Assembly (NCBI RefSeq): GCF_024138145.1
Contig: NZ_CP099997.1
Coordinates: forward strand, 1,674,001 to 1,738,000
Direction: 5' to 3'
DNA: 64,000 bases
Source of the DNA: Natronosalvus halobius
Lineage (GTDB): Archaea > Halobacteriota > Halobacteria > Halobacteriales > Natrialbaceae
The notes beneath the pieces were generated by a model. That model saw only the letters and a list, made by a program, of their open reading frames with translations, searched no databases and was not told where the DNA came from. Within the stretch, counting starts at the first letter, position 1. Each line of letters opens with the position of its first letter. Both the position numbers and the translations under genes were made by a program. Below are positions 1 through 64,000 of this stretch, in pieces.

Positions 1-59
1 TGTTCGAGTCGTCCGCCTCCATCAAAATATATTTAGTGTTTTAAAACCGAGCCGAAATA

Positions 60-233
60 ATGTCCGACGACCCCGTCATCTTTCGTCTCAACGTCATCAT
101 CGTCCTCCTGGTCGTGATTCTCGTCGTTCTTCTGGGCCCCGTATTCACGGCGCTCGTCTACGTCGTCAGCACGCTGATCGTCCTCGCCGTCACCGGCGTG
201 CTGGGGTGGGCGATGCTCCAGCGCTATCGATAG
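60..233 (+). CDS. Small hydrophobic membrane protein (57 aa)
   Basis: The product begins MSDDPVIFRLN and is then almost continuously hydrophobic, enough for one long or two short membrane helices, ending in the basic tail QRYR. An A/T-rich TATA-like stretch (about 25-35) lies 25-35 bases before the ATG at 60, which fits leaderless transcription. The gene ends six bases before the stop codon of the convergent phosphodiesterase gene. I do not recognise a family; the function is unknown. Confidence 0.6.
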   Translation: MSDDPVIFRLNVIIVLLVVILVVLLGPVFTALVYVVSTLIVLAVTGVLGWAMLQRYR

Positions 234-238
234 CCAGG

Positions 239-787
239 TCAGGCCTCGTACAGCGTCACCTCGAACTCACCGTCCTGGACGTCGACGGTCATCATCGTCG
301 CCTTCTCGGCGGGGTCAGCCCCCGTCACCGAGCCCGGGTTGAGCAGCCGAATTCCCTCGTGAACACGGTCTTCGACCCTGTGGGTGTGGCCACCGATGCC
401 GACGACCCCCTCCCCGTCCCACGCGCGGGTCCGCGCTCGAGCGGTGTCCGCGATGGCGTTCGCCCAGTCCTCGTCGGTCATGACCATCCCGTCGTGGCCG
501 TAGACGGCCGCCTCGACTGGGTTCAGCGTGCCGTGGGTGACGACGAAGGTGACGTCCTCGAGGGTCACGTCCGCCACCGCTGGCAACTCGAGGTTGGCCG
601 GATCGGCGTTGCCGTGGACGGCGGTCAGGTCAGCGGCGAGGTCGCGAATCTCCGCGAGCGCCTCGGGGGTCTCGAAGTCGCCGGCGTGAATCGTGTGGTC
701 CGCGCCGGCGATGCGCTCGCGGAAGTCGTCCGGGATGGCGTCTGCTCGCTCGGGAATGTGCGTATCGGAAATGACGGCGAGTCGCAT
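239..787 (-). CDS. YfcE/MJ0936-type metallophosphoesterase
   Basis: A calcineurin-like phosphoesterase of 182 aa, about the usual length for the small YfcE/MJ0936 phosphodiesterases. The metal-binding blocks appear in order: ISDTHIPE near the start, HAGDF, VHGNAD, VTHG and GGHTHRVE, giving the D/H, D, N, H and GHTH ligands of the family. These enzymes are soluble and hydrolyse phosphodiesters with two Mn or similar ions; the physiological substrate is unknown. The ATG at 787 is preferred over an upstream in-frame start because family members begin with MRLAVISDTH or similar. It is convergent with the small membrane gene and downstream of the methyltransferase gene. Confidence 0.88.
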   Translation of the reverse strand: MRLAVISDTHIPERADAIPDDFRERIAGADHTIHAGDFETPEALAEIRDLAADLTAVHGNADPANLELPAVADVTLEDVTFVVTHGTLNPVEAAVYGHDGMVMTDEDWANAIADTARARTRAWDGEGVVGIGGHTHRVEDRVHEGIRLLNPGSVTGADPAEKATMMTVDVQDGEFEVTLYEA

Positions 788-847
788 ACCTGTCGTGCGT
801 TGGACGGCCAAAAAATAGTTCTGGTCGCTCGAGTCAGAGGAGACGAT

Positions 848-1489
848 TCAGGGGACGCGAAACGTCGGAAACCACTCCCCGTGCTCGGACTCTCCTCCCG
901 CGGGATCCTCCGGTCGGTGGCCGACCAGGGTCACCAGCCGCTCGCCGTCGACATCCCGCTCGGCGTAGTACCGGATCTCGAGCCTCGAGCAGGCCTCGAG
1001 GAGTTCGTTCGGCTCGAAGCGGTAGCGGTTTCCGGGGCTTCCGGGGCCACCGCTGTTCGCGTCGTCCAGGTAGTGCTCGTAGACGAGCACCCCACCAGGG
1101 GCGAGGGCGTCAAGGATCGCGGGCAGGCGGTCGCGAGCGTCGAAGAAACTGATCGTGACCAGGTCGTAGGCGTTCAGGCGAAACCCGTAGCGATCCACGT
1201 CGGCCAGAATCCAGTTGATCCCCAGCCTCCGCTCGAGCGACCGCTCGCGGTCCTGCTCCCGCTCTCGAGCCCGCGAGAGTACGGTGCTCGAGATGTCGAT
1301 GGCGTCGACCCTCCACCCGCACTCGGCGAGGAATCTGGCGTTTCGCCCGCCGCCGGTGGCGATGTCGAGCGCCCGGCCCGCGGGGATGTCGTCCACGAAA
1401 GCCTCGAGAACGGCCGACGGATCGCCGGGCGAGCGGTGTGTTGAGTCCTCGTAGTGGTCGTTCCAGCGTCGTCGTTCCTCGTCGGTCAC
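848..1489 (-). CDS. Class I SAM-dependent methyltransferase
   Basis: A Rossmann-fold methyltransferase with the glycine-rich SAM-binding motif I LDIATGGGRNARFLA, the acidic residue ending strand 2 (VDAIDIS) and a later DLVTISFFDAR segment typical of the TehB-like/UbiE-like group. The substrate cannot be told from the sequence. The GTG at 1489 (VTDEERRRWNDHYED) is chosen as start; a TTG nine codons upstream would only add a short basic extension. It is downstream of hisS on the same strand with a gap of about 57 bases and may be cotranscribed with it. Confidence 0.82.
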   Translation of the reverse strand: MTDEERRRWNDHYEDSTHRSPGDPSAVLEAFVDDIPAGRALDIATGGGRNARFLAECGWRVDAIDISSTVLSRAREREQDRERSLERRLGINWILADVDRYGFRLNAYDLVTISFFDARDRLPAILDALAPGGVLVYEHYLDDANSGGPGSPGNRYRFEPNELLEACSRLEIRYYAERDVDGERLVTLVGHRPEDPAGGESEHGEWFPTFRVP

Positions 1490-1546
1490 GACTCGTTCTT
1501 CGTGGCGCTCGAGCAAGAAGGTCCGTTCACAATGGACGGCGCCACC

Positions 1547-2848
1547 TCAGGCGTCGAAATCGCCGATGGTCGGCCGGTCGAGGTCGCCGGGGAACGCGGT
1601 AACTGGAACCTGGACTTCGTCGCCCGAGGACATCTCCTTGACCGTGATTTCGTCGTTCTCGAGGTCGCGCTCGCCGACGATAACCGTCGTCTCGGCGTTG
1701 ATCGAGTCGGCGTACCCCAGCTGGGCGCCGAAGGAGCGCCCGGCGACGTCGCTCTCGACGACGTGCCCCCGGTTTCTGAGGTCGCGAGCGATCCGCGAGG
1801 CCTCCGAGCGGGTGTCGCCCACCGAGAGGACGTAGTAATCGGTCGTCACCTCCTCGGCGGGCCAGACGCCGGCGCGTTGCATGAGCAGCGGCAGGGTCGC
1901 GTGGCCGGGGGCGACGCCGACCGCGGGCGTCGGCTGACCGCCGAAGGACTCGATCAGGTCGTCGTAGCGCCCGCCGCCGAAGATCGACCGCGAGACGTCC
2001 CCCGCGGAGTCGAAGCACTCGAAGACGACACCCGTGTAGTAATCGAGCCCACGAGCCGTCTCGAGCGAGATGGTGCAGTACTCACGGGCGCCGAAGTCCT
2101 CGGCCGCCGCGAGCACATCCTGGAGGTTCTCGACAGCCGCCGTGACGCGCTCGGTGTCGGCGAACGCGTCGACTGCCTCGAGGTCGCCCCCGGCGATCAG
2201 ATCGGCGACGTCCTCGGCCTCCCCTCGCGAGAGCCCGGCGTCGGCGAGCAGTCCGTGGTACTCGGCGCGCTCGAGTTTGTCCGATTTGTCGACGGCCCTG
2301 ATGGCCGCGTCGACGTCGATATCGTCGCCATAAGTCTCGAAAATCCCGCCAAGGATGTCGCGGTGGGAGACGCGGAACTCGAAGTGCTCGCCCGTGAGCC
2401 CGAGGCCGGTGAGCGCGTCGGCAGCCCACGTCAGAATCTCGGCGTCGGCTTCCGGTTCCGAGGAGCCGAAGATGTCGACGTTGGTCTGGTAGAACTCGCG
2501 CTGGCGGCCCTGCTGGACCTGCTCGTAGCGCCAGAACGGGCGCGTCGAGAACCACTTGATCGGCTTCGAGAGTTCCTGTTGCTTGGCGACGACCATTCTG
2601 GCGACCGTCGGCGTCAGTTCCGGGGTGAGGGTGACGTACCGGCCGCCCTGGTCCTCGAAGGCGTACAGTTCGTCGACGATGTCGTCGCCGCTCTTGTCCG
2701 TCCACATTTCGGCGCGCTCGAGCGCCGGCGTCCCGATTTCTCGAAATCCGTACCGACGCGCCGTCTCCTCGAGGGTATCGATCGCCTGGCGGCGAGCGGC
2801 CATCTCGCCGGGGTAGAAGTCACGAAAGCCCTTGATGCGGTCGTACAT
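1547..2848 (-). CDS. hisS: Histidyl-tRNA synthetase
   Basis: A class II aminoacyl-tRNA synthetase of 433 aa, the normal archaeal length, charging tRNA-His. It starts MYDRIKGFRDFYPGE. Visible motifs are the motif 2 region FSTRPFWRYEQVQQGR with QREFYQ, the histidine-specific block RGLDYYTGVVFE and the motif 3-like GGGRYDDLI. A C-terminal anticodon-binding domain follows (from about residue 330, YYVLSVGD). The gene lies between the methyltransferase and the DUF7139-type membrane gene on the same strand. Confidence 0.97.
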   Translation of the reverse strand: MYDRIKGFRDFYPGEMAARRQAIDTLEETARRYGFREIGTPALERAEMWTDKSGDDIVDELYAFEDQGGRYVTLTPELTPTVARMVVAKQQELSKPIKWFSTRPFWRYEQVQQGRQREFYQTNVDIFGSSEPEADAEILTWAADALTGLGLTGEHFEFRVSHRDILGGIFETYGDDIDVDAAIRAVDKSDKLERAEYHGLLADAGLSRGEAEDVADLIAGGDLEAVDAFADTERVTAAVENLQDVLAAAEDFGAREYCTISLETARGLDYYTGVVFECFDSAGDVSRSIFGGGRYDDLIESFGGQPTPAVGVAPGHATLPLLMQRAGVWPAEEVTTDYYVLSVGDTRSEASRIARDLRNRGHVVESDVAGRSFGAQLGYADSINAETTVIVGERDLENDEITVKEMSSGDEVQVPVTAFPGDLDRPTIGDFDA

Positions 2849-2946
2849 GGAATGTGGTTCACGGACGGAGCACTTCTACTCTTTCGTTCCCGGACGGCTC
2901 TCACGACCTGGACCAGGCGAAAAACGGCTCGAAAGGCTCCGACGGT

Positions 2947-3828
2947 CTACCGACGATTCGGCGTCCACTCCTCGCAGGCGTCCATGTCGTCCATCGTCTC
3001 CTCGAAGCGTCCACAGTAGGGCGTCATCCCGTTCGACGTTCGGACGTACTGGAAGTGCCGACAGTTCCCGCAGTAGCGGTCGGTCGGATCGGCGGCCGTC
3101 GGCCCGTCGACGATGATGCCGTCCGATTCGGTGGCGTCGGCGGACGGTCCGTCGTCGAGCGGCGATCGAATGTCCTGCGTGGTCGAGCCACCGTCGCTGG
3201 CTGCCGAGGTCGGGTTTCCGGAAGTGGATGGTCCGTTCTTCTCTGCAGTCTGCGTTTCGACCTCGCCGTCGGGCGTCCCGCCGAGGAAGCCGATGCCGCC
3301 CAGGCCGCCTCTCGAGGACTCGACCTCGACGACCTTCGTCTGGTTTCGGCGGGTGACGTTCATCTCGAGCATGCCGCCGGGATCGTTTCGCGTCTTGAAG
3401 TTGACGACGCCGGTGAACAGACACCACATCGCGGTGAAGAGGCCGAAGAGGTAGACGACGGATACCTGGAGCGTGAGGTTCTGGCCGTAGTTTCGCCAGT
3501 GGTCCGGGTAGGCGTAGGAGAAGAAGACGACGCCGAGCAGACAGATGCTCGTGCCAATTACGGCGGCAGCCTGTACACGGCGACTCGCCGGAAGGACGGC
3601 GAAGACCCCCAGCAGCGCCAGCGGAACGCCGGTACCAGCGAGCACCCCCGCCCACAGCACCGGCCCGTACTGGTCGGCGAACAGGCTCGCAAACGTCGAG
3701 GTCGTCGCGACGACGACGGCGACGACCGAGAGCAACGCCCCGACGGCGACGAGTGCCGTTCCGGCGTACAGCCGCCGGTGGCTCGTTCCCGTTCCGGCCC
3801 CGTCGTAAACGTCCGTCAGGCTTGTCAT
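2947..3828 (-). CDS. Four-helix membrane protein with CxxC tail (DUF7139-like; candidate FtsZ1 anchor CdpA)
   Basis: Starting at ATG 3828 (MTSLTDVYDGAG) the product is 293 aa. Four hydrophobic segments sit at about residues 20-44, 55-78, 87-108 and 120-143. A Ser/Asp/Gly-rich, probably disordered region follows to about residue 245, then a conserved-looking tail with YCGNCRHFQY and PYCGRFEE, possibly a zinc site. I recognise it as a haloarchaeal DUF7139-type protein. The layout, four N-terminal helices and a long disordered tail, matches my recollection of Haloferax CdpA, the membrane anchor of FtsZ1. Its promoter carries the same element as ftsZ1 and the smc operon in this window. The CdpA identity is an inference. 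Confidence 0.75.
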   Translation of the reverse strand: MTSLTDVYDGAGTGTSHRRLYAGTALVAVGALLSVVAVVVATTSTFASLFADQYGPVLWAGVLAGTGVPLALLGVFAVLPASRRVQAAAVIGTSICLLGVVFFSYAYPDHWRNYGQNLTLQVSVVYLFGLFTAMWCLFTGVVNFKTRNDPGGMLEMNVTRRNQTKVVEVESSRGGLGGIGFLGGTPDGEVETQTAEKNGPSTSGNPTSAASDGGSTTQDIRSPLDDGPSADATESDGIIVDGPTAADPTDRYCGNCRHFQYVRTSNGMTPYCGRFEETMDDMDACEEWTPNRR

Positions 3829-3860
3829 GTCCGCCCAATGGGGCTCATTCCACAAAACGA

Positions 3861-3873
3861 TACGTCAGACGTA
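3861..3873 (-). promoter_or_regulatory. TACGTCTGACGTA element upstream of the CdpA-like gene
   Basis: A 13-base palindrome with 6-base arms, 33 bases before the ATG at 3828 and 2-3 bases before a TATA-like gttttg. Near-identical elements in the same orientation precede the coiled-coil/smc operon (22848-22860) and ftsZ1 (42355-42367). Confidence 0.5.
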
Positions 3874-4088
3874 TGTAAAAAATCAGAGAGGATTTCGACG
3901 TGAGGGGCGACGCCGACGCGTCGGTTCGCGTAACGACCCGAGGAGCAGTGCCGACGCTCCGGTTCGTGCGACGACCGGCGCTGTCTCGGGCGACACGAGC
4001 GACACGAGCGAGCGCTGGTCTGCAGTACCGCCGATGGCAGTCCCCCGGAAACGAAAGCTTGAATCAACGGGCTCGCGAACGCTCGCCT

Positions 4089-4412
4089 ATGAGTGACGAG
4101 GAAGACGATTCGACGCCCGCCGTCGAGCTCGGTGAGCACACGCCCGTCGAGGGAGCCCCCCTCGCTCGCGTGACCTCTCGCCTGCACTGGCCCATCCAGA
4201 AAAGCGAAATCGACCGGCTCGAGGGCGATAGCGAGATCCGGACGCCCGACGGCCCCCGGACAATTTCGACCGTCCTGGAGGACGTCGACGAGACGTACTT
4301 CGAGCGTCACCAGGAGTTCGAGAAACACGTCCGCGACGTCGTCGGAACCGGTCCAGTCGCGACGGCGGACTCGGGCGCATCGGCCGTCGACGAATCGACC
4401 TCGAGCGAGTAA
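4089..4412 (+). CDS. DUF5789 family haloarchaeal protein
   Basis: A 107-aa acidic soluble protein. The block LHWPIQKSEIDRLEGDSEIR followed by TPDGPRTISTVLEDVDETYF and ending DVVGTGPV matches the small haloarchaeal family I know as DUF5789; no function is established. The ATG at 4089 (MSDEEDDS) is preferred because the 63 codons before it are Arg-rich and unlike a haloarchaeal protein. It ends seven bases before the GTG of the CPBP-like gene and is probably cotranscribed with it. Confidence 0.8.
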   Translation: MSDEEDDSTPAVELGEHTPVEGAPLARVTSRLHWPIQKSEIDRLEGDSEIRTPDGPRTISTVLEDVDETYFERHQEFEKHVRDVVGTGPVATADSGASAVDESTSSE

Positions 4413-4418
4413 CGAATC

Positions 4419-5117
4419 GTGGAACGGGTGGACGAATCGGGCCCTCGCCGCTGGATACGCGAGCACCTCCGCAACCGATCCTGGGTCCAGAAGTCGTTGA
4501 TCGCGGGTGCGGTTCTCACGATCGTCTGGATGACTAACGTGCCCGGGTCCATCGGTCGACGAGCGATCTTCGACTCGATCGTCCTGATCGGCGGGCCGCT
4601 CGCGCTCGGCTACACCCACGGGCGTCACATCGGCTGGCACGTCGACCGCGTCGCGATCCGCAACGCGGTGTTGCTCGCGCTGTTCGTCCTCCCGATTTAC
4701 CTCATCGGCTCGACGCTCCCCACGATCCGGGCGTACTACCCGATGTGGGAAACGTCGCTCGCGATGGGCGAGTTTCTCCCCCACGCGATCCAACTGTTCG
4801 TCCTCGCGCTCGCCGCCGAGACCTACTACCGGGGGCTGCTCTGTGTCGGCGTCAAGGAAATCGGCATCGTGGCCGTGTTCATCAGCCCCGTCGTCTACAT
4901 GATCCACCACGCCGCGAAGCCACCGATCGAGTTCCTGCTCTCGGGGCCGACGGACGTCCTCTTCGGCGTCGTCGACTACCACTCGAACTCGATTCTCCCC
5001 TCGGTCGTCGCCCACGGTGCCGGGCTGGTGCTCCTGGACTGGCTGGTCCTCCGAGAGCCGCTGTTCGACCCCACGGGGCTGCTCGAGGCCCTCGAGTGGC
5101 TCCCCATCCCGTTGTAA
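4419..5117 (+). CDS. CPBP-family intramembrane protease-like protein
   Basis: A 232-aa multipass protein with a GTG start at 4419. It resembles the CPBP (Rce1/CAAX protease-like) family: an ETYYRG motif at the end of a helix, then YMIHH and a helix with VVAHGAG. The canonical motif 1 is EExxxR; here the first Glu is Ala (AETYYR). Motif 2 (usually FxxxH) is YMIHH, and motif 3 has a His but no Asn four residues later. Catalytic activity is therefore uncertain. It could be a true protease with a variant site or a structural paralogue. It follows the DUF5789 gene closely. Confidence 0.8.
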   Translation: MERVDESGPRRWIREHLRNRSWVQKSLIAGAVLTIVWMTNVPGSIGRRAIFDSIVLIGGPLALGYTHGRHIGWHVDRVAIRNAVLLALFVLPIYLIGSTLPTIRAYYPMWETSLAMGEFLPHAIQLFVLALAAETYYRGLLCVGVKEIGIVAVFISPVVYMIHHAAKPPIEFLLSGPTDVLFGVVDYHSNSILPSVVAHGAGLVLLDWLVLREPLFDPTGLLEALEWLPIPL

Positions 5118-5178
5118 ATCGTCACCGCTCGCCCCGCCGAAGGTGAAGATTTATAGGACTGTCACGTTAGCACTCGCT

Positions 5179-6327
5179 ATGGATATTCGAGCCGGGTTCT
5201 TCGTGCTCTCGCTGCTGATCCTCGGCTACATTGCCGCGCTGATGGTTCTTCCCCTCTTTCCGTACGTCATGGCTGCCTGTCTGCTCGCGTTCGTGCTCTA
5301 CCCCACCCAGCGGCGTTTCGAGGATCGACTCGAAACGACACGGCTCGGGAATCGCTACGGGACGAAACTCGTCGCCCTGGCGTTGACCGTCGTTGCCGTC
5401 GTCACCGCCGTCGTGCCGCTGGCGATTTTCTCGGTCGTCCTCTTTCAGACCGTATTCTCGTTTCTCCGCGACCTGGACGGCCGCAACCTGCTCGAGGGTG
5501 TTCGAACGACGGCCGAAGACCTCGGCCTCGACCCACAGACGGTAGCCGCCCTCGAGCAACAGGCGCTCACCGGGATCGAAACCGACGTTCTCACCCGCGT
5601 CATCAACCTTCTGCTGGACGAATCCGTTCGACTGCTCAACTCGGGAATGGAGATGGGCATCGGACTGGTCATCCTCGTCTTCCTGCTCTATTACTTCCTG
5701 GTCGACGGCGACCGGTTCGTTCACTGGGTCGGCGCCATCGCCCCCCTCGACCCCGTCGTCCAGGACGAACTGTTCGAGGAAATTCGGGTCGTCACCTGGG
5801 CGGTCATCCGCAGTCACGTCCTGGTGGCGCTCGTCCAGGGTGCCCTCGGCGGCCTTGGACTCTGGCTCGCCGGCATCTCCAACGTCGCCTTCTGGACGCT
5901 GATCATGATCGTCGCCGCCTTCCTGCCGGCCATCGGCGTCTGGCTCGTCTGGGGCCCGGCCGCCGCCTATCTCCTCGCCAGTGGCGAAACCGGTGCCGGA
6001 CTCCTCCTGCTCGCCTACGGCGCCGCGGTCCTCTCGGTCGTCGACAACTACCTGCGTGCCATCTTCGTCGACCGCCAGTCGGGCGTCCACCCGGCGGTCG
6101 TCCTGGTTGGCGTCATCGGGGGCCTCTACCTGCTCGGGATCATGGGGCTGTTCCTCGGACCGGTCCTCCTCGCAGTGTTCAAGGCCGGCCTCAACGTCTT
6201 CGGGGAGGCTTACGGGAACCTCGAGCCGCGACCCACGCTCGCGGAGGAACCCGCTCCGGGCCCGACGACGCTCGAGATGTCCGCCGCGAAAGCTGCTGGC
6301 GATGAGACGGCGGGCGAGTCGGATTGA
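5179..6327 (+). CDS. AI-2E family (PerM-type) transporter
   Basis: A 382-aa polytopic membrane protein with about eight predicted helices: pairs of helices at both ends, a soluble central region (about residues 95-155) and the GALGGLGLWLAG and GVHPAVVLVGVIGG segments typical of the AI-2E/PerM family, formerly UPF0118. Members export varied small molecules or Na+, so the substrate cannot be assigned. The ATG at 5179 (MDIRAGFF) is supported by a TATA-like atttatagg about 25-30 bases upstream, indicating a leaderless mRNA. Confidence 0.9.
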   Translation: MDIRAGFFVLSLLILGYIAALMVLPLFPYVMAACLLAFVLYPTQRRFEDRLETTRLGNRYGTKLVALALTVVAVVTAVVPLAIFSVVLFQTVFSFLRDLDGRNLLEGVRTTAEDLGLDPQTVAALEQQALTGIETDVLTRVINLLLDESVRLLNSGMEMGIGLVILVFLLYYFLVDGDRFVHWVGAIAPLDPVVQDELFEEIRVVTWAVIRSHVLVALVQGALGGLGLWLAGISNVAFWTLIMIVAAFLPAIGVWLVWGPAAAYLLASGETGAGLLLLAYGAAVLSVVDNYLRAIFVDRQSGVHPAVVLVGVIGGLYLLGIMGLFLGPVLLAVFKAGLNVFGEAYGNLEPRPTLAEEPAPGPTTLEMSAAKAAGDETAGESD

Positions 6328-6537
6328 AACCCACCTTTTACACCCGCCTTTTTCCCGCTCGGGTTCGCTTCGCTCACCCTCGCGGCAAAAATCTGTCTGG
6401 CGAGCGCGAGCGCTCGCTGGCCGTTGGCTCGCCGTGCTCGCCAGGAGACCCAAAAAAAGGCCGCTCGTTCGTTACACTCGCTCGCAGTACAATTCCCTGG
6501 GACTCAAGGATCACACACAGAGACTACACGACAACGA

Positions 6538-7290
6538 CTACTCGAGCCTCGCCTCACTCACTCGAATCCGTCCACGGGTCCCTTCCCACTCGGTCTCGTA
6601 CTCGAGGTCCAGTCGCCGATCCATGTGTGGTCCGTCGACGACCAGGGTCTCGAACTCGCCACCTTCGCCGAGAATGTGGACGCCGTACTCCTCGTTGAGT
6701 GCCTCGAGTTCCTCCAGCGCGTCGTAATCGAGCGTCCGACCCAACCACGATTCGTCGAGTCCCGCTGCCGCCACCTGGACGATCACGATCTCGAATCCGG
6801 CCTCGAGCATCGATTCGGCCAGTTCCCGGGGATCCTCTCGCCAGAGCGGTGCGAACAGGTCACACTCGAGTCGCTCACACATCGCTTCGATGCGACTGGT
6901 CTGGAACTCGCTCTCGACGGCGCCTGCGGTGACCCCGGCAAGCCCGCCATCCCCCTCGAGGTCGTCCGCGAGGTCGGCGAGCGCCGCCTCGAGTGGCTCG
7001 AGTTCGTCGTCACCCTGTGTGCTCGAGTCCGCCGCCGACTCGGCGTCGAACGAGTCGGGTTCGACGTCGATCAGCGGAATCCCGATACTTTCGGCGACCA
7101 GTGCCGTCAGGCGCGTCTCGGGGACGTGGTACATGTAGGAGTCGCCGACCGGATGGACCGTCAGGAGCCACTCGACGGGTAGCCCGCGCTCGAGTGCCCG
7201 ATACACCGCCCATGCGGAGTCCTTGCCGCCCGAAAAGAGGCCGACCCAGGCGCCCGTGCCCGTCGAACCGTCGGCATCGTCCGGTGTCAT
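6538..7290 (-). CDS. dph6: Diphthine-ammonia ligase (Dph6-type)
   Basis: A 250-aa N-type ATP pyrophosphatase of the archaeal Dph6/TIGR00290 family, which amidates diphthine on translation factor EF2 as the last step of diphthamide synthesis. The PP-loop FSGGKDSAWAVYRAL lies near residue 20. Further family blocks are VTAGAVESEFQTSRIE, CERLECDLFAPLW and HILGEGGEFETLV. A family member usually begins shortly before the PP-loop, so the ATG at 7290 is chosen over starts far upstream. An acidic Ser/Asp insertion near residues 78-90 is typical of halophilic versions. Confidence 0.92.
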   Translation of the reverse strand: MTPDDADGSTGTGAWVGLFSGGKDSAWAVYRALERGLPVEWLLTVHPVGDSYMYHVPETRLTALVAESIGIPLIDVEPDSFDAESAADSSTQGDDELEPLEAALADLADDLEGDGGLAGVTAGAVESEFQTSRIEAMCERLECDLFAPLWREDPRELAESMLEAGFEIVIVQVAAAGLDESWLGRTLDYDALEELEALNEEYGVHILGEGGEFETLVVDGPHMDRRLDLEYETEWEGTRGRIRVSEARLE

Positions 7291-7333
7291 ACTCGATGGT
7301 TCGACTCGAGAGTCATAGGGGTGGCGAGTCGGG

Positions 7334-8740
7334 TTACTCGGGGCCACGCTGGCTATCGGTGTTCGTGTCGGTCCCGGTGTCGGTGTCTGTGCTGGTGTCC
7401 ACGTCGTCATCGGTTCCAGTATCGACGTAGACGTTAGCACCGGTTTCGTCCTCCCCCTCCGCGTTCGGCCCCAGGTCGGCCGAATCGTCGCTATCGCTCC
7501 CCGCCTCCGCTCCGTCTCGAGGCCGTGGGGGTTTCGACCCACCGTCGGTCAACTCCGCATCCGCCAGTCGCGACGGTTCTTCTTCAGCCGCAGGCTCGTC
7601 ACCGTCGGCGTACTCCTTTCCAGCGGCGGAGTCGGCAATACGCGAGACGGTAAAGACGCCGACGAGGCTGAGCAGAATAGCCAGGCCAACGAAGAGCGCC
7701 AGCCGCTGACCCGGCGTGAGCGCGAAACTGCCGATTCCCTGTTGGTTGATCCGGATCGAGGGGATGACCAGCGGATCGGTCCATCCCTGTTGCTCGAGGA
7801 AGAAGCCGCTGAACCCGCGGACGACCAGTCCAACGGAGACGACGAGAGACGGCAGGTGAAGGTACGAACTGCGAAGGGGACCATCGTCGATCAGTTCGTC
7901 GAACAGCCGACCCAGGCTGGCGGTGAGCCCCGCGGCGGCCAACCAGGGCACGCTGTCGAAGACGAAGCGCATCGTCGGCACGAGCACCCCCTGCGTGTCC
8001 TCGAGGGTCGAGACGCCGAGCGCGCCGACGAAGAGGCCTACGAGGGTCAACCCGATGGCGACGACGTAGGTGACGACCGAAACCTGTCCGGAGTACAGCG
8101 ACTCCCGGAGTCGTTTCGCCGTCCTGGTCAGCCGTTCGTCGATACTGAATCCCTTGTACAGCAGGAACAGTCCGATGACGGCCGTGATCGTGGCTGCGCC
8201 GACCGCCGGTGTAAACGCGCTGGCGAGAATCGGGAAGACGAGGAGGGTCAATCCGAGGGGAACCAGGATCGTCTGGCGAAGCTCCTCGTCGGCCAGGAAC
8301 TGCTTGAGCAGGTAGTACGTCGACTCGATGTCCCTGGCCTGTCGAACGACCACCCGGTCGACGGCGTCGACCTGGAGACGGCTCTCGACGATGGGGACGA
8401 GTCGCTCGTCCTCCGCGCTGTCGATGACGACGACCGCGGAGTCCGGTTCGTACTCGGCCATCAGGTCGTCCAGCTGGCGGGCGACTGCCCGGTCGGCCGA
8501 GACCATCGACTCGCGGTCCCCTGAAACCACCGCGACGACCGTCTCCTCGTCGTCGTCACGGAGGCTCTGGGCGACCCGCAGGGACTCGAGCAACGTGTTC
8601 ACTCCCGAGTCTTCCGGGTCGGCGAGGCCGACGTCGGTCACCAGCGCGCGGACGGCTTCCCACCCCACGATTGGCGTCCGAAGGCCGGTCCGTCGACCGA
8701 CGTCGTCGGTTCGGTCGAGACAGACCACCAGCGTTGTCAC
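7334..8740 (-). CDS. DUF373 family membrane protein
   Basis: The product (468 aa from a GTG at 8740) begins VTTLVVCLDRTDDVGR, the hallmark N-terminus of archaeal DUF373. A cytosolic alpha/beta region (VVAVVSGD, AVVVIDSAEDERLVP) is followed by seven or so membrane helices and an acidic Asp/Ser/Thr-rich tail with DTDTGTDTNTD. The function of the family is unknown. The GTG start is supported by a TATA-like gttttatcg about 25-32 bases upstream; a longer reading from 8878 would add an Arg-rich extension. Convergent genes are absent; dph6 follows on the same strand. Confidence 0.85.
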   Translation of the reverse strand: MTTLVVCLDRTDDVGRRTGLRTPIVGWEAVRALVTDVGLADPEDSGVNTLLESLRVAQSLRDDDEETVVAVVSGDRESMVSADRAVARQLDDLMAEYEPDSAVVVIDSAEDERLVPIVESRLQVDAVDRVVVRQARDIESTYYLLKQFLADEELRQTILVPLGLTLLVFPILASAFTPAVGAATITAVIGLFLLYKGFSIDERLTRTAKRLRESLYSGQVSVVTYVVAIGLTLVGLFVGALGVSTLEDTQGVLVPTMRFVFDSVPWLAAAGLTASLGRLFDELIDDGPLRSSYLHLPSLVVSVGLVVRGFSGFFLEQQGWTDPLVIPSIRINQQGIGSFALTPGQRLALFVGLAILLSLVGVFTVSRIADSAAGKEYADGDEPAAEEEPSRLADAELTDGGSKPPRPRDGAEAGSDSDDSADLGPNAEGEDETGANVYVDTGTDDDVDTSTDTDTGTDTNTDSQRGPE

Positions 8741-9049
8741 GGTTTCTGTTGCATTCTCTGCGACGATAAAACCACTCACTCGTTTGGCGGGCCGGACCGG
8801 TCGTCGCGTCGTATATCGATCGATACTGGTTCGTCCCCGACTGCCAATCCCCTCGAACATGCTCTGTTCTCTGATCATCCGGCTGTTGAGTGTCCGTGAT
8901 TCTCCATCAGAACCACTCCGCCGATACGGTCGAAGCGATGTCTCTTGTGCTCGATTCTGATCGCCTCAACCCTGGATATCGGTTGAGGATAGTATCGCGA
9001 TAATTTCGGGAGGGGGCTCCGATAGTCCTGCACGTCAGCCAAAAAGAAG
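8741..9049. other. Gene-free interval, 309 bases
   Basis: It contains the TATA-like box of the DUF373 gene at its left end and the end of the AT-rich island at its right. No convincing coding sequence, RNA gene or repeat was seen. Confidence 0.5.
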
Positions 9050-9376
9050 TTACCGCCTTTCTGCTTGCTTTCCAGTCAGTCTGGACCGGAGCCACAAAAC
9101 GAGTTCAGTTACGACGATGCTGATCGTCACGACCGCCCCGAAGAATAACGCGATTTCACTGTCGAGTACGATGAACGTCACAACGACTCCAGCGGCCACA
9201 GCGACCCCAGCTGCCTTATCTCTCCTCGAGGGTCTACGTTGTAACGTTGTCACGATTGTCCCGGAGAGCGCGCCGAGTGCACCTGGTATCGGAGCGATGG
9301 CTCCTCCGGAAACTATCCATCCGCAACTCGCGAGAAGTGCTGCAATAGCCGCACCCGCAGTAAGTACTTGTTTCAT
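9050..9376 (-). CDS. Small multipass protein, candidate immunity protein
   Basis: A 108-aa hydrophobic protein with about four helices (residues 5-25, 28-46, 56-73, 76-98) and a basic C-terminus RSRLTGKQAERR. It starts 29 bases after the stop of the 242-aa secreted protein gene on the same strand, so the two are probably one transcript. Small multipass proteins directly downstream of secreted toxins often act as immunity proteins; this role is inferred only from position and shape. No family recognised. Confidence 0.55.
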   Translation of the reverse strand: MKQVLTAGAAIAALLASCGWIVSGGAIAPIPGALGALSGTIVTTLQRRPSRRDKAAGVAVAAGVVVTFIVLDSEIALFFGAVVTISIVVTELVLWLRSRLTGKQAERR

Positions 9377-9405
9377 ATCGATAGGAACATCATGCTCTTG
9401 GTGAA

Positions 9406-10134
9406 TTAGGGTAAATTGAATTCTTGTATATGTGTGTGAGGAATGCGTTTCAGGCTTGGAATGTTCCCCACGTTGTCGGTCATACCATCAGTTACGCCAT
9501 GACAGATATTCGAGTAACCAGTGAACCCACGATGACAGTCCCATGCACCCCACGTCATCCGCGTCCCAGACAGGGTTATGTGGTCTAGGATAAGAACGGC
9601 GATTGCGTGACAACCAACAGCACCGACTACGGCTCCTACCGGACCACCGAACTTGAAACCGACGAGCGCACAGATTGCCGCTTCTAATCCACCAGCGGTT
9701 AACTCCTCTATGGTTTCGCCAAATTCAATTGCCAGGTATACCTCTTGATGGAGTTGGTAGCGAATGTTACTACAATTGCCGACCCATTCGTGACCACCGT
9801 CACTTTGTGTGATAATCTTATCGTGACCCTCTGGAGTGATTTCATCTCCGTTGACACCCAGTTTTTGCGGAGTCATCGTATCAAACGTATCTGCGGGCAC
9901 TGTGTCCATGTAAACAGCCCCTGTCTCTTTCTCAATTGTCACGATATAGACGTTGCTGTCGTGTTTGTGCGCAGTAACGAGATATGTATCCGTTTCTCGA
10001 ATAATTTCTCCGTCACGGTTTTCGGCGGACGTAGTCTCGCTCGCTGCTACTGCGTAGGGTAATGTACCGAGTGTTCCGACACCAACACCTGCTTTTCTAA
10101 GCACCTTTTTTCTCTTGATATCATTAAACATCAT
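9406..10134 (-). CDS. Secreted Cys/Gly-rich protein, halocin-like candidate
   Basis: A 242-aa product with a basic N-terminus (KRKKVLRKAG), a hydrophobic segment and AVAASET that looks like a signal cleavage region near residue 30. It is not a strict twin-Arg signal. The middle is acidic and soluble. Residues 148-190 form a Gly/Ala-rich hydrophobic stretch with several GxxxG spacings (GGPVGAVVGAVG), and five Cys lie at 121, 155, 175, 200 and 211. The DNA is clearly more AT-rich than its neighbours, suggesting transfer. The design, a secreted precursor with a hydrophobic glycine-rich Cys-containing C-terminal half, recalls halocins and glycine-zipper bacteriocins. No sequence match to a known halocin was recognised. 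Confidence 0.6.
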   Translation of the reverse strand: MMFNDIKRKKVLRKAGVGVGTLGTLPYAVAASETTSAENRDGEIIRETDTYLVTAHKHDSNVYIVTIEKETGAVYMDTVPADTFDTMTPQKLGVNGDEITPEGHDKIITQSDGGHEWVGNCSNIRYQLHQEVYLAIEFGETIEELTAGGLEAAICALVGFKFGGPVGAVVGAVGCHAIAVLILDHITLSGTRMTWGAWDCHRGFTGYSNICHGVTDGMTDNVGNIPSLKRIPHTHIQEFNLP

Positions 10135-10345
10135 ATAGAACTAATAACTAATAGATTAAAAATCCGTTCATTATGAGTTCTCAACCACTCTGTGACAATT
10201 CGTAACAAATAGTGTGGCTAGAGTCGCTAGCAGGGAGAATTCCACAACGAGAATGGAGAAATCGCTCGAGGGACGGTAAGTCAATACTAACCTCGAGGAA
10301 GAAATTCAGCGATGAGTTGAGATAGATCAGAGAAGAACGTCGGAC

Positions 10346-11227
10346 TTAGAGCAGACCGGTCTTCTGGAGCTTCATCAGGTCCTCGGTGTCGAGCGTCTCG
10401 CCCTCCTTGAACTTCTGATAGATTTCCTCGGCTTCCTCTTTGGCTTCCTCCTTCTTCTTGTCGCGAGCGGACTGGCGCTGTTTCTCCTCTTTCTTGTCCA
10501 TCTCGCGCAGGCGCTTCTGGACGCGGACGAAGTCCTCGTGGTGGCGGTCGGCAGCCTCCTGGGCCTCGACGAAGGACTCGTGCATCTCGTCGGCCTCGTC
10601 GCGGATGTCGTCGGCCTCGCGGTAGGCTTCGATCATCTGGTTGTGGTGCTCCTGGGCCTTGTCAGCCAGCTCGGTCACCTTCTGGTGGTGCTGGGAGGCC
10701 TCGGAACGGACCTCTTCGGCTTCCTCGACGAGTTCCTCGAGGCCGTCGTTGTCATCGAGTTTGCCCTTGCGCTCGGCGTACTCCTCGCGCTTTCCCTCGA
10801 TCTTCTCTATGAGTTCGCGCTCCTCTTCGGTCGAGAGCACCTCGGTCTGCTGTTTGAACTCGAGCTGTTCGATCTCGGACTCGAGCTGCTCGAGGTCCTT
10901 GCCCTCGTCGAGTTCCATGTCGGACTTGAGCGTCTCAACTTTGTCGAAGAGCTTGTTGGCCTCGGCGTTGAGTTCGTTGCGTTTCTCCTTGTGCTCCTGG
11001 ACCTGCTCGTTGAGTTCGTCGCGCTTCTCGCGGTGTTCCTGGGCCTCGTCGACCTTCTCGCGAGTCTTCGCGTTGAGGTCGTCACGCTTTCCGGCGCGCT
11101 CAGAGGCCATCTGGTTCAGGTCGTTTCGTCGGTCCCGGAGCTGGCCGGCCTTTTTAATGAGCTGTCCTTTGGAGTCGTTCTCGAGATTTTCGTCAGTAAG
11201 GTCGATGTTTTTCGATTCGTCTACCAT
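10346..11227 (-). CDS. Archaeal long coiled-coil protein (COG1340-like)
   Basis: A 293-aa protein that is almost entirely charged heptad-repeat coiled coil (repeated EKRDELN/EHKEKRNELN units at residues 50-95, more from 110 to 265), ending in a short conserved tail EIYQKFKEGETLDTEDLMKL. This matches the widespread archaeal COG1340 group, whose role is unknown; a cytoskeletal or RNA-linked role has been suggested only by analogy. It stands alone with gene-free stretches of about 210 and 240 bases on each side. Confidence 0.85.
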   Translation of the reverse strand: MVDESKNIDLTDENLENDSKGQLIKKAGQLRDRRNDLNQMASERAGKRDDLNAKTREKVDEAQEHREKRDELNEQVQEHKEKRNELNAEANKLFDKVETLKSDMELDEGKDLEQLESEIEQLEFKQQTEVLSTEEERELIEKIEGKREEYAERKGKLDDNDGLEELVEEAEEVRSEASQHHQKVTELADKAQEHHNQMIEAYREADDIRDEADEMHESFVEAQEAADRHHEDFVRVQKRLREMDKKEEKQRQSARDKKKEEAKEEAEEIYQKFKEGETLDTEDLMKLQKTGLL

Positions 11228-11464
11228 GTGTAGTTACCTTCGGTGCCATACCCGCACCGGCCGGCGCAATCGCTCGTGACTCGCGAAAACCCAGTGATAA
11301 GATTTCCTGTCATCGATCATCGAGCGATACGCGCCCCGGTGGCGTTCTGGTACCCGATACTACTGGTGCGTACCATTTAAATGTACCGGTCCACCCAACT
11401 GTGAAAATCGTTACCAGGGGGCCCGATACGGTGTGTAATTCACTCGCACGGTCAAACGACGAGC

Positions 11465-13351
11465 TTATAAACCGTACCTGTTTTCGACCGTTCGGCTCGG
11501 CAACTCGAGAGACAGGACGACGGCGTCGGCGTCCGGCGGGACGTCGACGGCTCCGGCCGAGGCACAACCCGTCGCGTTGACGGTCACCGACGTCGCGCCC
11601 GACCGTTCGCCCGCCCGCCAGGAAACCGTCGTCTCGAGCAGTTCGGGACCGTCGTTGACGACGGTCACTCCAATCTCCCCACCGCCGACCGGCGCCGCGT
11701 CGAGCACCGCCTGCACTGGCTCGTAGGCGGACGCGAGCGGCTCGAACGCCGGCTTCGCCTCGCCGTCGACGCTCAGCAAGCCCGTGCCGCCGCCCGGCCC
11801 GCTGTCCCGAAGGCTCGATGCGACGAGCAGGCTGCTCTCGTGGCGACGGAGGGCTTCGGCGACGGTCCGCACAGTTTTGGCCTGCTCCGCGAGGGACTCC
11901 TCGGGGCTCGTCGCTCGTCGCTCGAGCAACGCGGCGTCGACGCCCGTGACGGCTGCCGGATCGACGTCGTCGGTGAGCGACGCGCTTCCGAACGCGCCGA
12001 CGAACCGCCCGAGGGACGGGTATCGGTCGAGGAGCCACTCGACGTCGGTCGCCTCGAGGTAGCGCCAGCCCGGGTAGAGCGTCGTGGCGGTCGCGTCGAG
12101 CCCTGGCGCTCCCGTTAGGGGGACGGTCGCGACGGAGTCGGGAATCGAGTCGGCGACCTCGAGCGCCCCGCGCTGGTCGACGCCGGCGCGCCAGGCCCGC
12201 CAGCGAAATGCCAGGCGGGCCCGCCAGCCGCTCCCGAGCGGGTCCGCGAACGGGTCGACCGGTTCGTTCCGAACGCCGACGAGGCCGAGACTCGGGTGCG
12301 AGCCATAGTACTCGACGAGCGCCTCGGCCAGTTTCGTCGCGCGGTCGACCTCGAACTCAGGGTCGGCCCCGATGATCGGCAGGTCCTGCCAAACGAGCAA
12401 CCCGGCCTCGTCGCAGGCGTCGTAGAACTCGGGACGCGGAACGTGACCTCGCGCGCGTACGAGATTCGCATTGCAGTCGACGGCGCGCTGGACGTCCTGG
12501 AGGGGGTCGCTGCCGGGGAGTCGGGCAACCCCGCGAGCGCGGATCGGCCGGTCGTTGACGAGGAGTTCGTCGTCGGTGCGCTCGACCGTCCGGAGCCCGA
12601 CCGTCCGTTCGGTCGCGTCCTCGCCGAGTTTCGCCCGCACGGTGTATCGGTGCTGATCCCCGTATCCCCGCGGCCACCACAGCGACGGCTCCCGAACCTC
12701 GAGTGTCTTCGAGACCGCGACTCGCTCGCCGGGGTCGCCCTCGACGCGGACGCGGTCCATCGTTCCGCCGCCGCGAAACCCCTCCGGGCGAAGCGAGAGC
12801 GTGATCGAATCGTCGAGCGGGTCCTCGCCGACGTCGACGACGAGCTCGACGTCGATGTACGCGGTCTCTCCCTCGAGTCGAGGCGTCACCGACAGCTCGT
12901 CGATGAACGTCTGCGGGCGCACTTGCACCGCCGCGCCCCACCAGATCCCCGGCAGACCGAGTTCTGGCGGTACCTCGTCAGTATCGTAGACGCCGCCGGC
13001 GGTCCGCGCTGTCGCGAACTCGAGGTGGAGTTCGGTTTCGGATTCCGGCTCGAACTCGAGTCTCGTCGGGACGAAGTACGGTGCCCCAGCGTCGATCTCT
13101 CGATCGATACCGTCGATCCGGACCGACTCGAGGCCCGAGGCGCCGTGGAGGGCGAGCAGCGTTCGGGCGTCGGGCGTCGACCGAGGATCGGCGATCGTCG
13201 TTCGATACGCGAGGCGCTCGTCGGCCGAACGCGCCGTCTTCGCGAACCCGTCCGGTCGACCGGGGACCGAAACGGGGGTCCATCGATCGACGGTCGGTGG
13301 CCCGCCCTCCGAACGCGATTCGACGACGCCAGCCATCCACTTGCCAGCCAT
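11465..13351 (-). CDS. Glycoside hydrolase family 2-like protein, catalytic nucleophile missing
   Basis: A 628-aa protein with the GH2 layout: N-terminal jelly-roll (residues 20-150), Ig-like domain (150-255, with EPSLWWPRGYGDQHRYTV) and a TIM barrel (GVARLPGSDPL, ARGHVPRPEFYDACDEAG, VWQDLPI). The acid/base position is present as VRNEP (Glu 363). The expected nucleophile segment, SEFG-like in beta-mannosidases, reads VGAFGSAS near residue 454, with Ala where Glu is expected. A C-terminal beta domain follows. Beta-mannosidase or beta-galactosidase-like binding is plausible, but hydrolysis is doubtful. It has no signal peptide and is divergent from the phosphoribosyltransferase gene. ATG 13351 is chosen; a GTG two codons earlier is possible. 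Confidence 0.8.
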   Translation of the reverse strand: MAGKWMAGVVESRSEGGPPTVDRWTPVSVPGRPDGFAKTARSADERLAYRTTIADPRSTPDARTLLALHGASGLESVRIDGIDREIDAGAPYFVPTRLEFEPESETELHLEFATARTAGGVYDTDEVPPELGLPGIWWGAAVQVRPQTFIDELSVTPRLEGETAYIDVELVVDVGEDPLDDSITLSLRPEGFRGGGTMDRVRVEGDPGERVAVSKTLEVREPSLWWPRGYGDQHRYTVRAKLGEDATERTVGLRTVERTDDELLVNDRPIRARGVARLPGSDPLQDVQRAVDCNANLVRARGHVPRPEFYDACDEAGLLVWQDLPIIGADPEFEVDRATKLAEALVEYYGSHPSLGLVGVRNEPVDPFADPLGSGWRARLAFRWRAWRAGVDQRGALEVADSIPDSVATVPLTGAPGLDATATTLYPGWRYLEATDVEWLLDRYPSLGRFVGAFGSASLTDDVDPAAVTGVDAALLERRATSPEESLAEQAKTVRTVAEALRRHESSLLVASSLRDSGPGGGTGLLSVDGEAKPAFEPLASAYEPVQAVLDAAPVGGGEIGVTVVNDGPELLETTVSWRAGERSGATSVTVNATGCASAGAVDVPPDADAVVLSLELPSRTVENRYGL

Positions 13352-13517
13352 TACCACTGTTCACTGAACGGGGACCAAATAGGTGTTGCGACGGTTCGGA
13401 CCGGTCGAGGTCGCTGTACTTCGTCGCTCACCCCGAGGACTCGAGCAAACGCACGAATCGGATTCAGCCGACTTAAGAGGGATGGCGTCATCGACTCGAG
13501 GTAGGTGGCCACACGCA

Positions 13518-14213
13518 ATGTCCGATCTACCGGACGACTTCAAGTGCACGATCACGAACTGGGAGTACATCTACAGCCTCTGTCGGGACGTCAGCGACGA
13601 CGTTCGCCGCGACGCGTTCGAGCCGGACGTCATCGTCGCGCTGGCTCGGGGGGGCTGGTTCGCGGGTCGATGTATCTGTGACTTTCTCGGACTCGACGAC
13701 CTGACGAGCCTGAAGATGGAACACTACGTCGGCACCGCCGAGAAGTCCGGCGAACCGACCATCCGGTACCCGATGCCCGAAGGGAGCGTCGAGGACAAGG
13801 ATGTCCTCATCATCGACGACATCGCCGACACCGGCGGCTCGATCAGGCGTGCCCAGGAGTACGTCGAGGATCGTGGCGCCGGCGAGGTCCGAACGGCGAC
13901 CCTCCAACTGCTCCAGACCAGCGAGTTCGACCCCGACTACGTCGGCGAGCGACTCGAGGAGTGGGCCTGGGTCGTCTACCCGTGGAACTTCATCGAAGAC
14001 ATGGTCGACCTCATCTCGGGCGTTATGGAGAAGGCCGACCAGGAGTCGTTCACGAAGGCGGACGTCCGTCACTATCTCAAGGAGTTCCACGACGTCGACC
14101 GCATCGGTATGGAGATCGCCCAGCCCAACCGGTTGACCGAGGTGCTGACCGAGATGGAACGCCGGGAGGTCCTCGAGATGACGGCGCCAGGCGAGTGGGC
14201 GCTGGCGGAGTAG
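13518..14213 (+). CDS. Phosphoribosyltransferase with C-terminal winged-helix-like domain
   Basis: A 231-aa type I PRTase-like protein. The PRPP-binding loop is VLIIDDIADTGGS (about residues 96-108), preceded by IVALARGGWFAGR. After the PRTase domain (to about residue 170) comes a helical region, SFTKADVRHYLKEFHDVDRI then LTEMERREVLEMT, that looks like a small winged helix. Homologues belong to the COG2236 group of purine PRTase-like proteins; enzyme substrate or regulatory role cannot be decided here. ATG 13518 is favoured by similarity to the family start; an in-frame ATG lies 12 codons upstream. A TATA-like acttaagag sits around 13468-13477. Confidence 0.82.
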   Translation: MSDLPDDFKCTITNWEYIYSLCRDVSDDVRRDAFEPDVIVALARGGWFAGRCICDFLGLDDLTSLKMEHYVGTAEKSGEPTIRYPMPEGSVEDKDVLIIDDIADTGGSIRRAQEYVEDRGAGEVRTATLQLLQTSEFDPDYVGERLEEWAWVVYPWNFIEDMVDLISGVMEKADQESFTKADVRHYLKEFHDVDRIGMEIAQPNRLTEVLTEMERREVLEMTAPGEWALAE

Positions 14214-14317
14214 CGTCTCGAGACTGACACCGTCGACGCGCTCGGTGCCGATTTTCGGTCTGGAACGCTCGAGGAGGCAGTCGACGCCTCACTCGAGGCA
14301 TTCACTCGTTCATTTGT

Positions 14318-15916
14318 TCAATCGTCGACCGAAGACGCCGTCGTCGAGTCGCGACCCGAGCGCTCAGTTTCGCCCTCGTCCTCAACGATCGACCCCTTCC
14401 AGGTGCCGCGGGTGAAGTAGGCGATGGCAGCGAGCGCGCCGACGACGTCGCCGGCGACGACCCCGATCCAGATCCCCGTCGTTCCCCAGCCAGCGACGAA
14501 GATGAGGTAGTAAGCCACCGGAACCCGGGCGATCCAGAGGGTAACGACGGAGAAGACGAGCGCCGTCTTGGTGTTCCCGGCCCCGCGGAACGCACCGAGG
14601 AGGACCTGCAAGACGCCCATGAAGACGAACATCGAGGCGGCGATTCTGAGGTACGTGCTGCCGTGGGCGATCGTCTCGGCCGCCCCCTCCTCCCCGGACG
14701 TCATGAACACGCCGACGATCGGTTCCGGGGCGACGAACGCGATCGCTCCCGCCCCGAGCATAATCGCCGCGACGACGCCGGAGGCGATCCAGGTCGCACG
14801 GCCGGCGCGGTCGGGCTTCCCGGCTCCGAGGTTCTGGCCGACGATCGTGTCCGTCGCTTGCCCCATCCCCATCGCGGGGAGGAAAGCGAGGGAAATGAGT
14901 CGATTTCCGAGGCCGTAGGCCGCGACGACGGCCATGGGGAACGTCGCCACCATTGCGGTCATCGCGATCATTGCGAGCGAACTCATCGACTGCTCGAGTG
15001 CCGTGGGAACGCCCAGTCGCGTGATCTTCGAGACGTACTCGCGCCGCGGCCACAGGTGGCCGGCCTCGATCTTTGGACCGACGTCCGTCCCGAACAGGAC
15101 GTAGAGTCCGATGGCGGTCGCCACGGCTCTCGAAAAGACCGTCGCGACGGCCGCCCCCTCGATCTCGAGGGTGGGAAACGGCCCGACGCCGAAGATGAGC
15201 AGCGGGTCGAGCACGAGGTTAATGACGACGCTGACGGCCATCACGCGCATCGGCGCTCGCGTGTTCCCGTAGCCGCGCATGAGCGAGGTGAAGATGAAGA
15301 AGCCGAACAGGAACGGCGACCCGAGGAAGAAGATGCGCATGTAGTCGGCTGCCAGGGGGATCACGACGGCCTTCGTCTCCGGATCCGCCGGGAGCAGGGC
15401 AAGCATCGGATCGGTCACGAAATAGCCGAGCACGCCGAGCACGATCGCGACGATCGAGATGAACGAGAGCGTCTGTCCGGCGATCAGTCCGCCCTTGCCG
15501 CTCCCGGCGCCCGTGTGCTGGGCGATGAGGATCGCCCCCGCCGCGGTGAAGCCGCCGCCAATCGAGATCAGGAAGAAGATCAGCGGAAAGGCCAGGCTCA
15601 GTGCGCCGACTGATTCGGGCGACAGCGCGCCCAGCCAGAAGGTGTCGCCGATGTTGTAGGCGACCTGCAGCAACTGGATGACCATGAGCGGCCACGCGAG
15701 CCGAAACATGGGTCGAAGGAGCGGGCCGTCGGTGAGCCCACTACCGGTCGTCGTGGTCGTCGCGGTCGTTGTGGTCGTTCCCGGGGAGTCGGTATCGGTC
15801 GTCTCGCTCTCGCTCGTACTCGAGTTCGCGTTCGCGTTCGTACTCGCGTTCACGCTCGCGTCCGTACCCGCCGTCTCCTCGAGGGGCTCGGTGCCGGAAT
15901 CGTCCTCGAGAGGCAT
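14318..15916 (-). CDS. MATE family efflux transporter
   Basis: A 532-aa multidrug and toxic compound extrusion family protein. After a 60-residue low-complexity Asn/Ser/Thr/Asp N-terminus come 12 helices with family segments LAWPLMVIQLLQVAYNIGDT, FWLGALSPESVGAL, MRGYGNTRAPM and GMGQATDTIVGQNLGAG, the last being the start of the second half. MATE proteins export cationic compounds using Na+ or H+. The unusual N-terminal tail is encoded by near-repetitive sequence around 15770-15880 and is probably disordered. Confidence 0.93.
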   Translation of the reverse strand: MPLEDDSGTEPLEETAGTDASVNASTNANANSSTSESETTDTDSPGTTTTTATTTTTGSGLTDGPLLRPMFRLAWPLMVIQLLQVAYNIGDTFWLGALSPESVGALSLAFPLIFFLISIGGGFTAAGAILIAQHTGAGSGKGGLIAGQTLSFISIVAIVLGVLGYFVTDPMLALLPADPETKAVVIPLAADYMRIFFLGSPFLFGFFIFTSLMRGYGNTRAPMRVMAVSVVINLVLDPLLIFGVGPFPTLEIEGAAVATVFSRAVATAIGLYVLFGTDVGPKIEAGHLWPRREYVSKITRLGVPTALEQSMSSLAMIAMTAMVATFPMAVVAAYGLGNRLISLAFLPAMGMGQATDTIVGQNLGAGKPDRAGRATWIASGVVAAIMLGAGAIAFVAPEPIVGVFMTSGEEGAAETIAHGSTYLRIAASMFVFMGVLQVLLGAFRGAGNTKTALVFSVVTLWIARVPVAYYLIFVAGWGTTGIWIGVVAGDVVGALAAIAYFTRGTWKGSIVEDEGETERSGRDSTTASSVDD

Positions 15917-16049
15917 TACGAATCGAAATAGTTCTCAGGATACTTGAACTCTCGTACGACGTGATAGCGTGTCACATCTCCGCTCGGGGTGTACCCGAGG
16001 GGTGGCCCGATTCCACACCGTTTAGGAACCTCCCCGTCGACGTCAGGGT

Positions 16050-16904
16050 ATGACCATCGGCGTCATCGGCGGAAGCGGTATCTACGAAGCACTGCCACTC
16101 GAGAACGTCTCTACGGAGTCGGCAACGACGCCCTACGGCGAGCCGAGTGACGGCCTGACGATCGGCGAACTCGCCGGGCAGGAGGTCGTCTTCCTCCCGC
16201 GTCACGGCGAGGATCACCAGCACACCCCCACCGAAGCGAGTTACCGGGCGAACATCTACGCGCTCAAGGACGCGGGTGTCGACCGCGTCATCTCGACGAA
16301 CGCTGTCGGCAGCCTGCGCGAGGACCTGCCGCCACAGTCGCTCGTGATCCCGGATCAGATCTTCGACCGAACGAAACACCGGACGCCGACGTTCTTCGGC
16401 GACGGGATGGTCGTCCACATGGGCTTCGCCGATCCGTACTGTCCGGCGATGGTCGATCACCTCGCGACCGCCGCCGAGGAAGCGGCCGAGACCACCGTCC
16501 AGGAGGGCGGCACCTACGTCTGCATCGAGGGGCCCCAGTACTCGACCAGAGCCGAGAGCGAGTTCTACCGTGACCAGGGCTGGGACGTCGTCGGCATGAC
16601 CACCATCCCGGAGGCCAAACTCGCTCGCGAGGCCGAGATGAGTTACGCGACGGTGACGGGAATCACCGACTACGACGTCTGGAAGCAAGACAACGAGGTT
16701 ACCCTCGAGGAGGTGCTCGAGAACGCGGCGGCCAACCAGGAGTCGATCAACGCGGTGATCGAGCAGGCGGTTCGGACGATGCCCGAGGACTTCGAGAGCG
16801 AGGCCTGGTCGGCGCTCGAGGGCACGATTAACACGCCCGTCGAATCCATTCCCGAAGAGACCCGCGAGCGCGTCGAGTTGCTGGCGGGTGAGTACCTCGA
16901 GTAA
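16050..16904 (+). CDS. mtnP: S-methyl-5'-thioadenosine phosphorylase
   Basis: A 284-aa nucleoside phosphorylase of the MTAP/PNP-2 family that splits 5'-methylthioadenosine to adenine and 5-methylthioribose-1-phosphate in methionine salvage. Motifs include the phosphate loop GVIGGSGIYE, FLPRHGEDHQHTP, the block STNAVGSLRED and the substrate region MTTIPEAKLAREAEM with GITDYDVW. The length is normal. It stands between the MATE gene (divergent) and a convergent membrane protein gene. Confidence 0.95.
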   Translation: MTIGVIGGSGIYEALPLENVSTESATTPYGEPSDGLTIGELAGQEVVFLPRHGEDHQHTPTEASYRANIYALKDAGVDRVISTNAVGSLREDLPPQSLVIPDQIFDRTKHRTPTFFGDGMVVHMGFADPYCPAMVDHLATAAEEAAETTVQEGGTYVCIEGPQYSTRAESEFYRDQGWDVVGMTTIPEAKLAREAEMSYATVTGITDYDVWKQDNEVTLEEVLENAAANQESINAVIEQAVRTMPEDFESEAWSALEGTINTPVESIPEETRERVELLAGEYLE

Positions 16905-16922
16905 TCGGTCTCACTGCGCACG

Positions 16923-17477
16923 TCAGTCGTCGAATTCTCGAGATAGCTCGCCTTTTCCGCTCCCTTCGTCCCGAGAACTCGACTCGAGGGCGCGCTCGAG
17001 TTCGCGCTTCGCGCTGGTGTCGTTGGTCTGGACGCGCCCGACCTCCGACCCCTGATCGACGCCTGGACCGCCACCTGGACGGGCACACTCGAGGCAGTAG
17101 TCGTTGATGCCCCACTCGAGGGTGTGCAGCGGGACGCCGAAGAGAACGAACTGGCGGGTGTACCGCCGTCGAAGGCCCTGTCGGCAGGTAGTACCACAGC
17201 CGGCACAGTGCTTTCGGGGGCCGTCGAAGGTGTCCTCGTCGACGCGGTGTTCGACGCCGAAGGTGTGTGCTGGATAGAGGGGAATCCCGCGGGATATCCA
17301 GAGGACGAAGAGACCGAGGAGGAGGTTTGCCCAGCTGAGGGCGAATGCCCACTCGGCCCCGAAGACGATGGGTGGCCAGACGAACAGGAAGATGAGCGCC
17401 ACGACCGGGAAGATCTTTCGGAGGAGGGCGAACGCGCCGAGGCGGGCACGATAGAGTACGTCGTCGGGTCGCGACAT
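16923..17477 (-). CDS. Two-helix membrane protein with zinc-finger-like Cys clusters
   Basis: A 184-aa protein from ATG 17477 (MSRPDDVLYRAR). Two hydrophobic segments at about residues 18-58 are followed by a cytosolic part with HCAGCGTTCRQG and YCLECARP, two Cys pairs that could bind one zinc, and an acidic/basic disordered tail. No family recognised. It is the last gene of the minus-strand run that begins with the smc region. A longer start at 17546 would add 23 polar residues ahead of the helices. Confidence 0.7.
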   Translation of the reverse strand: MSRPDDVLYRARLGAFALLRKIFPVVALIFLFVWPPIVFGAEWAFALSWANLLLGLFVLWISRGIPLYPAHTFGVEHRVDEDTFDGPRKHCAGCGTTCRQGLRRRYTRQFVLFGVPLHTLEWGINDYCLECARPGGGPGVDQGSEVGRVQTNDTSAKRELERALESSSRDEGSGKGELSREFDD

Positions 17478-17559
17478 CTGTTTATTTGTTTTCTCGTGGC
17501 TCCCTAAACCATTGCGATCGAACTCGATTCGTAGATCATCGCTCACAGAATCCCTGCCG

Positions 17560-17766
17560 TCAGTGGCGCCGCGGGTCGTCGCTCACGCCCCAGAGCACCC
17601 GGTAGGCGACGTAGCCGACCAGCAGGGCGAACGCGAACATCGCGACGGTCTCGGTGAACCAGACGATCGCGTAGAGCGCTCGCGTGAGCGTCCGCACGAG
17701 GACGTACCCGCCGTAGAGGGCGACGACCACGACCAGTCCGCCGAGGGCTGCCTGCACGCGTTCCAT
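17560..17766 (-). CDS. Small two-helix membrane protein (68 aa)
   Basis: Starting at ATG 17766 (MERVQAALGGLVVVV), the product has two hydrophobic helices (about residues 8-24 and 34-56) and a short polar tail SDDPRRH. It follows scpA by about 80 bases on the same strand. Small haloarchaeal proteins of this kind are common; the function is unknown. Confidence 0.65.
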   Translation of the reverse strand: MERVQAALGGLVVVVALYGGYVLVRTLTRALYAIVWFTETVAMFAFALLVGYVAYRVLWGVSDDPRRH

Positions 17767-17848
17767 ACGCTCAGTGTGGGCGGCCACTACAAAAATTGGG
17801 ACGTCAGCGCGACTCGAGCGGTACGACGTGCCACGTATCGCGCGTCGG

Positions 17849-18865
17849 TCAATCCGCGATCGCTTCCTCGGCCTCGGCCTCCGGCGTCACGGGTGCAATC
17901 CATAGGTCGCCGAAGAGTTCGTCCTGGTCGAGCACCAGCCGTCCGCGGTGGGCCAGAAACAGCAACGCGAGGTAGGTCATCACGCGGGTGCCGCCCACGT
18001 GGTCGATTTCGGCGTACAGTACTTCGTCGCGCCCCTTCTCGTAGTGCGTCTCGAGTTCGGCCTCGACGTCGTCGATGACGGCCTCGATGTCCTCCTCGTG
18101 GGCCGTGTGGGTCACGTCGTCGGCCGTCGGCTCGTCATCAACTCGAAAGTCGTCCCCCGAGTGGTAGCTCAGTTCCTGCATCCCGCGACCGTACCCGTGC
18201 GGCGACCCGCTCGTGTCGTAGCTCCTGGAGGACTTCCACCAGGTGCCGCGCTCGGCGTCCCGGAGCTCTCGCACCAGTTCGTCCAGCGTCTCGGGTTTCC
18301 CGCGGGCGTGCTTGCGCTCGAGGCGACGATCCATCTCGGCCTCGAGGCTTTCGATGGGGTCGAAGCCGGGCGCTGCGTCCTCCATCGCCGCCTCGTCGGC
18401 GAAGGGGGCCTCCCACGGCGGGAGTTCCTCCTCTTCGGGCTGGTCGGGGGCGAACAGTTCGTCGCTCTTCATTCGGAGGAGGACGCTCGCGTAGAACAGT
18501 GCCCGACCCGAGGTGCGGAGGTCGGCGTCGTCGAGCACCTCGAGGAACTTGTCGGTGACGGCGACGATGTCGATGTCCCAGGGGTCGATCTCGCCGTCTT
18601 TGGCGAGCTGGACGAGGAGTTCGACGGGTTCGACCTCGTCTTCGTCTTCGGCTTTGCCTTCGCCTTCGTTCCCGGCCTCGCCCCCTTCTTCCCCGTCACC
18701 CGCCGTCTCGAGGTCGTCTCTGGTATCCGAGCCAGTGATCTCGCTTTCGTCGAACGCGAGGACCGAGTCCCCGGCTCTCGAGTTCCTATCAGACCCCGGC
18801 CGCTCGCGATCCTCGTGACCGGCGATCTGCAGCGGGATGTCGTTCTCGCCTTCGCCGTCAGTCAT
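17849..18865 (-). CDS. scpA: Segregation and condensation protein A (ScpA)
   Basis: A 338-aa kleisin subunit that bridges the heads of Smc dimers in chromosome condensation. The conserved N-terminal region EPVELLVQLAKDGEIDPWDI with VTDKFLEVLDDADLR and ALFYASVLLRMKSDEL identifies it. The C-terminal winged-helix-like part contains VMTYLALLFLAHRGRLVL. A long acidic N-terminal extension (about 85 residues) and a charged insert near the middle are halophilic embellishments. The ATG at 18865 overlaps the end of smc by eight bases, so translation is probably coupled. Confidence 0.92.
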   Translation of the reverse strand: MTDGEGENDIPLQIAGHEDRERPGSDRNSRAGDSVLAFDESEITGSDTRDDLETAGDGEEGGEAGNEGEGKAEDEDEVEPVELLVQLAKDGEIDPWDIDIVAVTDKFLEVLDDADLRTSGRALFYASVLLRMKSDELFAPDQPEEEELPPWEAPFADEAAMEDAAPGFDPIESLEAEMDRRLERKHARGKPETLDELVRELRDAERGTWWKSSRSYDTSGSPHGYGRGMQELSYHSGDDFRVDDEPTADDVTHTAHEEDIEAVIDDVEAELETHYEKGRDEVLYAEIDHVGGTRVMTYLALLFLAHRGRLVLDQDELFGDLWIAPVTPEAEAEEAIAD

Positions 18866-21800
18866 CTGCCGGGACCTCCTCGCCGTCACCGCTCAGGTCG
18901 ATCCCCGTCACGGCCGAGACGTTATCTTGCTGCATCGTGACGCCGATGGCCCGCTCGGACCGATCGAGCATCGCCGAGCGGTGAGAGACGACGACGAACT
19001 GAGCTCGGCCCGCAAGTTCGTCTACCATCTGGCCGACACGCTCGGCGTTGACCGCGTCCAGGAACGCGTCGACCTCGTCCAGGGCGTAGAACGGTGCGGG
19101 GTTGTGGCGCTGGATGGCGAAGATAAAGGCCAGGGCGGTCAGGGACTTCTCGCCGCCGGACATCGCGTCCAGGCGCTGGATGGGCTTGTCACCGGGCTGG
19201 GCCTTCATCGTCAGGCCGCCCTCGAACGGGTCCGCCTCGTCCTCGAGGTGGAGCGTGCCGGTCCCCTCCGAGAGCTTCTCGAAGATGTCGGTGAAGTGCT
19301 CGGCGATGGCGTCGTACGATTCCATGAACGTCCGCTTCTTCTGAGTCTCGTACTGCTCGATCCGCTCGCGGATGCCCTCCGCTTCCTCGACCAGCGTCTC
19401 CCGTCCCTCCTCGATGTCGTCGAGGTCGGAGCGCACCTCGTCGTACTCGTCGATTGCCAGCATGTTCACCGGTTCGAGCGCTTCCATGTCGGCCTCGAGT
19501 AACTCGACCATCTCGACGACGGTGTCGTGGTCGGGGACGTCCTCGGGATCGTACTCACCGACTTCCTCCTCGAGAGCGTCGATCTCCCACTCGAGGGCGC
19601 CTGCGCGCTCGCGGGCGGACTCGAGTTTGCTCTCGACGGCGTTGACGCGATCCTGCTGCTGGTCGCGCGCGGTTCGGGCCTCCGAGACGGCCTCCTTGAC
19701 CTCCGTACGTTCGCCTTTGAGTTCGGCTAACTCGTCCTCGAGTTCCGCGACGGCATCGCGTTTGTCCTCGAGTTCTCCGCGTTTGTCCTCGATGGCGTCC
19801 TCGCAGTCGTCGATCGTGGATTCGAGTTCAGCCTTGCGGTTCTGGGCCGTCTCGATGTCGTCGTGGAGGTCCTCGATGGCCTCCTCTGCGTACTGCTTCT
19901 CGAGGCCGAGTTCGTTCAGTTTCGTGTCGAGGCCGTCCATCCGCTCTTCGCGCTCGTCGATTTCGCCCTCGAGTTCCTCGATCTGGGCCGTGAGTTCGGG
20001 GATCTTCGAGTCGGCCAGTTCGGTCTCGAGGTCGTCGATGTCGGCCTGAATCTCGTCGATCTCTCCTGTGGTCGCCTCGATCTCGTCGGCGATCTCGGTC
20101 ATCCGCTCGTCGACGGACTCCCGGTCGTCCTCGAGGTCGTCGAGTTTCGTCTCGAGGTCCTCGACGTCGCCCTCGATGCGCGCTCGTTTCTCGTCTAACT
20201 TCTCGAGTTCGGCCTCGATCGAACGCACCTCGTCGGCAGCGTCGGTCTGGCGGTCGCGAGCGTCGTCCAGTCGCTCTTCGACTCCCCGGAGGTCGCTCCG
20301 GACGGACTGCTTCTCGTCCTGGAGCTGGGTTATCTGAGTGGCGACGCGCTCGAGTTGCCCCTTCCCGCCGCTGGTGAACGAGTACCTGGACCCTTTCCGG
20401 GAGCCACCGGTCATCGCCCCGCTCTTCTCGACCAGATCGCCGTCGAGGGTGACCATGCGGTAGTCGCCCATGTACGCCCTGGCGGTTTCGATGTCCTCGA
20501 CGACGAGGGTGTCCCCGAGGACGTACGAGAAGATGCCCGCGTACTGGTCGTCGAAGTCGACGAGGTTGTACGCGAAGTCGACGACCCCCGGATCAGAGGG
20601 CGCGTTCGGCAGCCCTCGCGAGCGCATCTTCGTGATCGGGAGGAACGTCGCTCGCCCGGCGTTTCGCGATTTGAGGTACTCGATGCACTGCTGGCCGATC
20701 ACGTCGTCGTCGACGACCACGTTCGCCAGTCGGCCGCCCGCCGCGGTTTCGCAGGCGATGGCGTACTCGCCGCTCACGTTTCCTAACTCGGCGACGGGGC
20801 CGTGGACGCCGTCGATGGCCGCGTTCTGGATCGTCGTCACCGCTCGACCGAACGAGGAGTCGCCGCTCTCGCCCGCGTTGGCCTCGAGTTCGGCGTACTC
20901 GGCCTGTTTGGCCTGTAACTCGTCGTCGATCTCCTCGAGTTTCGCCCCCAGTTCGCGCTTCTCCTCGCGCAGGTCATCGACGACGCCCGTGATGTTCTCG
21001 CGGTTGGCCTCGGCTTTCTGGAGTTCGCGCTCGAGGTCCTTTCGCTGGGTTTCGATCTCGGGGATCGACTCCCGAAGCGCCTCGATCTCGGCCTCGGTTT
21101 CGCTCACCTCGTTCGAGCGACGGCGGGCCTCGTCGAGCAGGCGGTCCTGCTCGCGCTGAAGGTCGTTCTTCTCGGTTTTCGCGGCCTCGAGTTCGTCCTT
21201 TCGCTCCCGGAGTTCGGCTTTGACCTCGTCGTACTCGGTGTCGACGTCGTCGATCTCTGCCTCGAGACGTTCGACCTCGCTCTCGCGTTCCTGCACTTCG
21301 GACGTGAGCGAGGCCTTCTCGAGTTTGTACTCGCGCATCTCGTCTTCGAGGTCGGCGACCTGCTCCTGTTTGCGGTCGATCTGGACGAACGCTTCCCGCC
21401 GAGTGGATTCAGCTTCGTCGATCCGCTCGGTCGTCGCCTCGATGCGGTCCTCGAGGCGGGAGATTTCGCCCTTGACGGACTCGATCTCGCTCTTGATCCG
21501 CAGTTGTTCGTCCTCGCCCTTGCGCTCGATTTCTGCGTTGAGGTCCTCGAGGTCTTCCTCGAGTCTGAGGACTTTCCCCTGGCGCTCGTCGAGTTCGCGC
21601 TGGAGGTCCTCGAGGTCGGTCTCGAGGCCGTCGATCTTCGTCTCGACGCCGTCGAGTTCCTCGCGCTTGTCTTCGAGTTCGCTGGCCTTGAGATACCCTT
21701 CGTATTCGTCCTTTTCCTCGCGGAGTCGCCGGTAGCGAAGCGCCGTCTGGCGCTCGTCCTCGAGCTGGGCGAGGCGGTCGCGTTTCTCTCCGATGCGCAA

Positions 21801-22436
21801 CTCGGCCTCGTCGATGCGTTCTTGAACGATCTCGAGTTCGCCGAAGGCGTCTTCCTTCTTGGCGTCGAACTCGGCGACGCCGGCGATTTCGTCGATGATC
21901 TGACGCCGGTTGTACGGCGTCATGTTGATGATTTCAGTGACGTCGCCCTGCATGACGACGTTGTAGCCCTCGGGGGTGACCCCGGCCTGGGCGAGCAGGT
22001 CCTGGATGTCCGAGAGGTTGACCGAGCGGTCGTTGAGGTAGTAGTAGGAGTAGTAGTTGTCCTCGGTGCGCTTGATCCGCCGGCGAATTCGAATCTCCTC
22101 GCAGTCGCCGACGTCGTCGCTGCCGGCGGCGTTGACGACCTGGGAGCGCGTCAGCGTCTCGTCGCTATTGTCGAGAATGACCTCGACGATGGCCTCACGC
22201 GGGCCGGACGACGCTCCCTCGCCGTCGTGGCCCGGGTTGTAGATCAGGTCGGTGAGCTTCTCGGCCCTGATCCCGCGGGTGCGAGCCAGGCCGAGCGCGA
22301 AGAGGACGGCGTCGATGATGTTCGACTTCCCGGACCCGTTCGGGCCCGTAACGACGGTGAAGTCCTCGTAGAAGGGGATCTTCGTCTTCCGGCCGAAACT
22401 CTTGAAATTGTCCAGGACGAGCGCCTTGATGTGCAT
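18858..22436 (-). CDS. smc: Chromosome segregation protein SMC
   Basis: A complete 1192-aa SMC ATPase: N-terminal head with Walker A GPNGSGKSNIID and the Q-loop region, long coiled coil, hinge near residues 520-680 (SSFGRAVTTIQNAAIDGVHG, GGSRKGSRYSFTSGGKG), return coiled coil, and C-terminal head with signature LDAMSGGEKSLTALAF and Walker B FYALDEVDAFLD. It acts with ScpA (next gene, overlapping) in chromosome compaction and segregation. Start MHIKALVLDNFKSFG is standard. The gene follows the 106-aa coiled-coil gene by 57 bases, and the element ahead of that gene probably controls the whole run. Confidence 0.97.
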   Translation of the reverse strand: MHIKALVLDNFKSFGRKTKIPFYEDFTVVTGPNGSGKSNIIDAVLFALGLARTRGIRAEKLTDLIYNPGHDGEGASSGPREAIVEVILDNSDETLTRSQVVNAAGSDDVGDCEEIRIRRRIKRTEDNYYSYYYLNDRSVNLSDIQDLLAQAGVTPEGYNVVMQGDVTEIINMTPYNRRQIIDEIAGVAEFDAKKEDAFGELEIVQERIDEAELRIGEKRDRLAQLEDERQTALRYRRLREEKDEYEGYLKASELEDKREELDGVETKIDGLETDLEDLQRELDERQGKVLRLEEDLEDLNAEIERKGEDEQLRIKSEIESVKGEISRLEDRIEATTERIDEAESTRREAFVQIDRKQEQVADLEDEMREYKLEKASLTSEVQERESEVERLEAEIDDVDTEYDEVKAELRERKDELEAAKTEKNDLQREQDRLLDEARRRSNEVSETEAEIEALRESIPEIETQRKDLERELQKAEANRENITGVVDDLREEKRELGAKLEEIDDELQAKQAEYAELEANAGESGDSSFGRAVTTIQNAAIDGVHGPVAELGNVSGEYAIACETAAGGRLANVVVDDDVIGQQCIEYLKSRNAGRATFLPITKMRSRGLPNAPSDPGVVDFAYNLVDFDDQYAGIFSYVLGDTLVVEDIETARAYMGDYRMVTLDGDLVEKSGAMTGGSRKGSRYSFTSGGKGQLERVATQITQLQDEKQSVRSDLRGVEERLDDARDRQTDAADEVRSIEAELEKLDEKRARIEGDVEDLETKLDDLEDDRESVDERMTEIADEIEATTGEIDEIQADIDDLETELADSKIPELTAQIEELEGEIDEREERMDGLDTKLNELGLEKQYAEEAIEDLHDDIETAQNRKAELESTIDDCEDAIEDKRGELEDKRDAVAELEDELAELKGERTEVKEAVSEARTARDQQQDRVNAVESKLESARERAGALEWEIDALEEEVGEYDPEDVPDHDTVVEMVELLEADMEALEPVNMLAIDEYDEVRSDLDDIEEGRETLVEEAEGIRERIEQYETQKKRTFMESYDAIAEHFTDIFEKLSEGTGTLHLEDEADPFEGGLTMKAQPGDKPIQRLDAMSGGEKSLTALAFIFAIQRHNPAPFYALDEVDAFLDAVNAERVGQMVDELAGRAQFVVVSHRSAMLDRSERAIGVTMQQDNVSAVTGIDLSGDGEEVPADD

Positions 22437-22493
22437 TCGAGATCTCCGTAGAGCGGGCGTCGATCGCCGACGTGGGTCGGGCGAGTCGACGAG

Positions 22494-22814
22494 TTATGCG
22501 ACAATAATGTCGTCGGTACCTGAGTCTTCTGGTTCGCCCTCGATCGCTTCCTCTCCGTCTTCCTCGGCACCGTCGGCTTCCGCGGCCGCCTCGGCGACGT
22601 CGTTCTGGGCGGCCTCCGGCGTCTCGTCGCCCTCGACCTCGGCATCGGCCGACTGGCGTCGCTCCGGGACGCGCGTCGGGATTTCGGTATCCAACTCGGC
22701 CTCGAGTACACGGATGCGTTCTTTCGACTCGACGAGTTCTTCGGTCAGTCCCTCCACGGTGGACTCGAGTTCCTTCACGGTCGCCTCGAGTCGCTCGACG
22801 CGATTTTTCGGCAT
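22494..22814 (-). CDS. Short coiled-coil protein at the head of the smc operon
   Basis: A 106-aa protein: residues 1-45 form a heptad coiled coil (RVERLEATVKELESTVEGLT), the rest is an extremely acidic Glu/Ala/Asp tail ending DDIIVA. A TATA-like gtttaagta about 25-32 bases upstream of ATG 22814 suggests a leaderless start, preceded by the CATGTCTGACGTA element. It is 57 bases upstream of smc on the same strand. I think haloarchaea have a conserved family of this type; a role linked to Smc/ScpA is inferred only from gene order. Confidence 0.78.
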   Translation of the reverse strand: MPKNRVERLEATVKELESTVEGLTEELVESKERIRVLEAELDTEIPTRVPERRQSADAEVEGDETPEAAQNDVAEAAAEADGAEEDGEEAIEGEPEDSGTDDIIVA

Positions 22815-22847
22815 ACCTACTAGGGACTGTTCTCGCTACTTAAACGT

Positions 22848-22860
22848 ACGTCAGACATGC
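22848..22860 (-). promoter_or_regulatory. CATGTCTGACGTA element upstream of the coiled-coil/smc/scpA operon
   Basis: Eleven of 13 bases match the palindrome upstream of the CdpA-like gene. It begins 34 bases before the ATG at 22814 and abuts the TATA-like gtttaag, the same arrangement as at 3861-3873. Confidence 0.5.
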
Positions 22861-22945
22861 GTATTTTTTCTGGTAGATAAACGACGACGAACATCGCCAC
22901 GTTTCGGCGGTCCGCTCGCGCGTCGATCCGAGACTGCGAGGCACC

Positions 22946-22961
22946 ATTAACATGTTCACGT
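22946..22961. promoter_or_regulatory. TTAACATG/ATGTTCAC element upstream of the Liv transporter operon
   Basis: The sequence attaacatgttcacgt contains TTAACAT and an overlapping ATGTTCACGT (8/10 to ATGTTAACAT). It lies about 70-85 bases before the ATG at 23031, with a TATA-like ctatttg just downstream. Related elements precede the HisD-like, HTH_10 and SDR genes at 31.7-32.7 kb. Confidence 0.4.
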
Positions 22962-23030
22962 TTGGCTATTTGCAGTGATGCTTGCTACCATACCTATGGC
23001 AATACAGCCACGAACGGGGGTTGCTACGCA

Positions 23031-24374
23031 ATGACCGACGCGACCAATCCGGCGGCGAACGGTGGTATCGACCGACGAGACGCACTGAAACTGTTCGGCG
23101 GGTCGGCGCTCGCGGTCGCGCTCGCTGGCTGTACCGAACTCCTGGGCAATGGCGACGGTGACGATTCCTCGCCGTCCGAGACGGGCGACGGCGACGTTCC
23201 GGACGAACCGATCCAGGCCGGGTTGCAGACCTTCAGAGAGGGTGCACCCGCCGTGCTCGGCGTGCAGGCGGAGTACGGAGCCGAAACCGCCGTCCGGCGA
23301 ATCAACGAAAACGGCGGCGTCGCGGGCCGGGAGATCGAACTCGACATCGTCGAGGAGGGGTCCGAACAGCTCGAGAACTACCAGCAGTTCGTCGACCAGG
23401 GCAAGGACGTCACTTTCGGCCCGATCTCGAGCGGCGGCCACGAGGCGATGGTGCCCGAAATCGACGACCAGGGCGTGATCAACGTCGCGACTGACGGCAC
23501 GGTGACGACGCTGTACGAGGAGAACTTTCCGGATACGACCTACTCGTTTCGCTTCCAGAATCACGACGTGATGGAGGCGCTGTCGGCCGCCAAGGAGGCG
23601 GTCGAGGTCCTCGGCGCGGACAACATCGACACGTACGCCGGTGTCAACCCGAACTACGCGTTCGGCGAGGACGAGATGGCGCTCTTTTCCGCCGGCATCG
23701 AGAAGCTCACCGGTGCGGAGGAGGTGTACAACGGGACGCCGGACCTCGCCGCGGACGACATGTCGACCCACGTGACGAACATCAACAGCGAGGAACCGGA
23801 CGTCGTCTTCACGAGTTGCTGGGGGGGCGACGCCACCCTGCTCCTCCAGCAGGCGCAGGCGAACGACATGCTCGACAACACGGAACTCGTCGTCGGCACG
23901 GTGCTGTACGGGTCGGCGAACGACTACGAGGAGGGCGACCTCGAGGGGCCAATCCACGGCGGATCGCGAAACTTCTACTGGGACCAGCCCACCACGGACC
24001 AGTGGACGCCCGCCGCAGACCTCTTCGACGAAGTACAAGACGAGTACGGCGTGATCCCGACCGCGCACTTCATGAGTGGCTACGGCGCGGTGACCGCCTG
24101 GGCGACGGCCGCCGACAAGGCCGTCAGGCTCCTCGGGCGCTGGCCCGACCAGGACGAACTCGCGATGGTGCTCGAGGAACACGGGTTCTTCACCCCGGCG
24201 GGCTACCACGTCATGTCGACCGACCATCAGGGCTACTCGAGCGCCCACTTCGGCGAGATGGCGTGGTCGGACGAAATCGGCGGGGCCATCCTCGAAAACG
24301 TCAACGTCTACGCGGCCGAAAACGTCTCTCCGCCGCCGGGAACGACGTCTCTCGACTGGATCGACAGCTGGTAG
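23031..24374 (+). CDS. Branched-chain-amino-acid-type ABC transporter, substrate-binding lipoprotein
   Basis: A 447-aa periplasmic-binding-protein-like lipoprotein. The N-terminus has a twin-Arg signal (DRRDALKLFGG) and lipobox LAGC near residue 36, so it is probably exported by Tat and anchored outside the membrane. The body (IQAGLQTFREGAPAVLGVQA, GPISSGGHEAMVPEI, FASYSFRFQ-like regions) is of the LivJ/peripla_BP_6 type that binds amino acids, amides, urea or aromatic acids. It heads an operon with two permeases, two ATPases and an SDR. The ligand is unknown. ATG 23031 is chosen because the signal starts right after it. Confidence 0.88.
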   Translation: MTDATNPAANGGIDRRDALKLFGGSALAVALAGCTELLGNGDGDDSSPSETGDGDVPDEPIQAGLQTFREGAPAVLGVQAEYGAETAVRRINENGGVAGREIELDIVEEGSEQLENYQQFVDQGKDVTFGPISSGGHEAMVPEIDDQGVINVATDGTVTTLYEENFPDTTYSFRFQNHDVMEALSAAKEAVEVLGADNIDTYAGVNPNYAFGEDEMALFSAGIEKLTGAEEVYNGTPDLAADDMSTHVTNINSEEPDVVFTSCWGGDATLLLQQAQANDMLDNTELVVGTVLYGSANDYEEGDLEGPIHGGSRNFYWDQPTTDQWTPAADLFDEVQDEYGVIPTAHFMSGYGAVTAWATAADKAVRLLGRWPDQDELAMVLEEHGFFTPAGYHVMSTDHQGYSSAHFGEMAWSDEIGGAILENVNVYAAENVSPPPGTTSLDWIDSW

Positions 24375-24449
24375 AGGTACGACGGACGCAATTTATGAAA
24401 TTCTTAGCACAAGTACATCGGAAAGCGACGGTCGAGAGGGTGTAACGAG

Positions 24450-25388
24450 ATGATCGAATCGCTCCTCACCCACACGCTCAACGGCCTCTACTACGGCCTG
24501 ATCCTGTTCATGATCGCGTCCGGACTGACGATCATCTTCGGTGTCCTGGGAATACTGAACCTCGCCCACGGCGAACTGTACGCGCTCGGGGCGTTTCTCG
24601 TGGTTACCGTCGTCGGATTCCTCGCAGGATTCGTCGCCGAACCCACGGGCCCACTTTCAGCGCTCGTCTTCGGTGTAGTAGTATTGCTGGGATCGCTCCT
24701 CGCGGCGGCCGTCCTGCTCCCGGTCGGCGCCGTCATCGAGTCGGTGTTCGTCAGACCGATTTACGAGCGCGAGGACGTCTACCAGTTACTGCTGACGTAC
24801 GCGCTGTTGCTAATCCTCGTCGACGTGATGAAGTTCCTCTGGGGGACGTCTCCGGTCAGCACCTCGTCGTACAGCAGACTCAACGAGATTCCGACGACCG
24901 AACTCGTGGGGTTCAGCTACCCTTCCTACAACGTGATCGTGATTCTCGTTGGCGTCGTGGTCTTCGCCTGGCTCATCTGGTTCTTCGACCGGACGAAGAC
25001 CGGGCGTATCGTTCGCGCGACGGCGATCAACCGCGAGATGTCGACCGCCATCGGCGTCAGCACGGACCGGACGTTCACGCTCGTCTTCGCCATGGGGGCG
25101 TTCTTCGCCGCCTTCGGCGGAGCGATGAACAGCATCGGGCCGAGCGACGCGTACCTCGAGATGGGGCTCGACCCCCTCGTACTCTCGTTCGTCGTGGTCG
25201 TCATAGGCGGCCTCGGAAGCCTGAAGGGGGCGTTCGTCGCCGCGTTGCTCGTCGGCGTCATCAGCCGGTGGACGGTCGGCGTGTTCAGCCTGCCCCAGCT
25301 CGAGCTGGCGGCACCGTTCATCCTGATGGCCATCATCCTGCTGGTCAAACCCGAAGGTCTCTACGGGACGTGGGGTGAGATCGAATGA
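24450..25388 (+). CDS. livH: ABC transporter permease, LivH type
   Basis: A 312-aa inner-membrane permease with eight or so helices. Family blocks are ASGLTIIFGVLGILNLAHGE at residues 25-45, GRIVRATAINREMSTAIGV and the EAA-like loop followed by VVVIGGLGSLKGAFVAALLV. It starts 75 bases after the binding-protein gene and overlaps livM by the ATGA sequence at 25385. It forms the membrane channel with LivM. Confidence 0.93.
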   Translation: MIESLLTHTLNGLYYGLILFMIASGLTIIFGVLGILNLAHGELYALGAFLVVTVVGFLAGFVAEPTGPLSALVFGVVVLLGSLLAAAVLLPVGAVIESVFVRPIYEREDVYQLLLTYALLLILVDVMKFLWGTSPVSTSSYSRLNEIPTTELVGFSYPSYNVIVILVGVVVFAWLIWFFDRTKTGRIVRATAINREMSTAIGVSTDRTFTLVFAMGAFFAAFGGAMNSIGPSDAYLEMGLDPLVLSFVVVVIGGLGSLKGAFVAALLVGVISRWTVGVFSLPQLELAAPFILMAIILLVKPEGLYGTWGEIE

Positions 25389-26494
25389 CTCGTGTTTCCA
25401 GAAATGGAGTCCTGGCGGTGTTAGCCATCGTCCTCCTGCTCGCCGTCCCCGACATCGCCAACGTGACGCCGCTGTCGTTCTCGATTATTCACCAGGGAAT
25501 CCTGTTCGGCATGGCGGCGATGGGGCTGAACCTCCTGTTGCGCCACACCGAACTGGTTTCGTTCGGACACACCGCGTTCTTCGGCGCCGGTGCCTACGGC
25601 GTCGCCGTACTGACGGCCCACTACGAGGTGTCGAACGGGTTGCTGTTGCTGCTCGGGGCGGCCCTGGCGGCGACGGCCATCGCTCTGCTGGTCGGCTATC
25701 TCGTCGCCGGCTACCTCGACATCTACTTCGCGCTGTTGACGCTCGCGTTCAACCAGGTGCTGTTCGCGTTCGTCCTCCAGAGCGGCTTCTTCAACTACAA
25801 CGATGGCCTCCGGGTCCGCGTAGGCGCCGACCGGCCGTCGCTGCTCGGAATCGACCGCTGGCTCGTCTCGACGTTCGGTGCCGACCCAATCGTCGCCTAC
25901 GACTACGTCCTGTACTACCTCACGGTCGTCGTCCTCCTCGTCATGGTCGCCGTGACGTGGAAAATCGTTAACTCGCCGTTCGGTCGGGCGCTCGACGCCA
26001 TCGGTCAGGATCGAACTCGAGCTCGGTTCATCGGCATTCCGGTCGACCGGTACGTCTGGATCGCGTTCACGCTCTCCGGCCTCTACGGCGGCATCGCGGG
26101 CGGGCTGTTCGCCCTCCTGCAACTTCACGTCCGACCAGAGCCGGTCCTCTTCGTCTTCGTCTCCGGTGAGATCCTGTTCATGGCGATCATCGGTGGCATC
26201 GGAACGATCGTCGGACCGATCGTCGGCGGCATCGTACTCATCTACTTACTCCGGCTAGCACGGTTCTACTTCGAGTACTACCACGCACTGACGGGACTCG
26301 TGTTGCTGGTCGTCGTCTTCTTCCTGCCGGAGGGAATACTCGGCTCGCTGCCGACGTTCAGAGCGGGCCTCGAGCGGCGCCTTCGCGACCCGACGCTCGT
26401 TCGCGGGGACGCCGCTACCGTCTCGACGACGATCCGCCAGCGACTGTACCGCGCCGCGACGACCGTTCGCATTCTCGTATTCGGGGTGAAATAG
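25385..26494 (+). CDS. livM: ABC transporter permease, LivM type
   Basis: A 369-aa permease with about nine helices. It has the LivM blocks MAAMGLNLLLRHTELVSFGH near residue 40, NSPFGRALDAIGQDRTRARF and GGIGTIVGPIVGGIVLIYLL. The C-terminal 40 residues are basic and cytosolic. It overlaps livH and is immediately followed by livG (stop and start adjacent), which fits one operon. Confidence 0.93.
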   Translation: MTRVSRNGVLAVLAIVLLLAVPDIANVTPLSFSIIHQGILFGMAAMGLNLLLRHTELVSFGHTAFFGAGAYGVAVLTAHYEVSNGLLLLLGAALAATAIALLVGYLVAGYLDIYFALLTLAFNQVLFAFVLQSGFFNYNDGLRVRVGADRPSLLGIDRWLVSTFGADPIVAYDYVLYYLTVVVLLVMVAVTWKIVNSPFGRALDAIGQDRTRARFIGIPVDRYVWIAFTLSGLYGGIAGGLFALLQLHVRPEPVLFVFVSGEILFMAIIGGIGTIVGPIVGGIVLIYLLRLARFYFEYYHALTGLVLLVVVFFLPEGILGSLPTFRAGLERRLRDPTLVRGDAATVSTTIRQRLYRAATTVRILVFGVK

Positions 26495-27271
26495 ATGCTC
26501 GAAGCACGCAACTTACGGAAGGAATTCGGAGTGCTCCGCGCCACCGACGACGTCTCGCTCACGTTCGGGGAGACCCCCGGCGAGATGGTCTTCATCGTCG
26601 GTCCGAACGGCGCCGGAAAGACCACGCTCATCAACCTCCTCACGGGGTTGCTCGAACCCGATCAGGGCTCGGTCGTCGTCCACGAGGACGACGGCAGCGG
26701 CTCGACGGTCGAGCGCGACATCACGGACACGTCGCCGGAAAGACGGGTCAACGAAGGACTCGTTCGGAGCTTCCAGATCGTCCACGTCTTCGAGGAGATG
26801 ACCGTTCGCGAAAACCTTCGCGTCTCCGTCCTCTCGCGTTACGGCAAGACGCTGAGCATGCGAACCCGCGACGATTCGCACGACGAAGTCGAAGAAACAG
26901 TCGACGGTCTGCTCGAGCAGTTCCGGCTCGAAGACGTCGCCAACGAGGTGGCGGAGACGCTGCCTCATGGCGACCGAAAGCTCCTCGACGTGGCGATGTC
27001 GTTCGCCCTCGATCCGACGTACCTGCTCCTGGACGAGCCGACCTCCGGGGTCGCCACGCGGGAGAAGGAGTACGTCATCGAAACCATCGTCGAGGCGAGC
27101 GAGGCCGACGGCGTCACCACCGTCACGATCGAACACGACATGGATCTCGTCAAGGAGTACGCCGACCGACTGGTCGTTCTCCACGAGGGGAGCGTGTTCC
27201 GGGAGGGCAAACCCGAACTGCTCGAGACCGACAGCGAACTGCGGCGGGTCCTCCTGGGGGTGGACGAATGA
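26495..27271 (+). CDS. livG: ABC transporter ATP-binding protein, LivG type
   Basis: A 258-aa ATPase. Walker A is GPNGAGKTTLINLLTG, Walker B YLLLDEPTSGV, and the LivG-type insertion EGLVRSFQIVHVFEEMTVRE is present. The ABC signature is unusual, LPHGDRKLLDVAMSF, with Pro-His-Gly in place of Ser-x-Gly. The H-loop is TIEHDMD. It pairs with LivF to power import. The start follows the livM stop directly and the end overlaps livF by ATGA. Confidence 0.93.
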   Translation: MLEARNLRKEFGVLRATDDVSLTFGETPGEMVFIVGPNGAGKTTLINLLTGLLEPDQGSVVVHEDDGSGSTVERDITDTSPERRVNEGLVRSFQIVHVFEEMTVRENLRVSVLSRYGKTLSMRTRDDSHDEVEETVDGLLEQFRLEDVANEVAETLPHGDRKLLDVAMSFALDPTYLLLDEPTSGVATREKEYVIETIVEASEADGVTTVTIEHDMDLVKEYADRLVVLHEGSVFREGKPELLETDSELRRVLLGVDE

Positions 27272-28008
27272 GTTCGTCGCACCCGCTGCTCGAGGTCTCG
27301 AACCTCTCGGCGACCGTCGAGGGATTCGAGGTCACCCACGGCGTCGATCTGACAGTGCGCGAGGGCGAAGCCGTCGCGCTCGTCGGGCGCAATGGCGCCG
27401 GAAAGACCTCGACGTTCCGGGCGATCATGGGACTGACGCCCATCGCAAGCGGGTCGATACGACTTCACGGCGAGGAACTGACGACGCTCCGACCGGAACT
27501 CATCCCGCGACGGGGAATCGGGTATCAGCCGGAAAATCGCGACCTGTTCACGGGCATGAGCGTCGAGGAGAATTTCCGGCTTCCAATCTGGACGGCGGGT
27601 GACGCTCGCGGCGTCGACGACGAGGACGCCATGGTCGAGGACATCTTCGACCTGTTCTCCGAACTGGAGTCGCGCCGCGATGCCGAGGTCCAGAACCTGA
27701 GTGGTGGCCAGGGGAAGATGACCGCGATCGGTCGGGCACTCGCACTCAACCCAGACCTGCTCATTCTCGACGAACCGCTCGAGGGACTGGCGCCGGTCGT
27801 CGTCGAGAATCTCAAGACATACATCCGGGAGATCATCGACCGGGACATCTCCGTGCTCATCGCCGAGTCGAACGCGAGCCACGTCCCCGACATCGTGGAC
27901 CGAATGTACGTCATGGAACGCGGCGAAATCGTCGACAGCGGCGATCCGGACGTCCTGGTCGAAGACGAGGACATCCAGATGCTGATGCAAGGCGGTGGCG
28001 GGGAATGA
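27268..28008 (+). CDS. livF: ABC transporter ATP-binding protein, LivF type
   Basis: A 246-aa ATPase. Walker A GRNGAGKTSTFRAIMG, signature NLSGGQGKMTAIGRAL, Walker B LLILDEPLEGLAP, and an Asn (ESNAS) where an H-loop His is usual; LivF proteins often carry Q/N there. It lies between livG and the SDR gene, overlapping each by ATGA, so all five genes are translationally coupled. Confidence 0.93.
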   Translation: MSSSHPLLEVSNLSATVEGFEVTHGVDLTVREGEAVALVGRNGAGKTSTFRAIMGLTPIASGSIRLHGEELTTLRPELIPRRGIGYQPENRDLFTGMSVEENFRLPIWTAGDARGVDDEDAMVEDIFDLFSELESRRDAEVQNLSGGQGKMTAIGRALALNPDLLILDEPLEGLAPVVVENLKTYIREIIDRDISVLIAESNASHVPDIVDRMYVMERGEIVDSGDPDVLVEDEDIQMLMQGGGGE

Positions 28009-28811
28009 CGGCGGGTCATTCGAGTCCCACTGCCGACGAGATGGCAGGCCGCACCGTCTTTGTCACCGGGGCCAGCCAGGGCATCGGCCGTCGGATCGCC
28101 CTCGCGTTCGCCGACCGCGGGGCGAACGTCGCCCTCGCGGCGCGGGGCGACGGAATCGAGGAAACGGCCGCCGAAATCGGCGACCCGTCGCGGACGCTCC
28201 CCGTTCGTACCGACGTCACCGACGAGTCCTCTGTACGCTCGTCGATCGCCGAGACCGTCGACAGCTTCGGCGGCCTCGACGTCCTCGTCAACAACGCGGG
28301 GATCGCCGGACCGACGGCGCCGATTGGAGCGGTCGAGCGCGATGACTGGGACCGGACGATGGCCGTGAACGCCACCGGCCCCTACCTGACGGCGAAACAC
28401 GCGGTGGCTGACCTCCGCGAGAGCGACCGGGCGAGCGTCATCAACATTTCGTCGATCAGCGGCAAACGGCCGCTCGAGAACCGGACGCCCTACGTCGCCT
28501 CGAAGATGGCGGTGATCGGTCTCACCCGGACCCTCGCGTTCGAATTAGGCGAGGACGACATTACGGTCAACGCGATCTGTCCAGGGGCGACCAGCGGTCC
28601 GCGGATCGAGGCCGTCATCGAAGCACAGGCCGAGAGCCTTGGCGTGGAGTACGACGAGGCCAAACGGCGAGTGTTCACCGAGGACGCCGCGCTCGAGACG
28701 CTGGTCGACGCCGACGACGTGGCCGAGATGGCCCTATTCCTCGCGAGCGACGCCGCCCGCCACGTGACGGCCCAGGACGTCAACGTCGACGGCGGTACCG
28801 CCTGGTACTGA
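28005..28811 (+). CDS. Short-chain dehydrogenase/reductase coupled to the Liv operon
   Basis: A 268-aa classical SDR. NAD(P)-binding TGASQGIGRRIAL near residue 22, NNAGIAG at about 104, the catalytic Ser in ISSISGKRP and YVASK (Tyr and Lys), and the C-terminal NVDGGTAWY. The Asp/Arg after strand 2 (LAARGDG) does not fix the cofactor. Because it overlaps livF by ATGA it probably oxidises the imported compound or an early product. It is homologous to, but clearly different from, the SDR at 32733. Confidence 0.92.
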   Translation: MTAGHSSPTADEMAGRTVFVTGASQGIGRRIALAFADRGANVALAARGDGIEETAAEIGDPSRTLPVRTDVTDESSVRSSIAETVDSFGGLDVLVNNAGIAGPTAPIGAVERDDWDRTMAVNATGPYLTAKHAVADLRESDRASVINISSISGKRPLENRTPYVASKMAVIGLTRTLAFELGEDDITVNAICPGATSGPRIEAVIEAQAESLGVEYDEAKRRVFTEDAALETLVDADDVAEMALFLASDAARHVTAQDVNVDGGTAWY

Positions 28812-29006
28812 CGAGTACCTGGGGAACTCCGTCGACGTCCACGACTGAGAGAACTCGGCCACATTCCGAGGTAGCGTACGGAGACCGCCACTCCATTTGC
28901 AGTCCGTGAATTGCTTGCAACCTGTGCTCGAGTGTCGGCGCTTGCACGAACGTCACCACGTAGCTATCTGGCCCTGGCTTCCGTACCACCCTCGAGGACG
29001 TGTTCA

Positions 29007-30407
29007 ATGACGATTAAAACGCCAGTAGACCACCCGGACTACGAAACGCTCACCGAAACGACCCGCGGCGAAGTACTCCGTCCCGACGATGACGGCTACG
29101 ACGAAGCCCGATCGGTCTGGAACGGAATGATCGACCGCCGACCGGCCGTTATCGTTCGGCCAACCGGCACGGCCGACGTAATCACCGCGGTCGAGTTCGC
29201 TCGCGACCACGGCCTTCCCCTCGCCGTGAAGGGAGGTGGCCATAACGTCGCCGGAAACGCCGTCTGCGACGACGGCCTCACGATCGACCTGTCTCCGTTG
29301 GCGTCGGTGCGGGTCGATCCCGCAGCCCGAACCGCCCGGGTCGGTCCCGGCGCAACGATGGGGGATCTCGACCACGAAACGCAGGCGTTCGGCCTCGCTA
29401 CCCCGGGCGGGGTCATCTCGACGACTGGTGTCGCCGGACTCACGCTCGGGGGCGGTGTCGGCTGGCTCAGCCGCAAGTACGGGCTCGCGATCGACAACCT
29501 CCGGTCGGTCGACGTCGTCACCGCGGACGGCAACCTGATCACCGCGAGCGAAGCCGAGAACCCGGACCTCTTCTGGGCGATTCGCGGTGGCAGCGGCAAC
29601 TTCGGGGTCGTCACGTCGTTCGAGTTCGACCTGCACGAGGTCGGTCCGGACGTGCTCTTCGGCCCGACTGTGTACGCCTACGAGGACGCACCCGACATCC
29701 TCTCACGCTACGCGGCGTTCGCTCGAGAGGCGCCGCCGGAGTGTGCCGTCTGGGCGAACAGCGTGGCCGCGCCGCCGCTTCCGGTCATCCCGGAAGAAAT
29801 CCACGGTACCACGGTCCTGGTGCTCGTGCAGTTCTACGCCGGCGACCTCGAGGAAGGCGAGACAGTGCTCGAACCGCTCCGCGAATACGGCGACCCCATT
29901 GCCGACGCCGTCGCGCCGACCCCCTACACGGAGGCCCAGCGTCTCCTGGACGATCTGTACGCCGAGGGGGCTCGTAACTACTGGAAGGCGCCGAATTTCA
30001 CGGAACTCACCGACGCGACGATTGACACCATCGTCGAGTACGCCGAACGGTTCCCGACGGGACAGTCCGAAATCCTCCTCCACCAGGTCGGCGGGGCAGT
30101 CAACGAGGTCGGACCGGACGAGACCGCCTACCCGCACCGGGAGACGGCGTTCATCGCGAGCGTCGCCGCTCGGTGGGAGGATCCGGCGAACGACGACGAG
30201 TGCATCGCGTGGGTGCGGGAGTGCCACGACGCGCTCGATGAAGGAGCCACCGGCGGAACGTACGTGAACTTCGAGGGCGACCAGGAGGGGCGCGAGCGGA
30301 ACGCCTACGGCGTGAACTACGATCGGCTCGCCGAGACGAAGGCCGAGTACGATCCGGAGAACGTCTTCCGGACGAATCAGAACGTCGAGCCGGTGAGGCA
30401 GGGGTAG
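29007..30407 (+). CDS. FAD-linked oxidase (BBE domain, 6-hydroxynicotine oxidase-like)
   Basis: A 466-aa flavoprotein of the berberine-bridge-enzyme group. The PCMH FAD-binding domain has VKGGGHNVAGNAVCDDG, where the His is in the position of the covalent 8alpha-histidyl FAD link, and LTLGGGVGWLSRKYGLAIDN, which lacks the Cys used for a second covalent bond. The C-terminal BBE motif is YVNFEGDQEGRERNAYGVNY. Such enzymes oxidise alcohols, sugars or amines with O2. It follows the SDR gene by about 195 bases and starts at ATG 29007 (MTIKTPVDHPDY). It has no obvious signal peptide. Confidence 0.9.
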   Translation: MTIKTPVDHPDYETLTETTRGEVLRPDDDGYDEARSVWNGMIDRRPAVIVRPTGTADVITAVEFARDHGLPLAVKGGGHNVAGNAVCDDGLTIDLSPLASVRVDPAARTARVGPGATMGDLDHETQAFGLATPGGVISTTGVAGLTLGGGVGWLSRKYGLAIDNLRSVDVVTADGNLITASEAENPDLFWAIRGGSGNFGVVTSFEFDLHEVGPDVLFGPTVYAYEDAPDILSRYAAFAREAPPECAVWANSVAAPPLPVIPEEIHGTTVLVLVQFYAGDLEEGETVLEPLREYGDPIADAVAPTPYTEAQRLLDDLYAEGARNYWKAPNFTELTDATIDTIVEYAERFPTGQSEILLHQVGGAVNEVGPDETAYPHRETAFIASVAARWEDPANDDECIAWVRECHDALDEGATGGTYVNFEGDQEGRERNAYGVNYDRLAETKAEYDPENVFRTNQNVEPVRQG

Positions 30408-30438
30408 GAGGTCGTAGAAGAGGGAGTTTCTCCCCAAA

Positions 30439-31725
30439 TTACTGTCGTTCCGCCTCGCCGTCGAACCGCTTCTCGGCAGAGAGTCGGTGCGCGACCGTCC
30501 CCTCGAGTTCGCAGATTTTGGCCGCATGCGGTGCAATCGAGGCCGCTCCCTCGGCGGTCAGTTGCTGGTGGGTGAGCGTCTTCAGGTAGGTGCCGACCCA
30601 GATACCACCGGTGTACGTCGACACCTCGAGCGTCGGCAGACAGTGGTTCGTCCCGACGGCCTTGTCCCCGAAGACGACCGGCGAGTGGTGGCCGAGAAAG
30701 AGCGAGCCGTAGTTGACGAGGTCGTCGACGTACTCGCGGGGCTCGTCGCTCATCACCTGGAGGTGCTCCATCGCATAGTCGTTCGCGACCGCTATAGCGG
30801 CATCACGGTCTTCGGCGACGATCACCTCGCCGTTTTCCGCCCAGCACGCTCGAGCGGTTTCGGCCGTCGGCAACTCCTCGAGTTGCGCCTCGACGGCGTC
30901 TATCGTCTCGCGAGCGAGCGATTCCTCGAGCGAGACGAGGACCACCCGGGAGTCGGTGTCGTGTTCGGCCTGGGCGAGCAGGTCGGTCGCCACCAGTTCG
31001 GGATCGGCGGTGTCGTCGGCGATGATGAGCACCTCGGTCGGTCCAGCGAGGAAGTCGACGCCGACGTGGCCGAACACCTGTCGCTTCGCCTCGGTCGTGT
31101 AGGCGTTCCCGGGGCCGGTGACGACGTTGACGGTCGGCACGGATTCGGTACCGTAAGCCATCGCCGCGATCGCCTGGGCGCCGCCCACGCAGTAGATTTC
31201 GTCCGCACCAGTTCGATCCATCGCGTACAGCTGTGCGGGCTGGACGCTCCCGTCGTCCTGGGGCGGCGCACAGGCCACGACGTGTTCGACGCCGGCGACG
31301 ACGGCGGGGACGATCGTCATCGCCGGCGACGCGACGAGCGGGTACCGTCCGCCAGGAACGTACACCCCGGCTCGCTCGATGGGGACCACTCGCTGTCCGA
31401 GTCGAACCCCGTCGTCGAACTCGCGCTCGAAGCCCTCGAGGTGGCCGCGCTGTTCCTCGTGGAATTCGTGAACGTTCTCGATCGTCTCGTCGATCACTTC
31501 CCGATCCTCCTCCGAGAGACGTTTTCGAGCCGACGCCAGTTCCTCGTCCGTCACCCGGATCGACTCCCGCTCGACGCCGTCGAACCTGGCGGTGAGTTCG
31601 CGGAGGGCGTCGTCCCCGTCACTTCGGACGGCAGCGATGATCTCCGAGACGGATTCGGTCACTTCGGGTGGAAACTCGAGCGACGGTCGCTCCGCGCCCT
31701 TGATATGCGTGCTATTTTCTATCAC
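30439..31725 (-). CDS. Histidinol dehydrogenase family protein, sulfopropanediol dehydrogenase (HpsN)-like
   Basis: A 428-aa HisD-fold, zinc- and NAD-dependent dehydrogenase. Zinc and catalytic residues are kept: Gln252 and His255 (AQAEHD), Asp354, His413 (AHRLS), and the Glu-His pair 320-321 (MEHLQ). The segments AGVYVPGGRYPLVASPAMT, GPGNAYTTEAKRQVFG and YTGGIWVGTYLKTLTHQ are closer to my recollection of HpsN, which oxidises 2,3-dihydroxypropane-1-sulfonate, than to biosynthetic HisD. A GTG start at 31725 lies 26-32 bases after a TATA-like gtttatc, indicating a leaderless mRNA. It sits among SDR, transporter and regulator genes rather than his genes. The substrate is inferred, not shown. Confidence 0.8.
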   Translation of the reverse strand: MIENSTHIKGAERPSLEFPPEVTESVSEIIAAVRSDGDDALRELTARFDGVERESIRVTDEELASARKRLSEEDREVIDETIENVHEFHEEQRGHLEGFEREFDDGVRLGQRVVPIERAGVYVPGGRYPLVASPAMTIVPAVVAGVEHVVACAPPQDDGSVQPAQLYAMDRTGADEIYCVGGAQAIAAMAYGTESVPTVNVVTGPGNAYTTEAKRQVFGHVGVDFLAGPTEVLIIADDTADPELVATDLLAQAEHDTDSRVVLVSLEESLARETIDAVEAQLEELPTAETARACWAENGEVIVAEDRDAAIAVANDYAMEHLQVMSDEPREYVDDLVNYGSLFLGHHSPVVFGDKAVGTNHCLPTLEVSTYTGGIWVGTYLKTLTHQQLTAEGAASIAPHAAKICELEGTVAHRLSAEKRFDGEAERQ

Positions 31726-31761
31726 GACATGAATTGACGCGGCACCCTCGGATAAACTCCG

Positions 31762-31771
31762 ATGTTAACAC
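31762..31771. promoter_or_regulatory. ATGTTAACAC operator-like element upstream of the HisD-like gene
   Basis: Nine of ten bases match the palindrome ATGTTAACAT. It lies four bases upstream of the TATA-like gtttatc (31751-31757, minus strand) of the HisD-like gene, where an activator next to the BRE would bind. Confidence 0.45.
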
Positions 31772-31824
31772 GGAAACACAGGGAGGCGCCTCGAGATTTC
31801 GGATCGGTCGCGAGAACGGCGACG

Positions 31825-32544
31825 CTAGAGCGGGGTCTCCTCGTCGTCCACGTCCGAGAGCGCCGACAGCGCGGCCCCGAGCAGTTTGCGCTCGCTCCGT
31901 CGGAGGTTCATCGAGACGGCCGTCTTCGAGATGTCGAAGTGATCCGCGAGTTCGTCGAGGGTCGCCCCGCGAGGCGTCTCGTAGTAGCCGAATCGAGAGG
32001 CCGTTTCGAACGTCTTCCGTTCGGTCTCCGTGAGCGACCGGCAGCCGTCGAGCAACCGCCTCGCGCTGTCGGCGTTCTCGAGGAGGTCGAACAGCGTGGA
32101 CGCGCCGAACTGATCCCGGTTTTCGACGTCGTAATCGTTGTGGCGCTCGAGGTCCGCAAGCGTCCTGTCCTCCGCGTCGTCGTCGTCGAAGCCGACGTGC
32201 CAGTGCTCGCGACCGTTTTCGATCTGGAACGGACCGGTGATGTAGCCTCCGTGTCGCTGGATCGTCTTCATCGCGTTCGTCTGTTCGATAACTGTCCCGA
32301 TCTGGGCGACGTTCCCCCGCCGCGAGAGCAGATAGTAGTCGGACATGTTTCGGTGCTCTCGAAGCGTCTGGAGGCCGGTATCCAGCGTTCCGGGGGAATT
32401 TCCCCTGGCGATAAGGCGAGTCTCGAGTTTTTCGGCGTCCGTATCCAGTTGCCACTGGACGGCCGAGAACGCGATGTCGACGTCGTCAGTGGTGTCGATG
32501 AACGGACAGTCGTACTGACGCATGTCGATGTTTAGGTCGATCAT
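31825..32544 (-). CDS. HTH_10 (bacterio-opsin activator-like) transcriptional regulator
   Basis: A 239-aa haloarchaeal regulator. The N-terminal part (MRQYDCPFIDTTDDVDIAFS) is a ligand-sensing region of the type found in many HTH_10 proteins. The C-terminal HTH_10 domain runs from about residue 170: LTETERKTFETASRFGYYET, GATLDELADHFDISKTAVSM, LRRSERKLL. It lies between the HisD-like gene (downstream, same strand) and the divergent SDR gene and has an ATGTTAACAT-like element in its promoter. It is the best candidate regulator of the island. Confidence 0.9.
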   Translation of the reverse strand: MIDLNIDMRQYDCPFIDTTDDVDIAFSAVQWQLDTDAEKLETRLIARGNSPGTLDTGLQTLREHRNMSDYYLLSRRGNVAQIGTVIEQTNAMKTIQRHGGYITGPFQIENGREHWHVGFDDDDAEDRTLADLERHNDYDVENRDQFGASTLFDLLENADSARRLLDGCRSLTETERKTFETASRFGYYETPRGATLDELADHFDISKTAVSMNLRRSERKLLGAALSALSDVDDEETPL

Positions 32545-32581
32545 CGCAGGTCAATACCCGAATGGGGCCCACCGACATTAA

Positions 32582-32591
32582 TTGTTAGCAT
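32582..32591. promoter_or_regulatory. ATGTTAACAT-like element upstream of the HTH_10 gene
   Basis: On the minus strand the sequence ATGCTAACAA matches the palindrome at 8 of 10 positions and runs directly into a TATA-like ttaatg, about 32-36 bases before ATG 32544. Confidence 0.3.
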
Positions 32592-32677
32592 CTCCCTCAT
32601 AGCGTTACCTTTCCTCTCACTGGTCGTCTCTTCACGCGGGCGCTCCCTTCCCTCACCCTCCGCGACCGCCCATTGAT

Positions 32678-32687
32678 ATGTTAACAT
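32678..32687. promoter_or_regulatory. ATGTTAACAT palindrome upstream of the SDR gene
   Basis: A perfect 10-base palindrome, five bases upstream of the TATA-like gttttag (32692-32698) of the SDR gene at 32733. The geometry equals that at the HisD-like gene on the other strand. Confidence 0.5.
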
Positions 32688-32732
32688 TCGAGTTTTAGCG
32701 TGACTCGAGTCAACTAGTCACTCGATACAACG

Positions 32733-33590
32733 ATGACTCAGGATCAAGTCGCCGTCCCAGCGGTCACTCGAGAGACAATTCACACGGTAGATGACGATTC
32801 GTTCGCCGAGGAAAACGTCTGTATCGTCACCGGTGCAGCGTCGGGCATCGGCCAGGCGGTCGCCCTCACCGCCGCCGAGAACGGACTCACCGTCGCCGCA
32901 ACGGACTACGACGAGGCCGGCCTCGAGGAAACGGTCGACCGCGCCGACGAAATCGGTGTCGCCGGGTCCGTAGCGCCGGTGGTCGGGGATCTCACCGTCG
33001 ACGAAGACATCGAACGGATCGTCCAGGAGGCGGCGAATCTCGGCTCCGTGAAGTACCTCGCCAACGTCGCCGGGATGCAACACATCGACGCCATCGAGGA
33101 GTTCCCGATGGACGCCTACGACCGCATCCACCAGATCATGCTCAGAGCACCGATCTATCTGACGAAGCTCTGTATCCCGCACTTTCGAGAAACGGCGGAC
33201 GGGCGCGGGTGCGTCGGGAACATGGCCTCGGTTCACGGCCACTACGTCACGAGCGATAAAGTCGCCTACAACGTCTCGAAGTTCGGCCTGCGCGGCCTCA
33301 CGCAGTCGATCGCCGCCGAAGGCGAAGGCGACGTTCGGTCGTTTTCGGTCAGTACGGGCTACGTCAAGACTCCTCTCGTCACGAACCAGCTCCAGGACAC
33401 TGCCGAACAGCGCGGGATCAGCGTCGACGAGGTCATCTCCGACGTGATGCTCGGCCAGTCCCGCGTCAAAGAGATGATGGATCCGGTCGACGTCGCCAAC
33501 CTTTTCGTCGTCGGGTTCTCGAAGCTCGGGCGCCACCTCGATGGTGGCGACCTGCTCTTCGACGGCGGGATGACCCTGACTTACGAGTGA
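32733..33590 (+). CDS. Short-chain dehydrogenase (3-hydroxybutyrate dehydrogenase-like)
   Basis: A 285-aa classical SDR with an N-terminal extension of about 28 residues. TGAASGIGQAVALT, ATDYDEAGLEE (an Asp after strand 2, favouring NAD), NVAGMQH, catalytic MASVHGHYV and YNVSK, and the C-terminal LFDGGMTLTYE. It resembles the PHB-type dehydrogenase subgroup that oxidises small hydroxy acids and polyols. It is divergent from the HTH_10 gene and has the best copy of the shared palindrome. The partner substrate in the island is unknown. Confidence 0.9.
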   Translation: MTQDQVAVPAVTRETIHTVDDDSFAEENVCIVTGAASGIGQAVALTAAENGLTVAATDYDEAGLEETVDRADEIGVAGSVAPVVGDLTVDEDIERIVQEAANLGSVKYLANVAGMQHIDAIEEFPMDAYDRIHQIMLRAPIYLTKLCIPHFRETADGRGCVGNMASVHGHYVTSDKVAYNVSKFGLRGLTQSIAAEGEGDVRSFSVSTGYVKTPLVTNQLQDTAEQRGISVDEVISDVMLGQSRVKEMMDPVDVANLFVVGFSKLGRHLDGGDLLFDGGMTLTYE

Positions 33591-33607
33591 TCGCGGAGGT
33601 ACTGACG

Positions 33608-33738
33608 CGGATGAGTCCCGAGATGTGAGTAACACGGCGGGCCCCGAGGGTGCGGATACCGGGTGGGCCCCGAGGATGCGGATAACGGGTGGGTCTCGAG
33701 GGTGTGGATAACGGGATGGGTACCGAGGATGTCGTCAG
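33608..33738. repeat. Imperfect tandem repeat, about five units of 25-27 bases
   Basis: Five units start at 33608, 33635, 33660, 33686 and 33712. The best unit is cgggtgggccccgaggat followed by gcggataa. The array begins just after the SDR stop and precedes the convergent TFB gene. A minus-strand open frame crosses it but looks like a by-product of the repeat. Confidence 0.75.
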
Positions 33739-33889
33739 AAGACGTCCGCTCGGATTCTCCAGGATCGTCGGTGGGTCGAGGGGTCAAGTCGGCGAGAAAA
33801 CGGCAACGATTCGCTGACGGACCGATTGTCACGCTCACCACGCTAATGGATCCGAAAATATCGCACTCGCGAGAACGATTTACCGCCGA

Positions 33890-34858
33890 TCAGTACAACC
33901 CGACTGCCTCGATCTGCTCCTGGTACCGGTTGCGGATCGTCACCTCGGTCACCTGGGCGACGTTGGCGACCTCCCGCTGGGTCTTCTTCTCGTTACAGAG
34001 CAGCGAGGCCGCGTAGATGGCCGCGGCAGCGTAACCCGTCGGGGATTTCCCGGAGAGGAGCCCCTTCTCGGCCGTCACGTCGATGATCTCGTTGGCCTTC
34101 GCCTGGACCTCCTCGGAGAGCTCGAGTTCCGAACAGAACCGGGGGACGTACTTCTTCGGGTCGACCGGCTCCATGCCCAGACCGAGTTCCTGAGCCACGT
34201 AGCGGTAGGTTCGGCCGATCTCCTTGCGATCGACCCGCGAGACGGCGGCGACTTCCTCGAGGCTCCGCGGAATGCCCTCGATTCGGCAGGCGGCGTACAG
34301 CGCCGAGGTGGCGACGCCCTCGATCGAACGCCCGCGGATGAGGTCCTCCTGGAGCGCCCGGCGATAGAGCATGCAGGCGACCTCGCGGACGGACCGTGGA
34401 ATGCCGAGTGCCGAGGACATCCGGTCGATTTCGGAGAGGGCGAACTGGAGGTTGCGCTCGCCCGCGTCCTTGGTTCGGATGCGCTCTTGCCACTTGCGCA
34501 GGCGGTGCATCTGACTGCGCTTTTCCGAGGAGAGCGAGCGGCCGTAGGCGTCCTTGTCCTTCCAGTCGATGGCCGTCGTGAGCCCCTTGTCGTGCATCGT
34601 CTGGGTCGTCGGCGCACCGACGCGCGATTTGCTGTCGCGCTCGGCTGCGTTGAACGCCCGCCACTCCGGCCCGCGGTCGATACGGGATTCTTCGACGATC
34701 AGCCCACACCGCTCGCAACTGATTTCGCTCCCCCCATCGCTCGTGACCAGCGACTCGGACTCACACTCCGGACACTGTTTCACCGTCGACTGAGTCGAGT
34801 CCGTTTCTTTCGTAGCCGACGTCGCGGATTGCTCTCGTTCGCGGGTGGGGCGTATCAT
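33890..34858 (-). CDS. tfb: Transcription initiation factor IIB (TFB)
   Basis: A 322-aa archaeal TFB that recruits RNA polymerase to the TBP-TATA complex. N-terminal zinc ribbon CPECESES followed by ISCERCG (four Cys, residues about 28-51), B-reader/linker region ESRIDRGPEWRAF, then two cyclin-like repeats (from about residues 130 and 220; HFSEL-like SEIDRMSSALGIP and VQAKANEIIDVTAEKGL). The ATG at 34858 is preceded at five bases by the strong ribosome-binding site ggaggt and further upstream by TATA-like ggcttaacc, so it is not leaderless. Haloarchaea have several TFB paralogues; which one this is cannot be told. Confidence 0.95.
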   Translation of the reverse strand: MIRPTREREQSATSATKETDSTQSTVKQCPECESESLVTSDGGSEISCERCGLIVEESRIDRGPEWRAFNAAERDSKSRVGAPTTQTMHDKGLTTAIDWKDKDAYGRSLSSEKRSQMHRLRKWQERIRTKDAGERNLQFALSEIDRMSSALGIPRSVREVACMLYRRALQEDLIRGRSIEGVATSALYAACRIEGIPRSLEEVAAVSRVDRKEIGRTYRYVAQELGLGMEPVDPKKYVPRFCSELELSEEVQAKANEIIDVTAEKGLLSGKSPTGYAAAAIYAASLLCNEKKTQREVANVAQVTEVTIRNRYQEQIEAVGLY

Positions 34859-35107
34859 CGGATACCTCCCTGAATGCGACGGGGAAGGTTAAGCCCTCTG
34901 TCCGGTTTTCTGACAGTTACTCGCCAACATTCGGTCGTTTCCGCTCTCGAACTGTGGCCGCCGTCGGCTCTTCGGACGACCCGATCTCGCAAGTCGAGTG
35001 GCGCACGGTGGAACCGACGAATTCGCCGAGTTACCCCCGCAGGCCCTCGTCTCCCAGTGTCCGGGAATACGAGCCAGGCTTAGGTCCGTGTCGCTCGAAG
35101 CGAACGT

Positions 35108-35611
35108 ATGGTCACCGCCACCGATCAGCACCGACGACCCTCGCCCCCGACGACGGTTACGGATCGCGCGGAGCGACCGATTGCCGTCGCCGCCTACGCT
35201 GACGGCTCCGAACCAGTGGTCGAGATGTACACGCACTTCGACGACGAATCGCGGTCGCAGGGGCTTCCACCGCGGAGTGAGCCCCGGATACGCGAGTGGA
35301 TTAACGGACTCCTGGACGAGGGGTTCCACGTCGTCGCGCGCCATCGAGGTGACGTGGTCGGTCACGCCGTCCTGGTTCCGTTCGATGACCGAGCCGAGTT
35401 AGCTATTTTCGTTCGGCCGGCGTACCAGTCGGCGGGGATCGGTACGCAACTCATCAGTCGGTTGCTCGAGTACGGCCGGGAAAACGGCGTGAGTCACGTC
35501 TGGCTGACCGTCGACCGGAATAATCGCATCGCGATGAACCTCTACCGGTCAGCCGGCTTCGAGACGACTGCGCGCAACCGCGGCGACTACGAGATGGAAC
35601 GGTATCTGTAA
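35108..35611 (+). CDS. GNAT family N-acetyltransferase
   Basis: A 167-aa acetyltransferase. The acetyl-CoA loop is FVRPAYQSAGIGTQLISRLL (R/Q-x-x-G-x-G/A form), followed by HVWLTVDRNNRIAMNLYRSA and GFETTARNRGDYEME, the usual motif A/B arrangement. The acceptor substrate is unknown. The first 25 residues are polar and may be disordered; the ATG at 35108 is accepted with some doubt about an internal start. Confidence 0.88.
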   Translation: MVTATDQHRRPSPPTTVTDRAERPIAVAAYADGSEPVVEMYTHFDDESRSQGLPPRSEPRIREWINGLLDEGFHVVARHRGDVVGHAVLVPFDDRAELAIFVRPAYQSAGIGTQLISRLLEYGRENGVSHVWLTVDRNNRIAMNLYRSAGFETTARNRGDYEMERYL

Positions 35612-35709
35612 TCGCGGGACGTGGGGATCGCTCGAGTCCACGATAACGGGGTCGTCAAACGAAGGGAACTCCGCGCTGGCGATCTGTCTGGAGGTCGCAG
35701 CGGACTCGT

Positions 35710-36438
35710 CTACAGGTTCGTCGTCGCCTCGAGCGCGATGTCAATCGCGCGAGCGACGTTGTTCTTCGCCTTCTCGGGCAGCTCGTCGTCCTCGGTGTCG
35801 GTTCCCTTTTGGGTGCCCTTCACGAGGTTTCCGTCGACGGTACAGATGGCGCCGGCGCGGAGGCCTTTGCGGCGCGCGAGGGTGAACACGGCCGCGGCTT
35901 CCATCTCGACAGAGAGCAGGCCGGCGGCCTCCCAGTTCTCGACGTACTCGTCCGTCTCGGCGTAGTAGGCGTCGTCGCTGGCGATGGGGCCGACGTGGAC
36001 GTCCTCGTCGTTTTCTTCTGCCCCGTCGACCAGCGCCGAGAGGACCTCGTAGTCCGGAACGGCCGGGTACTCCACGTCCTCGTAGCGCTTCGACGTCCCC
36101 TCGTTCTTGGCAGCGCCAGTCGCGACGATCATATCGCCGATTTCGATATCTCGCTGGAGGGCCCCGGTCGTCCCGACGCGGACGAACGTCTCGACGCCGA
36201 CGTTCGACAGTTCCTCGAGAGCGATGGCAGCCGAGGGACAACCGATGCCGGTCGAACAGATGGTTAGCTCACGACCGTCGTAGACGGCGTTGACGAGCTT
36301 GTACTCGCGGTTCTGAGCGATCGTCTCGGATTCGTCGCAGTGGCTCGCGATGCGGTCGACGCGTCCTGGATCGCCTGGAATCAACGCGATGTCGTGGACG
36401 TCGCCGTCGTCAACGAGCAGGTGCGGTTGGGTTGCCAT
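35710..36438 (-). CDS. Nucleoside phosphorylase (uridine/guanosine phosphorylase type)
   Basis: A 242-aa PNP-UDP family phosphorylase that converts a nucleoside and phosphate to base and ribose-1-phosphate. Blocks: IALIPGDPGRVDRIASH, STGIGCPSAAIALEEL, FVRVGTTGALQRDIEIGD and SVEMEAAAVFTLARRKG. In haloarchaea, related enzymes feed ribose-1-phosphate to a PfkB kinase and ribose-1,5-bisphosphate isomerase, both encoded a few kilobases away (37193 and 39111). Base preference (uridine versus guanosine) cannot be read from the sequence. ATG 36438 has a T-rich TATA-like box 26-33 bases upstream. Confidence 0.92.
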   Translation of the reverse strand: MATQPHLLVDDGDVHDIALIPGDPGRVDRIASHCDESETIAQNREYKLVNAVYDGRELTICSTGIGCPSAAIALEELSNVGVETFVRVGTTGALQRDIEIGDMIVATGAAKNEGTSKRYEDVEYPAVPDYEVLSALVDGAEENDEDVHVGPIASDDAYYAETDEYVENWEAAGLLSVEMEAAAVFTLARRKGLRAGAICTVDGNLVKGTQKGTDTEDDELPEKAKNNVARAIDIALEATTNL

Positions 36439-36739
36439 GGACGACGATTCTCGGACCGGCCGCAAAAAGGTCGCGTTCCGTCCGGCGGGAACCAGTCGGT
36501 TCGTGATCCGCACTCGACACCGACGGTCCTCGGTGCCCGTCAGCACGGACGACTCGAGGACCGTGCCCGCATTCGACGTCGACGCTCGGGCAGCCCGAGT
36601 TCGAATCGTCAGTAACCGCTCCCCCTTGCTGCCTTGCTGGCTACTTACTGTTGCTTCTCGCTGTCGCTGCTCGTCGTATCGCCGATGCGATTCGTCGCCC
36701 AGTGTTCCCCTGGGCGTTGAGCCATAAGCGTTGACGTGG
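36439..36739. other. Gene-free interval, 301 bases
   Basis: It holds the probable promoter of the nucleoside phosphorylase (tttttgc, minus strand, about 36463-36470). No other feature was seen. Confidence 0.5.
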
Positions 36740-37066
36740 TTACGAGATCTCCTGCGGTTCGTCGTCAGCCGTCACGTGAATACACGTCGGCGTGATGACG
36801 ACCAACCCGTCGGGGAGGTCGATCGTGATCCGGCCCGCTTCACGAGGCGTGCCGTCGTGCCTGTCGGCGAACAGTGCGTCGAGTGCCTCCGGGTCGACGT
36901 ACTCGTACAGTTGTGTCGACGACGAAAGTACCTCTTCACCTCTGTACATCGCGATTGCGGACGCCGTGGCGACGCTCAGCGGTTCGGCGTCGTCCCGCTC
37001 GTACCGGACGTGGTGTCGTGCCCCAGTCCCCCTGGAGCGAACGGCCCCTGCTGTTCGTTCGTTCAT
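36740..37066 (-). CDS. HalOD1 output-domain protein
   Basis: A 108-aa protein with the HalOD1 fold signature: PLSVATASAIAMYRGEEV, LYEYVDPEALDALFADRHDG and a C-terminal beta hairpin ITIDLPDGLVVITPTCIHVT. HalOD1 domains occur as stand-alone proteins or at the ends of haloarchaeal sensors; their biochemical role is unknown. A TATA-like cctatatgg lies at about 37119-37127, and a GTGTCTGACGG sequence resembling the ftsZ1/smc element lies just beyond it. Confidence 0.85.
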   Translation of the reverse strand: MNERTAGAVRSRGTGARHHVRYERDDAEPLSVATASAIAMYRGEEVLSSSTQLYEYVDPEALDALFADRHDGTPREAGRITIDLPDGLVVITPTCIHVTADDEPQEIS

Positions 37067-37192
37067 GTCTATCAGGTATACGTCTCCGTGACGCTAGTCG
37101 ACTTGCCAACGACCAGCGCCATATAGGTACCGTCAGACACCACTGGCTGCAATAGTTTGGTAGCGAAGAACGTGGTAAGAAGTGGCACGAAA

Positions 37193-38080
37193 TCAGCGAG
37201 TGCGGGCGCCGTCGAGAACCTCCTCGACAGCACCAACCGTCGGCGCACACCGTGCTCCCTCGACGCTCGCCGCGAGCGCACCGCAGGCGTTCGCGAACTC
37301 GAGAATCCGTTCGACATCCTCGGTCTGGAGGTACATCGCGAGGAAGCCAGCCGCGAACGCGTCGCCGGCACCCGTCGTGTCGACGGCTTCGATGTCGAAT
37401 CCAGGATGGTGAATCGACCCTCCAGGAGTGTGGACTTCGGCTCCGTCGCCGCCGTACTTGACGACCAGGATGCGGTCGCTGAAGTCCGACGTGGGGTAGG
37501 TCTCCTCGATCATCGACTCGACCTCCCGATCGTTCGCGAAGATCACGTCCGCGTGGGCTAGCGCCTCGTCGTAGTCGCGCTCGGCCAGCCGTCGACCGGG
37601 GTCGGTGCTGACGGTCACGCCGGCGTCGCTGGCGAGACGGGCCAGGCGCCCGGCCGTATCGGGGCGCTGGCTCGTCAGGTGGACGTGATCGACGCACTCG
37701 ATGCGGTCCGGGTCCAGATCGGACGGACGAACGGCCTCGTTGACCCCGTCGTTCCCGAGGACGGCCACCTCGCCGTCGTCGTCGACCAGGATGTACTTGA
37801 CCGCGGTGTCGGCGCCCTCGATGATCCGAACGCCGTCGAGGTCGACGCCCGCGGCCTCGAGTTCGCGCCTGGCCAGGAGGCCGTTGTCGTCGTCGCCAAC
37901 GCTTCCGACGAGCCCGGCCTCGACCTCGAGGGTGGCGAGCGCGGCGGCGACGTTCGCGGCACTTCCGCCGCCGGACTGGCGTTGCGAGCGGATGGCGGCC
38001 TCGCCGTCGGGTTCGGGGAAGCGGTCGACGCGGAGGGTGACGTCCCAGTTGACGTGGCCGGCGGTGAGTACGGTGACCAT
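37193..38080 (-). CDS. PfkB-family kinase, probable ribose-1-phosphate kinase
   Basis: A 295-aa ribokinase-fold sugar/nucleoside kinase. Motif 1 GGGSAANVAAALATLEVEAG and motif 2 DTTGAGDAFAAGFLAMYLQ with the catalytic Asp are intact. The location between a nucleoside phosphorylase and ribose-1,5-bisphosphate isomerase points to the ATP-dependent ribose-1-phosphate kinase of the haloarchaeal non-carboxylating pentose bisphosphate pathway. An ordinary ribokinase or nucleoside kinase remains possible. The start (GTG or ATG at 38080; MVTVLTAGHVNWDVTLRVD) is the family start. Confidence 0.88.
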   Translation of the reverse strand: MVTVLTAGHVNWDVTLRVDRFPEPDGEAAIRSQRQSGGGSAANVAAALATLEVEAGLVGSVGDDDNGLLARRELEAAGVDLDGVRIIEGADTAVKYILVDDDGEVAVLGNDGVNEAVRPSDLDPDRIECVDHVHLTSQRPDTAGRLARLASDAGVTVSTDPGRRLAERDYDEALAHADVIFANDREVESMIEETYPTSDFSDRILVVKYGGDGAEVHTPGGSIHHPGFDIEAVDTTGAGDAFAAGFLAMYLQTEDVERILEFANACGALAASVEGARCAPTVGAVEEVLDGARTR

Positions 38081-38211
38081 TCGACGATGGCGGAGAGACG
38101 AGAGCCGGTCAAAAAACGTTGTCGTCTCCTCTCGATGTGCGAGCAGTCGGTGGGTTTTCGCGATACTCGGGTGTTCGTCGGGCTCTTCACACTACTTGAG
38201 CCAACCCGATC

Positions 38212-39042
38212 TCACGCCCCTACACCCACCGTAAACAGGAGGATGTTGTGGACGCCGGGACCGAGCCCGACGGCTGCGATCAACCCGAGGACGATCCGGG
38301 CCTGTCGCGGCTCCTCACGGACGTACTCCTCGAACAGCGAGACGATGATCAGCGCGAGGACGACCTTCACGAGGACGAACAGCCAGCCACCGCCGATGTA
38401 CCCTGCCGTCGGGAGCATCTCACCCACCTCCAGGATGAACGCCGAGGCGGGTACGTCCTCGCGGACGCCGAGGATGTCGTAGCCGATGGCCGTCGAGACG
38501 CCGTCGAGCGCGTGAGAGAAGACGACCAGCGCGCCGGTCACTCCCGTCACGGCCGCGACGTCGGTTCGCCAGAGGCTGAGGGCCACCCAGGCGATTGCGG
38601 CGACGACGCCGGTGACGACGACGGTGATCACCGGCCAGAAGGGTTCGAAGGTCCCCATCTGCCAGCCAATCAGGACGGTGAACGTGGCGAAAACGACGGC
38701 GAAGCCGGTCCCGACGATGCCGACGAAGCGTTCGATCGATCGTTGCAGGCCGGCGGCGTACAGAAAACTGCCGGCGATCCAGGTTAGCCCGGCGACGGCC
38801 GCCGTCGTCACGTACACCGTCGGCGCGCTGAACAGCGCCTCGAGGCTCGACGGAAACTGCTCGAGCTGGTACAGGACGTACAGCGTCGACCCCAGCATCA
38901 TCCACGGGACGAATGCCATCACCGTCTCGTCGGTCACCGGCGGCGCCAGCACCCACAGGAGCGCCACGGTTCCCAGAAGCACCACCGCCAGCGGCACCAC
39001 CACGTACCACGGCGGCAAGACGAAACCCTCGGGTACTACCAT
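38212..39042 (-). CDS. DUF63 family membrane protein
   Basis: A 276-aa polytopic protein with eight or so helices. The start VLPPWYVVVPLAVVLLG, FVPWMMLGSTLYVLYQLEQF and the segment VFSHALDGVSTAIGYDILG are typical of the archaeal DUF63 family. The role is unknown. It lies between the PfkB kinase and the isomerase genes on the same strand, which may only be operon organisation. Confidence 0.9.
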   Translation of the reverse strand: MVVPEGFVLPPWYVVVPLAVVLLGTVALLWVLAPPVTDETVMAFVPWMMLGSTLYVLYQLEQFPSSLEALFSAPTVYVTTAAVAGLTWIAGSFLYAAGLQRSIERFVGIVGTGFAVVFATFTVLIGWQMGTFEPFWPVITVVVTGVVAAIAWVALSLWRTDVAAVTGVTGALVVFSHALDGVSTAIGYDILGVREDVPASAFILEVGEMLPTAGYIGGGWLFVLVKVVLALIIVSLFEEYVREEPRQARIVLGLIAAVGLGPGVHNILLFTVGVGA

Positions 39043-39110
39043 AGCACTACTGGGACAGACCAGCGTGAAACAATTTCCGGTTATCGACGACGTTCGGCCG
39101 TAGCGCGCCC

Positions 39111-40094
39111 TCAGACCGCCCAGGGATCGGTCGTCGTCTCGCCGAAGAGGTCGCGCATGAGCATCACGATGCTCTCGGGCGGGTACTGTCCGTGTTCAGT
39201 GACGATGGCGTCGACGTGGCGAGGCGGGGTCACGTCGAACGCTGGGTTCTCGACAGTCAGGCCGTCGTCGGGAACGTCGCCATCGGCCGCGACGTCCGCG
39301 TAGGCCGTCTCCTCGAGCACCTCCCGTTCATCACGCATCTCGATCTCGACGGTGTGGCCCGTCATCGTGTCGGGGTGGAGTTTGATCGACTGGGCGGCGA
39401 CCATCACCGGCACGCCGCGCTCGCGAGCGTTGACGGCCAGGCCGCTGGTACCGATCTTGTTGATGACGCTGCCATCGGCGGCGATGCTGTCGGCGCCCAC
39501 GAGCACGTGGTCGGCCTCGTCCAGGTACCGCCTGGCGGCGTTGTCGACGACCAGCGTGACGGGGACGCCCATCGAGCGCAATTCGCTCGCGGTGATGTGC
39601 CCCTGGAGGCGTGGCCGGGTCTCCTTGACGATCGCCTCGATGTGCTTGCCGTCCTCGATGGCCGCCTCGACGCAGGCGAGCGCGTCCGTCGAGTGACAGT
39701 GGGTCATGACGACGTCGCCGTCGCGAAGCCGGTTCGCACCGACCTCGCCGAGGGTCTCCTGGGCCCGCTCGAGGTCCTCCTGGAAGGCCTCGGCGCGGGC
39801 GACCGTCGACTCGCGCATGGTCTCGACGGTCTCGCCCTCCACGCCACGGAGGACGTACCGCAGGGCGTTGGGCAGGCTCACCGCGGTCGGTCGCGTCTCG
39901 TACAGCGCCGAGGCCGCCGCCTCGAGTTCCTCGCGGAACGCTTCCGGCGAGTCCGCCTCGGAGCGCTCGGCCTGGGCGGCGAGGGCGGCCGCCGCGGCGT
40001 CGGCGATGGTCGCCGCGCCGCGAACCTCCATGTCGGCGATGTCGGTGGCGGTCTCCTCGACGACGGGGGCGACGTCGGGCGTCTCGTTGCTCAT
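39111..40094 (-). CDS. Ribose-1,5-bisphosphate isomerase
   Basis: A 327-aa eIF2B-alpha/R15P isomerase family enzyme that converts ribose-1,5-bisphosphate to ribulose-1,5-bisphosphate. Catalytic elements are THCHSTDAL (Cys) and VLVGADSIAADGSVINKIGT (Asp), with the family's RPRLQGHITA and AAQSIKLHPDT. The length fits R15P isomerase rather than translation factor eIF2B or methylthioribose-1-phosphate isomerase. It completes three steps (phosphorylase, kinase, isomerase) of nucleoside ribose use in this window. No RuBisCO is present here. ATG 40094 is chosen; the nine codons before it look untranslated. Confidence 0.92.
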   Translation of the reverse strand: MSNETPDVAPVVEETATDIADMEVRGAATIADAAAAALAAQAERSEADSPEAFREELEAAASALYETRPTAVSLPNALRYVLRGVEGETVETMRESTVARAEAFQEDLERAQETLGEVGANRLRDGDVVMTHCHSTDALACVEAAIEDGKHIEAIVKETRPRLQGHITASELRSMGVPVTLVVDNAARRYLDEADHVLVGADSIAADGSVINKIGTSGLAVNARERGVPVMVAAQSIKLHPDTMTGHTVEIEMRDEREVLEETAYADVAADGDVPDDGLTVENPAFDVTPPRHVDAIVTEHGQYPPESIVMLMRDLFGETTTDPWAV

Positions 40095-40151
40095 GGGTCG
40101 ACGTTCGTCGGCCGAGGCCAAAAGTCCGCGGGCGTGGTCGTCCGCTGTCGT

Positions 40152-40192
40152 CTTAGGCGGACCAAAACCTATATAGGTTTAGGCTCGCCTAA
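40152..40192. promoter_or_regulatory. Palindromic TATA box flanked by DtxR/Idr-like TTAGGC sites
   Basis: The perfect palindrome aaacctatataggttt (40165-40180) contains the TATA box. It is flanked by a TTAGGC half-site (about 40153-40158) and by TTAGGCTCGCCTAA (40179-40192), an inverted repeat like the operators of metal-dependent DtxR/SirR/Idr regulators. The site ends nine bases before the ATG at 40202, so it overlaps the expected transcription start, a repressor position. Confidence 0.6.
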
Positions 40193-40201
40193 CACCTGCT
40201 A

Positions 40202-40375
40202 ATGGACGTTCCCGTACAGCGCGACGACGGGCGCTCGCTCGAGCGCTCCGACGACGCGGACGCCGACTGCCTGGTGACCTGTCACGAGACCCGCCCCGGC
40301 AAAGCCGTTTTCACCGAGTGGAACAACACCGACGGCTGGATCGCGACCGACCTGACCGTCGACCTCGAGCGCTGA
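40202..40375 (+). CDS. Small haloarchaeal protein (DUF7331-like, 57 aa), probably metal-regulated
   Basis: The product begins MDVPVQRDDGRSLE and contains CLVTCHETRPGKAVFTEW and GWIATDLTVDLER. It resembles a small conserved haloarchaeal family that I associate with DUF7331; function unknown. TATA lies about 26-32 bases before the ATG, so the mRNA should be leaderless. The flanking operator suggests control by an iron- or manganese-sensing repressor. The two Cys (CLVTC) could bind metal, but this is a guess. Confidence 0.75.
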   Translation: MDVPVQRDDGRSLERSDDADADCLVTCHETRPGKAVFTEWNNTDGWIATDLTVDLER

Positions 40376-40498
40376 GTCGGTCCCACAGACGGCTCGGTGC
40401 TGCCCTCACGCCGACGCCGTCACCGCCGACTCGGAGTCGTTGAGACTCGATCCGCCTGGACCGATTTGTGAATCGCTCCGTCACAGATCCGTCTTCCG

Positions 40499-40720
40499 TC
40501 ACTCCTCGGTCGTCTGGAACGCCCCAAACGCACACTCCAGGGAGAACATCACGAGTCCCATCGTGAGAGCCTGAACGAGGGGAAGGTCGCCGCTCAACAG
40601 AAGGCCAACCGTGAGAACGCCGACGCCTGCCGACGTACCCAGTAACGCTGCGTGCCGCACTCGAGAGAGTCCCTTGGCCCACTCGTCGGTGCGCCTGTAG
40701 AGGCGGGTCACGGCGTTCAT
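40499..40720 (-). CDS. Small membrane protein (73 aa)
   Basis: From ATG 40720 (MNAVTRLYRRTDEWAKG) the product has a polar N-terminus and two hydrophobic helices (about residues 22-42 and 44-63), ending FGAFQTTEE. It resembles small haloarchaeal membrane proteins of the DUF7322/DUF7323 kind only in shape; no family is claimed. The gene is isolated between the DUF7331-like gene and dtdA. Confidence 0.65.
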   Translation of the reverse strand: MNAVTRLYRRTDEWAKGLSRVRHAALLGTSAGVGVLTVGLLLSGDLPLVQALTMGLVMFSLECAFGAFQTTEE

Positions 40721-40924
40721 ACTGACGATACGGGTACTCTGGGGCAAAATGTGTTGTGAAACTGATATACGTTCTCGACCGATTCACTCGCAGCCATCTC
40801 GTTTGCAGTCGTCATTTCTGACCGACGAACCGGCTCCAAGCTGCCGACGGCACGCTCGGTTCGCATACGAGATCGACGGTTCGAAAACGGAGCCTATTCA
40901 GTTCCCCGCCACCGACGCCTCACC

Positions 40925-42286
40925 GTGATCGCCATCGTCGAGAGCCACGCCGACCGCGCCTCGAGCCACGTCTGTCGGCACCTCCTCGAACTCGCCGACT
41001 GGGAGAAACGCGTCGACCCGGAGACGCCCGACGCCGAGGGCGGCGGCACCTACTATCGCACCGACGGCGCCGAGTTGCGGTCGTTCGACGCCCTCCACCT
41101 GGACCTCGAGCGCCCTGTCGAGGCCTTCGACGCCGACCCCGAACCCGACCTGCTCGTCTTCGCCTCGCGCCACTCCGGGAACACCGGCCCGTTGCTGACG
41201 GCCCACTCCACCGGCAACTTCGGGCCCGCGGAGTTCGGCGGCGACCCGAACGCCGTCGCCGAGGCGGCTCCGAATGCTCTCTCCGCGATCCTCGAGGCGT
41301 TCGACCACCACGCGCCCGAGGGGTACGACACCGGCCTCGAGTGTACCCACCACGGGCCGACCGATGTCGGCTGTCCCTCGCTGTTCGCGGAACTGGGGAG
41401 CGACGACGCACAGTGGGACGACCCCGAGGGTGCGCGCGCCGTCGCGAGGGCGATTCTCGAGTTGCGGGACGTCGCGCCGCACCGGCGACGGACCTTCGTC
41501 GGCTTCGGCGGCAACCACTACGTCCCCCGGTTCGAACGGATCGTCCGGGAGACGCCATGGGCCGTCGGCCACGTCGCCGCCGACTGGGCGCTCGAGGCGA
41601 TGAGCGACCCGGCCGACCACCGCGAGGTTATCCAGGCGGCGTTCGACGCGAGCAACGCCGACTACGCCGTCGTCGACGGCGAGTGGCCTGACCTCGAGGA
41701 CACGATCGAGGACATCGGCTACCGCGTCGTGAGCGAAACCTGGCTTCGCGAAGTCGGCGACCGACCCTTGGAACTCGTCGACGCGGTCGAGTCCAGACTG
41801 GGAGCCGTCGACGACGGCGTTCGCTTCGGGTCCCATCGAGCGGACGACTTCGCGGTCGTCGACCTGCCCACGGAACTGCTCGAGGCCGCGGAAGCCGTCG
41901 ACGCCGGGGCCGTTCGAACGAGTCTCGAGTCCACCGCGGTCGCGTTCGAGACGCGAAACGGCGGGAGCCGAGTCGGGGGACGAGCCGCCTTTCCCGCTAC
42001 CTCCACCGATGGTGAGGGCCCGCTCGAGTCCATCGTTCGCACGGCCGCTGCGGTACTCGAGGACCGCTACGAGACCGTCGACGTCCGCGAGCGAGCAGTG
42101 GTCGTCTGCGAGGTCGCCTTCGATCCGGCGCTCGCTCGCGAAGCGGGCGTCCCGGAGGGCCCGAAGTTCGGACGACTGTCCGCAGGTGAGGACGTGACCG
42201 TCGACGGGACGACCGTCCGGGCCGAGGACGTCTCTCGAGAACGGAGCAAATCGTTCCCGTGGAATCGTCTTGAGGGAGAGGAGTAA
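40925..42286 (+). CDS. dtdA: Archaeal D-aminoacyl-tRNA deacylase (DTD2)
   Basis: A 453-aa zinc-dependent deacylase that hydrolyses D-aminoacyl-tRNA. The GTG start gives IAIVESHADRASSHVCRHL. Family blocks are LLVFASRHSGNTGPLLTAHS with TGNFGPAEFGG, LECTHHGPTDVGCPSLFAEL and FVGFGGNHYVPRFERI, containing the conserved His residues. The C-terminal 150 residues (from about 300) form the haloarchaeal extension with an acidic surface. Confidence 0.94.
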   Translation: MIAIVESHADRASSHVCRHLLELADWEKRVDPETPDAEGGGTYYRTDGAELRSFDALHLDLERPVEAFDADPEPDLLVFASRHSGNTGPLLTAHSTGNFGPAEFGGDPNAVAEAAPNALSAILEAFDHHAPEGYDTGLECTHHGPTDVGCPSLFAELGSDDAQWDDPEGARAVARAILELRDVAPHRRRTFVGFGGNHYVPRFERIVRETPWAVGHVAADWALEAMSDPADHREVIQAAFDASNADYAVVDGEWPDLEDTIEDIGYRVVSETWLREVGDRPLELVDAVESRLGAVDDGVRFGSHRADDFAVVDLPTELLEAAEAVDAGAVRTSLESTAVAFETRNGGSRVGGRAAFPATSTDGEGPLESIVRTAAAVLEDRYETVDVRERAVVVCEVAFDPALAREAGVPEGPKFGRLSAGEDVTVDGTTVRAEDVSRERSKSFPWNRLEGEE

Positions 42287-42354
42287 CGATCAGTTACGGG
42301 GTTCCTTCGGCCGGTGCGCCAGTGACAACTCAATTATATGTAAGAACGAATTAC

Positions 42355-42367
42355 TATGTCTGACGTC
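42355..42367 (+). promoter_or_regulatory. TATGTCTGACGTC element upstream of ftsZ1
   Basis: Eleven of 13 bases match the CdpA-like element, in the same orientation relative to the gene, and an overlapping second copy gtctgactgacgc follows. A TATA-like aagataataata (about 42386-42396) lies downstream, and a ggag ribosome site at 42414-42417 precedes ATG 42423. Confidence 0.5.
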
Positions 42368-42422
42368 TGACTGACGCATGGGGGAAAGATAATAATACTC
42401 CATCTTCTAGAACGGAGCAAGA

Positions 42423-43568
42423 ATGGACTCAATTGTCGAAAATGCCATCGACGAGGCCGAGGAGGACGCCGCCGAGGGCGTCCCCGGGGCCGAGGAACCC
42501 CACGAGGGCGGGGCCGACGCTGGCGCGAACTCCGGGACGATGACCGACGACGAACTGCTCGACGTACTCGACGACCTCCAGACGAACATCACGGTCGTCG
42601 GCTGTGGCGGTGCGGGCGGCAACACCGTCGATCGGATGAACGAGGAGGGCATCCACGGGGCGAAACTGGTCGCCGCCAACACCGACGTCCAGCACCTCGT
42701 CGAGATCGACGCCGACACCAAGATCCTCATGGGCGAGCAGAAAACGTCCGGGCGCGGCGCCGGCTCGCTCCCGCAGGTCGGCGAGGAGGCTGCCCTGGAG
42801 AGCCAGCAGGACATCTACGACGCTATCGACGGCGCCGACATGGTGTTCGTCACCGCCGGCCTCGGCGGCGGCACCGGTACCGGCTCCGCCCCTGTGGTCG
42901 CGAAGGCAGCCCGCGAGTCCGGCGCACTGACCATTTCGATCGTCACGACGCCCTTCACCGCGGAGGGCGAGGTTCGACGGACCAACGCCGAGGCTGGCCT
43001 CGAGCGCCTGCGGGACGTCTCCGACACCGTCATCGTCGTCCCGAACGACCGCCTCCTGGACTCGGTCGGCAAACTCCCCGTCCGCCAGGCGTTCAAGGTC
43101 AGCGACGAGGTCCTGATGCGCTCCGTCAAGGGTATCACCGAACTCATCACCAAACCGGGCCTGGTCAACCTCGACTTCGCCGACGTTCGCACCGTGATGG
43201 AACGCGGTGGCGTCGCCATGATTGGCCTCGGGGAGTCCGACTCCGAGGCGAAAGCCGAAGACTCCGTGAAGACCGCCCTCCGCTCGCCCCTGCTCGACGT
43301 CGACATCTCCGGCGCGAACTCCGCGCTCGTCAACGTCACTGGTGGCAACGACATGTCCATCGAGGAGGCCGAGGGCGTCGTCGAAGAGATTTACGACCGG
43401 ATCGACCCCGACGCCCGCATCATCTGGGGGACCTCGATCGACGAGACCCTCGAGGGTTCGATGCGAACCATGATCGTCGTCACCGGCGTCGAATCGCCAC
43501 AGATCTACGGCCGCCCGGACGGCGAGGCCGTCCAGCCACAGGGCGACGACATCGACTTCGTCGACTGA
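42423..43568 (+). CDS. ftsZ1: Cell division protein FtsZ1
   Basis: A 381-aa tubulin-superfamily GTPase that assembles the midcell ring. N-terminal acidic extension ([15 protein letters not shown]...), then nucleotide-binding [24 protein letters not shown], the tubulin signature [16 protein letters not shown] (T4), T7-loop region [12 protein letters not shown], and a C-terminal domain ending after PQIYGRPDG in a short acidic tail. The N-terminus resembles haloarchaeal FtsZ1, which scaffolds FtsZ2, more than FtsZ2. It is monocistronic with a TATA box and a TATGTCTGACGTC element upstream. Confidence 0.93.
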
Positions 43569-43894
43569 TCGGTCTACGCTGAACACTCATCGGTATTCGG
43601 CTGACTTACCGTTCTCGCGTCGACTCCTGAACTCTATACTTACCTCGTACAGCCAACACTAGCGAGTTCCGACTATCGATAGATCCCAGAATCCAGAGCC
43701 CAGAGCATGAAACCCGGAGCCCGGAACCCGGAACCTGCAAACCGGAATCCGGAACCCGGAACCTGCAAACCGGAATCCGGAACCCGGAACCTGCAAACCG
43801 GAATCCGGAACCCGGAATTCAAAAATCAAAAATCAAACCCAGAACCCAGAATTAGACTCCCCATTCCCCGGAAGGCAGTGCCGTCACTCTGCCT
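43569..43894. other. Gene-free interval with tandem repeats, 326 bases
   Basis: It lies between the convergent ends of ftsZ1 and the ferredoxin gene. About 43690-43860 is repetitive and almost free of T on the plus strand; the regular part is listed separately. No gene or terminator hairpin was recognised. Confidence 0.6.
43721..43820. repeat. 28-base tandem repeat, 3.5 identical units
   Basis: Units start at 43721, 43749 and 43777 with a partial unit from 43805. Each reads ccggaacccggaacctgc then aaaccggaat, without mismatches in the three full copies. Degenerate ccggagcccgga words flank both ends. A short plus-strand open frame through it is a repeat artefact. Confidence 0.9.
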
Positions 43895-44236
43895 TTAGTC
43901 ATCCGCGGTCGCCGATCCAGCGTCCGCATCGTCGTCAACGTCCACGTCCGATTCGATGCTCGGCGGGTACGTTCCCCGATCGAGTTTCAGATCCGACTGG
44001 GGTCGCGCCATACAGGTCAGCGCGTAGTTTTCCGCCTCCTCCTCGGTCAACCCGCGGGCCGCCGGCTGGGTGACCTCGCCCTCGAGGATCTCCGCCGAGC
44101 ACGCCAGGCACATCCCGACGCGGCAGGAGTACTCCTGGGCAATCCCTTCCTCGAGACAGCGACTGAGAATCGTCTGCGTGTCAGCGCAGGTGATCGTCTC
44201 GCCCGTGCCGACGAATTCGACGGTGTACTCGGTCAT
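43895..44236 (-). CDS. 2Fe-2S ferredoxin, probable electron donor to geranylgeranyl reductase
   Basis: A 113-aa plant-type ferredoxin. The cluster ligands are CRVGMCLAC (three Cys) plus a fourth Cys in ALTCMARPQ. It lacks the 30-residue N-terminal insert of the main haloarchaeal ferredoxin, so it is a specialised paralogue, with an acidic C-terminal tail. It is divergent from the geranylgeranyl reductase gene, starts 134 bases apart, and archaeal reductases of this family are known to accept electrons from a ferredoxin encoded nearby (shown in Methanosarcina). Confidence 0.92.
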   Translation of the reverse strand: MTEYTVEFVGTGETITCADTQTILSRCLEEGIAQEYSCRVGMCLACSAEILEGEVTQPAARGLTEEEAENYALTCMARPQSDLKLDRGTYPPSIESDVDVDDDADAGSATADD

Positions 44237-44370
44237 ACTGGCCGGTACGAAAGACCGTACTAAAACTCTTTATCCCTCTCTGTCGTCTTTGCTCCGACAG
44301 AATCTGGGGCGGCGATGCGGTCGCCGGCGCACGAAAAACGTTTTCTTACCCCAGTGTGGAGAGTCGAGTT

Positions 44371-45777
44371 ATGAGCAGCATGGAGCAGTCGGCCGCGACG
44401 ACGGGCCAGCGCGAGCAGTCGCCGGACGTGGTCGTCGTCGGCGCCGGCACGGCAGGGTGTTACGCCGCCGCAACCGTCGCGAAGGCGGGCTACGAGGTCG
44501 TCGTTCTCGAGCGAAAGTCCAGGAAGGAAGCCGGACACATCGCCTGCGGCGACGCATTGAAGGGCGCGGACGCGTTCCCCGAGGCGATTCCCAAGTCCCA
44601 GCTCGAGCCGGCGTTCACCAACACCGACGTCACCCACGGTCGCTTCGAGATTCCACAGGAGGACACCGTCCTCGAAATTCCGGTCCCCGGTGAACTCGCG
44701 GTCGTCGACCGCTGGGAGTACGGACGTCGGGTCATCGAAGGGGCGAAGAACGCGGGCGCGACGTTCCACTACGACACCGTCGTCCAGGACGTGATCCAGG
44801 CGGACGACGGGCGGGTCACGGGCGTCCGGGCGATGTCCCGCGGCGAGCCCTACACGTACGAGGCCGACATCGTGATCGACGGCGCCGGGTCGCTCTCACT
44901 CCTCCAGGACAAGGTCGACTTCTCGGACTCGACGTTCGACACCAACGTCACCTACTCGCAGTTCTGTTCGGCCTATCGCGAGATCGTCCACGTCGAGGAG
45001 CCAGTCGAGTGGAACGACGCCCTCGTGTTCAAGCCGACCGAGCGTGCCGCGGGCTACCTCTGGTACTTCCCGCGGACGGACACCGAGATCAACGCCGGCC
45101 TGGGCTTCCAGATGACCGAACAGCCGATGAAACTCGTCGAGGACCTCAAGCGTGACCTCCGGGACCGACCGGAGTTCGCCGGGGCCCGCGTCGAGGACAA
45201 ACTGGGGGCCGCCCTGCCCACCCGGCGACCCTACGACTCCGCGGTGCACCCCGGCTTTATGGCCGTGGGCGACGCCGCTGGCCACGTCAACCCCACGACC
45301 GGCGGCGGCATCGCGGGCGCCGCCTACGCCGGGAAGTACGCCGGCGAGCAGGCCGTCGAGGCGATCGAGGACGGCGACGTCAGCGAACACGCCCTCTGGG
45401 CGTACAACGAGCGCGTGATGGACCATTACGGCGCCCGCTACGCCGCCCTCGACGTCTACAACATCCTCTCGACGGCCGTCGACGTCGACGACCTCATGGG
45501 CCTGCTCGCAGCCATGCCTGGCGACAAGCTCGCCGAGGCGCTCTACTCGGGGAGTACGGACATCGGCATGAAACTCAAACTCGAGGCACTGGTCAAGAGC
45601 CGCGGCCACTGGGGGACGATCCTGAACCTCTACCGGACGAAACGGCGGGCGGACGAGGTGCTCGAGCAGTACGAGGGGTATCCCTCGAGACCCGACGCGC
45701 TCCCGAACTGGCAACGCCAGCGCGACGACCTGATGAAGACGGTGTACGAGACGACAGGTGCGGATCCCAAGTACTGA
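44371..45777 (+). CDS. Geranylgeranyl reductase family protein
   Basis: A 468-aa flavoprotein that hydrogenates the isoprenoid chains of archaeal membrane lipids. FAD-binding DVVVVGAGTAGCYAAATVAK, the conserved Cys in GHIACGDALKGAD, the substrate-side PRRTDTE-like YFPRTDTEINAGLG and the second FAD motif GFMAVGDAAGHVNPTTGGGI are visible. ATG 44371 (MSSMEQS) is used; a GTG five codons upstream is possible. Quinone or menaquinone-chain reduction is an alternative substrate for this family. Confidence 0.92.
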   Translation: MSSMEQSAATTGQREQSPDVVVVGAGTAGCYAAATVAKAGYEVVVLERKSRKEAGHIACGDALKGADAFPEAIPKSQLEPAFTNTDVTHGRFEIPQEDTVLEIPVPGELAVVDRWEYGRRVIEGAKNAGATFHYDTVVQDVIQADDGRVTGVRAMSRGEPYTYEADIVIDGAGSLSLLQDKVDFSDSTFDTNVTYSQFCSAYREIVHVEEPVEWNDALVFKPTERAAGYLWYFPRTDTEINAGLGFQMTEQPMKLVEDLKRDLRDRPEFAGARVEDKLGAALPTRRPYDSAVHPGFMAVGDAAGHVNPTTGGGIAGAAYAGKYAGEQAVEAIEDGDVSEHALWAYNERVMDHYGARYAALDVYNILSTAVDVDDLMGLLAAMPGDKLAEALYSGSTDIGMKLKLEALVKSRGHWGTILNLYRTKRRADEVLEQYEGYPSRPDALPNWQRQRDDLMKTVYETTGADPKY

Positions 45778-45994
45778 TCAGCAGGGTCCACAGGCCACAA
45801 TCGTAGATTTTTACCGGACGATTACAACTGTCGATAACGATTGATACGGTACTAACGGCCGTTCTCAGCCATTAGCGTTGCCGTTTCTCTACTCGTGTTC
45901 TCTTCACACCCACCATATTTCAGGAATACATTAACGTGAAATAGGAGTTTGAATCTACACAAAGTATTCATATCCCTTGTCATATGCCGTATGT

Positions 45995-46468
45995 ATGTAC
46001 CGACGGAAGCTACTCGCTGGTGTTGGAAGCGGTCTCGGCACGCTTGTCGCTGGCTGCCTCGGCAATATCCCCACCGCTGACGGAACCAGTAACGACAACG
46101 ACGAAACCGAGGATGAAACGGTAATCACTGGGACAAAGTTCGAGACGAACGTCAACGTTCCAGCGGAAGCAACTGATTCACCGTCGGTAAGCTACGAACG
46201 AGAAGCGGGAGAAATCTACGTCCAGGGGCAGTATTCAATTGGGAGCGCGTGCTACGAAGCGACGTACGACGACGCGACCTACGATGCCGAAGAGCAGGAA
46301 TTACAATTTCGCGTCTCCCGAAAGCACGACGGGAGCGATGAATGTGAAGAAATCGACCAACTGATTACCTACCGAGCCACGATTACTGTCGACGGGCCGT
46401 TTCCAGACGCCGTCGTAGCAACCGAAAGCGGTACCGGGTGGGAGACGACTCGCGAGCAATTCGAGTGA
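45995..46468 (+). CDS. Secreted lipoprotein of unknown function
   Basis: A 157-aa protein with a twin-Arg-like signal YRRKLLAGVG and lipobox LVAGC near residue 20, then an acidic Asn/Asp/Thr linker and a small domain with three Cys. The ATG at 45995 places the signal at the N-terminus. Its DNA is somewhat less GC-rich than its neighbours. No domain was recognised; homologues are probably haloarchaeal only. Confidence 0.75.
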   Translation: MYRRKLLAGVGSGLGTLVAGCLGNIPTADGTSNDNDETEDETVITGTKFETNVNVPAEATDSPSVSYEREAGEIYVQGQYSIGSACYEATYDDATYDAEEQELQFRVSRKHDGSDECEEIDQLITYRATITVDGPFPDAVVATESGTGWETTREQFE

Positions 46469-46569
46469 GTTTACCGTAACGCAGACACGCCGTGATTGTC
46501 CGCGTTGGATGACGCAGCAGTTCTCGGTGACGTAGCCGTTCTCGAGCAGGGTATAGACGTTTAGGCGAT

Positions 46570-46697
46570 CAGATCGAGCAACGACGCGGGGCTGCTCGAG
46601 TTTGATCTCTTCGATTCCGCCCGCTAGTAGTCCATGCCGTGACCCAGACTCTCCTCGTCGATGTCGAACGTCGAGGTGTGTTTCTTCCAACCGACGG
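46570..46697 (-). pseudogene. Decayed C-terminal fragment of an M20 amidohydrolase
   Basis: On the minus strand one frame reads KKHTSTFDIDEESLGHGMDY then stops, and the next frame continues LLAGGIEEIKLEQPR. Joined, these match the C-terminus of the intact M20 enzyme at 48250-49521 (HHTSTFDVDEASLYHGVHVL, AGTIERVSLERP). One frameshift separates the parts and the rest of the gene is missing, cut at the 3' end of the lipoprotein gene at 46723. It is a remnant of a paralogue or of a deletion event. Confidence 0.65.
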
Positions 46698-46722
46698 CTC
46701 AGGAGGCAAGGTTCACGCATCG

Positions 46723-47394
46723 TCAGTAACCGACTCCGTTATCGTCATCCTCGCTATCGTCGCCATCCGAGTCATCCGTGTCATCCGTACCATTCGAGGT
46801 ATCGCCGTCAGAGTCACCGTCGTCATCCGGCCGCACCGGCGTTCCGTCGGGTGCGAGGACCCACCAGACGTCGTTGACGCCCTGACCGTTCACGTCGCCC
46901 GGTTCCTCGTCCGAAGCGAAGTAGTACAGCGGCCACCCGTCTGTAGCCACCTGTGTTTCCCCGTCGTCCCGCTCGAACGTGGTCAGCGTCGCGGAGACGC
47001 CGTCGCCGGTGGTGGGCTCCCCCTCGACCGTCAGCGGCGGCCACGCCTCGGCACAACCCTCGTAACAGGTGCTCGCCATCTCGTCCTGGGTGTCCTGGTC
47101 GAAGTTGTACAGCGTCAGCCCCTCCGGCCCGACGAGGATGTCGCCGAGGTCGGGATGGGATCGAACTCGAACCGTCGCGCCGGAACCGCCTTCGTTGTCG
47201 GTCTCGTTTTCGTTCTCGCTTTCGCTATCCTCGTCACCCGAACCGTCACTATCGTCCGTCTGCGTCCCGTCGTCCGTCGAATCTTCGATTCCGTCGTCGG
47301 ACGGGTCTTCGTCCGATTCATCGTCGCCGAGACAGCCAGCGATGGCGACGCTCGAGCCGACGGCGAGCAGGACTGTTCGTCGTGGTATCGACAT
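46723..47394 (-). CDS. Lipoprotein with COG4315-type secreted repeats
   Basis: A 223-aa exported protein from ATG 47394: twin-Arg-like PRRTVLLAVGSS, lipobox IAGCLG, a 55-residue acidic Asp/Glu/Ser linker, then two repeats of the COG4315 (lipoprotein_15) type, LGDILVGPEGLTLYNFDQDT with CYEGCAEAWPPLTV, and VATDGWPLYYFASDEEPGD with NDVWWVLAPDG. A second acidic Asp/Ser/Gly tail follows. These repeats are found in surface proteins of unknown function. Confidence 0.85.
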   Translation of the reverse strand: MSIPRRTVLLAVGSSVAIAGCLGDDESDEDPSDDGIEDSTDDGTQTDDSDGSGDEDSESENENETDNEGGSGATVRVRSHPDLGDILVGPEGLTLYNFDQDTQDEMASTCYEGCAEAWPPLTVEGEPTTGDGVSATLTTFERDDGETQVATDGWPLYYFASDEEPGDVNGQGVNDVWWVLAPDGTPVRPDDDGDSDGDTSNGTDDTDDSDGDDSEDDDNGVGY

Positions 47395-47517
47395 ACCACT
47401 ACCGACGCCGATATGGTAGATGAGGGTTTTCCGAAGTCCGTCCAAAATTCGTCCCCAATCGTCTCATCACGCCTCGCGCCAAAACACCCCGTCACGACCT
47501 CGTGTCCAAATACCTCG

Positions 47518-47820
47518 TCAGGACCACGTAATGCGAACGAGGAAGGCCAGGGCGACCGTCTCGAGGCCACAGAGGAGCACCATCCCGACCTGGACGTCGA
47601 CGCCGGCGTTGACGAACCACCCGATGTACCCCTCGTGGAGCCGGTAGAAGTACAGCCAGACCCCGTTCTGGACGAGGAGCAACGACGCGAACACGAGCAA
47701 CCCGAGGGTGTGGCTCGCGCCGTGTCGCCGGTAGCCCTGCACCCAGACCCAGCCCAGAGCCGCCAGTAGCACGACGTTCACCGCCGCGGCGACCCAGGCG
47801 ATCGTGAACAGGGCGCTCAT
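47518..47820 (-). CDS. Small multipass protein paired with an ArsR-like regulator (DUF7521-like)
   Basis: A 100-aa protein with three or four helices (about residues 5-25, 37-57, 70-95) separated by polar loops (YRRHGASH, YRLHEGY). I associate it with haloarchaeal DUF7521. It starts 61 bases after the wHTH gene on the same strand, an arrangement seen repeatedly in haloarchaea, and may sense membrane state for that regulator. The role is inferred. Confidence 0.72.
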   Translation of the reverse strand: MSALFTIAWVAAAVNVVLLAALGWVWVQGYRRHGASHTLGLLVFASLLLVQNGVWLYFYRLHEGYIGWFVNAGVDVQVGMVLLCGLETVALAFLVRITWS

Positions 47821-47881
47821 CTATCCCCACCTTTCCAGTCGACGGTTATCCGTGTTGTCCAAAATTGATCCATGATTACGA

Positions 47882-48175
47882 TTACCTCGCCTCCGAGTCC
47901 GGATCGACCGCCTCGAGAACAGTTTCGACGGTGTCCCAGTTCGACCGCACCTGTTCGGTGAACAGGTAGACGGCCGCGTAGTCGTCGTCAGTTCGGCGGA
48001 CGACGTTGTTCTCCATCAGGACGTTCAGGTGATGGCGAATCGTCGTGTAGTCGAACTCGAGGTCGGTCGCGAGCTGGTTGGCGTTCCGCGGCCGCTCCTC
48101 GAGCGCCCTGAGGATCCTGACGCGCGTCGGACCCCCGCGAGAGCTTGCGAGGACGTACCACAGAACGTCGTCCAT
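47882..48175 (-). CDS. ArsR-like winged-helix transcriptional regulator
   Basis: A 97-aa wHTH protein from ATG 48175 (MDDVLWYVLASSRGGPTR). The helix-turn-helix is RILRALEERPRNANQLATDL and the recognition region DYTTIRHHLNVLMENNVV, followed by the wing. Small proteins of this kind are widespread in haloarchaea. It is upstream of the small multipass gene, with which it is probably cotranscribed. Confidence 0.85.
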   Translation of the reverse strand: MDDVLWYVLASSRGGPTRVRILRALEERPRNANQLATDLEFDYTTIRHHLNVLMENNVVRRTDDDYAAVYLFTEQVRSNWDTVETVLEAVDPDSEAR

Positions 48176-48249
48176 CTGCCTTCCGTTCTCACAGGAGGAT
48201 TGTAAAGTCGCTGGTCGCTGGAGTCCTCGCCTCGCCTCTACTGATCGGC

Positions 48250-49521
48250 TCAGGGTCGCTCGAGACTCACCCGCTCGATCGTCCCCGCCAGGACGTGGAC
48301 ACCGTGGTACAGACTCGCCTCGTCCACGTCGAACGTCGACGTGTGGTGGCCGCCGGGGTGATCCGTGCCGACACCGACGTAACACGCCAGCCCGCCGTTC
48401 TGCTGGACCTCCCGCATCAGGAAGGTGGCGTCCTCGCTCCCGCCGAGTTTATCGCGCTCGAGGACCCGTTCGACGCCGCCGGTCGCGCCCGCCACCTCTG
48501 CAACGAGGTCGGCCAGCTCCGCGTCGCTCGTCGCGCTCGGCGCTTCGGCACCGAGTTCGATCTCGAGGTCGCAGTCGTGCATCTCGGCTGCGGACCTGAG
48601 TACCCGCGTGGCCTTCTCGCGCATGTACTCCATGAGTTCGGTCGTCTCGCCACGCACCTCCGCGACCAGGCGGGCCTCCTCGGCGATGATGTTCGCCGCG
48701 GAGCCACCTTCGATGACGCCGGCGTTGACCCGCGTCTCCCCGTCGGAGTGACGCGGGATCGCGTACAGGTTCTGGACCGCCGTCGCGAGCGCTTGGTTCG
48801 CGTTGCGCCCTTCTTCCGGACGAGCGCCCGCATGGGCCGGTTCGCCGTGGAACGTCGCCTCGACGTGGGAAACGGCGAGGAAGCCGTCGATGCCGGCGAC
48901 GATTTCGCCAGTTGGGTGGTCGAGGCCGACGTGCATTGCCAGTAGATAGTCGACGTCCGCGAGGTGGTCGCTCTTGGCCATCGCCTTCCCGCCACCAATG
49001 ACCTCCTCTGCGGGCTGGAAGAATACTTTCAACGTGCCCTGAAAGTCGCTCTCGGCGACGGCGTCGATGACGCCGATACCGATCGTCGCGTGGGCGTCGT
49101 GCCCGCAGGCGTGCATGGCCTCGTGTTCGGACCGGAAGCCGTCGGCCGCGGGTTCGTGATCCTCGCCGTCGGCTTCGATTCGTGGGAGGCCGTCGATGTC
49201 GACTCGGAGGCCGACCGTCGGACCCTCACCCTGCTCGAGGACTGCGACGGCGCCCGTGTAGCCGCCCTCGAGCGATGCCAGTACGTCGGGGTCGACGTCG
49301 TACTCGCTGGCCTGTTCGTACCAGGCGTCGATCTCGCCGTCCTCGGGCAGCGCCAGGCGGTGGTCGCCATTGATGGCTTCGGGTCCCACGTACAGGTCGA
49401 GGTCGGCCTTGAGGCTCTCGAGGGCCTCGACAATTCGCGCGGTGGTGTAAAATTCCCGCCAGGCGGGTTCGGGTTTTCGGTGGAGGTCTCGGCGGAGCGA
49501 GACGAGTTCGTCGTCGTGCAT
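48250..49521 (-). CDS. M20 family amidohydrolase/peptidase
   Basis: A 423-aa zinc hydrolase of the AbgB/HipO type that removes acyl or amino groups from N-acyl amino acids. Metal ligands: MHACGHDAHATIGIG (His, Asp), FFQPAEEVIGGGKAMAK (Glu) and ammonium/dimer region VSHVEATFHGEPAHAGARP, with the C-terminal HHTSTFDVDEASLYHGVHVL. The start MHDDELVSLRRDLHRKPEPA is the family start. It is paralogous to the fragment at 46.6 kb. Confidence 0.93.
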   Translation of the reverse strand: MHDDELVSLRRDLHRKPEPAWREFYTTARIVEALESLKADLDLYVGPEAINGDHRLALPEDGEIDAWYEQASEYDVDPDVLASLEGGYTGAVAVLEQGEGPTVGLRVDIDGLPRIEADGEDHEPAADGFRSEHEAMHACGHDAHATIGIGVIDAVAESDFQGTLKVFFQPAEEVIGGGKAMAKSDHLADVDYLLAMHVGLDHPTGEIVAGIDGFLAVSHVEATFHGEPAHAGARPEEGRNANQALATAVQNLYAIPRHSDGETRVNAGVIEGGSAANIIAEEARLVAEVRGETTELMEYMREKATRVLRSAAEMHDCDLEIELGAEAPSATSDAELADLVAEVAGATGGVERVLERDKLGGSEDATFLMREVQQNGGLACYVGVGTDHPGGHHTSTFDVDEASLYHGVHVLAGTIERVSLERP

Positions 49522-49655
49522 ACGACCCTCTTCTCGGGGACGGTAAAAGGATTGATGAACGCGGCGATGTGCGTGTGCGTCAGAACCGCGACGACGAGAA
49601 CGAAGACGAGACCGTGACGGCTACAATCGCAAATCGGAACCGGCGAAGATGGCGC

Positions 49656-49994
49656 TCAGTTCCGGCCCTGACCGACGCCCCGGACCTGCTCGACTTCGGC
49701 CTCGATGTGAACTGAATCGGGGAAATTCTGCGAGGCGATGTTCCGGGCGAGGTTGTCGTGGCCGTGAATCTCGAGTTCGCGGGTGAAGACGGTGTAGGTC
49801 CACGCAGAAAAGCGCCGGTCGTCGTCGGCGTGGAGTCGACGGTGCTGTGGAACAGTGTACTTTTCCGGCGGATGGGAGTGTGGTCCCTTCAGCGCGGCCC
49901 CTTTCTTCTCGGCGGTCGCCTTGATGTCCTCGACGATGCCGTCCAGGGCGGCCCGGTCCCCACTCTGGAGTTTGAGACGGGTGACGAAGGTCAT
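49656..49994 (-). CDS. Ribosomal protein uS10-like paralogue
   Basis: A 112-aa protein with the uS10 fold signature: LKLQSGDRAALDGIVEDIKA, KGPHSHPPEKYTVPQHRRL and FTRELEIHGHDNLARNIA. It is longer than the main archaeal S10 (RpsJ) and is not in a ribosomal operon. Haloarchaea carry such paralogues; whether it joins the ribosome is unknown. ATG 49994 is chosen from the position of the conserved start. Confidence 0.8.
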   Translation of the reverse strand: MTFVTRLKLQSGDRAALDGIVEDIKATAEKKGAALKGPHSHPPEKYTVPQHRRLHADDDRRFSAWTYTVFTRELEIHGHDNLARNIASQNFPDSVHIEAEVEQVRGVGQGRN

Positions 49995-50104
49995 AGTCGT
50001 ATTGTGCACTACTCCACGACGGGGACAGAAAAAGGTGCTGAGTCGCGTTCACCGGAGACGAACAGTCCGATATTCTCTTAACGTCCGGCCTGCTATTTCT
50101 GGCA

Positions 50105-50542
50105 ATGGCAGTCGAAGCTACGAGCGCAGGCGCGATCCTCTTCCGCGACACGCGGGGCCGGCGCGAGTATCTTCTACTCAAGAGCCGCCCGGGCGACTGG
50201 GAGTTTCCAAAGGGCGGTGTCGAGGGAGAGGAAGAGCTACAGCAGACGGCGATCCGCGAAATCAAGGAAGAGGCAGGTATCGAACAGTTCAGACTACTCG
50301 ACGGGTTCCGCGAGGACTACGACTACGTCTTCGAGGCGAACGGGAAGACGATCCACAAGACCGTCCACCTCTTCGTCGCGAAGTCGTTCGAAGCGAGTGC
50401 GGAACTCTCGAGGGAACACCGGGACCTCCAGTGGCGTGACTACGAGCAGGCGGTCAACACGGTCACCCAGGACGGGCCCCGTGAGATCCTCGAGCAGGCC
50501 CACGTTTACCTCGACGATCTCGAGGAAGACGGCGAGATCTAG
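50105..50542 (+). CDS. Nudix hydrolase (Ap4A-hydrolase-like)
   Basis: A 145-aa hydrolase of nucleoside diphosphate derivatives. The Nudix box is complete: GGVEGEEELQQTAIREIKEEAG, with Gly, the REIKEE core and the metal-binding Glu residues. The length and WEFPKG lead-in recall bis(5'-nucleosyl)-tetraphosphate hydrolases; the substrate is not determined. It is divergent from the uS10-like gene. Confidence 0.92.
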   Translation: MAVEATSAGAILFRDTRGRREYLLLKSRPGDWEFPKGGVEGEEELQQTAIREIKEEAGIEQFRLLDGFREDYDYVFEANGKTIHKTVHLFVAKSFEASAELSREHRDLQWRDYEQAVNTVTQDGPREILEQAHVYLDDLEEDGEI

Positions 50543-50673
50543 CGACCGAACCGTTGGTCCGTCACCGCAGATAGAGTCACGAGAGGTGGCCACAACCGGT
50601 GGCCGAACCTAGGCTCTCGAGAGACGCTTCACTATTTCGTCCGGAGATTCAGATTCCCGTGATGGCGTTCATC

Positions 50674-50736
50674 TCATTCGTGGCGGCATACCCTTCATTC
50701 GTGGCGGCATACCCTTCATTCGTGCCAACGTACCCT
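50674..50736. repeat. 21-base tandem repeat, three units
   Basis: Units start at 50674, 50695 and 50716 with sequence tcattcgtggcggcataccct; the first two are identical and the third has four changes. The repeat lies between the Nudix and DUF4013 genes and has no clear coding role. Confidence 0.8.
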
Positions 50737-50859
50737 CTTCTGGTACTATGCCGACCGAATTCGTTCGCTCCTCGTGTGCGTGTGTGGTGTGAACGTAGAC
50801 CGTCGCACACAATCGGCCCAAACACGGATAACGTATGAGTTCTTTGACAGGGTCGTACA

Positions 50860-51549
50860 ATGTTCGAAGATGGCTTATCGTACCCCGTACGCGGTGACTG
50901 GATCGGACGAATGATTATCGGGACGGTTCTCGGGTTCCTCTCGTTCCTGTTTATCCCCGTGTTCTTCCTGATGGGATATCTCGTACGCGTGCTCGAGACG
51001 ACCGTTTCGGGCGCCGAGCAGCCACCCGAGTTTACCGACTGGGGAGGACTCTTCGTGAAAGGTATCGTCGCAACGGTTATCGGGTTCGCATACGCGATCG
51101 TCCCGACAGTCGTCTATACGTTCATCGTGTTCACGCTCATCGGTGCTGGCAGTGCAATCGGTGGAGATGGCGGTGGCCTGCTCGCCGGAATGGGATTCAT
51201 GACTTTGCTCATGTACATCCCCCTCATGTTCCTGATCCTCTACATCGTCCCGGCAGCGCTGACGAACTACGCCGTCAACAATTCGTTGGGCGCAGCGTTC
51301 GACATCGGAGCGATCAAACCCGTCGTTCTGAGTGTCGACTATCTCGTGGCGATGCTGATGCCGGTCGTACTCGCTATCCTGGTGAACATCGTAGCCGGAT
51401 TCCTGGCCATTACCCTCATCGGGCTGCTCTTAGTGCCGTTCCTGTACTTCTACACGTACGTCGCGGTCTTCCGAATGTACGGTGTCGCGTTCGCGAACAC
51501 GAGTCAGACAGGAGGACGTGCAGCGAACGCCACTGTATCGGCCCACTGA
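50860..51549 (+). CDS. DUF4013 family membrane protein
   Basis: A 229-aa polytopic protein with five or six helices, including the N-terminal IIGTVLGFLSFLFIPVFFLM with GYLVRVLETTVSGAEQPPEF, the block that identifies the family, and FLYFYTYVAVFRMYGVAFAN near the end. The family is common in archaea and bacteria; its function is unknown. Confidence 0.9.
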   Translation: MFEDGLSYPVRGDWIGRMIIGTVLGFLSFLFIPVFFLMGYLVRVLETTVSGAEQPPEFTDWGGLFVKGIVATVIGFAYAIVPTVVYTFIVFTLIGAGSAIGGDGGGLLAGMGFMTLLMYIPLMFLILYIVPAALTNYAVNNSLGAAFDIGAIKPVVLSVDYLVAMLMPVVLAILVNIVAGFLAITLIGLLLVPFLYFYTYVAVFRMYGVAFANTSQTGGRAANATVSAH

Positions 51550-51594
51550 TCGGACGACGGGAACGCTTTTTTCACAGCCGTTCGTACACAGGCC

Positions 51595-52632
51595 GTGACA
51601 TCGGCCGATAGCGAATTCCGGTTCGAGCTTCGATGTTGTCGGTGGGCTGAACGAGAGTGGCCACTCGACGCGATAACCGACGGCGCCGTCCTGGTCGCCC
51701 GGCAACTCGGCACGAAGCGGCGCCGCTGGGATACTATCGTCCTCGAGTGCGACCCCGACGCGCTCCGCCACCGCGCGAAGTTCGGCGAGAAACGCCTCGA
51801 CGGGGATCTGCTCCACGTCCTCCGAAACGCGCCCGAGGAGTGGACCTACTACCGCGACTGCCTCCCCGACCCCGGCTATCCCTGGCGCTACGTCCGCGAA
51901 TCGATCCACGAGGCCGACGACCGCGGCGTTCTCGAGACGCGCCGGAACGGCAACCGCATCGAGATCCGACGCACGTGGCCCTACCGCGAGTGGGTCCAAC
52001 GGATCGTCGCCATCGAGAACAAACCCGACCTCGACGCGAGCGCCGCACGCGCCCTGCGCCCACAACTCGAGTACGACGTAGCGATGGCGCTGGCCGACGA
52101 GGTGTGGGTGGCCACTCGGAAGACGGGCGAACCGATCGAACCCGCCCTGCTCGAGCGCCTGCCGGTCGAGGCGGGCATCCTGACGCTCGATCCCGACTCG
52201 CTCGAGAGCGAGGTCGCGTGGTATCCCCGGCGCCTCGACGTCGACGGGCCGGGAACGCGCATCCTCGAACGACCGACGGGTGGCCCGCGAGACGCGTCGC
52301 CAGCACAGTTCGAGTACGTCGATCCCGAAGCCAAGGCGCGAAAACGGCTCGAAATCGCCGAGCGCGCGTACGAACGCGGCTGGCGGGCGTTCGTCGACAC
52401 GATGCGTTCCGATTGCCGGCACTTCGAGTTACGGTCGGCGGGTCAGCTCCTGCCGTGGTGTGCGGCGAAGGGGCGCTGTCAGACGGCCGCGGAGTGTAGC
52501 AGTCGCTGTTCCCACGTCGAACCCGAACCGCCCGCGTGGCGGACCCGCGGCTGGCCCATCGAGGGCGGTCCCGGCAAACGAGCAAAGGCGCTGCTCCAGG
52601 AGCGGCGACGACGGCGGCGCCCGGGGCTGTGA
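51595..52632 (+). CDS. DUF5787 protein with nuclease-like and Cys-cluster features
   Basis: A 345-aa protein from a GTG at 51595. A C14-C15 pair near the start, a central IENK (Glu141, Lys143) resembling the ExK of PD-(D/E)XK nucleases, with Gly-Asp at 70-71 ahead of it, and a C-terminal cluster of Cys 274, 289, 295, 301 and 305 are visible. Cas4, AddB and Dna2-type nucleases bind an iron-sulfur cluster with one N-terminal and three C-terminal Cys, so a similar design is possible. DUF5787 is the family I recall for it; activity is unproven. It follows the DUF4013 gene by 45 bases. Confidence 0.82.
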   Translation: MTSADSEFRFELRCCRWAEREWPLDAITDGAVLVARQLGTKRRRWDTIVLECDPDALRHRAKFGEKRLDGDLLHVLRNAPEEWTYYRDCLPDPGYPWRYVRESIHEADDRGVLETRRNGNRIEIRRTWPYREWVQRIVAIENKPDLDASAARALRPQLEYDVAMALADEVWVATRKTGEPIEPALLERLPVEAGILTLDPDSLESEVAWYPRRLDVDGPGTRILERPTGGPRDASPAQFEYVDPEAKARKRLEIAERAYERGWRAFVDTMRSDCRHFELRSAGQLLPWCAAKGRCQTAAECSSRCSHVEPEPPAWRTRGWPIEGGPGKRAKALLQERRRRRRPGL

Positions 52633-52761
52633 GCCGTCGTGTGTGGCCTGGATGCGGATTGTCCTCGAGTTGGACGAATTAGTGTCGCTGTTCGCGACTC
52701 GAGACTCGCGACTCGAGGAGTGCAACCGGTGCCGGCTCAGAACGTGGTTTCGGTCGACGCA

Positions 52762-53046
52762 CTACAGCTGTGGCGAACGGACCGACGTCGCGTCGAACTC
52801 CCCGAGGAGGTACGCTCGCCCGCGGTCGGTGATCCGAAATCGCAATGCGTCAGAAGCGACCAGCCCAGCGTCCTCGAGCGTCTCGAGTCGCTTGTCGACG
52901 TAGTCGAGACGGAGCGCGATTCCGAAATCGTTCAGTTCGTCTCGGATGTCTCGAGGGCGGCACCGATCGGTGGAACACAGCAGTTCGAGTATTCGCTCGT
53001 CGTTCTTCGACATCCACTCGCCCTGCTTCCTGACGGCGATCGTCAT
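52762..53046 (-). CDS. Small winged-helix protein (phiH1 repressor-like)
   Basis: A 94-aa wHTH protein. The helix-turn-helix is DERILELLCSTDRCRPRDIR with VDKRLETLEDAGLVASDALR and the wing FRITDRGRAYLLGE. Such proteins resemble the haloarchaeal virus phiH1 repressor group. The ATG at 53046 overlaps the stop of the upstream zinc-finger gene (ATGA), supporting this start and translational coupling. Confidence 0.8.
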   Translation of the reverse strand: MTIAVRKQGEWMSKNDERILELLCSTDRCRPRDIRDELNDFGIALRLDYVDKRLETLEDAGLVASDALRFRITDRGRAYLLGEFDATSVRSPQL

Positions 53047-53378
53047 GGGCCGACCACCGTCCGACGATCCGACGTCCGCGTCAGTTCGTGGAAGTGTTCG
53101 TCACAGAGACACGGGACGTCGCCGTCCTCGAGCACGCTCGTCGAGACCAGCGACTGATCCCGGGTCTCTACCTGGGAGAGATATCGCGGGAGGGAGATCT
53201 GACCGTCGCGGCGACAGAGTTCGCACTCAGTGCCGTCTCGGCGGCTCGCGTACTGAAGCGTTTTGCCGAATTCGTCTTTTTCGCAGTTCATACACAGCCG
53301 ACCGATTTCCGCGCCGCTGTATAGATCGATCGCAGCCCTGTTGTACCCTGCCTCATTCCCACATATTACACAATTCAT
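53043..53378 (-). CDS. Small zinc-finger protein coupled to the wHTH gene
   Basis: A 111-aa protein with repeated Cys pairs: CVICGNE, LCMNCEK, CELCRRD and CLCDEHFH, enough for two zinc sites. From ATG 53378 (MNCVICGNEAGYN). It is probably the first gene of a two-gene unit with the wHTH gene. No family function is known to me. Confidence 0.72.
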   Translation of the reverse strand: MNCVICGNEAGYNRAAIDLYSGAEIGRLCMNCEKDEFGKTLQYASRRDGTECELCRRDGQISLPRYLSQVETRDQSLVSTSVLEDGDVPCLCDEHFHELTRTSDRRTVVGP

Positions 53379-53887
53379 ACATGATCCCTGTTTCACCTTC
53401 CGGGAAATCGAGTTAAGCACCAATTTCACTTAAAGGAGGCCAGCGTGGCGAAATTGAACGGATGTGCACGTTCACAGAGGTGAGTGTGTGTACGGCATTG
53501 ACCCACACCTTCTGCCGATTCCGAGTCGTGAAACGAACAGTTCACGTCCAGATTTTTATATATTCTATTTATACTGATATTCCGATTTTCGCGGTGAAGG
53601 TTGCTACGAAGTCCATCACGTCTGGTGATTTCCCGACGTTGGTCCAGTAGAAAGTTCGGTTCAACGCCCCGACGTGTGTCGATTTGAAGGTTTTATATAC
53701 GCCTCCGTTTCGTGTGGTCGTCTCACATCCACCAGACTGTCTGAATAGTGAACGGACGACTCGCTTCCTCGTACCACAAACCTCGACAATAGATCGTTAC
53801 CTTTGGTGAAACGGATTTTTCGGGGCGGACGACTGTCCGATCGAGAACAATTTCGTCGGCACCGAACGACGTCGACGCCCGAGTGTT
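53379..53887. other. Gene-free AT-rich interval, 509 bases
   Basis: It contains two strong TATA-like stretches on the plus strand (about 53551-53575 and 53689-53702) but no convincing open frame downstream of either; the nearby minus-strand zinc-finger gene could use the first on the other strand. Nothing else was seen. Confidence 0.55.
53687..53702 (+). promoter_or_regulatory. Orphan TATA-like promoter
   Basis: The sequence ggttttatatacgcc is a strong archaeal TATA match. Transcription would start near 53720 and run towards the convergent end of the acyl-CoA dehydrogenase gene; only tiny open frames follow, so a short RNA is possible. Confidence 0.3.
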
Positions 53888-55030
53888 CTACAGCCCGATC
53901 TCGCGTCCGATCACGAGGTGCTGGATCTCGCTGGTGCCCTCACCGATCTCCATCAGTTTCGCGTCGCGGTAGAAGCGCTGGGGAGCGAAATCAGTCGTGT
54001 AGCCGTAGCCGCCCAGCACCTGGACGGCGTCCTCGGCGACTTTCCGGGCCGCCTCGCTGGCGTCGAGTTTGGCGAGAGCCGACTCCTTCGTCACCGATTG
54101 CCCGTTGTCGTACCGACTGGCGGCCTTGTGGGTCAACAGTCGGGCACGCTCGGTTTTGCGGTGCATGTTGACGAGTTTGTCCCGGATCGCGTCGAACTTA
54201 CAGATCGGTTTACCGAACTGTTCGCGCTCTTTACTGTACGCGTGGGCGTGTTCGTAAGCCCCCTGGGCGAGCCCCGTCGAGATGGCCGCGATGGAGATTC
54301 GGCCGCCATCGAGGGTCTTCTTCGTCTGGTCCCAGCCCTCGCCGACCTCGCCGAGGAGGCGCTCCTCGGGGATGCGAACGTCGTCGAGGGAGATCTCGCA
54401 GGTCGGGGAGGCGTTGAGCCCCATCTTGTCCCACACCGTCGTCACCTCGAAACCGTCGTCCGCCTCGGGGTCGACGATGAACGTCGAGATGCCGTCGTAG
54501 CCCGCCCCGGGGTCCGTCACGGCCTTCACGAGCACCGAACCCGCGACGCTCGCGTTCGTGATGAACTGTTTGGTGCCGTTGAGCACCCACTCGTCGCCCT
54601 CTTTCACGGCTCGAGTGTCCATATCCGACGCGTCGGAGCCGCTGCCGGGCTCGGTGAGCGCCCAGCCACCGAGGTACTCGCCCTCCGCGAGCGGGCGAAG
54701 CCAGCGCTCTTTCTGTTCCTCGGTACCGAACAGCTCGAGCGGTTTCGAGGCGAGCGAGGTGTGTGCGACGTAGGAGAGCGCGATCGAGCCCGACACCCGG
54801 CCGAGCTCTTCGGCGACCACGGCGTACATTAGCGTGTCGCCGCCGAGTCCGCCGTACTCCTCGGAGATGGGGACGCCCATCACGTCGAGTTCGCCGAGTT
54901 GGGCGAAGATTTCCTCGGGGAAGCGGTGTTCGTCCTCGATCTCCTGGGCGATCGGCTCGATTTCCTCTTCGCAAAACTCCCGGACGGTGTCCCGGATCAT
55001 CCGGTGCTCGTCGGGCAGATCGAACTCCAT
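53888..55030 (-). CDS. Acyl-CoA dehydrogenase
   Basis: A 380-aa FAD enzyme catalysing the first oxidation of an acyl-CoA. N-terminal MEFDLPDEHRMIRDTVREFC, FAD/substrate segments WALTEPGSGSDASDMDTRA and TKQFITNASVAG, and the C-terminal VQVLGGYGYTTDFAPQRFYR-region with the usual C-terminal helix bundle. The catalytic Glu is expected near SALAKLDASEA or the GYGY loop but cannot be placed surely, so chain-length or branched-chain preference is open. ATG 55030 is preferred to a TTG two codons earlier; gtttattt upstream may be its TATA box. Confidence 0.93.
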   Translation of the reverse strand: MEFDLPDEHRMIRDTVREFCEEEIEPIAQEIEDEHRFPEEIFAQLGELDVMGVPISEEYGGLGGDTLMYAVVAEELGRVSGSIALSYVAHTSLASKPLELFGTEEQKERWLRPLAEGEYLGGWALTEPGSGSDASDMDTRAVKEGDEWVLNGTKQFITNASVAGSVLVKAVTDPGAGYDGISTFIVDPEADDGFEVTTVWDKMGLNASPTCEISLDDVRIPEERLLGEVGEGWDQTKKTLDGGRISIAAISTGLAQGAYEHAHAYSKEREQFGKPICKFDAIRDKLVNMHRKTERARLLTHKAASRYDNGQSVTKESALAKLDASEAARKVAEDAVQVLGGYGYTTDFAPQRFYRDAKLMEIGEGTSEIQHLVIGREIGL

Positions 55031-55095
55031 GCGCAATACTTGCCGACCGGTGAAATAAACGCTCCGAAGACCAGTTGGTCGGCGGACGTCGTGGG

Positions 55096-56289
55096 TTACC
55101 AGCCGCGGTCGCGGTCCTGGTCCTGGTCCTCGTCGTCGTCACGTCCGCTGTCGAGCCGCCCGGTGTCGTCCTCACTTTCGCTGTCGAACCGCCAGCCGTC
55201 GTCGGCATCGTCGTCCCACGAACCCGAGTCGTTCCAGTCGTCGCCGTCGGGTCCGCCACTCGACCCGGAGCCGGGGCCAACCGGTCCGCCCGCCCGAACC
55301 GCGCTCCGGCGCTCGGGGATCAGATCGAGGTCCGGGCTCGTGTCACCGAGCAGGAGGAAGCCGTAGTACCGGAAGTACGAGTCGATGGGAACGCGAAGCA
55401 CGAGCGTAGCCAGGAAGATACAGAGGAGGCCGACGACGGCGACGACGGCCGCGAGGTAGAGAGCCGGGCCGCCGACGACGACGAAGATTGCCCCCACGAT
55501 CACGAACGGAATCGCGACGACCACGGCGACGATGGCAGCCAGGATCCCGTAGCCGAAGCTCACCACGAGCTGCAAGATCCACACCAGGATCACGTAGACC
55601 GCGTACTCCGCCAGGTTCGAGCGGAGCGTCGGCAGGAACCGGCTCCAGGAGGCAAGCACCCCGCGGTCCTCGAGTACCATGATCTGGGTGACGAAGATCG
55701 TGGTGAAGCGATTGACGAGCGCGTACGCGAGCCCCAGGACGATCGCGCCGAAGACGTACAGGGCGCCGAGGGCGGCGAGTCCCGCCGAGAACTCGGTCGC
55801 GCTCGCCACCACGAACCAGATCGGGACGAGGAGGGGAACGAGTACCGCGAGCAGCAAGGCGAGTCGAAAGCCGAACAGCCGCAGGCCGTCCCCGAGGTGG
55901 CTCCGTGTGTACCGCCTGACCTGGACGGCGTCCGTTCGGAGCGATTCGATGAAGACGAACTCCATGATAGATCCGACGAGCACGTAGAGGAGCCAGAGGA
56001 TTAGCAAGGCGACGACGAGGGCGGCGACGGCGTACAGCACCGTTTCGAACGGGGGACCGTCGCTGACTTGGGACTCGTATTCGGCCTCGAGATCCGCGAA
56101 GGAGTCGATTTCGGTCGCCCCCTCTGGCGCGGTGTCCGTGCCGGTCGAGGGTGCTCCCGGTCCACCGAAGGTAGCCCCACCGATGAAAAACAGGACGAGC
56201 GCCAGTTTGAGCCACGTGCTGGCGTCGATCGGCGTCAGTCGGTTTCGTGTGACGTCGATCGCATCGCCGAGATCGTCGATTGCGTACAT
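55096..56289 (-). CDS. DUF7544-like polytopic membrane protein
   Basis: A 397-aa protein with about seven hydrophobic segments (residues 28-45, 78-105, 140-165, 170-200, 240-260, 270-295 and 300-320) and a long acidic Asp/Ser/Gly tail. The N-terminus MYAIDDLGDAIDVTRNRLTP and ESLRTDAVQVRRYTRSHLGD are the family hallmarks I associate with haloarchaeal DUF7544. The function is unknown. Confidence 0.82.
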   Translation of the reverse strand: MYAIDDLGDAIDVTRNRLTPIDASTWLKLALVLFFIGGATFGGPGAPSTGTDTAPEGATEIDSFADLEAEYESQVSDGPPFETVLYAVAALVVALLILWLLYVLVGSIMEFVFIESLRTDAVQVRRYTRSHLGDGLRLFGFRLALLLAVLVPLLVPIWFVVASATEFSAGLAALGALYVFGAIVLGLAYALVNRFTTIFVTQIMVLEDRGVLASWSRFLPTLRSNLAEYAVYVILVWILQLVVSFGYGILAAIVAVVVAIPFVIVGAIFVVVGGPALYLAAVVAVVGLLCIFLATLVLRVPIDSYFRYYGFLLLGDTSPDLDLIPERRSAVRAGGPVGPGSGSSGGPDGDDWNDSGSWDDDADDGWRFDSESEDDTGRLDSGRDDDEDQDQDRDRGW

Positions 56290-56686
56290 GGTTTTCTGGA
56301 GCTACGTGTTGGGACTGTAAAATAGTGCCGTCATCGAGGCGAGGAAATCCGGTCTCACAGCGAACTGAGGACGGGGCCCGACAGGGGACGTGTGTTCGCC
56401 CCATCACGATCACGTCGGCGTCGTTTCGGTCCTCAATCCAAATGAGTCGACACTCGGCTCGCCCGAGCCGGTCACCGTGTTAGCCATCTTCGCCTCGAGC
56501 GATCTCCGGGTACTACCGACGAATCGGCTCTCGATCCCGATCTCGGTGGAGAGGACGGCACCGAGGTGCGGGGTCGGACCGCGGACACCGACCGCCCGGA
56601 TCCGGCAATGACCCCTCTGGTCCAGGAAGCCTTCACGATCGCCGAAGCCGGGAGGCATTTATGATCGTCGCGTCTATATTTCCGGT
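56290..56686. other. Gene-free interval, 397 bases
   Basis: It lies between divergent genes. The right end holds the TATA-like gcatttatg (about 56655-56663) of the kinase gene. Short open frames on both strands have no protein-like features. Confidence 0.5.
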
Positions 56687-57505
56687 ATGGACATCCGCCA
56701 GCTCGCTCGCGGTACGGTCGAGTGGGATCGACTCGAACGAGTCGTCCGGACCCTGGCGGACCGATACGACCTCGCAGACGTTCGCGTCGACTTCTTCGAG
56801 GCCAACAACTGGCTCTCGACGCCGTGCGTGCTCGACGACGAGTACTTCGTCAAGATCGTCTCGCGACAGAACGCCCTCGTTCACGGACTGTTGACCACCG
56901 GGCGCAACGTCGGCGCGTTCTCCTCGGGAACGGAGGGTTTTTTCGACCGATTCGAGACGCCTCGCGAGATGGTCGAACACGAGTTCGAGGCGACCCGACG
57001 AATGCGCGAGATCGGTCTCAACGCACCGCGTCCGATCGACGCCTTCGAGGTCAACGGCCTCGGCGTCCTCGTCCTGGAGTACCTTCCCGACTTTCACTCG
57101 CTCGACGAACTCACGGACGAGGAGATCCGCGACGTTTCCTCGACGCTCTTCGGAATGCTCCGAACGCTCCACGACCACGGACTCGCCCACGGTGACCTCC
57201 GGGCGGAGAACGTCCTCCTGCTCGAGGGGGACCTCTACTTCATCGACGCGACGAGCGTGAACGAGGGTCGGATTCGCGAAACGAGAGCGTACGACCTCGC
57301 CTGTGCGCTCGCGATGCTCGAGCCGCGAATCGGGGCTCGAGCAGCCGTTGCCGCGGCCGCGAGCGTCTACGACGCGGAGACGCTGCTGTCGGCGCGGTCC
57401 TTCCTCGATTTCGTCAGGTTGCGCCCGGATCACGAGTTCGACTCGACGCAGTTGCGAAGCGAGGTCGAGAAGGTCGCCGACATCGGGTATCCCGGTGACG
57501 GCTGA
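56687..57505 (+). CDS. RIO/Bud32-like atypical serine/threonine kinase
   Basis: A 272-aa kinase-fold protein. N-lobe Lys candidate in YFVKIVSRQ, helix C region EHEFEATRRMREIGL, hinge LVLEYLPD, catalytic loop GLAHGDLRAENVLL (Asp and Asn in place), and metal-binding FIDATSVN in place of DFG. This fits the RIO kinase superfamily, involved in ribosome maturation in the classic members, but it is a divergent paralogue without the N-terminal winged helix of RIO2. ATG 56687 is leaderless with TATA 25-32 bases upstream. Confidence 0.82.
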   Translation: MDIRQLARGTVEWDRLERVVRTLADRYDLADVRVDFFEANNWLSTPCVLDDEYFVKIVSRQNALVHGLLTTGRNVGAFSSGTEGFFDRFETPREMVEHEFEATRRMREIGLNAPRPIDAFEVNGLGVLVLEYLPDFHSLDELTDEEIRDVSSTLFGMLRTLHDHGLAHGDLRAENVLLLEGDLYFIDATSVNEGRIRETRAYDLACALAMLEPRIGARAAVAAAASVYDAETLLSARSFLDFVRLRPDHEFDSTQLRSEVEKVADIGYPGDG

Positions 57506-57687
57506 CGATCAGTCCAAGCTGAGCTCCGCCGCTCGAGATTCCTCCTGGCCGAATTCTGCCGCTCGAGAGCCGTCGGCGAGCGACCACCAGGTATCAACTG
57601 CCCGAACTCGTCGGCCTCGATGCACACTCGATCGGTCGCCTCGAGTAGCAGGCTTTTTCATACCGCTCGGCGAAAATATTGCCGAGC

Positions 57688-59223
57688 ATGAGTCAAGACG
57701 ACCCTTCGCAGACGTACGGCCACTACGTGGGTGGCGAGTGGACCGACGGAACCGGCGACGACACCTTCGGGAGCGAGAACCCGGCGACGGGCGAGACGCT
57801 CGCCGAATTCCACCGTGGAACCGAGAACGACGTCGACGCCGCGCTCGAGGCCGCCGACGAGGCGTTCGACGAGTGGCGAGAACTCTCCTACATCGACCGC
57901 GCGGAGTACCTCTGGGACATCTACCACGAGCTGCGCGACCGAACCGACGAACTCGCCGAGATCGTTACGAAAGAGTGCGGAAAGGAAATCTCCGAGGGCC
58001 GGGCGGACGTCGTCGAGGCCTACCACATGGTCGAGTGGGCCGCGGGCAACGCTCGTCACCCGCACGGGGACGTCGTCCCGAGCGAGGTCGGCGCGAAGGA
58101 CGCCTACATGCGCCGCAAACCGCGGGGCGTCATTGGCTGTATCACGCCGTGGAACTTCCCGGTCGCCATCCCGTTCTGGCACATGGCCATCGCGCTGGTC
58201 GAGGGCAACACCGTCGTCTGGAAGCCCGCCGAGCAGACGCCGTGGTGCGGCCAGATCATCGCCGAGATGATGGAAGACGCCGGCGTCCCCGAGGGCGTCT
58301 TCAACATGGTGCAGGGCTTCGGCGACGCCGGGGCCTCGATCGTCGACGACTCCCGGGTCGACACCGTCCTCTTTACGGGCTCGGCCGAGGTCGGCCACGA
58401 GATCGCCGGCAAGGTCGGCGGCGAACCCGGCAAACTCGCGGCCTGTGAGATGGGCGGGAAGAACGGCATCGTCATCACGGAGAACGCCGACCTCGACATC
58501 GCCGTCCACTCGGCGGTCATGTCGAGTTTCAAGACTACCGGCCAGCGCTGCGTCTCGAGCGAGCGCCTGATCGTTCACGAGGACGTCTACGACGAGTTCA
58601 AGGAGCGCTACGTCGAACTCGCAGAGAGCGTCGCCGTCGGCGACCCGCTCGACGAGAACACGTTCATGGGCCCGGCGATCGAGCCGGAGCACGTCGAGAA
58701 GATCCACAAACACAACGAGTTGGCGGAGAAGGAGGGCGCCGAGGTGCTGGTCGACCGCGCCGACCTCGAGGCGAGCGAGATCCCCGACGGTCACGAAGAC
58801 GGCCACTGGGTCGGCCCGTTCGTCTACGAGATCGAGTACGACACCGACCTGCGCTGTCTGAAAGAGGAGTGTTTCGGTCCCCACGTCGCTCTGCTGAAGT
58901 ACTCGGGTGACATCGAGGAGGCCGTCGAGATCCACAACGACACGCCCTACGGACTCGCGGGCGCGATCATCTCCGAAGACTACCGCCAGATCAACTACTT
59001 CCGCGACCGCGCCGAAATCGGGTTGGCCTACGCCAACCTGCCGTGTATCGGCGCGGAGGTCCAGTTGCCGTTCGGCGGCGTGAAGAAATCCGGGAACGGC
59101 TACCCCTCCGCCCGCGAGGCTATCGAGGCGGTCACCGAGCGCACCGCCTGGACGCTGAACAACTCGAAGGAGATCCAGATGGCCCAGGGGCTCTCGGCGG
59201 ACATCACGACTCAGGACGACTAG
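57688..59223 (+). CDS. NAD(P)-dependent aldehyde dehydrogenase
   Basis: A 511-aa ALDH superfamily enzyme. Proton-shuttle Asn in ITPWNFPVA, cofactor motif FTGSAEVGHEIAG, catalytic Glu in CEMGGKNGI and nucleophile Cys in TTGQRCVSSERL are all present. The C-terminal LPFGGVKKSGNGYPS completes the fold. The closest functional groups are alpha-ketoglutaric semialdehyde and aminoadipate semialdehyde dehydrogenases, but the substrate cannot be fixed. ATG 57688 (MSQDDPSQTYG) is chosen. Confidence 0.94.
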   Translation: MSQDDPSQTYGHYVGGEWTDGTGDDTFGSENPATGETLAEFHRGTENDVDAALEAADEAFDEWRELSYIDRAEYLWDIYHELRDRTDELAEIVTKECGKEISEGRADVVEAYHMVEWAAGNARHPHGDVVPSEVGAKDAYMRRKPRGVIGCITPWNFPVAIPFWHMAIALVEGNTVVWKPAEQTPWCGQIIAEMMEDAGVPEGVFNMVQGFGDAGASIVDDSRVDTVLFTGSAEVGHEIAGKVGGEPGKLAACEMGGKNGIVITENADLDIAVHSAVMSSFKTTGQRCVSSERLIVHEDVYDEFKERYVELAESVAVGDPLDENTFMGPAIEPEHVEKIHKHNELAEKEGAEVLVDRADLEASEIPDGHEDGHWVGPFVYEIEYDTDLRCLKEECFGPHVALLKYSGDIEEAVEIHNDTPYGLAGAIISEDYRQINYFRDRAEIGLAYANLPCIGAEVQLPFGGVKKSGNGYPSAREAIEAVTERTAWTLNNSKEIQMAQGLSADITTQDD

Positions 59224-59608
59224 TGCAGTTCTAAGCTCGAACTGCCCGATGAAACCGGATTCGGGTACCGGTTTCTCGGCAGTCGTCGCTCAGGAGCAGA
59301 CGAGCGACTCGTCCACTCCAGACGGGCGAATCGGTACGACTACTCCTCGGTTCTCCCGCTGCCACGACGCGTGAGAGCCGTCGAAGCCGCTTCTCGAGGA
59401 TCGATCTCGGATCCCGACCAGTTCAGCGCTGCTCTCACGTGGGCGATCGAGAACGTCACTCGTATAGGGGAAATCGCTTATTGAGTGTCGGACAGTAGCA
59501 TACGTGTTCACAGGTCTCGTACAGTACCGGACGATCACGGCACGCGGCGCGACCCATCGAAGCGCGGTCGTGCACCGATCCACGCTCGCACTCGACGCCG
59601 GTGAATAC
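59224..59608. other. Gene-free interval, about 385 bases
   Basis: A weak TATA-like cttattg near 59477-59483 precedes a GTG at 59504, an alternative start of the next gene. Otherwise nothing recognisable was seen. Confidence 0.45.
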
Positions 59609-59983
59609 ATGCCCGAAGACGAACCCGCGATAGGCGATCCGGACCGAGTCGAAACGGCACCGCTACTGGCCAGCAATTCGTTCTATCGGGCGCTCTCCGA
59701 ACGCCCCCGTCGTCGCGTGCTCTACTACCTGCTCGAGCGAGACGAGTGTTCGGTCGACGAACTGGCGGACGTCCTCGCCGGGTGGGAGACGACGACCGAA
59801 ACGATGGTCGCTCCCGACCGACGCCACCAGCACGAGCTCTCGCTAGTCCACAGCCATCTCCCGCTGCTCTCGGAGGCCGGGTTGGTGGCGTACGATTCCG
59901 AGAGCGGGGAGGTCTCGCTCGCGACCGTTCCGGAGCCGGCGAAGGCGCTCGTCCGTCGCGCGATCGAAGCCGAGACCGCGTAG
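59609..59983 (+). CDS. DUF7344-type winged-helix regulator
   Basis: A 124-aa protein: SFYRALSERPRRRVLYYLLE and CSVDELADVLAGWETT with a second half LPLLSEAGLVAYDSESGEVS is the DUF7344 wHTH pattern common in haloarchaea. ATG 59609 (MPEDEPAIGD) is preferred because the 35 residues encoded upstream (from GTG 59504) are basic and lack family similarity; the longer form remains possible. It precedes the DICT gene by 70 bases and is probably cotranscribed. Confidence 0.78.
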   Translation: MPEDEPAIGDPDRVETAPLLASNSFYRALSERPRRRVLYYLLERDECSVDELADVLAGWETTTETMVAPDRRHQHELSLVHSHLPLLSEAGLVAYDSESGEVSLATVPEPAKALVRRAIEAETA

Positions 59984-60053
59984 CCGTCGGAATGCCACCG
60001 TCGCCCCTCGAGCGACCGGTTTCGGAACTCGCGACCAGCACCATCGACGACCC

Positions 60054-60758
60054 ATGCTCGATACGTACCTCGATGCGGTCGAAGGCCGACGCAAGTGGCT
60101 CACCGTCTACAGCGGCGCGGACGCGACGGACCTCTCGGATCGGCTCGCCGCGCGAAACGTGACGGTCGTCCACCGCAAACTGCCGCCTCACGGACCGTCG
60201 CCGTTCGTCACTATCTACGACGGAGAGACGTTCGTCGGTGCTATCGCCCTCGAGACACTGGAGCAACTGCTCGAACCACCGGTAGTCCGACCGACGGATC
60301 GGACGGGCCTGTCCGAGGGGTATCGCGCACTCCTCGAGGTGCTCGAGGAGACGCTGTTTACCGCCCTCGATCACCGACAGCTGCTGGCTACCAGCCGCGA
60401 AATCGAGGACCGGGCCTTCCGGATCGGCCGGGGGACGCTGCGCGTCGGCTTCCAGCGGCTGTCGGTCTTCGAACAGCAGGTGCCGCTGTACCGACGCCTC
60501 GGCGAGGAAACCGACCTCGAGGTGTACGTCTACGGTCGCCCGGACTGGGAGCCACCGCCGCTCGAGAACGTGCGCTACCACCGGGACGAAGCAGGCGTCC
60601 TCGCCCCGTTCTGGTGTCTGGCGTTCGACGGCGGCGAGGACCCGATGCAAGCGTGTGCGCTCGTGGCCCGCGAACGCGAGTCGGGGTTTCTCGGGTTCTG
60701 GACGTACGACCCCGACCTGGTCGGTGAGATTCTGGAGGCACTCGAGGCGGTTGAGTAG
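60054..60758 (+). CDS. DICT sensory domain protein
   Basis: A 234-aa protein with the DICT layout: an N-terminal alpha/beta part (FVTIYDGETFVGAIALETLE) and a C-terminal half with LRVGFQRLSVFEQQVPLYRR, DLEVYVYGRPDWEP, FWCLAFDGGEDPMQACALVA and GFWTYDPDLVGEILE. DICT domains are sensory modules in light or stress signalling in haloarchaea and cyanobacteria; ligand unknown. It follows the DUF7344 gene. Confidence 0.85.
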   Translation: MLDTYLDAVEGRRKWLTVYSGADATDLSDRLAARNVTVVHRKLPPHGPSPFVTIYDGETFVGAIALETLEQLLEPPVVRPTDRTGLSEGYRALLEVLEETLFTALDHRQLLATSREIEDRAFRIGRGTLRVGFQRLSVFEQQVPLYRRLGEETDLEVYVYGRPDWEPPPLENVRYHRDEAGVLAPFWCLAFDGGEDPMQACALVARERESGFLGFWTYDPDLVGEILEALEAVE

Positions 60759-60806
60759 TCGTTGGTATCGGTGACGTGAGGTCCAGTCATCGTCGACAAG
60801 CTCTTA

Positions 60807-60823
60807 ACTATATTTTATATAGT
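60807..60823. promoter_or_regulatory. Palindromic TATA-rich element upstream of GGGP synthase
   Basis: The sequence actatattttatatagt has 7-base inverted arms around ttt. It is a plausible promoter for the GGGP synthase gene, whose ATG lies about 143 bases downstream, or for a longer leader. Confidence 0.4.
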
Positions 60824-60965
60824 ATAGGACGCAGTCTCTACAGCGTCATTCGGTCGATCACCGCCTACGACCTGGTATCGCCATGATTCGCGGATCTGGT
60901 GCCAGAAGTCGACGGAGAACCGCCGATTCGCAGAACTTTTGCTCGAGACCGAGAAACGGGTCGGT

Positions 60966-61667
60966 ATGACTGCACCCTGGGCGGACTGGAACCACATCCT
61001 CAAACTCGACCCCGACAAGGACTTGCCCGAGGGCGTGACCTACGGCGACCTCTGTGCGACCGGCACCGACGCCATCGAGGTCGGCGGGACGATGGGGATG
61101 ACGGAAGAGAACATGACGGCGGTCATCGAGGCCTGCGCCGAACACGACGTGCCCCTGTACCAAGAGCCGTCGAATCCGAGTGTCGTCGTCGAGAACGACG
61201 GCCTCGAGGGGTACCTCATCCCGACCGTCTTCAACGCCGGATCGCCGTTCTGGATCACCGGTGCTCACAAAGAGTGGGTCCGCCTGGAGGGCGACCTCGA
61301 GTGGGATCGAACGTACATGGAGGCCTACATCGTCATGAACCCCGAGGCGGACGTGGCGACGTTGACGGAGGCCGACTGCGACCTCGCAGAGGACGACGTG
61401 GCCGCCTACGCCACCATCGCCGAGCAGATGTTCGGCCAGGAGATCGTCTACGTCGAGTACTCGGGCACCTACGGCGAGGAGTCGGTCGTCGAGGCGGCCG
61501 CGGAGAGCCTCGAGGAGTCGGCGTTGTTCTACGGCGGCGGCATCCACGATTATGACTCGGCACACCGGATGGCCACCCACGCCGACGTGATCGTCGTTGG
61601 CAACCTCGCACACGACGAGGGGGTTGACGCGGTTCGCGAGACGGTGAAAGCGGCGAACGACGCCTGA
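60966..61667 (+). CDS. Phosphoglycerol geranylgeranyltransferase (GGGP synthase)
   Basis: A 233-aa enzyme that joins geranylgeranyl diphosphate to sn-glycerol-1-phosphate, the first committed step of archaeal ether-lipid synthesis. TIM-barrel family blocks: [72 protein letters not shown] and [16 protein letters not shown] 60966 ([16 protein letters not shown]) is the family start. The reductase that acts later on the same lipids is at 44371. Confidence 0.95.
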
Positions 61668-61764
61668 TCGGCGGACCGCGATCGCCCACGAGTTCCGTCC
61701 TCTTTCGACCTCACGCGACGCCTGGACGACAAGAGGTAACCCGTCAGCCTTCCCTAACTACCGT

Positions 61765-63108
61765 ATGGCCCCATCGACGCACTCGACCGACCGCCGTCCA
61801 CCCGGCCCCGACGGCCTCCCCTACGTCGGGACACAGCTCTCCTTTCTCCGCCGACCCTACGAATTTATGACCGAGACGGCCCGCGAGTACGGTGACATCG
61901 TCTCCTGGACCGATCCCATCGGCCCCGTCTATCAGCTCAACCATCCCGATTACATCGAGCACGTCCTGGTCGCGAACAACCAGCACTACGTCAAGGGAAG
62001 CCTGTTCCAGAACACCCTCCGACCGATCACCGGCAACGGCATCCTCAACAGCGAGGGCGCGGTCTGGCGACGCAACCGCCACCTCCTCCAGCCCGCGTTT
62101 CACCCGGATCGGATCCGGGAGTACGCGACGATGATGACCGACATCGGTCTCGAGACGACCGAATCCTGGACTGACGGCGAGACAGTCCCGTTCCACGAGG
62201 AGATGTCGACACTGACCCTCAGAATCGTCGCTCGCGCGCTCTTCGGCGTCGGCATCGACGACCGTCTCGGCGTCGTCTCCTCGGCGCTCGACGACTTCAT
62301 GCTGGCTTCGGAGACCCTCTCACACTACATCCTGCCGCCGGGAATCCCGACGCCCTCGAGGCGGCGGATCGAGCGCGCACGCGAGCGCCTCGATTCGCTG
62401 ATCTACGACCTCATCGACGAACGGCGAGCGAACCCGACCGACAACGACGTCATCTCGAAACTGCTCGAGGTCGAGACTGAGGGCGGCGACCACCTTTCGG
62501 ACGAGCAGATCCGCGACGAGGTGACGACCCTCCTGCTCGCGGGCCACGAGACGACCGCGCTCTCGCTGACCTTCACGGCGTACTTGCTCTCGACCCATCC
62601 CGCCGTGGAGGGGCGACTGGTCGAGGAACTCGAGACCGTCCTGGAGGGCGAGCCGCCGACGATGGCCGACCTCGAGGACCTGACCTACACTGAGCGCGTC
62701 GTGAAGGAGTCGATGCGACTGTACCCGCCGGTTCCGAGCATCGTTCGCGAAGCGGTCAAGCCGGACCTGATCGGCGGGTACGAGATTCCGCCGGGGGCGA
62801 CCGTCCAGATGCACCAGTGGGTCGTCCACCGGGACCCACGGTGGTACGACGATCCGCTGGCGTTTCGGCCCGAGCGCTGGACCGACGAGATGCGTTCGGC
62901 GTTACCGAAACTGGCCTACTTCCCGTTCGCCGCGGGACCACGCCGCTGTATCGGTGACCGGTTCGCAATGCTCGAGGCGCGACTCCTGTTGGCGACGATC
63001 TATCAACGTCACCATCTCGAGCTGGTCCCCGGTACCGAACTGGACCTGATGGCGACGATCACGGCGCGGCCCAGGAAGGAGATTCCGATGACGGTGCGCC
63101 AACGGTAA
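61765..63108 (+). CDS. Cytochrome P450
   Basis: A 447-aa P450 without a membrane anchor. I-helix oxygen-activation motif LLLAGHETTALSL, ExxR motif KESMRLYPPVP, the PERF-like region FRPERWTDE and the heme-binding loop FPFAAGPRRCIGDRFAMLEA with the axial Cys are complete. It resembles the CYP174-like haloarchaeal group and uses ferredoxin-type electron donors; no redox partner gene is adjacent. The substrate is unknown. It starts 98 bases after GGGP synthase. Confidence 0.94.
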   Translation: MAPSTHSTDRRPPGPDGLPYVGTQLSFLRRPYEFMTETAREYGDIVSWTDPIGPVYQLNHPDYIEHVLVANNQHYVKGSLFQNTLRPITGNGILNSEGAVWRRNRHLLQPAFHPDRIREYATMMTDIGLETTESWTDGETVPFHEEMSTLTLRIVARALFGVGIDDRLGVVSSALDDFMLASETLSHYILPPGIPTPSRRRIERARERLDSLIYDLIDERRANPTDNDVISKLLEVETEGGDHLSDEQIRDEVTTLLLAGHETTALSLTFTAYLLSTHPAVEGRLVEELETVLEGEPPTMADLEDLTYTERVVKESMRLYPPVPSIVREAVKPDLIGGYEIPPGATVQMHQWVVHRDPRWYDDPLAFRPERWTDEMRSALPKLAYFPFAAGPRRCIGDRFAMLEARLLLATIYQRHHLELVPGTELDLMATITARPRKEIPMTVRQR

Positions 63109-63129
63109 CCGTTTGTCGTCACCACTATC

Positions 63130-63612
63130 CTACGCTGCGTCGTCCCAGTATTCGACTTCGTCTTCGAGCCGGTAGTACCCGTGGACTGACCGTTCGTCGC
63201 GCCCGCCCGGCGGAGAGCCGGCGTAGACGCCGATTTTTCTCATCTCGGGGTAGACCGTCACGTCCGGCTCGTTCATCGTCGAGAGTAGCAGGTACCGAAG
63301 CGGCTGGTCGCCCTCGTTGACGATTCGATGGCCGCCCGCCTCGCTCGCTGGAAACGCCGCGAAGTCGCCCGACTCGAGCGGGACGGACCCGTCTTCACAC
63401 CGGAGCGTTCCCTCGCCGTCCAGGACGAACAGCGCCTCCTCGTTGCCGGTGTGATAGTGGTACGGCCACGAGCGCTCGCCCGCCGGGAGTTCGTAGAGGC
63501 TACAGCCGAGGTCGGTGGCGTCGGCGGCTTCCGAGAGCTGTTTCCGGCGGAATCGTGCGTCGCCGCGGTCGTACTCGGTCCACTCGAGGTCGGCTTTGTT
63601 GATCGGTTGCAT
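63130..63612 (-). CDS. Cupin domain protein
   Basis: A 160-aa single-cupin protein. Motif 1 [20 protein letters not shown] provides the two His, Glu and the motif 2 His lies in [13 protein letters not shown]. The cupin could be an enzyme or a small-molecule binder; nothing more specific can be said. It is convergent with the P450 gene and divergent from aspS. Confidence 0.88.
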
Positions 63613-63724
63613 GCAGTGTCTCCCGGTACGTGTGGCAGTGTCAAAAATGAGAACGGGCAGAGTCTCGTTTCCGGCTCGAGCACGAAAGATTGCGCTTAAG
63701 TCCCGGCTACGAGAATCGGTGGGT

Positions 63725-64000
63725 ATGCAGGACCGAACCTACACGGCAGACGCCGAGCCGGGCGACCACGTGACGGTCGCCGGCTGGGTCCACGAGGTGC
63801 GCGACCTCGGCGGAATCGCCTTCCTGATCCTCCGGGACACCTCGGGCAAGATCCAGATCAAGTTCGAGAAGGACGAGATGGACGAAGACCTCGTCGAGAC
63901 CGGCCTCGACGTCGCCCGCGAGAGCGTCATCAGCGTCACCGGCGAGGTCGCCGAGGAGCCCCGCGCGCCAACGGGCGTCGAGATCACGCCCGAGGACCTC
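63725..64000 (+). CDS. aspS: Aspartyl-tRNA synthetase, N-terminal part (cut by the window end)
   Basis: The first 92 codons, [40 protein letters not shown] and [20 protein letters not shown], form the OB-fold anticodon-binding domain of archaeal AspRS; the catalytic class II domain lies beyond the window. The ATG at 63725 has a TATA-like gcttaag 23-30 bases upstream, so the mRNA is probably leaderless. Confidence 0.95.

Follow-up and report, generated by a model that had tools for sequence, protein, structure and literature searches.

A probable operator of an HTH_10 regulator conserved at three promoters of a Natronosalvus halobius gene island

A Conserved 14-bp Element at Three Promoters

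Three promoters of a gene island in the haloarchaeon Natronosalvus halobius share a conserved element that is probably the operator of an HTH_10 regulator encoded within the same island. The island lies in the window, by which we mean the whole stretch of 64,000 nucleotides that was analysed, and the proposed binder, here termed REG, is a 239-aa protein of the HVO_2525_N plus HTH_10 type (31825..32544, minus strand). The first-pass annotation had described a palindromic 10-mer, ATGTTAACAT, at four promoters of the island. Its four matches were correct in sequence and coordinates (10/10 at 32678-32687, 9/10 at 31762-31771, 8/10 at 22952-22961 and 8/10 on the minus strand at 32582-32591), and so was the distance of 5 bp from the 10-mer to the TATA box in the SDR and HisD promoters, but membership could be upheld for three of the four promoters only. 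The conserved unit is also longer and shifted relative to the 10-mer, reading GTTGATATGTTAAC and standing exactly 7 bp before TTTTAG in 50 promoters of orthologues of the short-chain dehydrogenase gene SDR1. The palindrome had thus been wrongly delimited, since its right-hand AT varies among relatives (AG, GC, GG, GT, AC).

In the window, the SDR1 promoter carries the operator as ATTGATATGTTAAC (32672..32685, plus strand), one of two perfect genome-wide matches to RTTRAYATGTNNAC-N7-TWTTWG, and the TATA-like box TTTTAG follows 7 bp further on (32693..32698, plus strand) at a spacing that is invariant in relatives. Mean pairwise identity among 49 distinct SDR1 promoters reaches 0.92 within the 14-mer and 0.81 within the TATA box, against 0.42 across the 7-bp spacer and 0.32 over the 20 bp that precede the 14-mer. 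The latter has the form GTTRAYATGTNNAC, an imperfect dyad with symmetry at 10 of the 14 consensus positions. Conservation in orthologous promoters, which the first-pass annotation had proposed as a check, is therefore a property of the corrected 14-mer, near-invariant in the 50 SDR1 promoters.

A matrix trained on SDR1 promoters alone, so that the SDR1 score is that of a training member, gave three high values in the 64-kb window, namely 40.2 at SDR1, 15.7 at the promoter of the ABC substrate-binding protein (22946) and 15.2 at the HisD-like gene (31751, minus strand), the fourth-best score being -1.4. The ABC site, ATTAACATGTTCAC (22946..22959, plus strand), is both the second-best matrix site and the second perfect pattern match, its TATA box is TATTTG (22967-22972), and orthologous ABC promoters read GTTAACATGTACAC-N7-TATTTG. 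This promoter takes matrix rank two in 17 of the 20 relatives' loci that have the transporter; in the remaining three it is third behind HisD (L046) or missing, once with a split gene (L069) and once at a contig end (L073). Some of the best readings fall on the opposite strand because the element is near-palindromic. The third-best site is operator-like, GTTTCCGTGTTAAC (31764..31777, minus strand), and precedes the TATA box TTTATC (31751-31756) of the HisD-like gene; its left half deviates from the consensus, and it is kept as GTTACCGTGTTAAC in the sole relative with the gene at this locus (genome G111, locus L046). The seven-base spacing between operator and TATA box is common to the SDR1, ABC and HisD-like promoters, and holds in all 50 SDR1 promoters. 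The fourth proposed site, at REG's own promoter (32582-32591), was rejected, as its geometry differs and the matrix score in the sense of REG is -21.3. The same operator was sought as a sign of autoregulation in the REG promoters of 50 loci and was not found there (-21.3 in the window, median -10.9).

Matrix scans were applied to individual loci and a pattern scan to whole genomes. In the genome of the window, the combined pattern RTTRAYATGTNNAC-N7-TWTTWG is matched perfectly at exactly two places, both within this island (SDR1 and ABC). Across 125 genomes of the family it gave 65 matches at up to one mismatch against 6 for the control, being present in 45 of 51 genomes with REG versus 3 of 74 without it, where one of the 45 (G055) is counted through a pattern match elsewhere; a scan of 392 genomes across the order returned perfect matches from the family of the window alone. 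The 14-mer alone, at up to three mismatches, showed no excess above control, and the TATA spacing is thus needed for the search. The bare 10-mer is within the range of chance: the genome-wide enrichment that had been suggested as a check gave 17 places at up to one mismatch versus 20 for a reversed control, and the window holds 5 matches to ATGTTAACAT at up to two mismatches versus 3.2 expected, a number reached by 25 of 100 shuffles. The match at 32678 is the sole exact one in the 3.85-Mb genome, and the probability that a second place differing by one base at most falls by chance within 1 kb of this match is about 0.008.

Co-occurrence of the Element and REG

REG combines an N-terminal HVO_2525_N domain (Pfam PF24279; 65.9 bits, cut-off 27) with a C-terminal HTH_10 domain (PF04967; 58.1 bits, cut-off 23.1), and a moderately confident structure model (mean pLDDT 67) places the HTH region at residues 192-234, with helices at 192-203 and 207-234. 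Orthologues at 73-92% identity were found in 51 genomes of the family, its own included, among them members of Natrinema, Natronococcus, Natronorubrum, Natribaculum, Natrialba and Halobiforma. REG is divergent to the SDR1 orthologue in 50 of these 51 genomes, and the ABC transporter adjoins in about 20.

With leave-one-out matrices, all 51 SDR1 promoters in genomes with REG score at least 14.6, whereas 8 of 10 score at most 0.5 in a comparison set of ten genomes that have SDR1 orthologues (75-79%) and no REG orthologue. The site is thus present in 51 of 51 versus 2 of 10 promoters; of the two exceptions, G084 keeps it intact (38.8) and G082 keeps it (20.3) at a spacing 1 bp shorter. Four entries from genomes with REG that appear site-less under a strict one-mismatch rule have diverged sites according to the leave-one-out matrix. 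In seven of the eight site-less promoters (L173, L175, L177-L181), TTTTAT replaces TTTTAG. On the SDR1 gene tree REG changes eight times, giving 6 independent pairs of which 4-5 are concordant and 0 discordant (p 0.06-0.125), and some of the losses may be one event, since the promoters lacking REG resemble one another. Four REG-less operons of SDR1 and ligase (L173, L175, L177, L179) share the promoter CACTTTTATCGTGATCC, yet are scattered on the SDR1 tree, which may reflect either a common origin or a promoter transferred together with its operon.

In genome G041, where three different contigs hold REG, SDR1 and ABC, each of the two targets retains the site. In other families, which have REG-like proteins of 58-80% identity, the site occurs at the ABC promoter of L197 (REG 80%), at SDR1 and an acyl-CoA-ligase-like gene in L201 (71%), and at ABC and a ligase-like gene in L202 (58%). 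No site was found near REG at the other-family loci L199, L200, L203 and L204, the last two with homologues of 56-58%, nor near the REG orthologues (72%) of G195 and G202. The first-pass annotation had traced the sites to one common regulator, for which the HTH_10 protein whose gene lies between them was the simplest candidate, and comparative evidence supports this suggestion in that the divergent gene order is kept, the presence of the site follows that of the regulator, sites are retained with targets on other contigs, and the operator type follows the type of recognition helix, as described below.

Proposed Mechanism and Alternative Explanations

What was observed directly is the element with its spacing and conservation, the fact that it is confined to these promoters, and the way in which it tracks REG; from these observations we infer binding, dimerisation, activation and an inducer. 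We consider it likely, with good confidence, that the 14-bp element is the REG operator, to which a REG dimer would bind so as to aid TFB/TBP and co-activate the ABC, SDR1 and HisD genes. The N-terminal domain of REG presumably senses a metabolite, the dimer would sit on the dyad, upstream of the BRE, and from there REG would assist TFB/TBP at a weak TATA box (TTTTAG, TATTTG or TTTATC). The ABC importer and the SDR dehydrogenase, with the acyl-CoA ligase in most relatives, would in this way be co-induced, and in the lineage of the window the HisD-like dehydrogenase may have been added to the regulon. The operator is probably an upstream activating site, which stays a putative assignment, and a role of REG as activator is plausible given a site upstream of BRE/TATA and beside a non-consensus TATA box.

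The same operator and protein might also work in the opposite sense, with REG as a repressor that binds beside the BRE, blocks TFB and is released by the substrate. Divergent regulator-target pairs are often those of repressors, and since only 7 bp separate the operator edge from the TATA box, a BRE of about 6 bp would directly adjoin the operator. Against this, the site covers neither the TATA box nor the start site, and the relatives known from the literature, Bat and DmsR, are activators (PMC1447603). Moreover, the box is the off-consensus TTTTAG where the site is present and TTTTAT in seven promoters without REG, as if a stronger core promoter had replaced an activator, so we regard repression as unlikely.

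We give still less credence to the idea that a different regulator, such as one of the many other HTH_10 proteins of the cell, uses the site and that REG is a mere neighbour. The cell has at least 22 REG-like matches, and two REG-less genomes retain the site, both of which would suit such an explanation; on the other side, gain or loss of REG goes with gain or loss of the site, and the operator type matches the recognition helix of the local REG-like protein. A strong core-promoter form such as an extended BRE, acting with no specific regulator, would explain the constant distance to the TATA box, but it is very improbable, as the known haloarchaeal BRE and TATA motifs are CGAAA and TTWT (PMC4983044), the genome has the exact element at two places only, a scan of 392 genomes of the order found it in none outside the family, and orthologous promoters of REG-less genomes do without it. 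That four loose matches to an AT-rich palindrome were simply picked post hoc would agree with the unenriched bare 10-mer and the failure of the fourth site, but chance is contradicted for three of the four sites by a 14-mer and spacing kept in about 50 genomes and recurring at ABC promoters, and can be practically dismissed.

Paralogues and a Second Operator Type

Paralogues of the same two-domain type (PF24279 plus PF04967), 49-57% identical, were grouped by the start of their recognition helix. With helix S-K, the group of REG, 48 of 61 loci have the exact type 1 operator and none has type 2, defined as GTTNGTATATCAAC with at most one mismatch; with helix S-D, type 2 is found in 13 of 14 loci and type 1 in 1, and since the rows are related, Fisher values for this link between helix and operator overstate the evidence. 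Type 2 sites, too, have a TATA-like box close by; GTTGGTATATCAAC-N7-GTTTAGG, for example, reads as N7-GTTTAG. The second type precedes SDR1 homologues (69-70%) in L205, L206 and L208, and is also found at the SDR1 homologue of L172; in G116, which belongs to the genus of the window, a type-2-like site, GTTGGTATACGAAC-N7, stands before SDR1. We tentatively propose, as a serious possibility, a code for the HVO_2525-type HTH_10 proteins in which a 14-bp GTT-N8-AAC dyad would lie 7 bp from the TATA box and residue 2 of the recognition helix (S-K or S-D) would pair with the centre of the dyad (RAYATGTN or NGTATATC, respectively), and orthologous target operons could swap regulator by swapping operator. 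The correspondence between operator and helix is to us the most interesting part of the analysis, and a paralogue group with a related but different operator offers a direct and cheap test of specificity within one family.

Two further observations concern the paralogues. Near a REG paralogue of 51% identity, with the recognition helix SKPAVSKNLRR, the loci L187 (3816 and 8405) and L188 (5310 and 9926) each hold two copies of GTTGATATGTTAAC at other genes, probably another regulon that uses the same operator. Both operator types are present in L207 (5179 and 10129) near a paralogue with helix SDTAISKNLRR.

Comparison with Known Haloarchaeal Systems

A haloarchaeal genome has dozens of HTH_10 genes; NarO belongs to this protein family, the N-terminal domains of Bat are PAS/GAF domains, and GvpE is, to our knowledge, not an HTH_10 protein. 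In the literature, described binding sites were found for few haloarchaeal HTH_10 proteins, and here sequence alone allows a regulator to be named along with its proposed 14-bp operator, the geometry of the promoters and a small regulon. HVO_2525-type proteins (PF24279 plus PF04967) share the two-domain architecture of REG; no operator or function for them was found in a literature search that covered mainly open-access papers.

The Bat UAS at the bop promoter of Halobacterium is a short upstream element beside an off-consensus TATA box in a small regulon (PMC1447603). Bat resembles REG in its HTH_10-type DNA-binding C-terminus and in an element next to a non-consensus TATA box (PMC1447603), but the N-terminal domains differ, and Bat was tested by mutation whereas the REG operator is a prediction from genome comparison. 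The nearest described motif is the semi-palindrome CGAAYATDKTYG, common to several denitrification promoters of Haloferax mediterranei, in which no homologue of NarO, the proposed denitrification regulator of H. volcanii, was found (PMC10062603). It shares with the 14-mer a AACATGTT-like centre, with CGAACATGTTCG at nos and nor (PMC10062603), but is 12 bp long, has outer CG/CG in place of GTT/AAC, and has its position given from the start codon. GvpE acts through a 20-nt UAS directly upstream of BRE and TATA at gas-vesicle promoters, a placement like that of the REG site, with a different sequence and different genes (PMC8241225).

Genes of the Island and the Likely Substrate

SDR1 (32733..33590, plus strand) is a short-chain dehydrogenase resembling 3-hydroxybutyrate dehydrogenase by profile and by structure neighbours, its nearest solved structures being D-3-hydroxybutyrate dehydrogenases. 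Its score against TIGR01963 (3-hydroxybutyrate dehydrogenase) is 201.7 bits and stays below the cut-off of 307, which makes it a relative and not a named member of that family. The ABC transporter (23031..28008, plus strand) is of the branched-chain-amino-acid type (Peripla_BP_6, BPD_transp_2, ABC_tran) and comprises a substrate-binding protein, two permeases and two ATPases, syntenic in about 20 relatives. The HisD-like dehydrogenase (30439..31725, minus strand) exceeds the TIGR00069 (histidinol dehydrogenase) cut-off of 243.8 with 476.2 bits, and its nearest solved structure is the (R)-DHPS dehydrogenase 8wwe; it is the second HisD copy of the genome, the other being located at C1:1198266-1199435.

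The core of the regulon, an importer, an SDR and an enzyme like acetate- or acetoacetate-CoA ligase, points to a small hydroxy acid that is taken up and oxidised, and the regulon offers a handle on what the N-terminal domain of REG senses; the substrate itself is a guess, because neither SDR1 nor the ligase reaches a named-family cut-off. An island for sulfopropanediol degradation was considered and rejected, as the conserved locus of other relatives contains neither HisD nor SDR2 nor the FAD enzyme, and our literature search returned no paper joining haloarchaea with sulfopropanediol. Between ABC and REG (28005-31725) lie SDR2, an FAD/berberine-bridge-type oxidoreductase and the HisD-like dehydrogenase; SDR2 and HisD occur at the same place only in G111, where the FAD enzyme was not seen. 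An acyl-CoA ligase of about 670 aa follows SDR1 in 44 relatives, and in the window, which has no ligase, a short G-rich stretch with imperfect repeats (33590-33890) and a TFB-like gene stand in its place.
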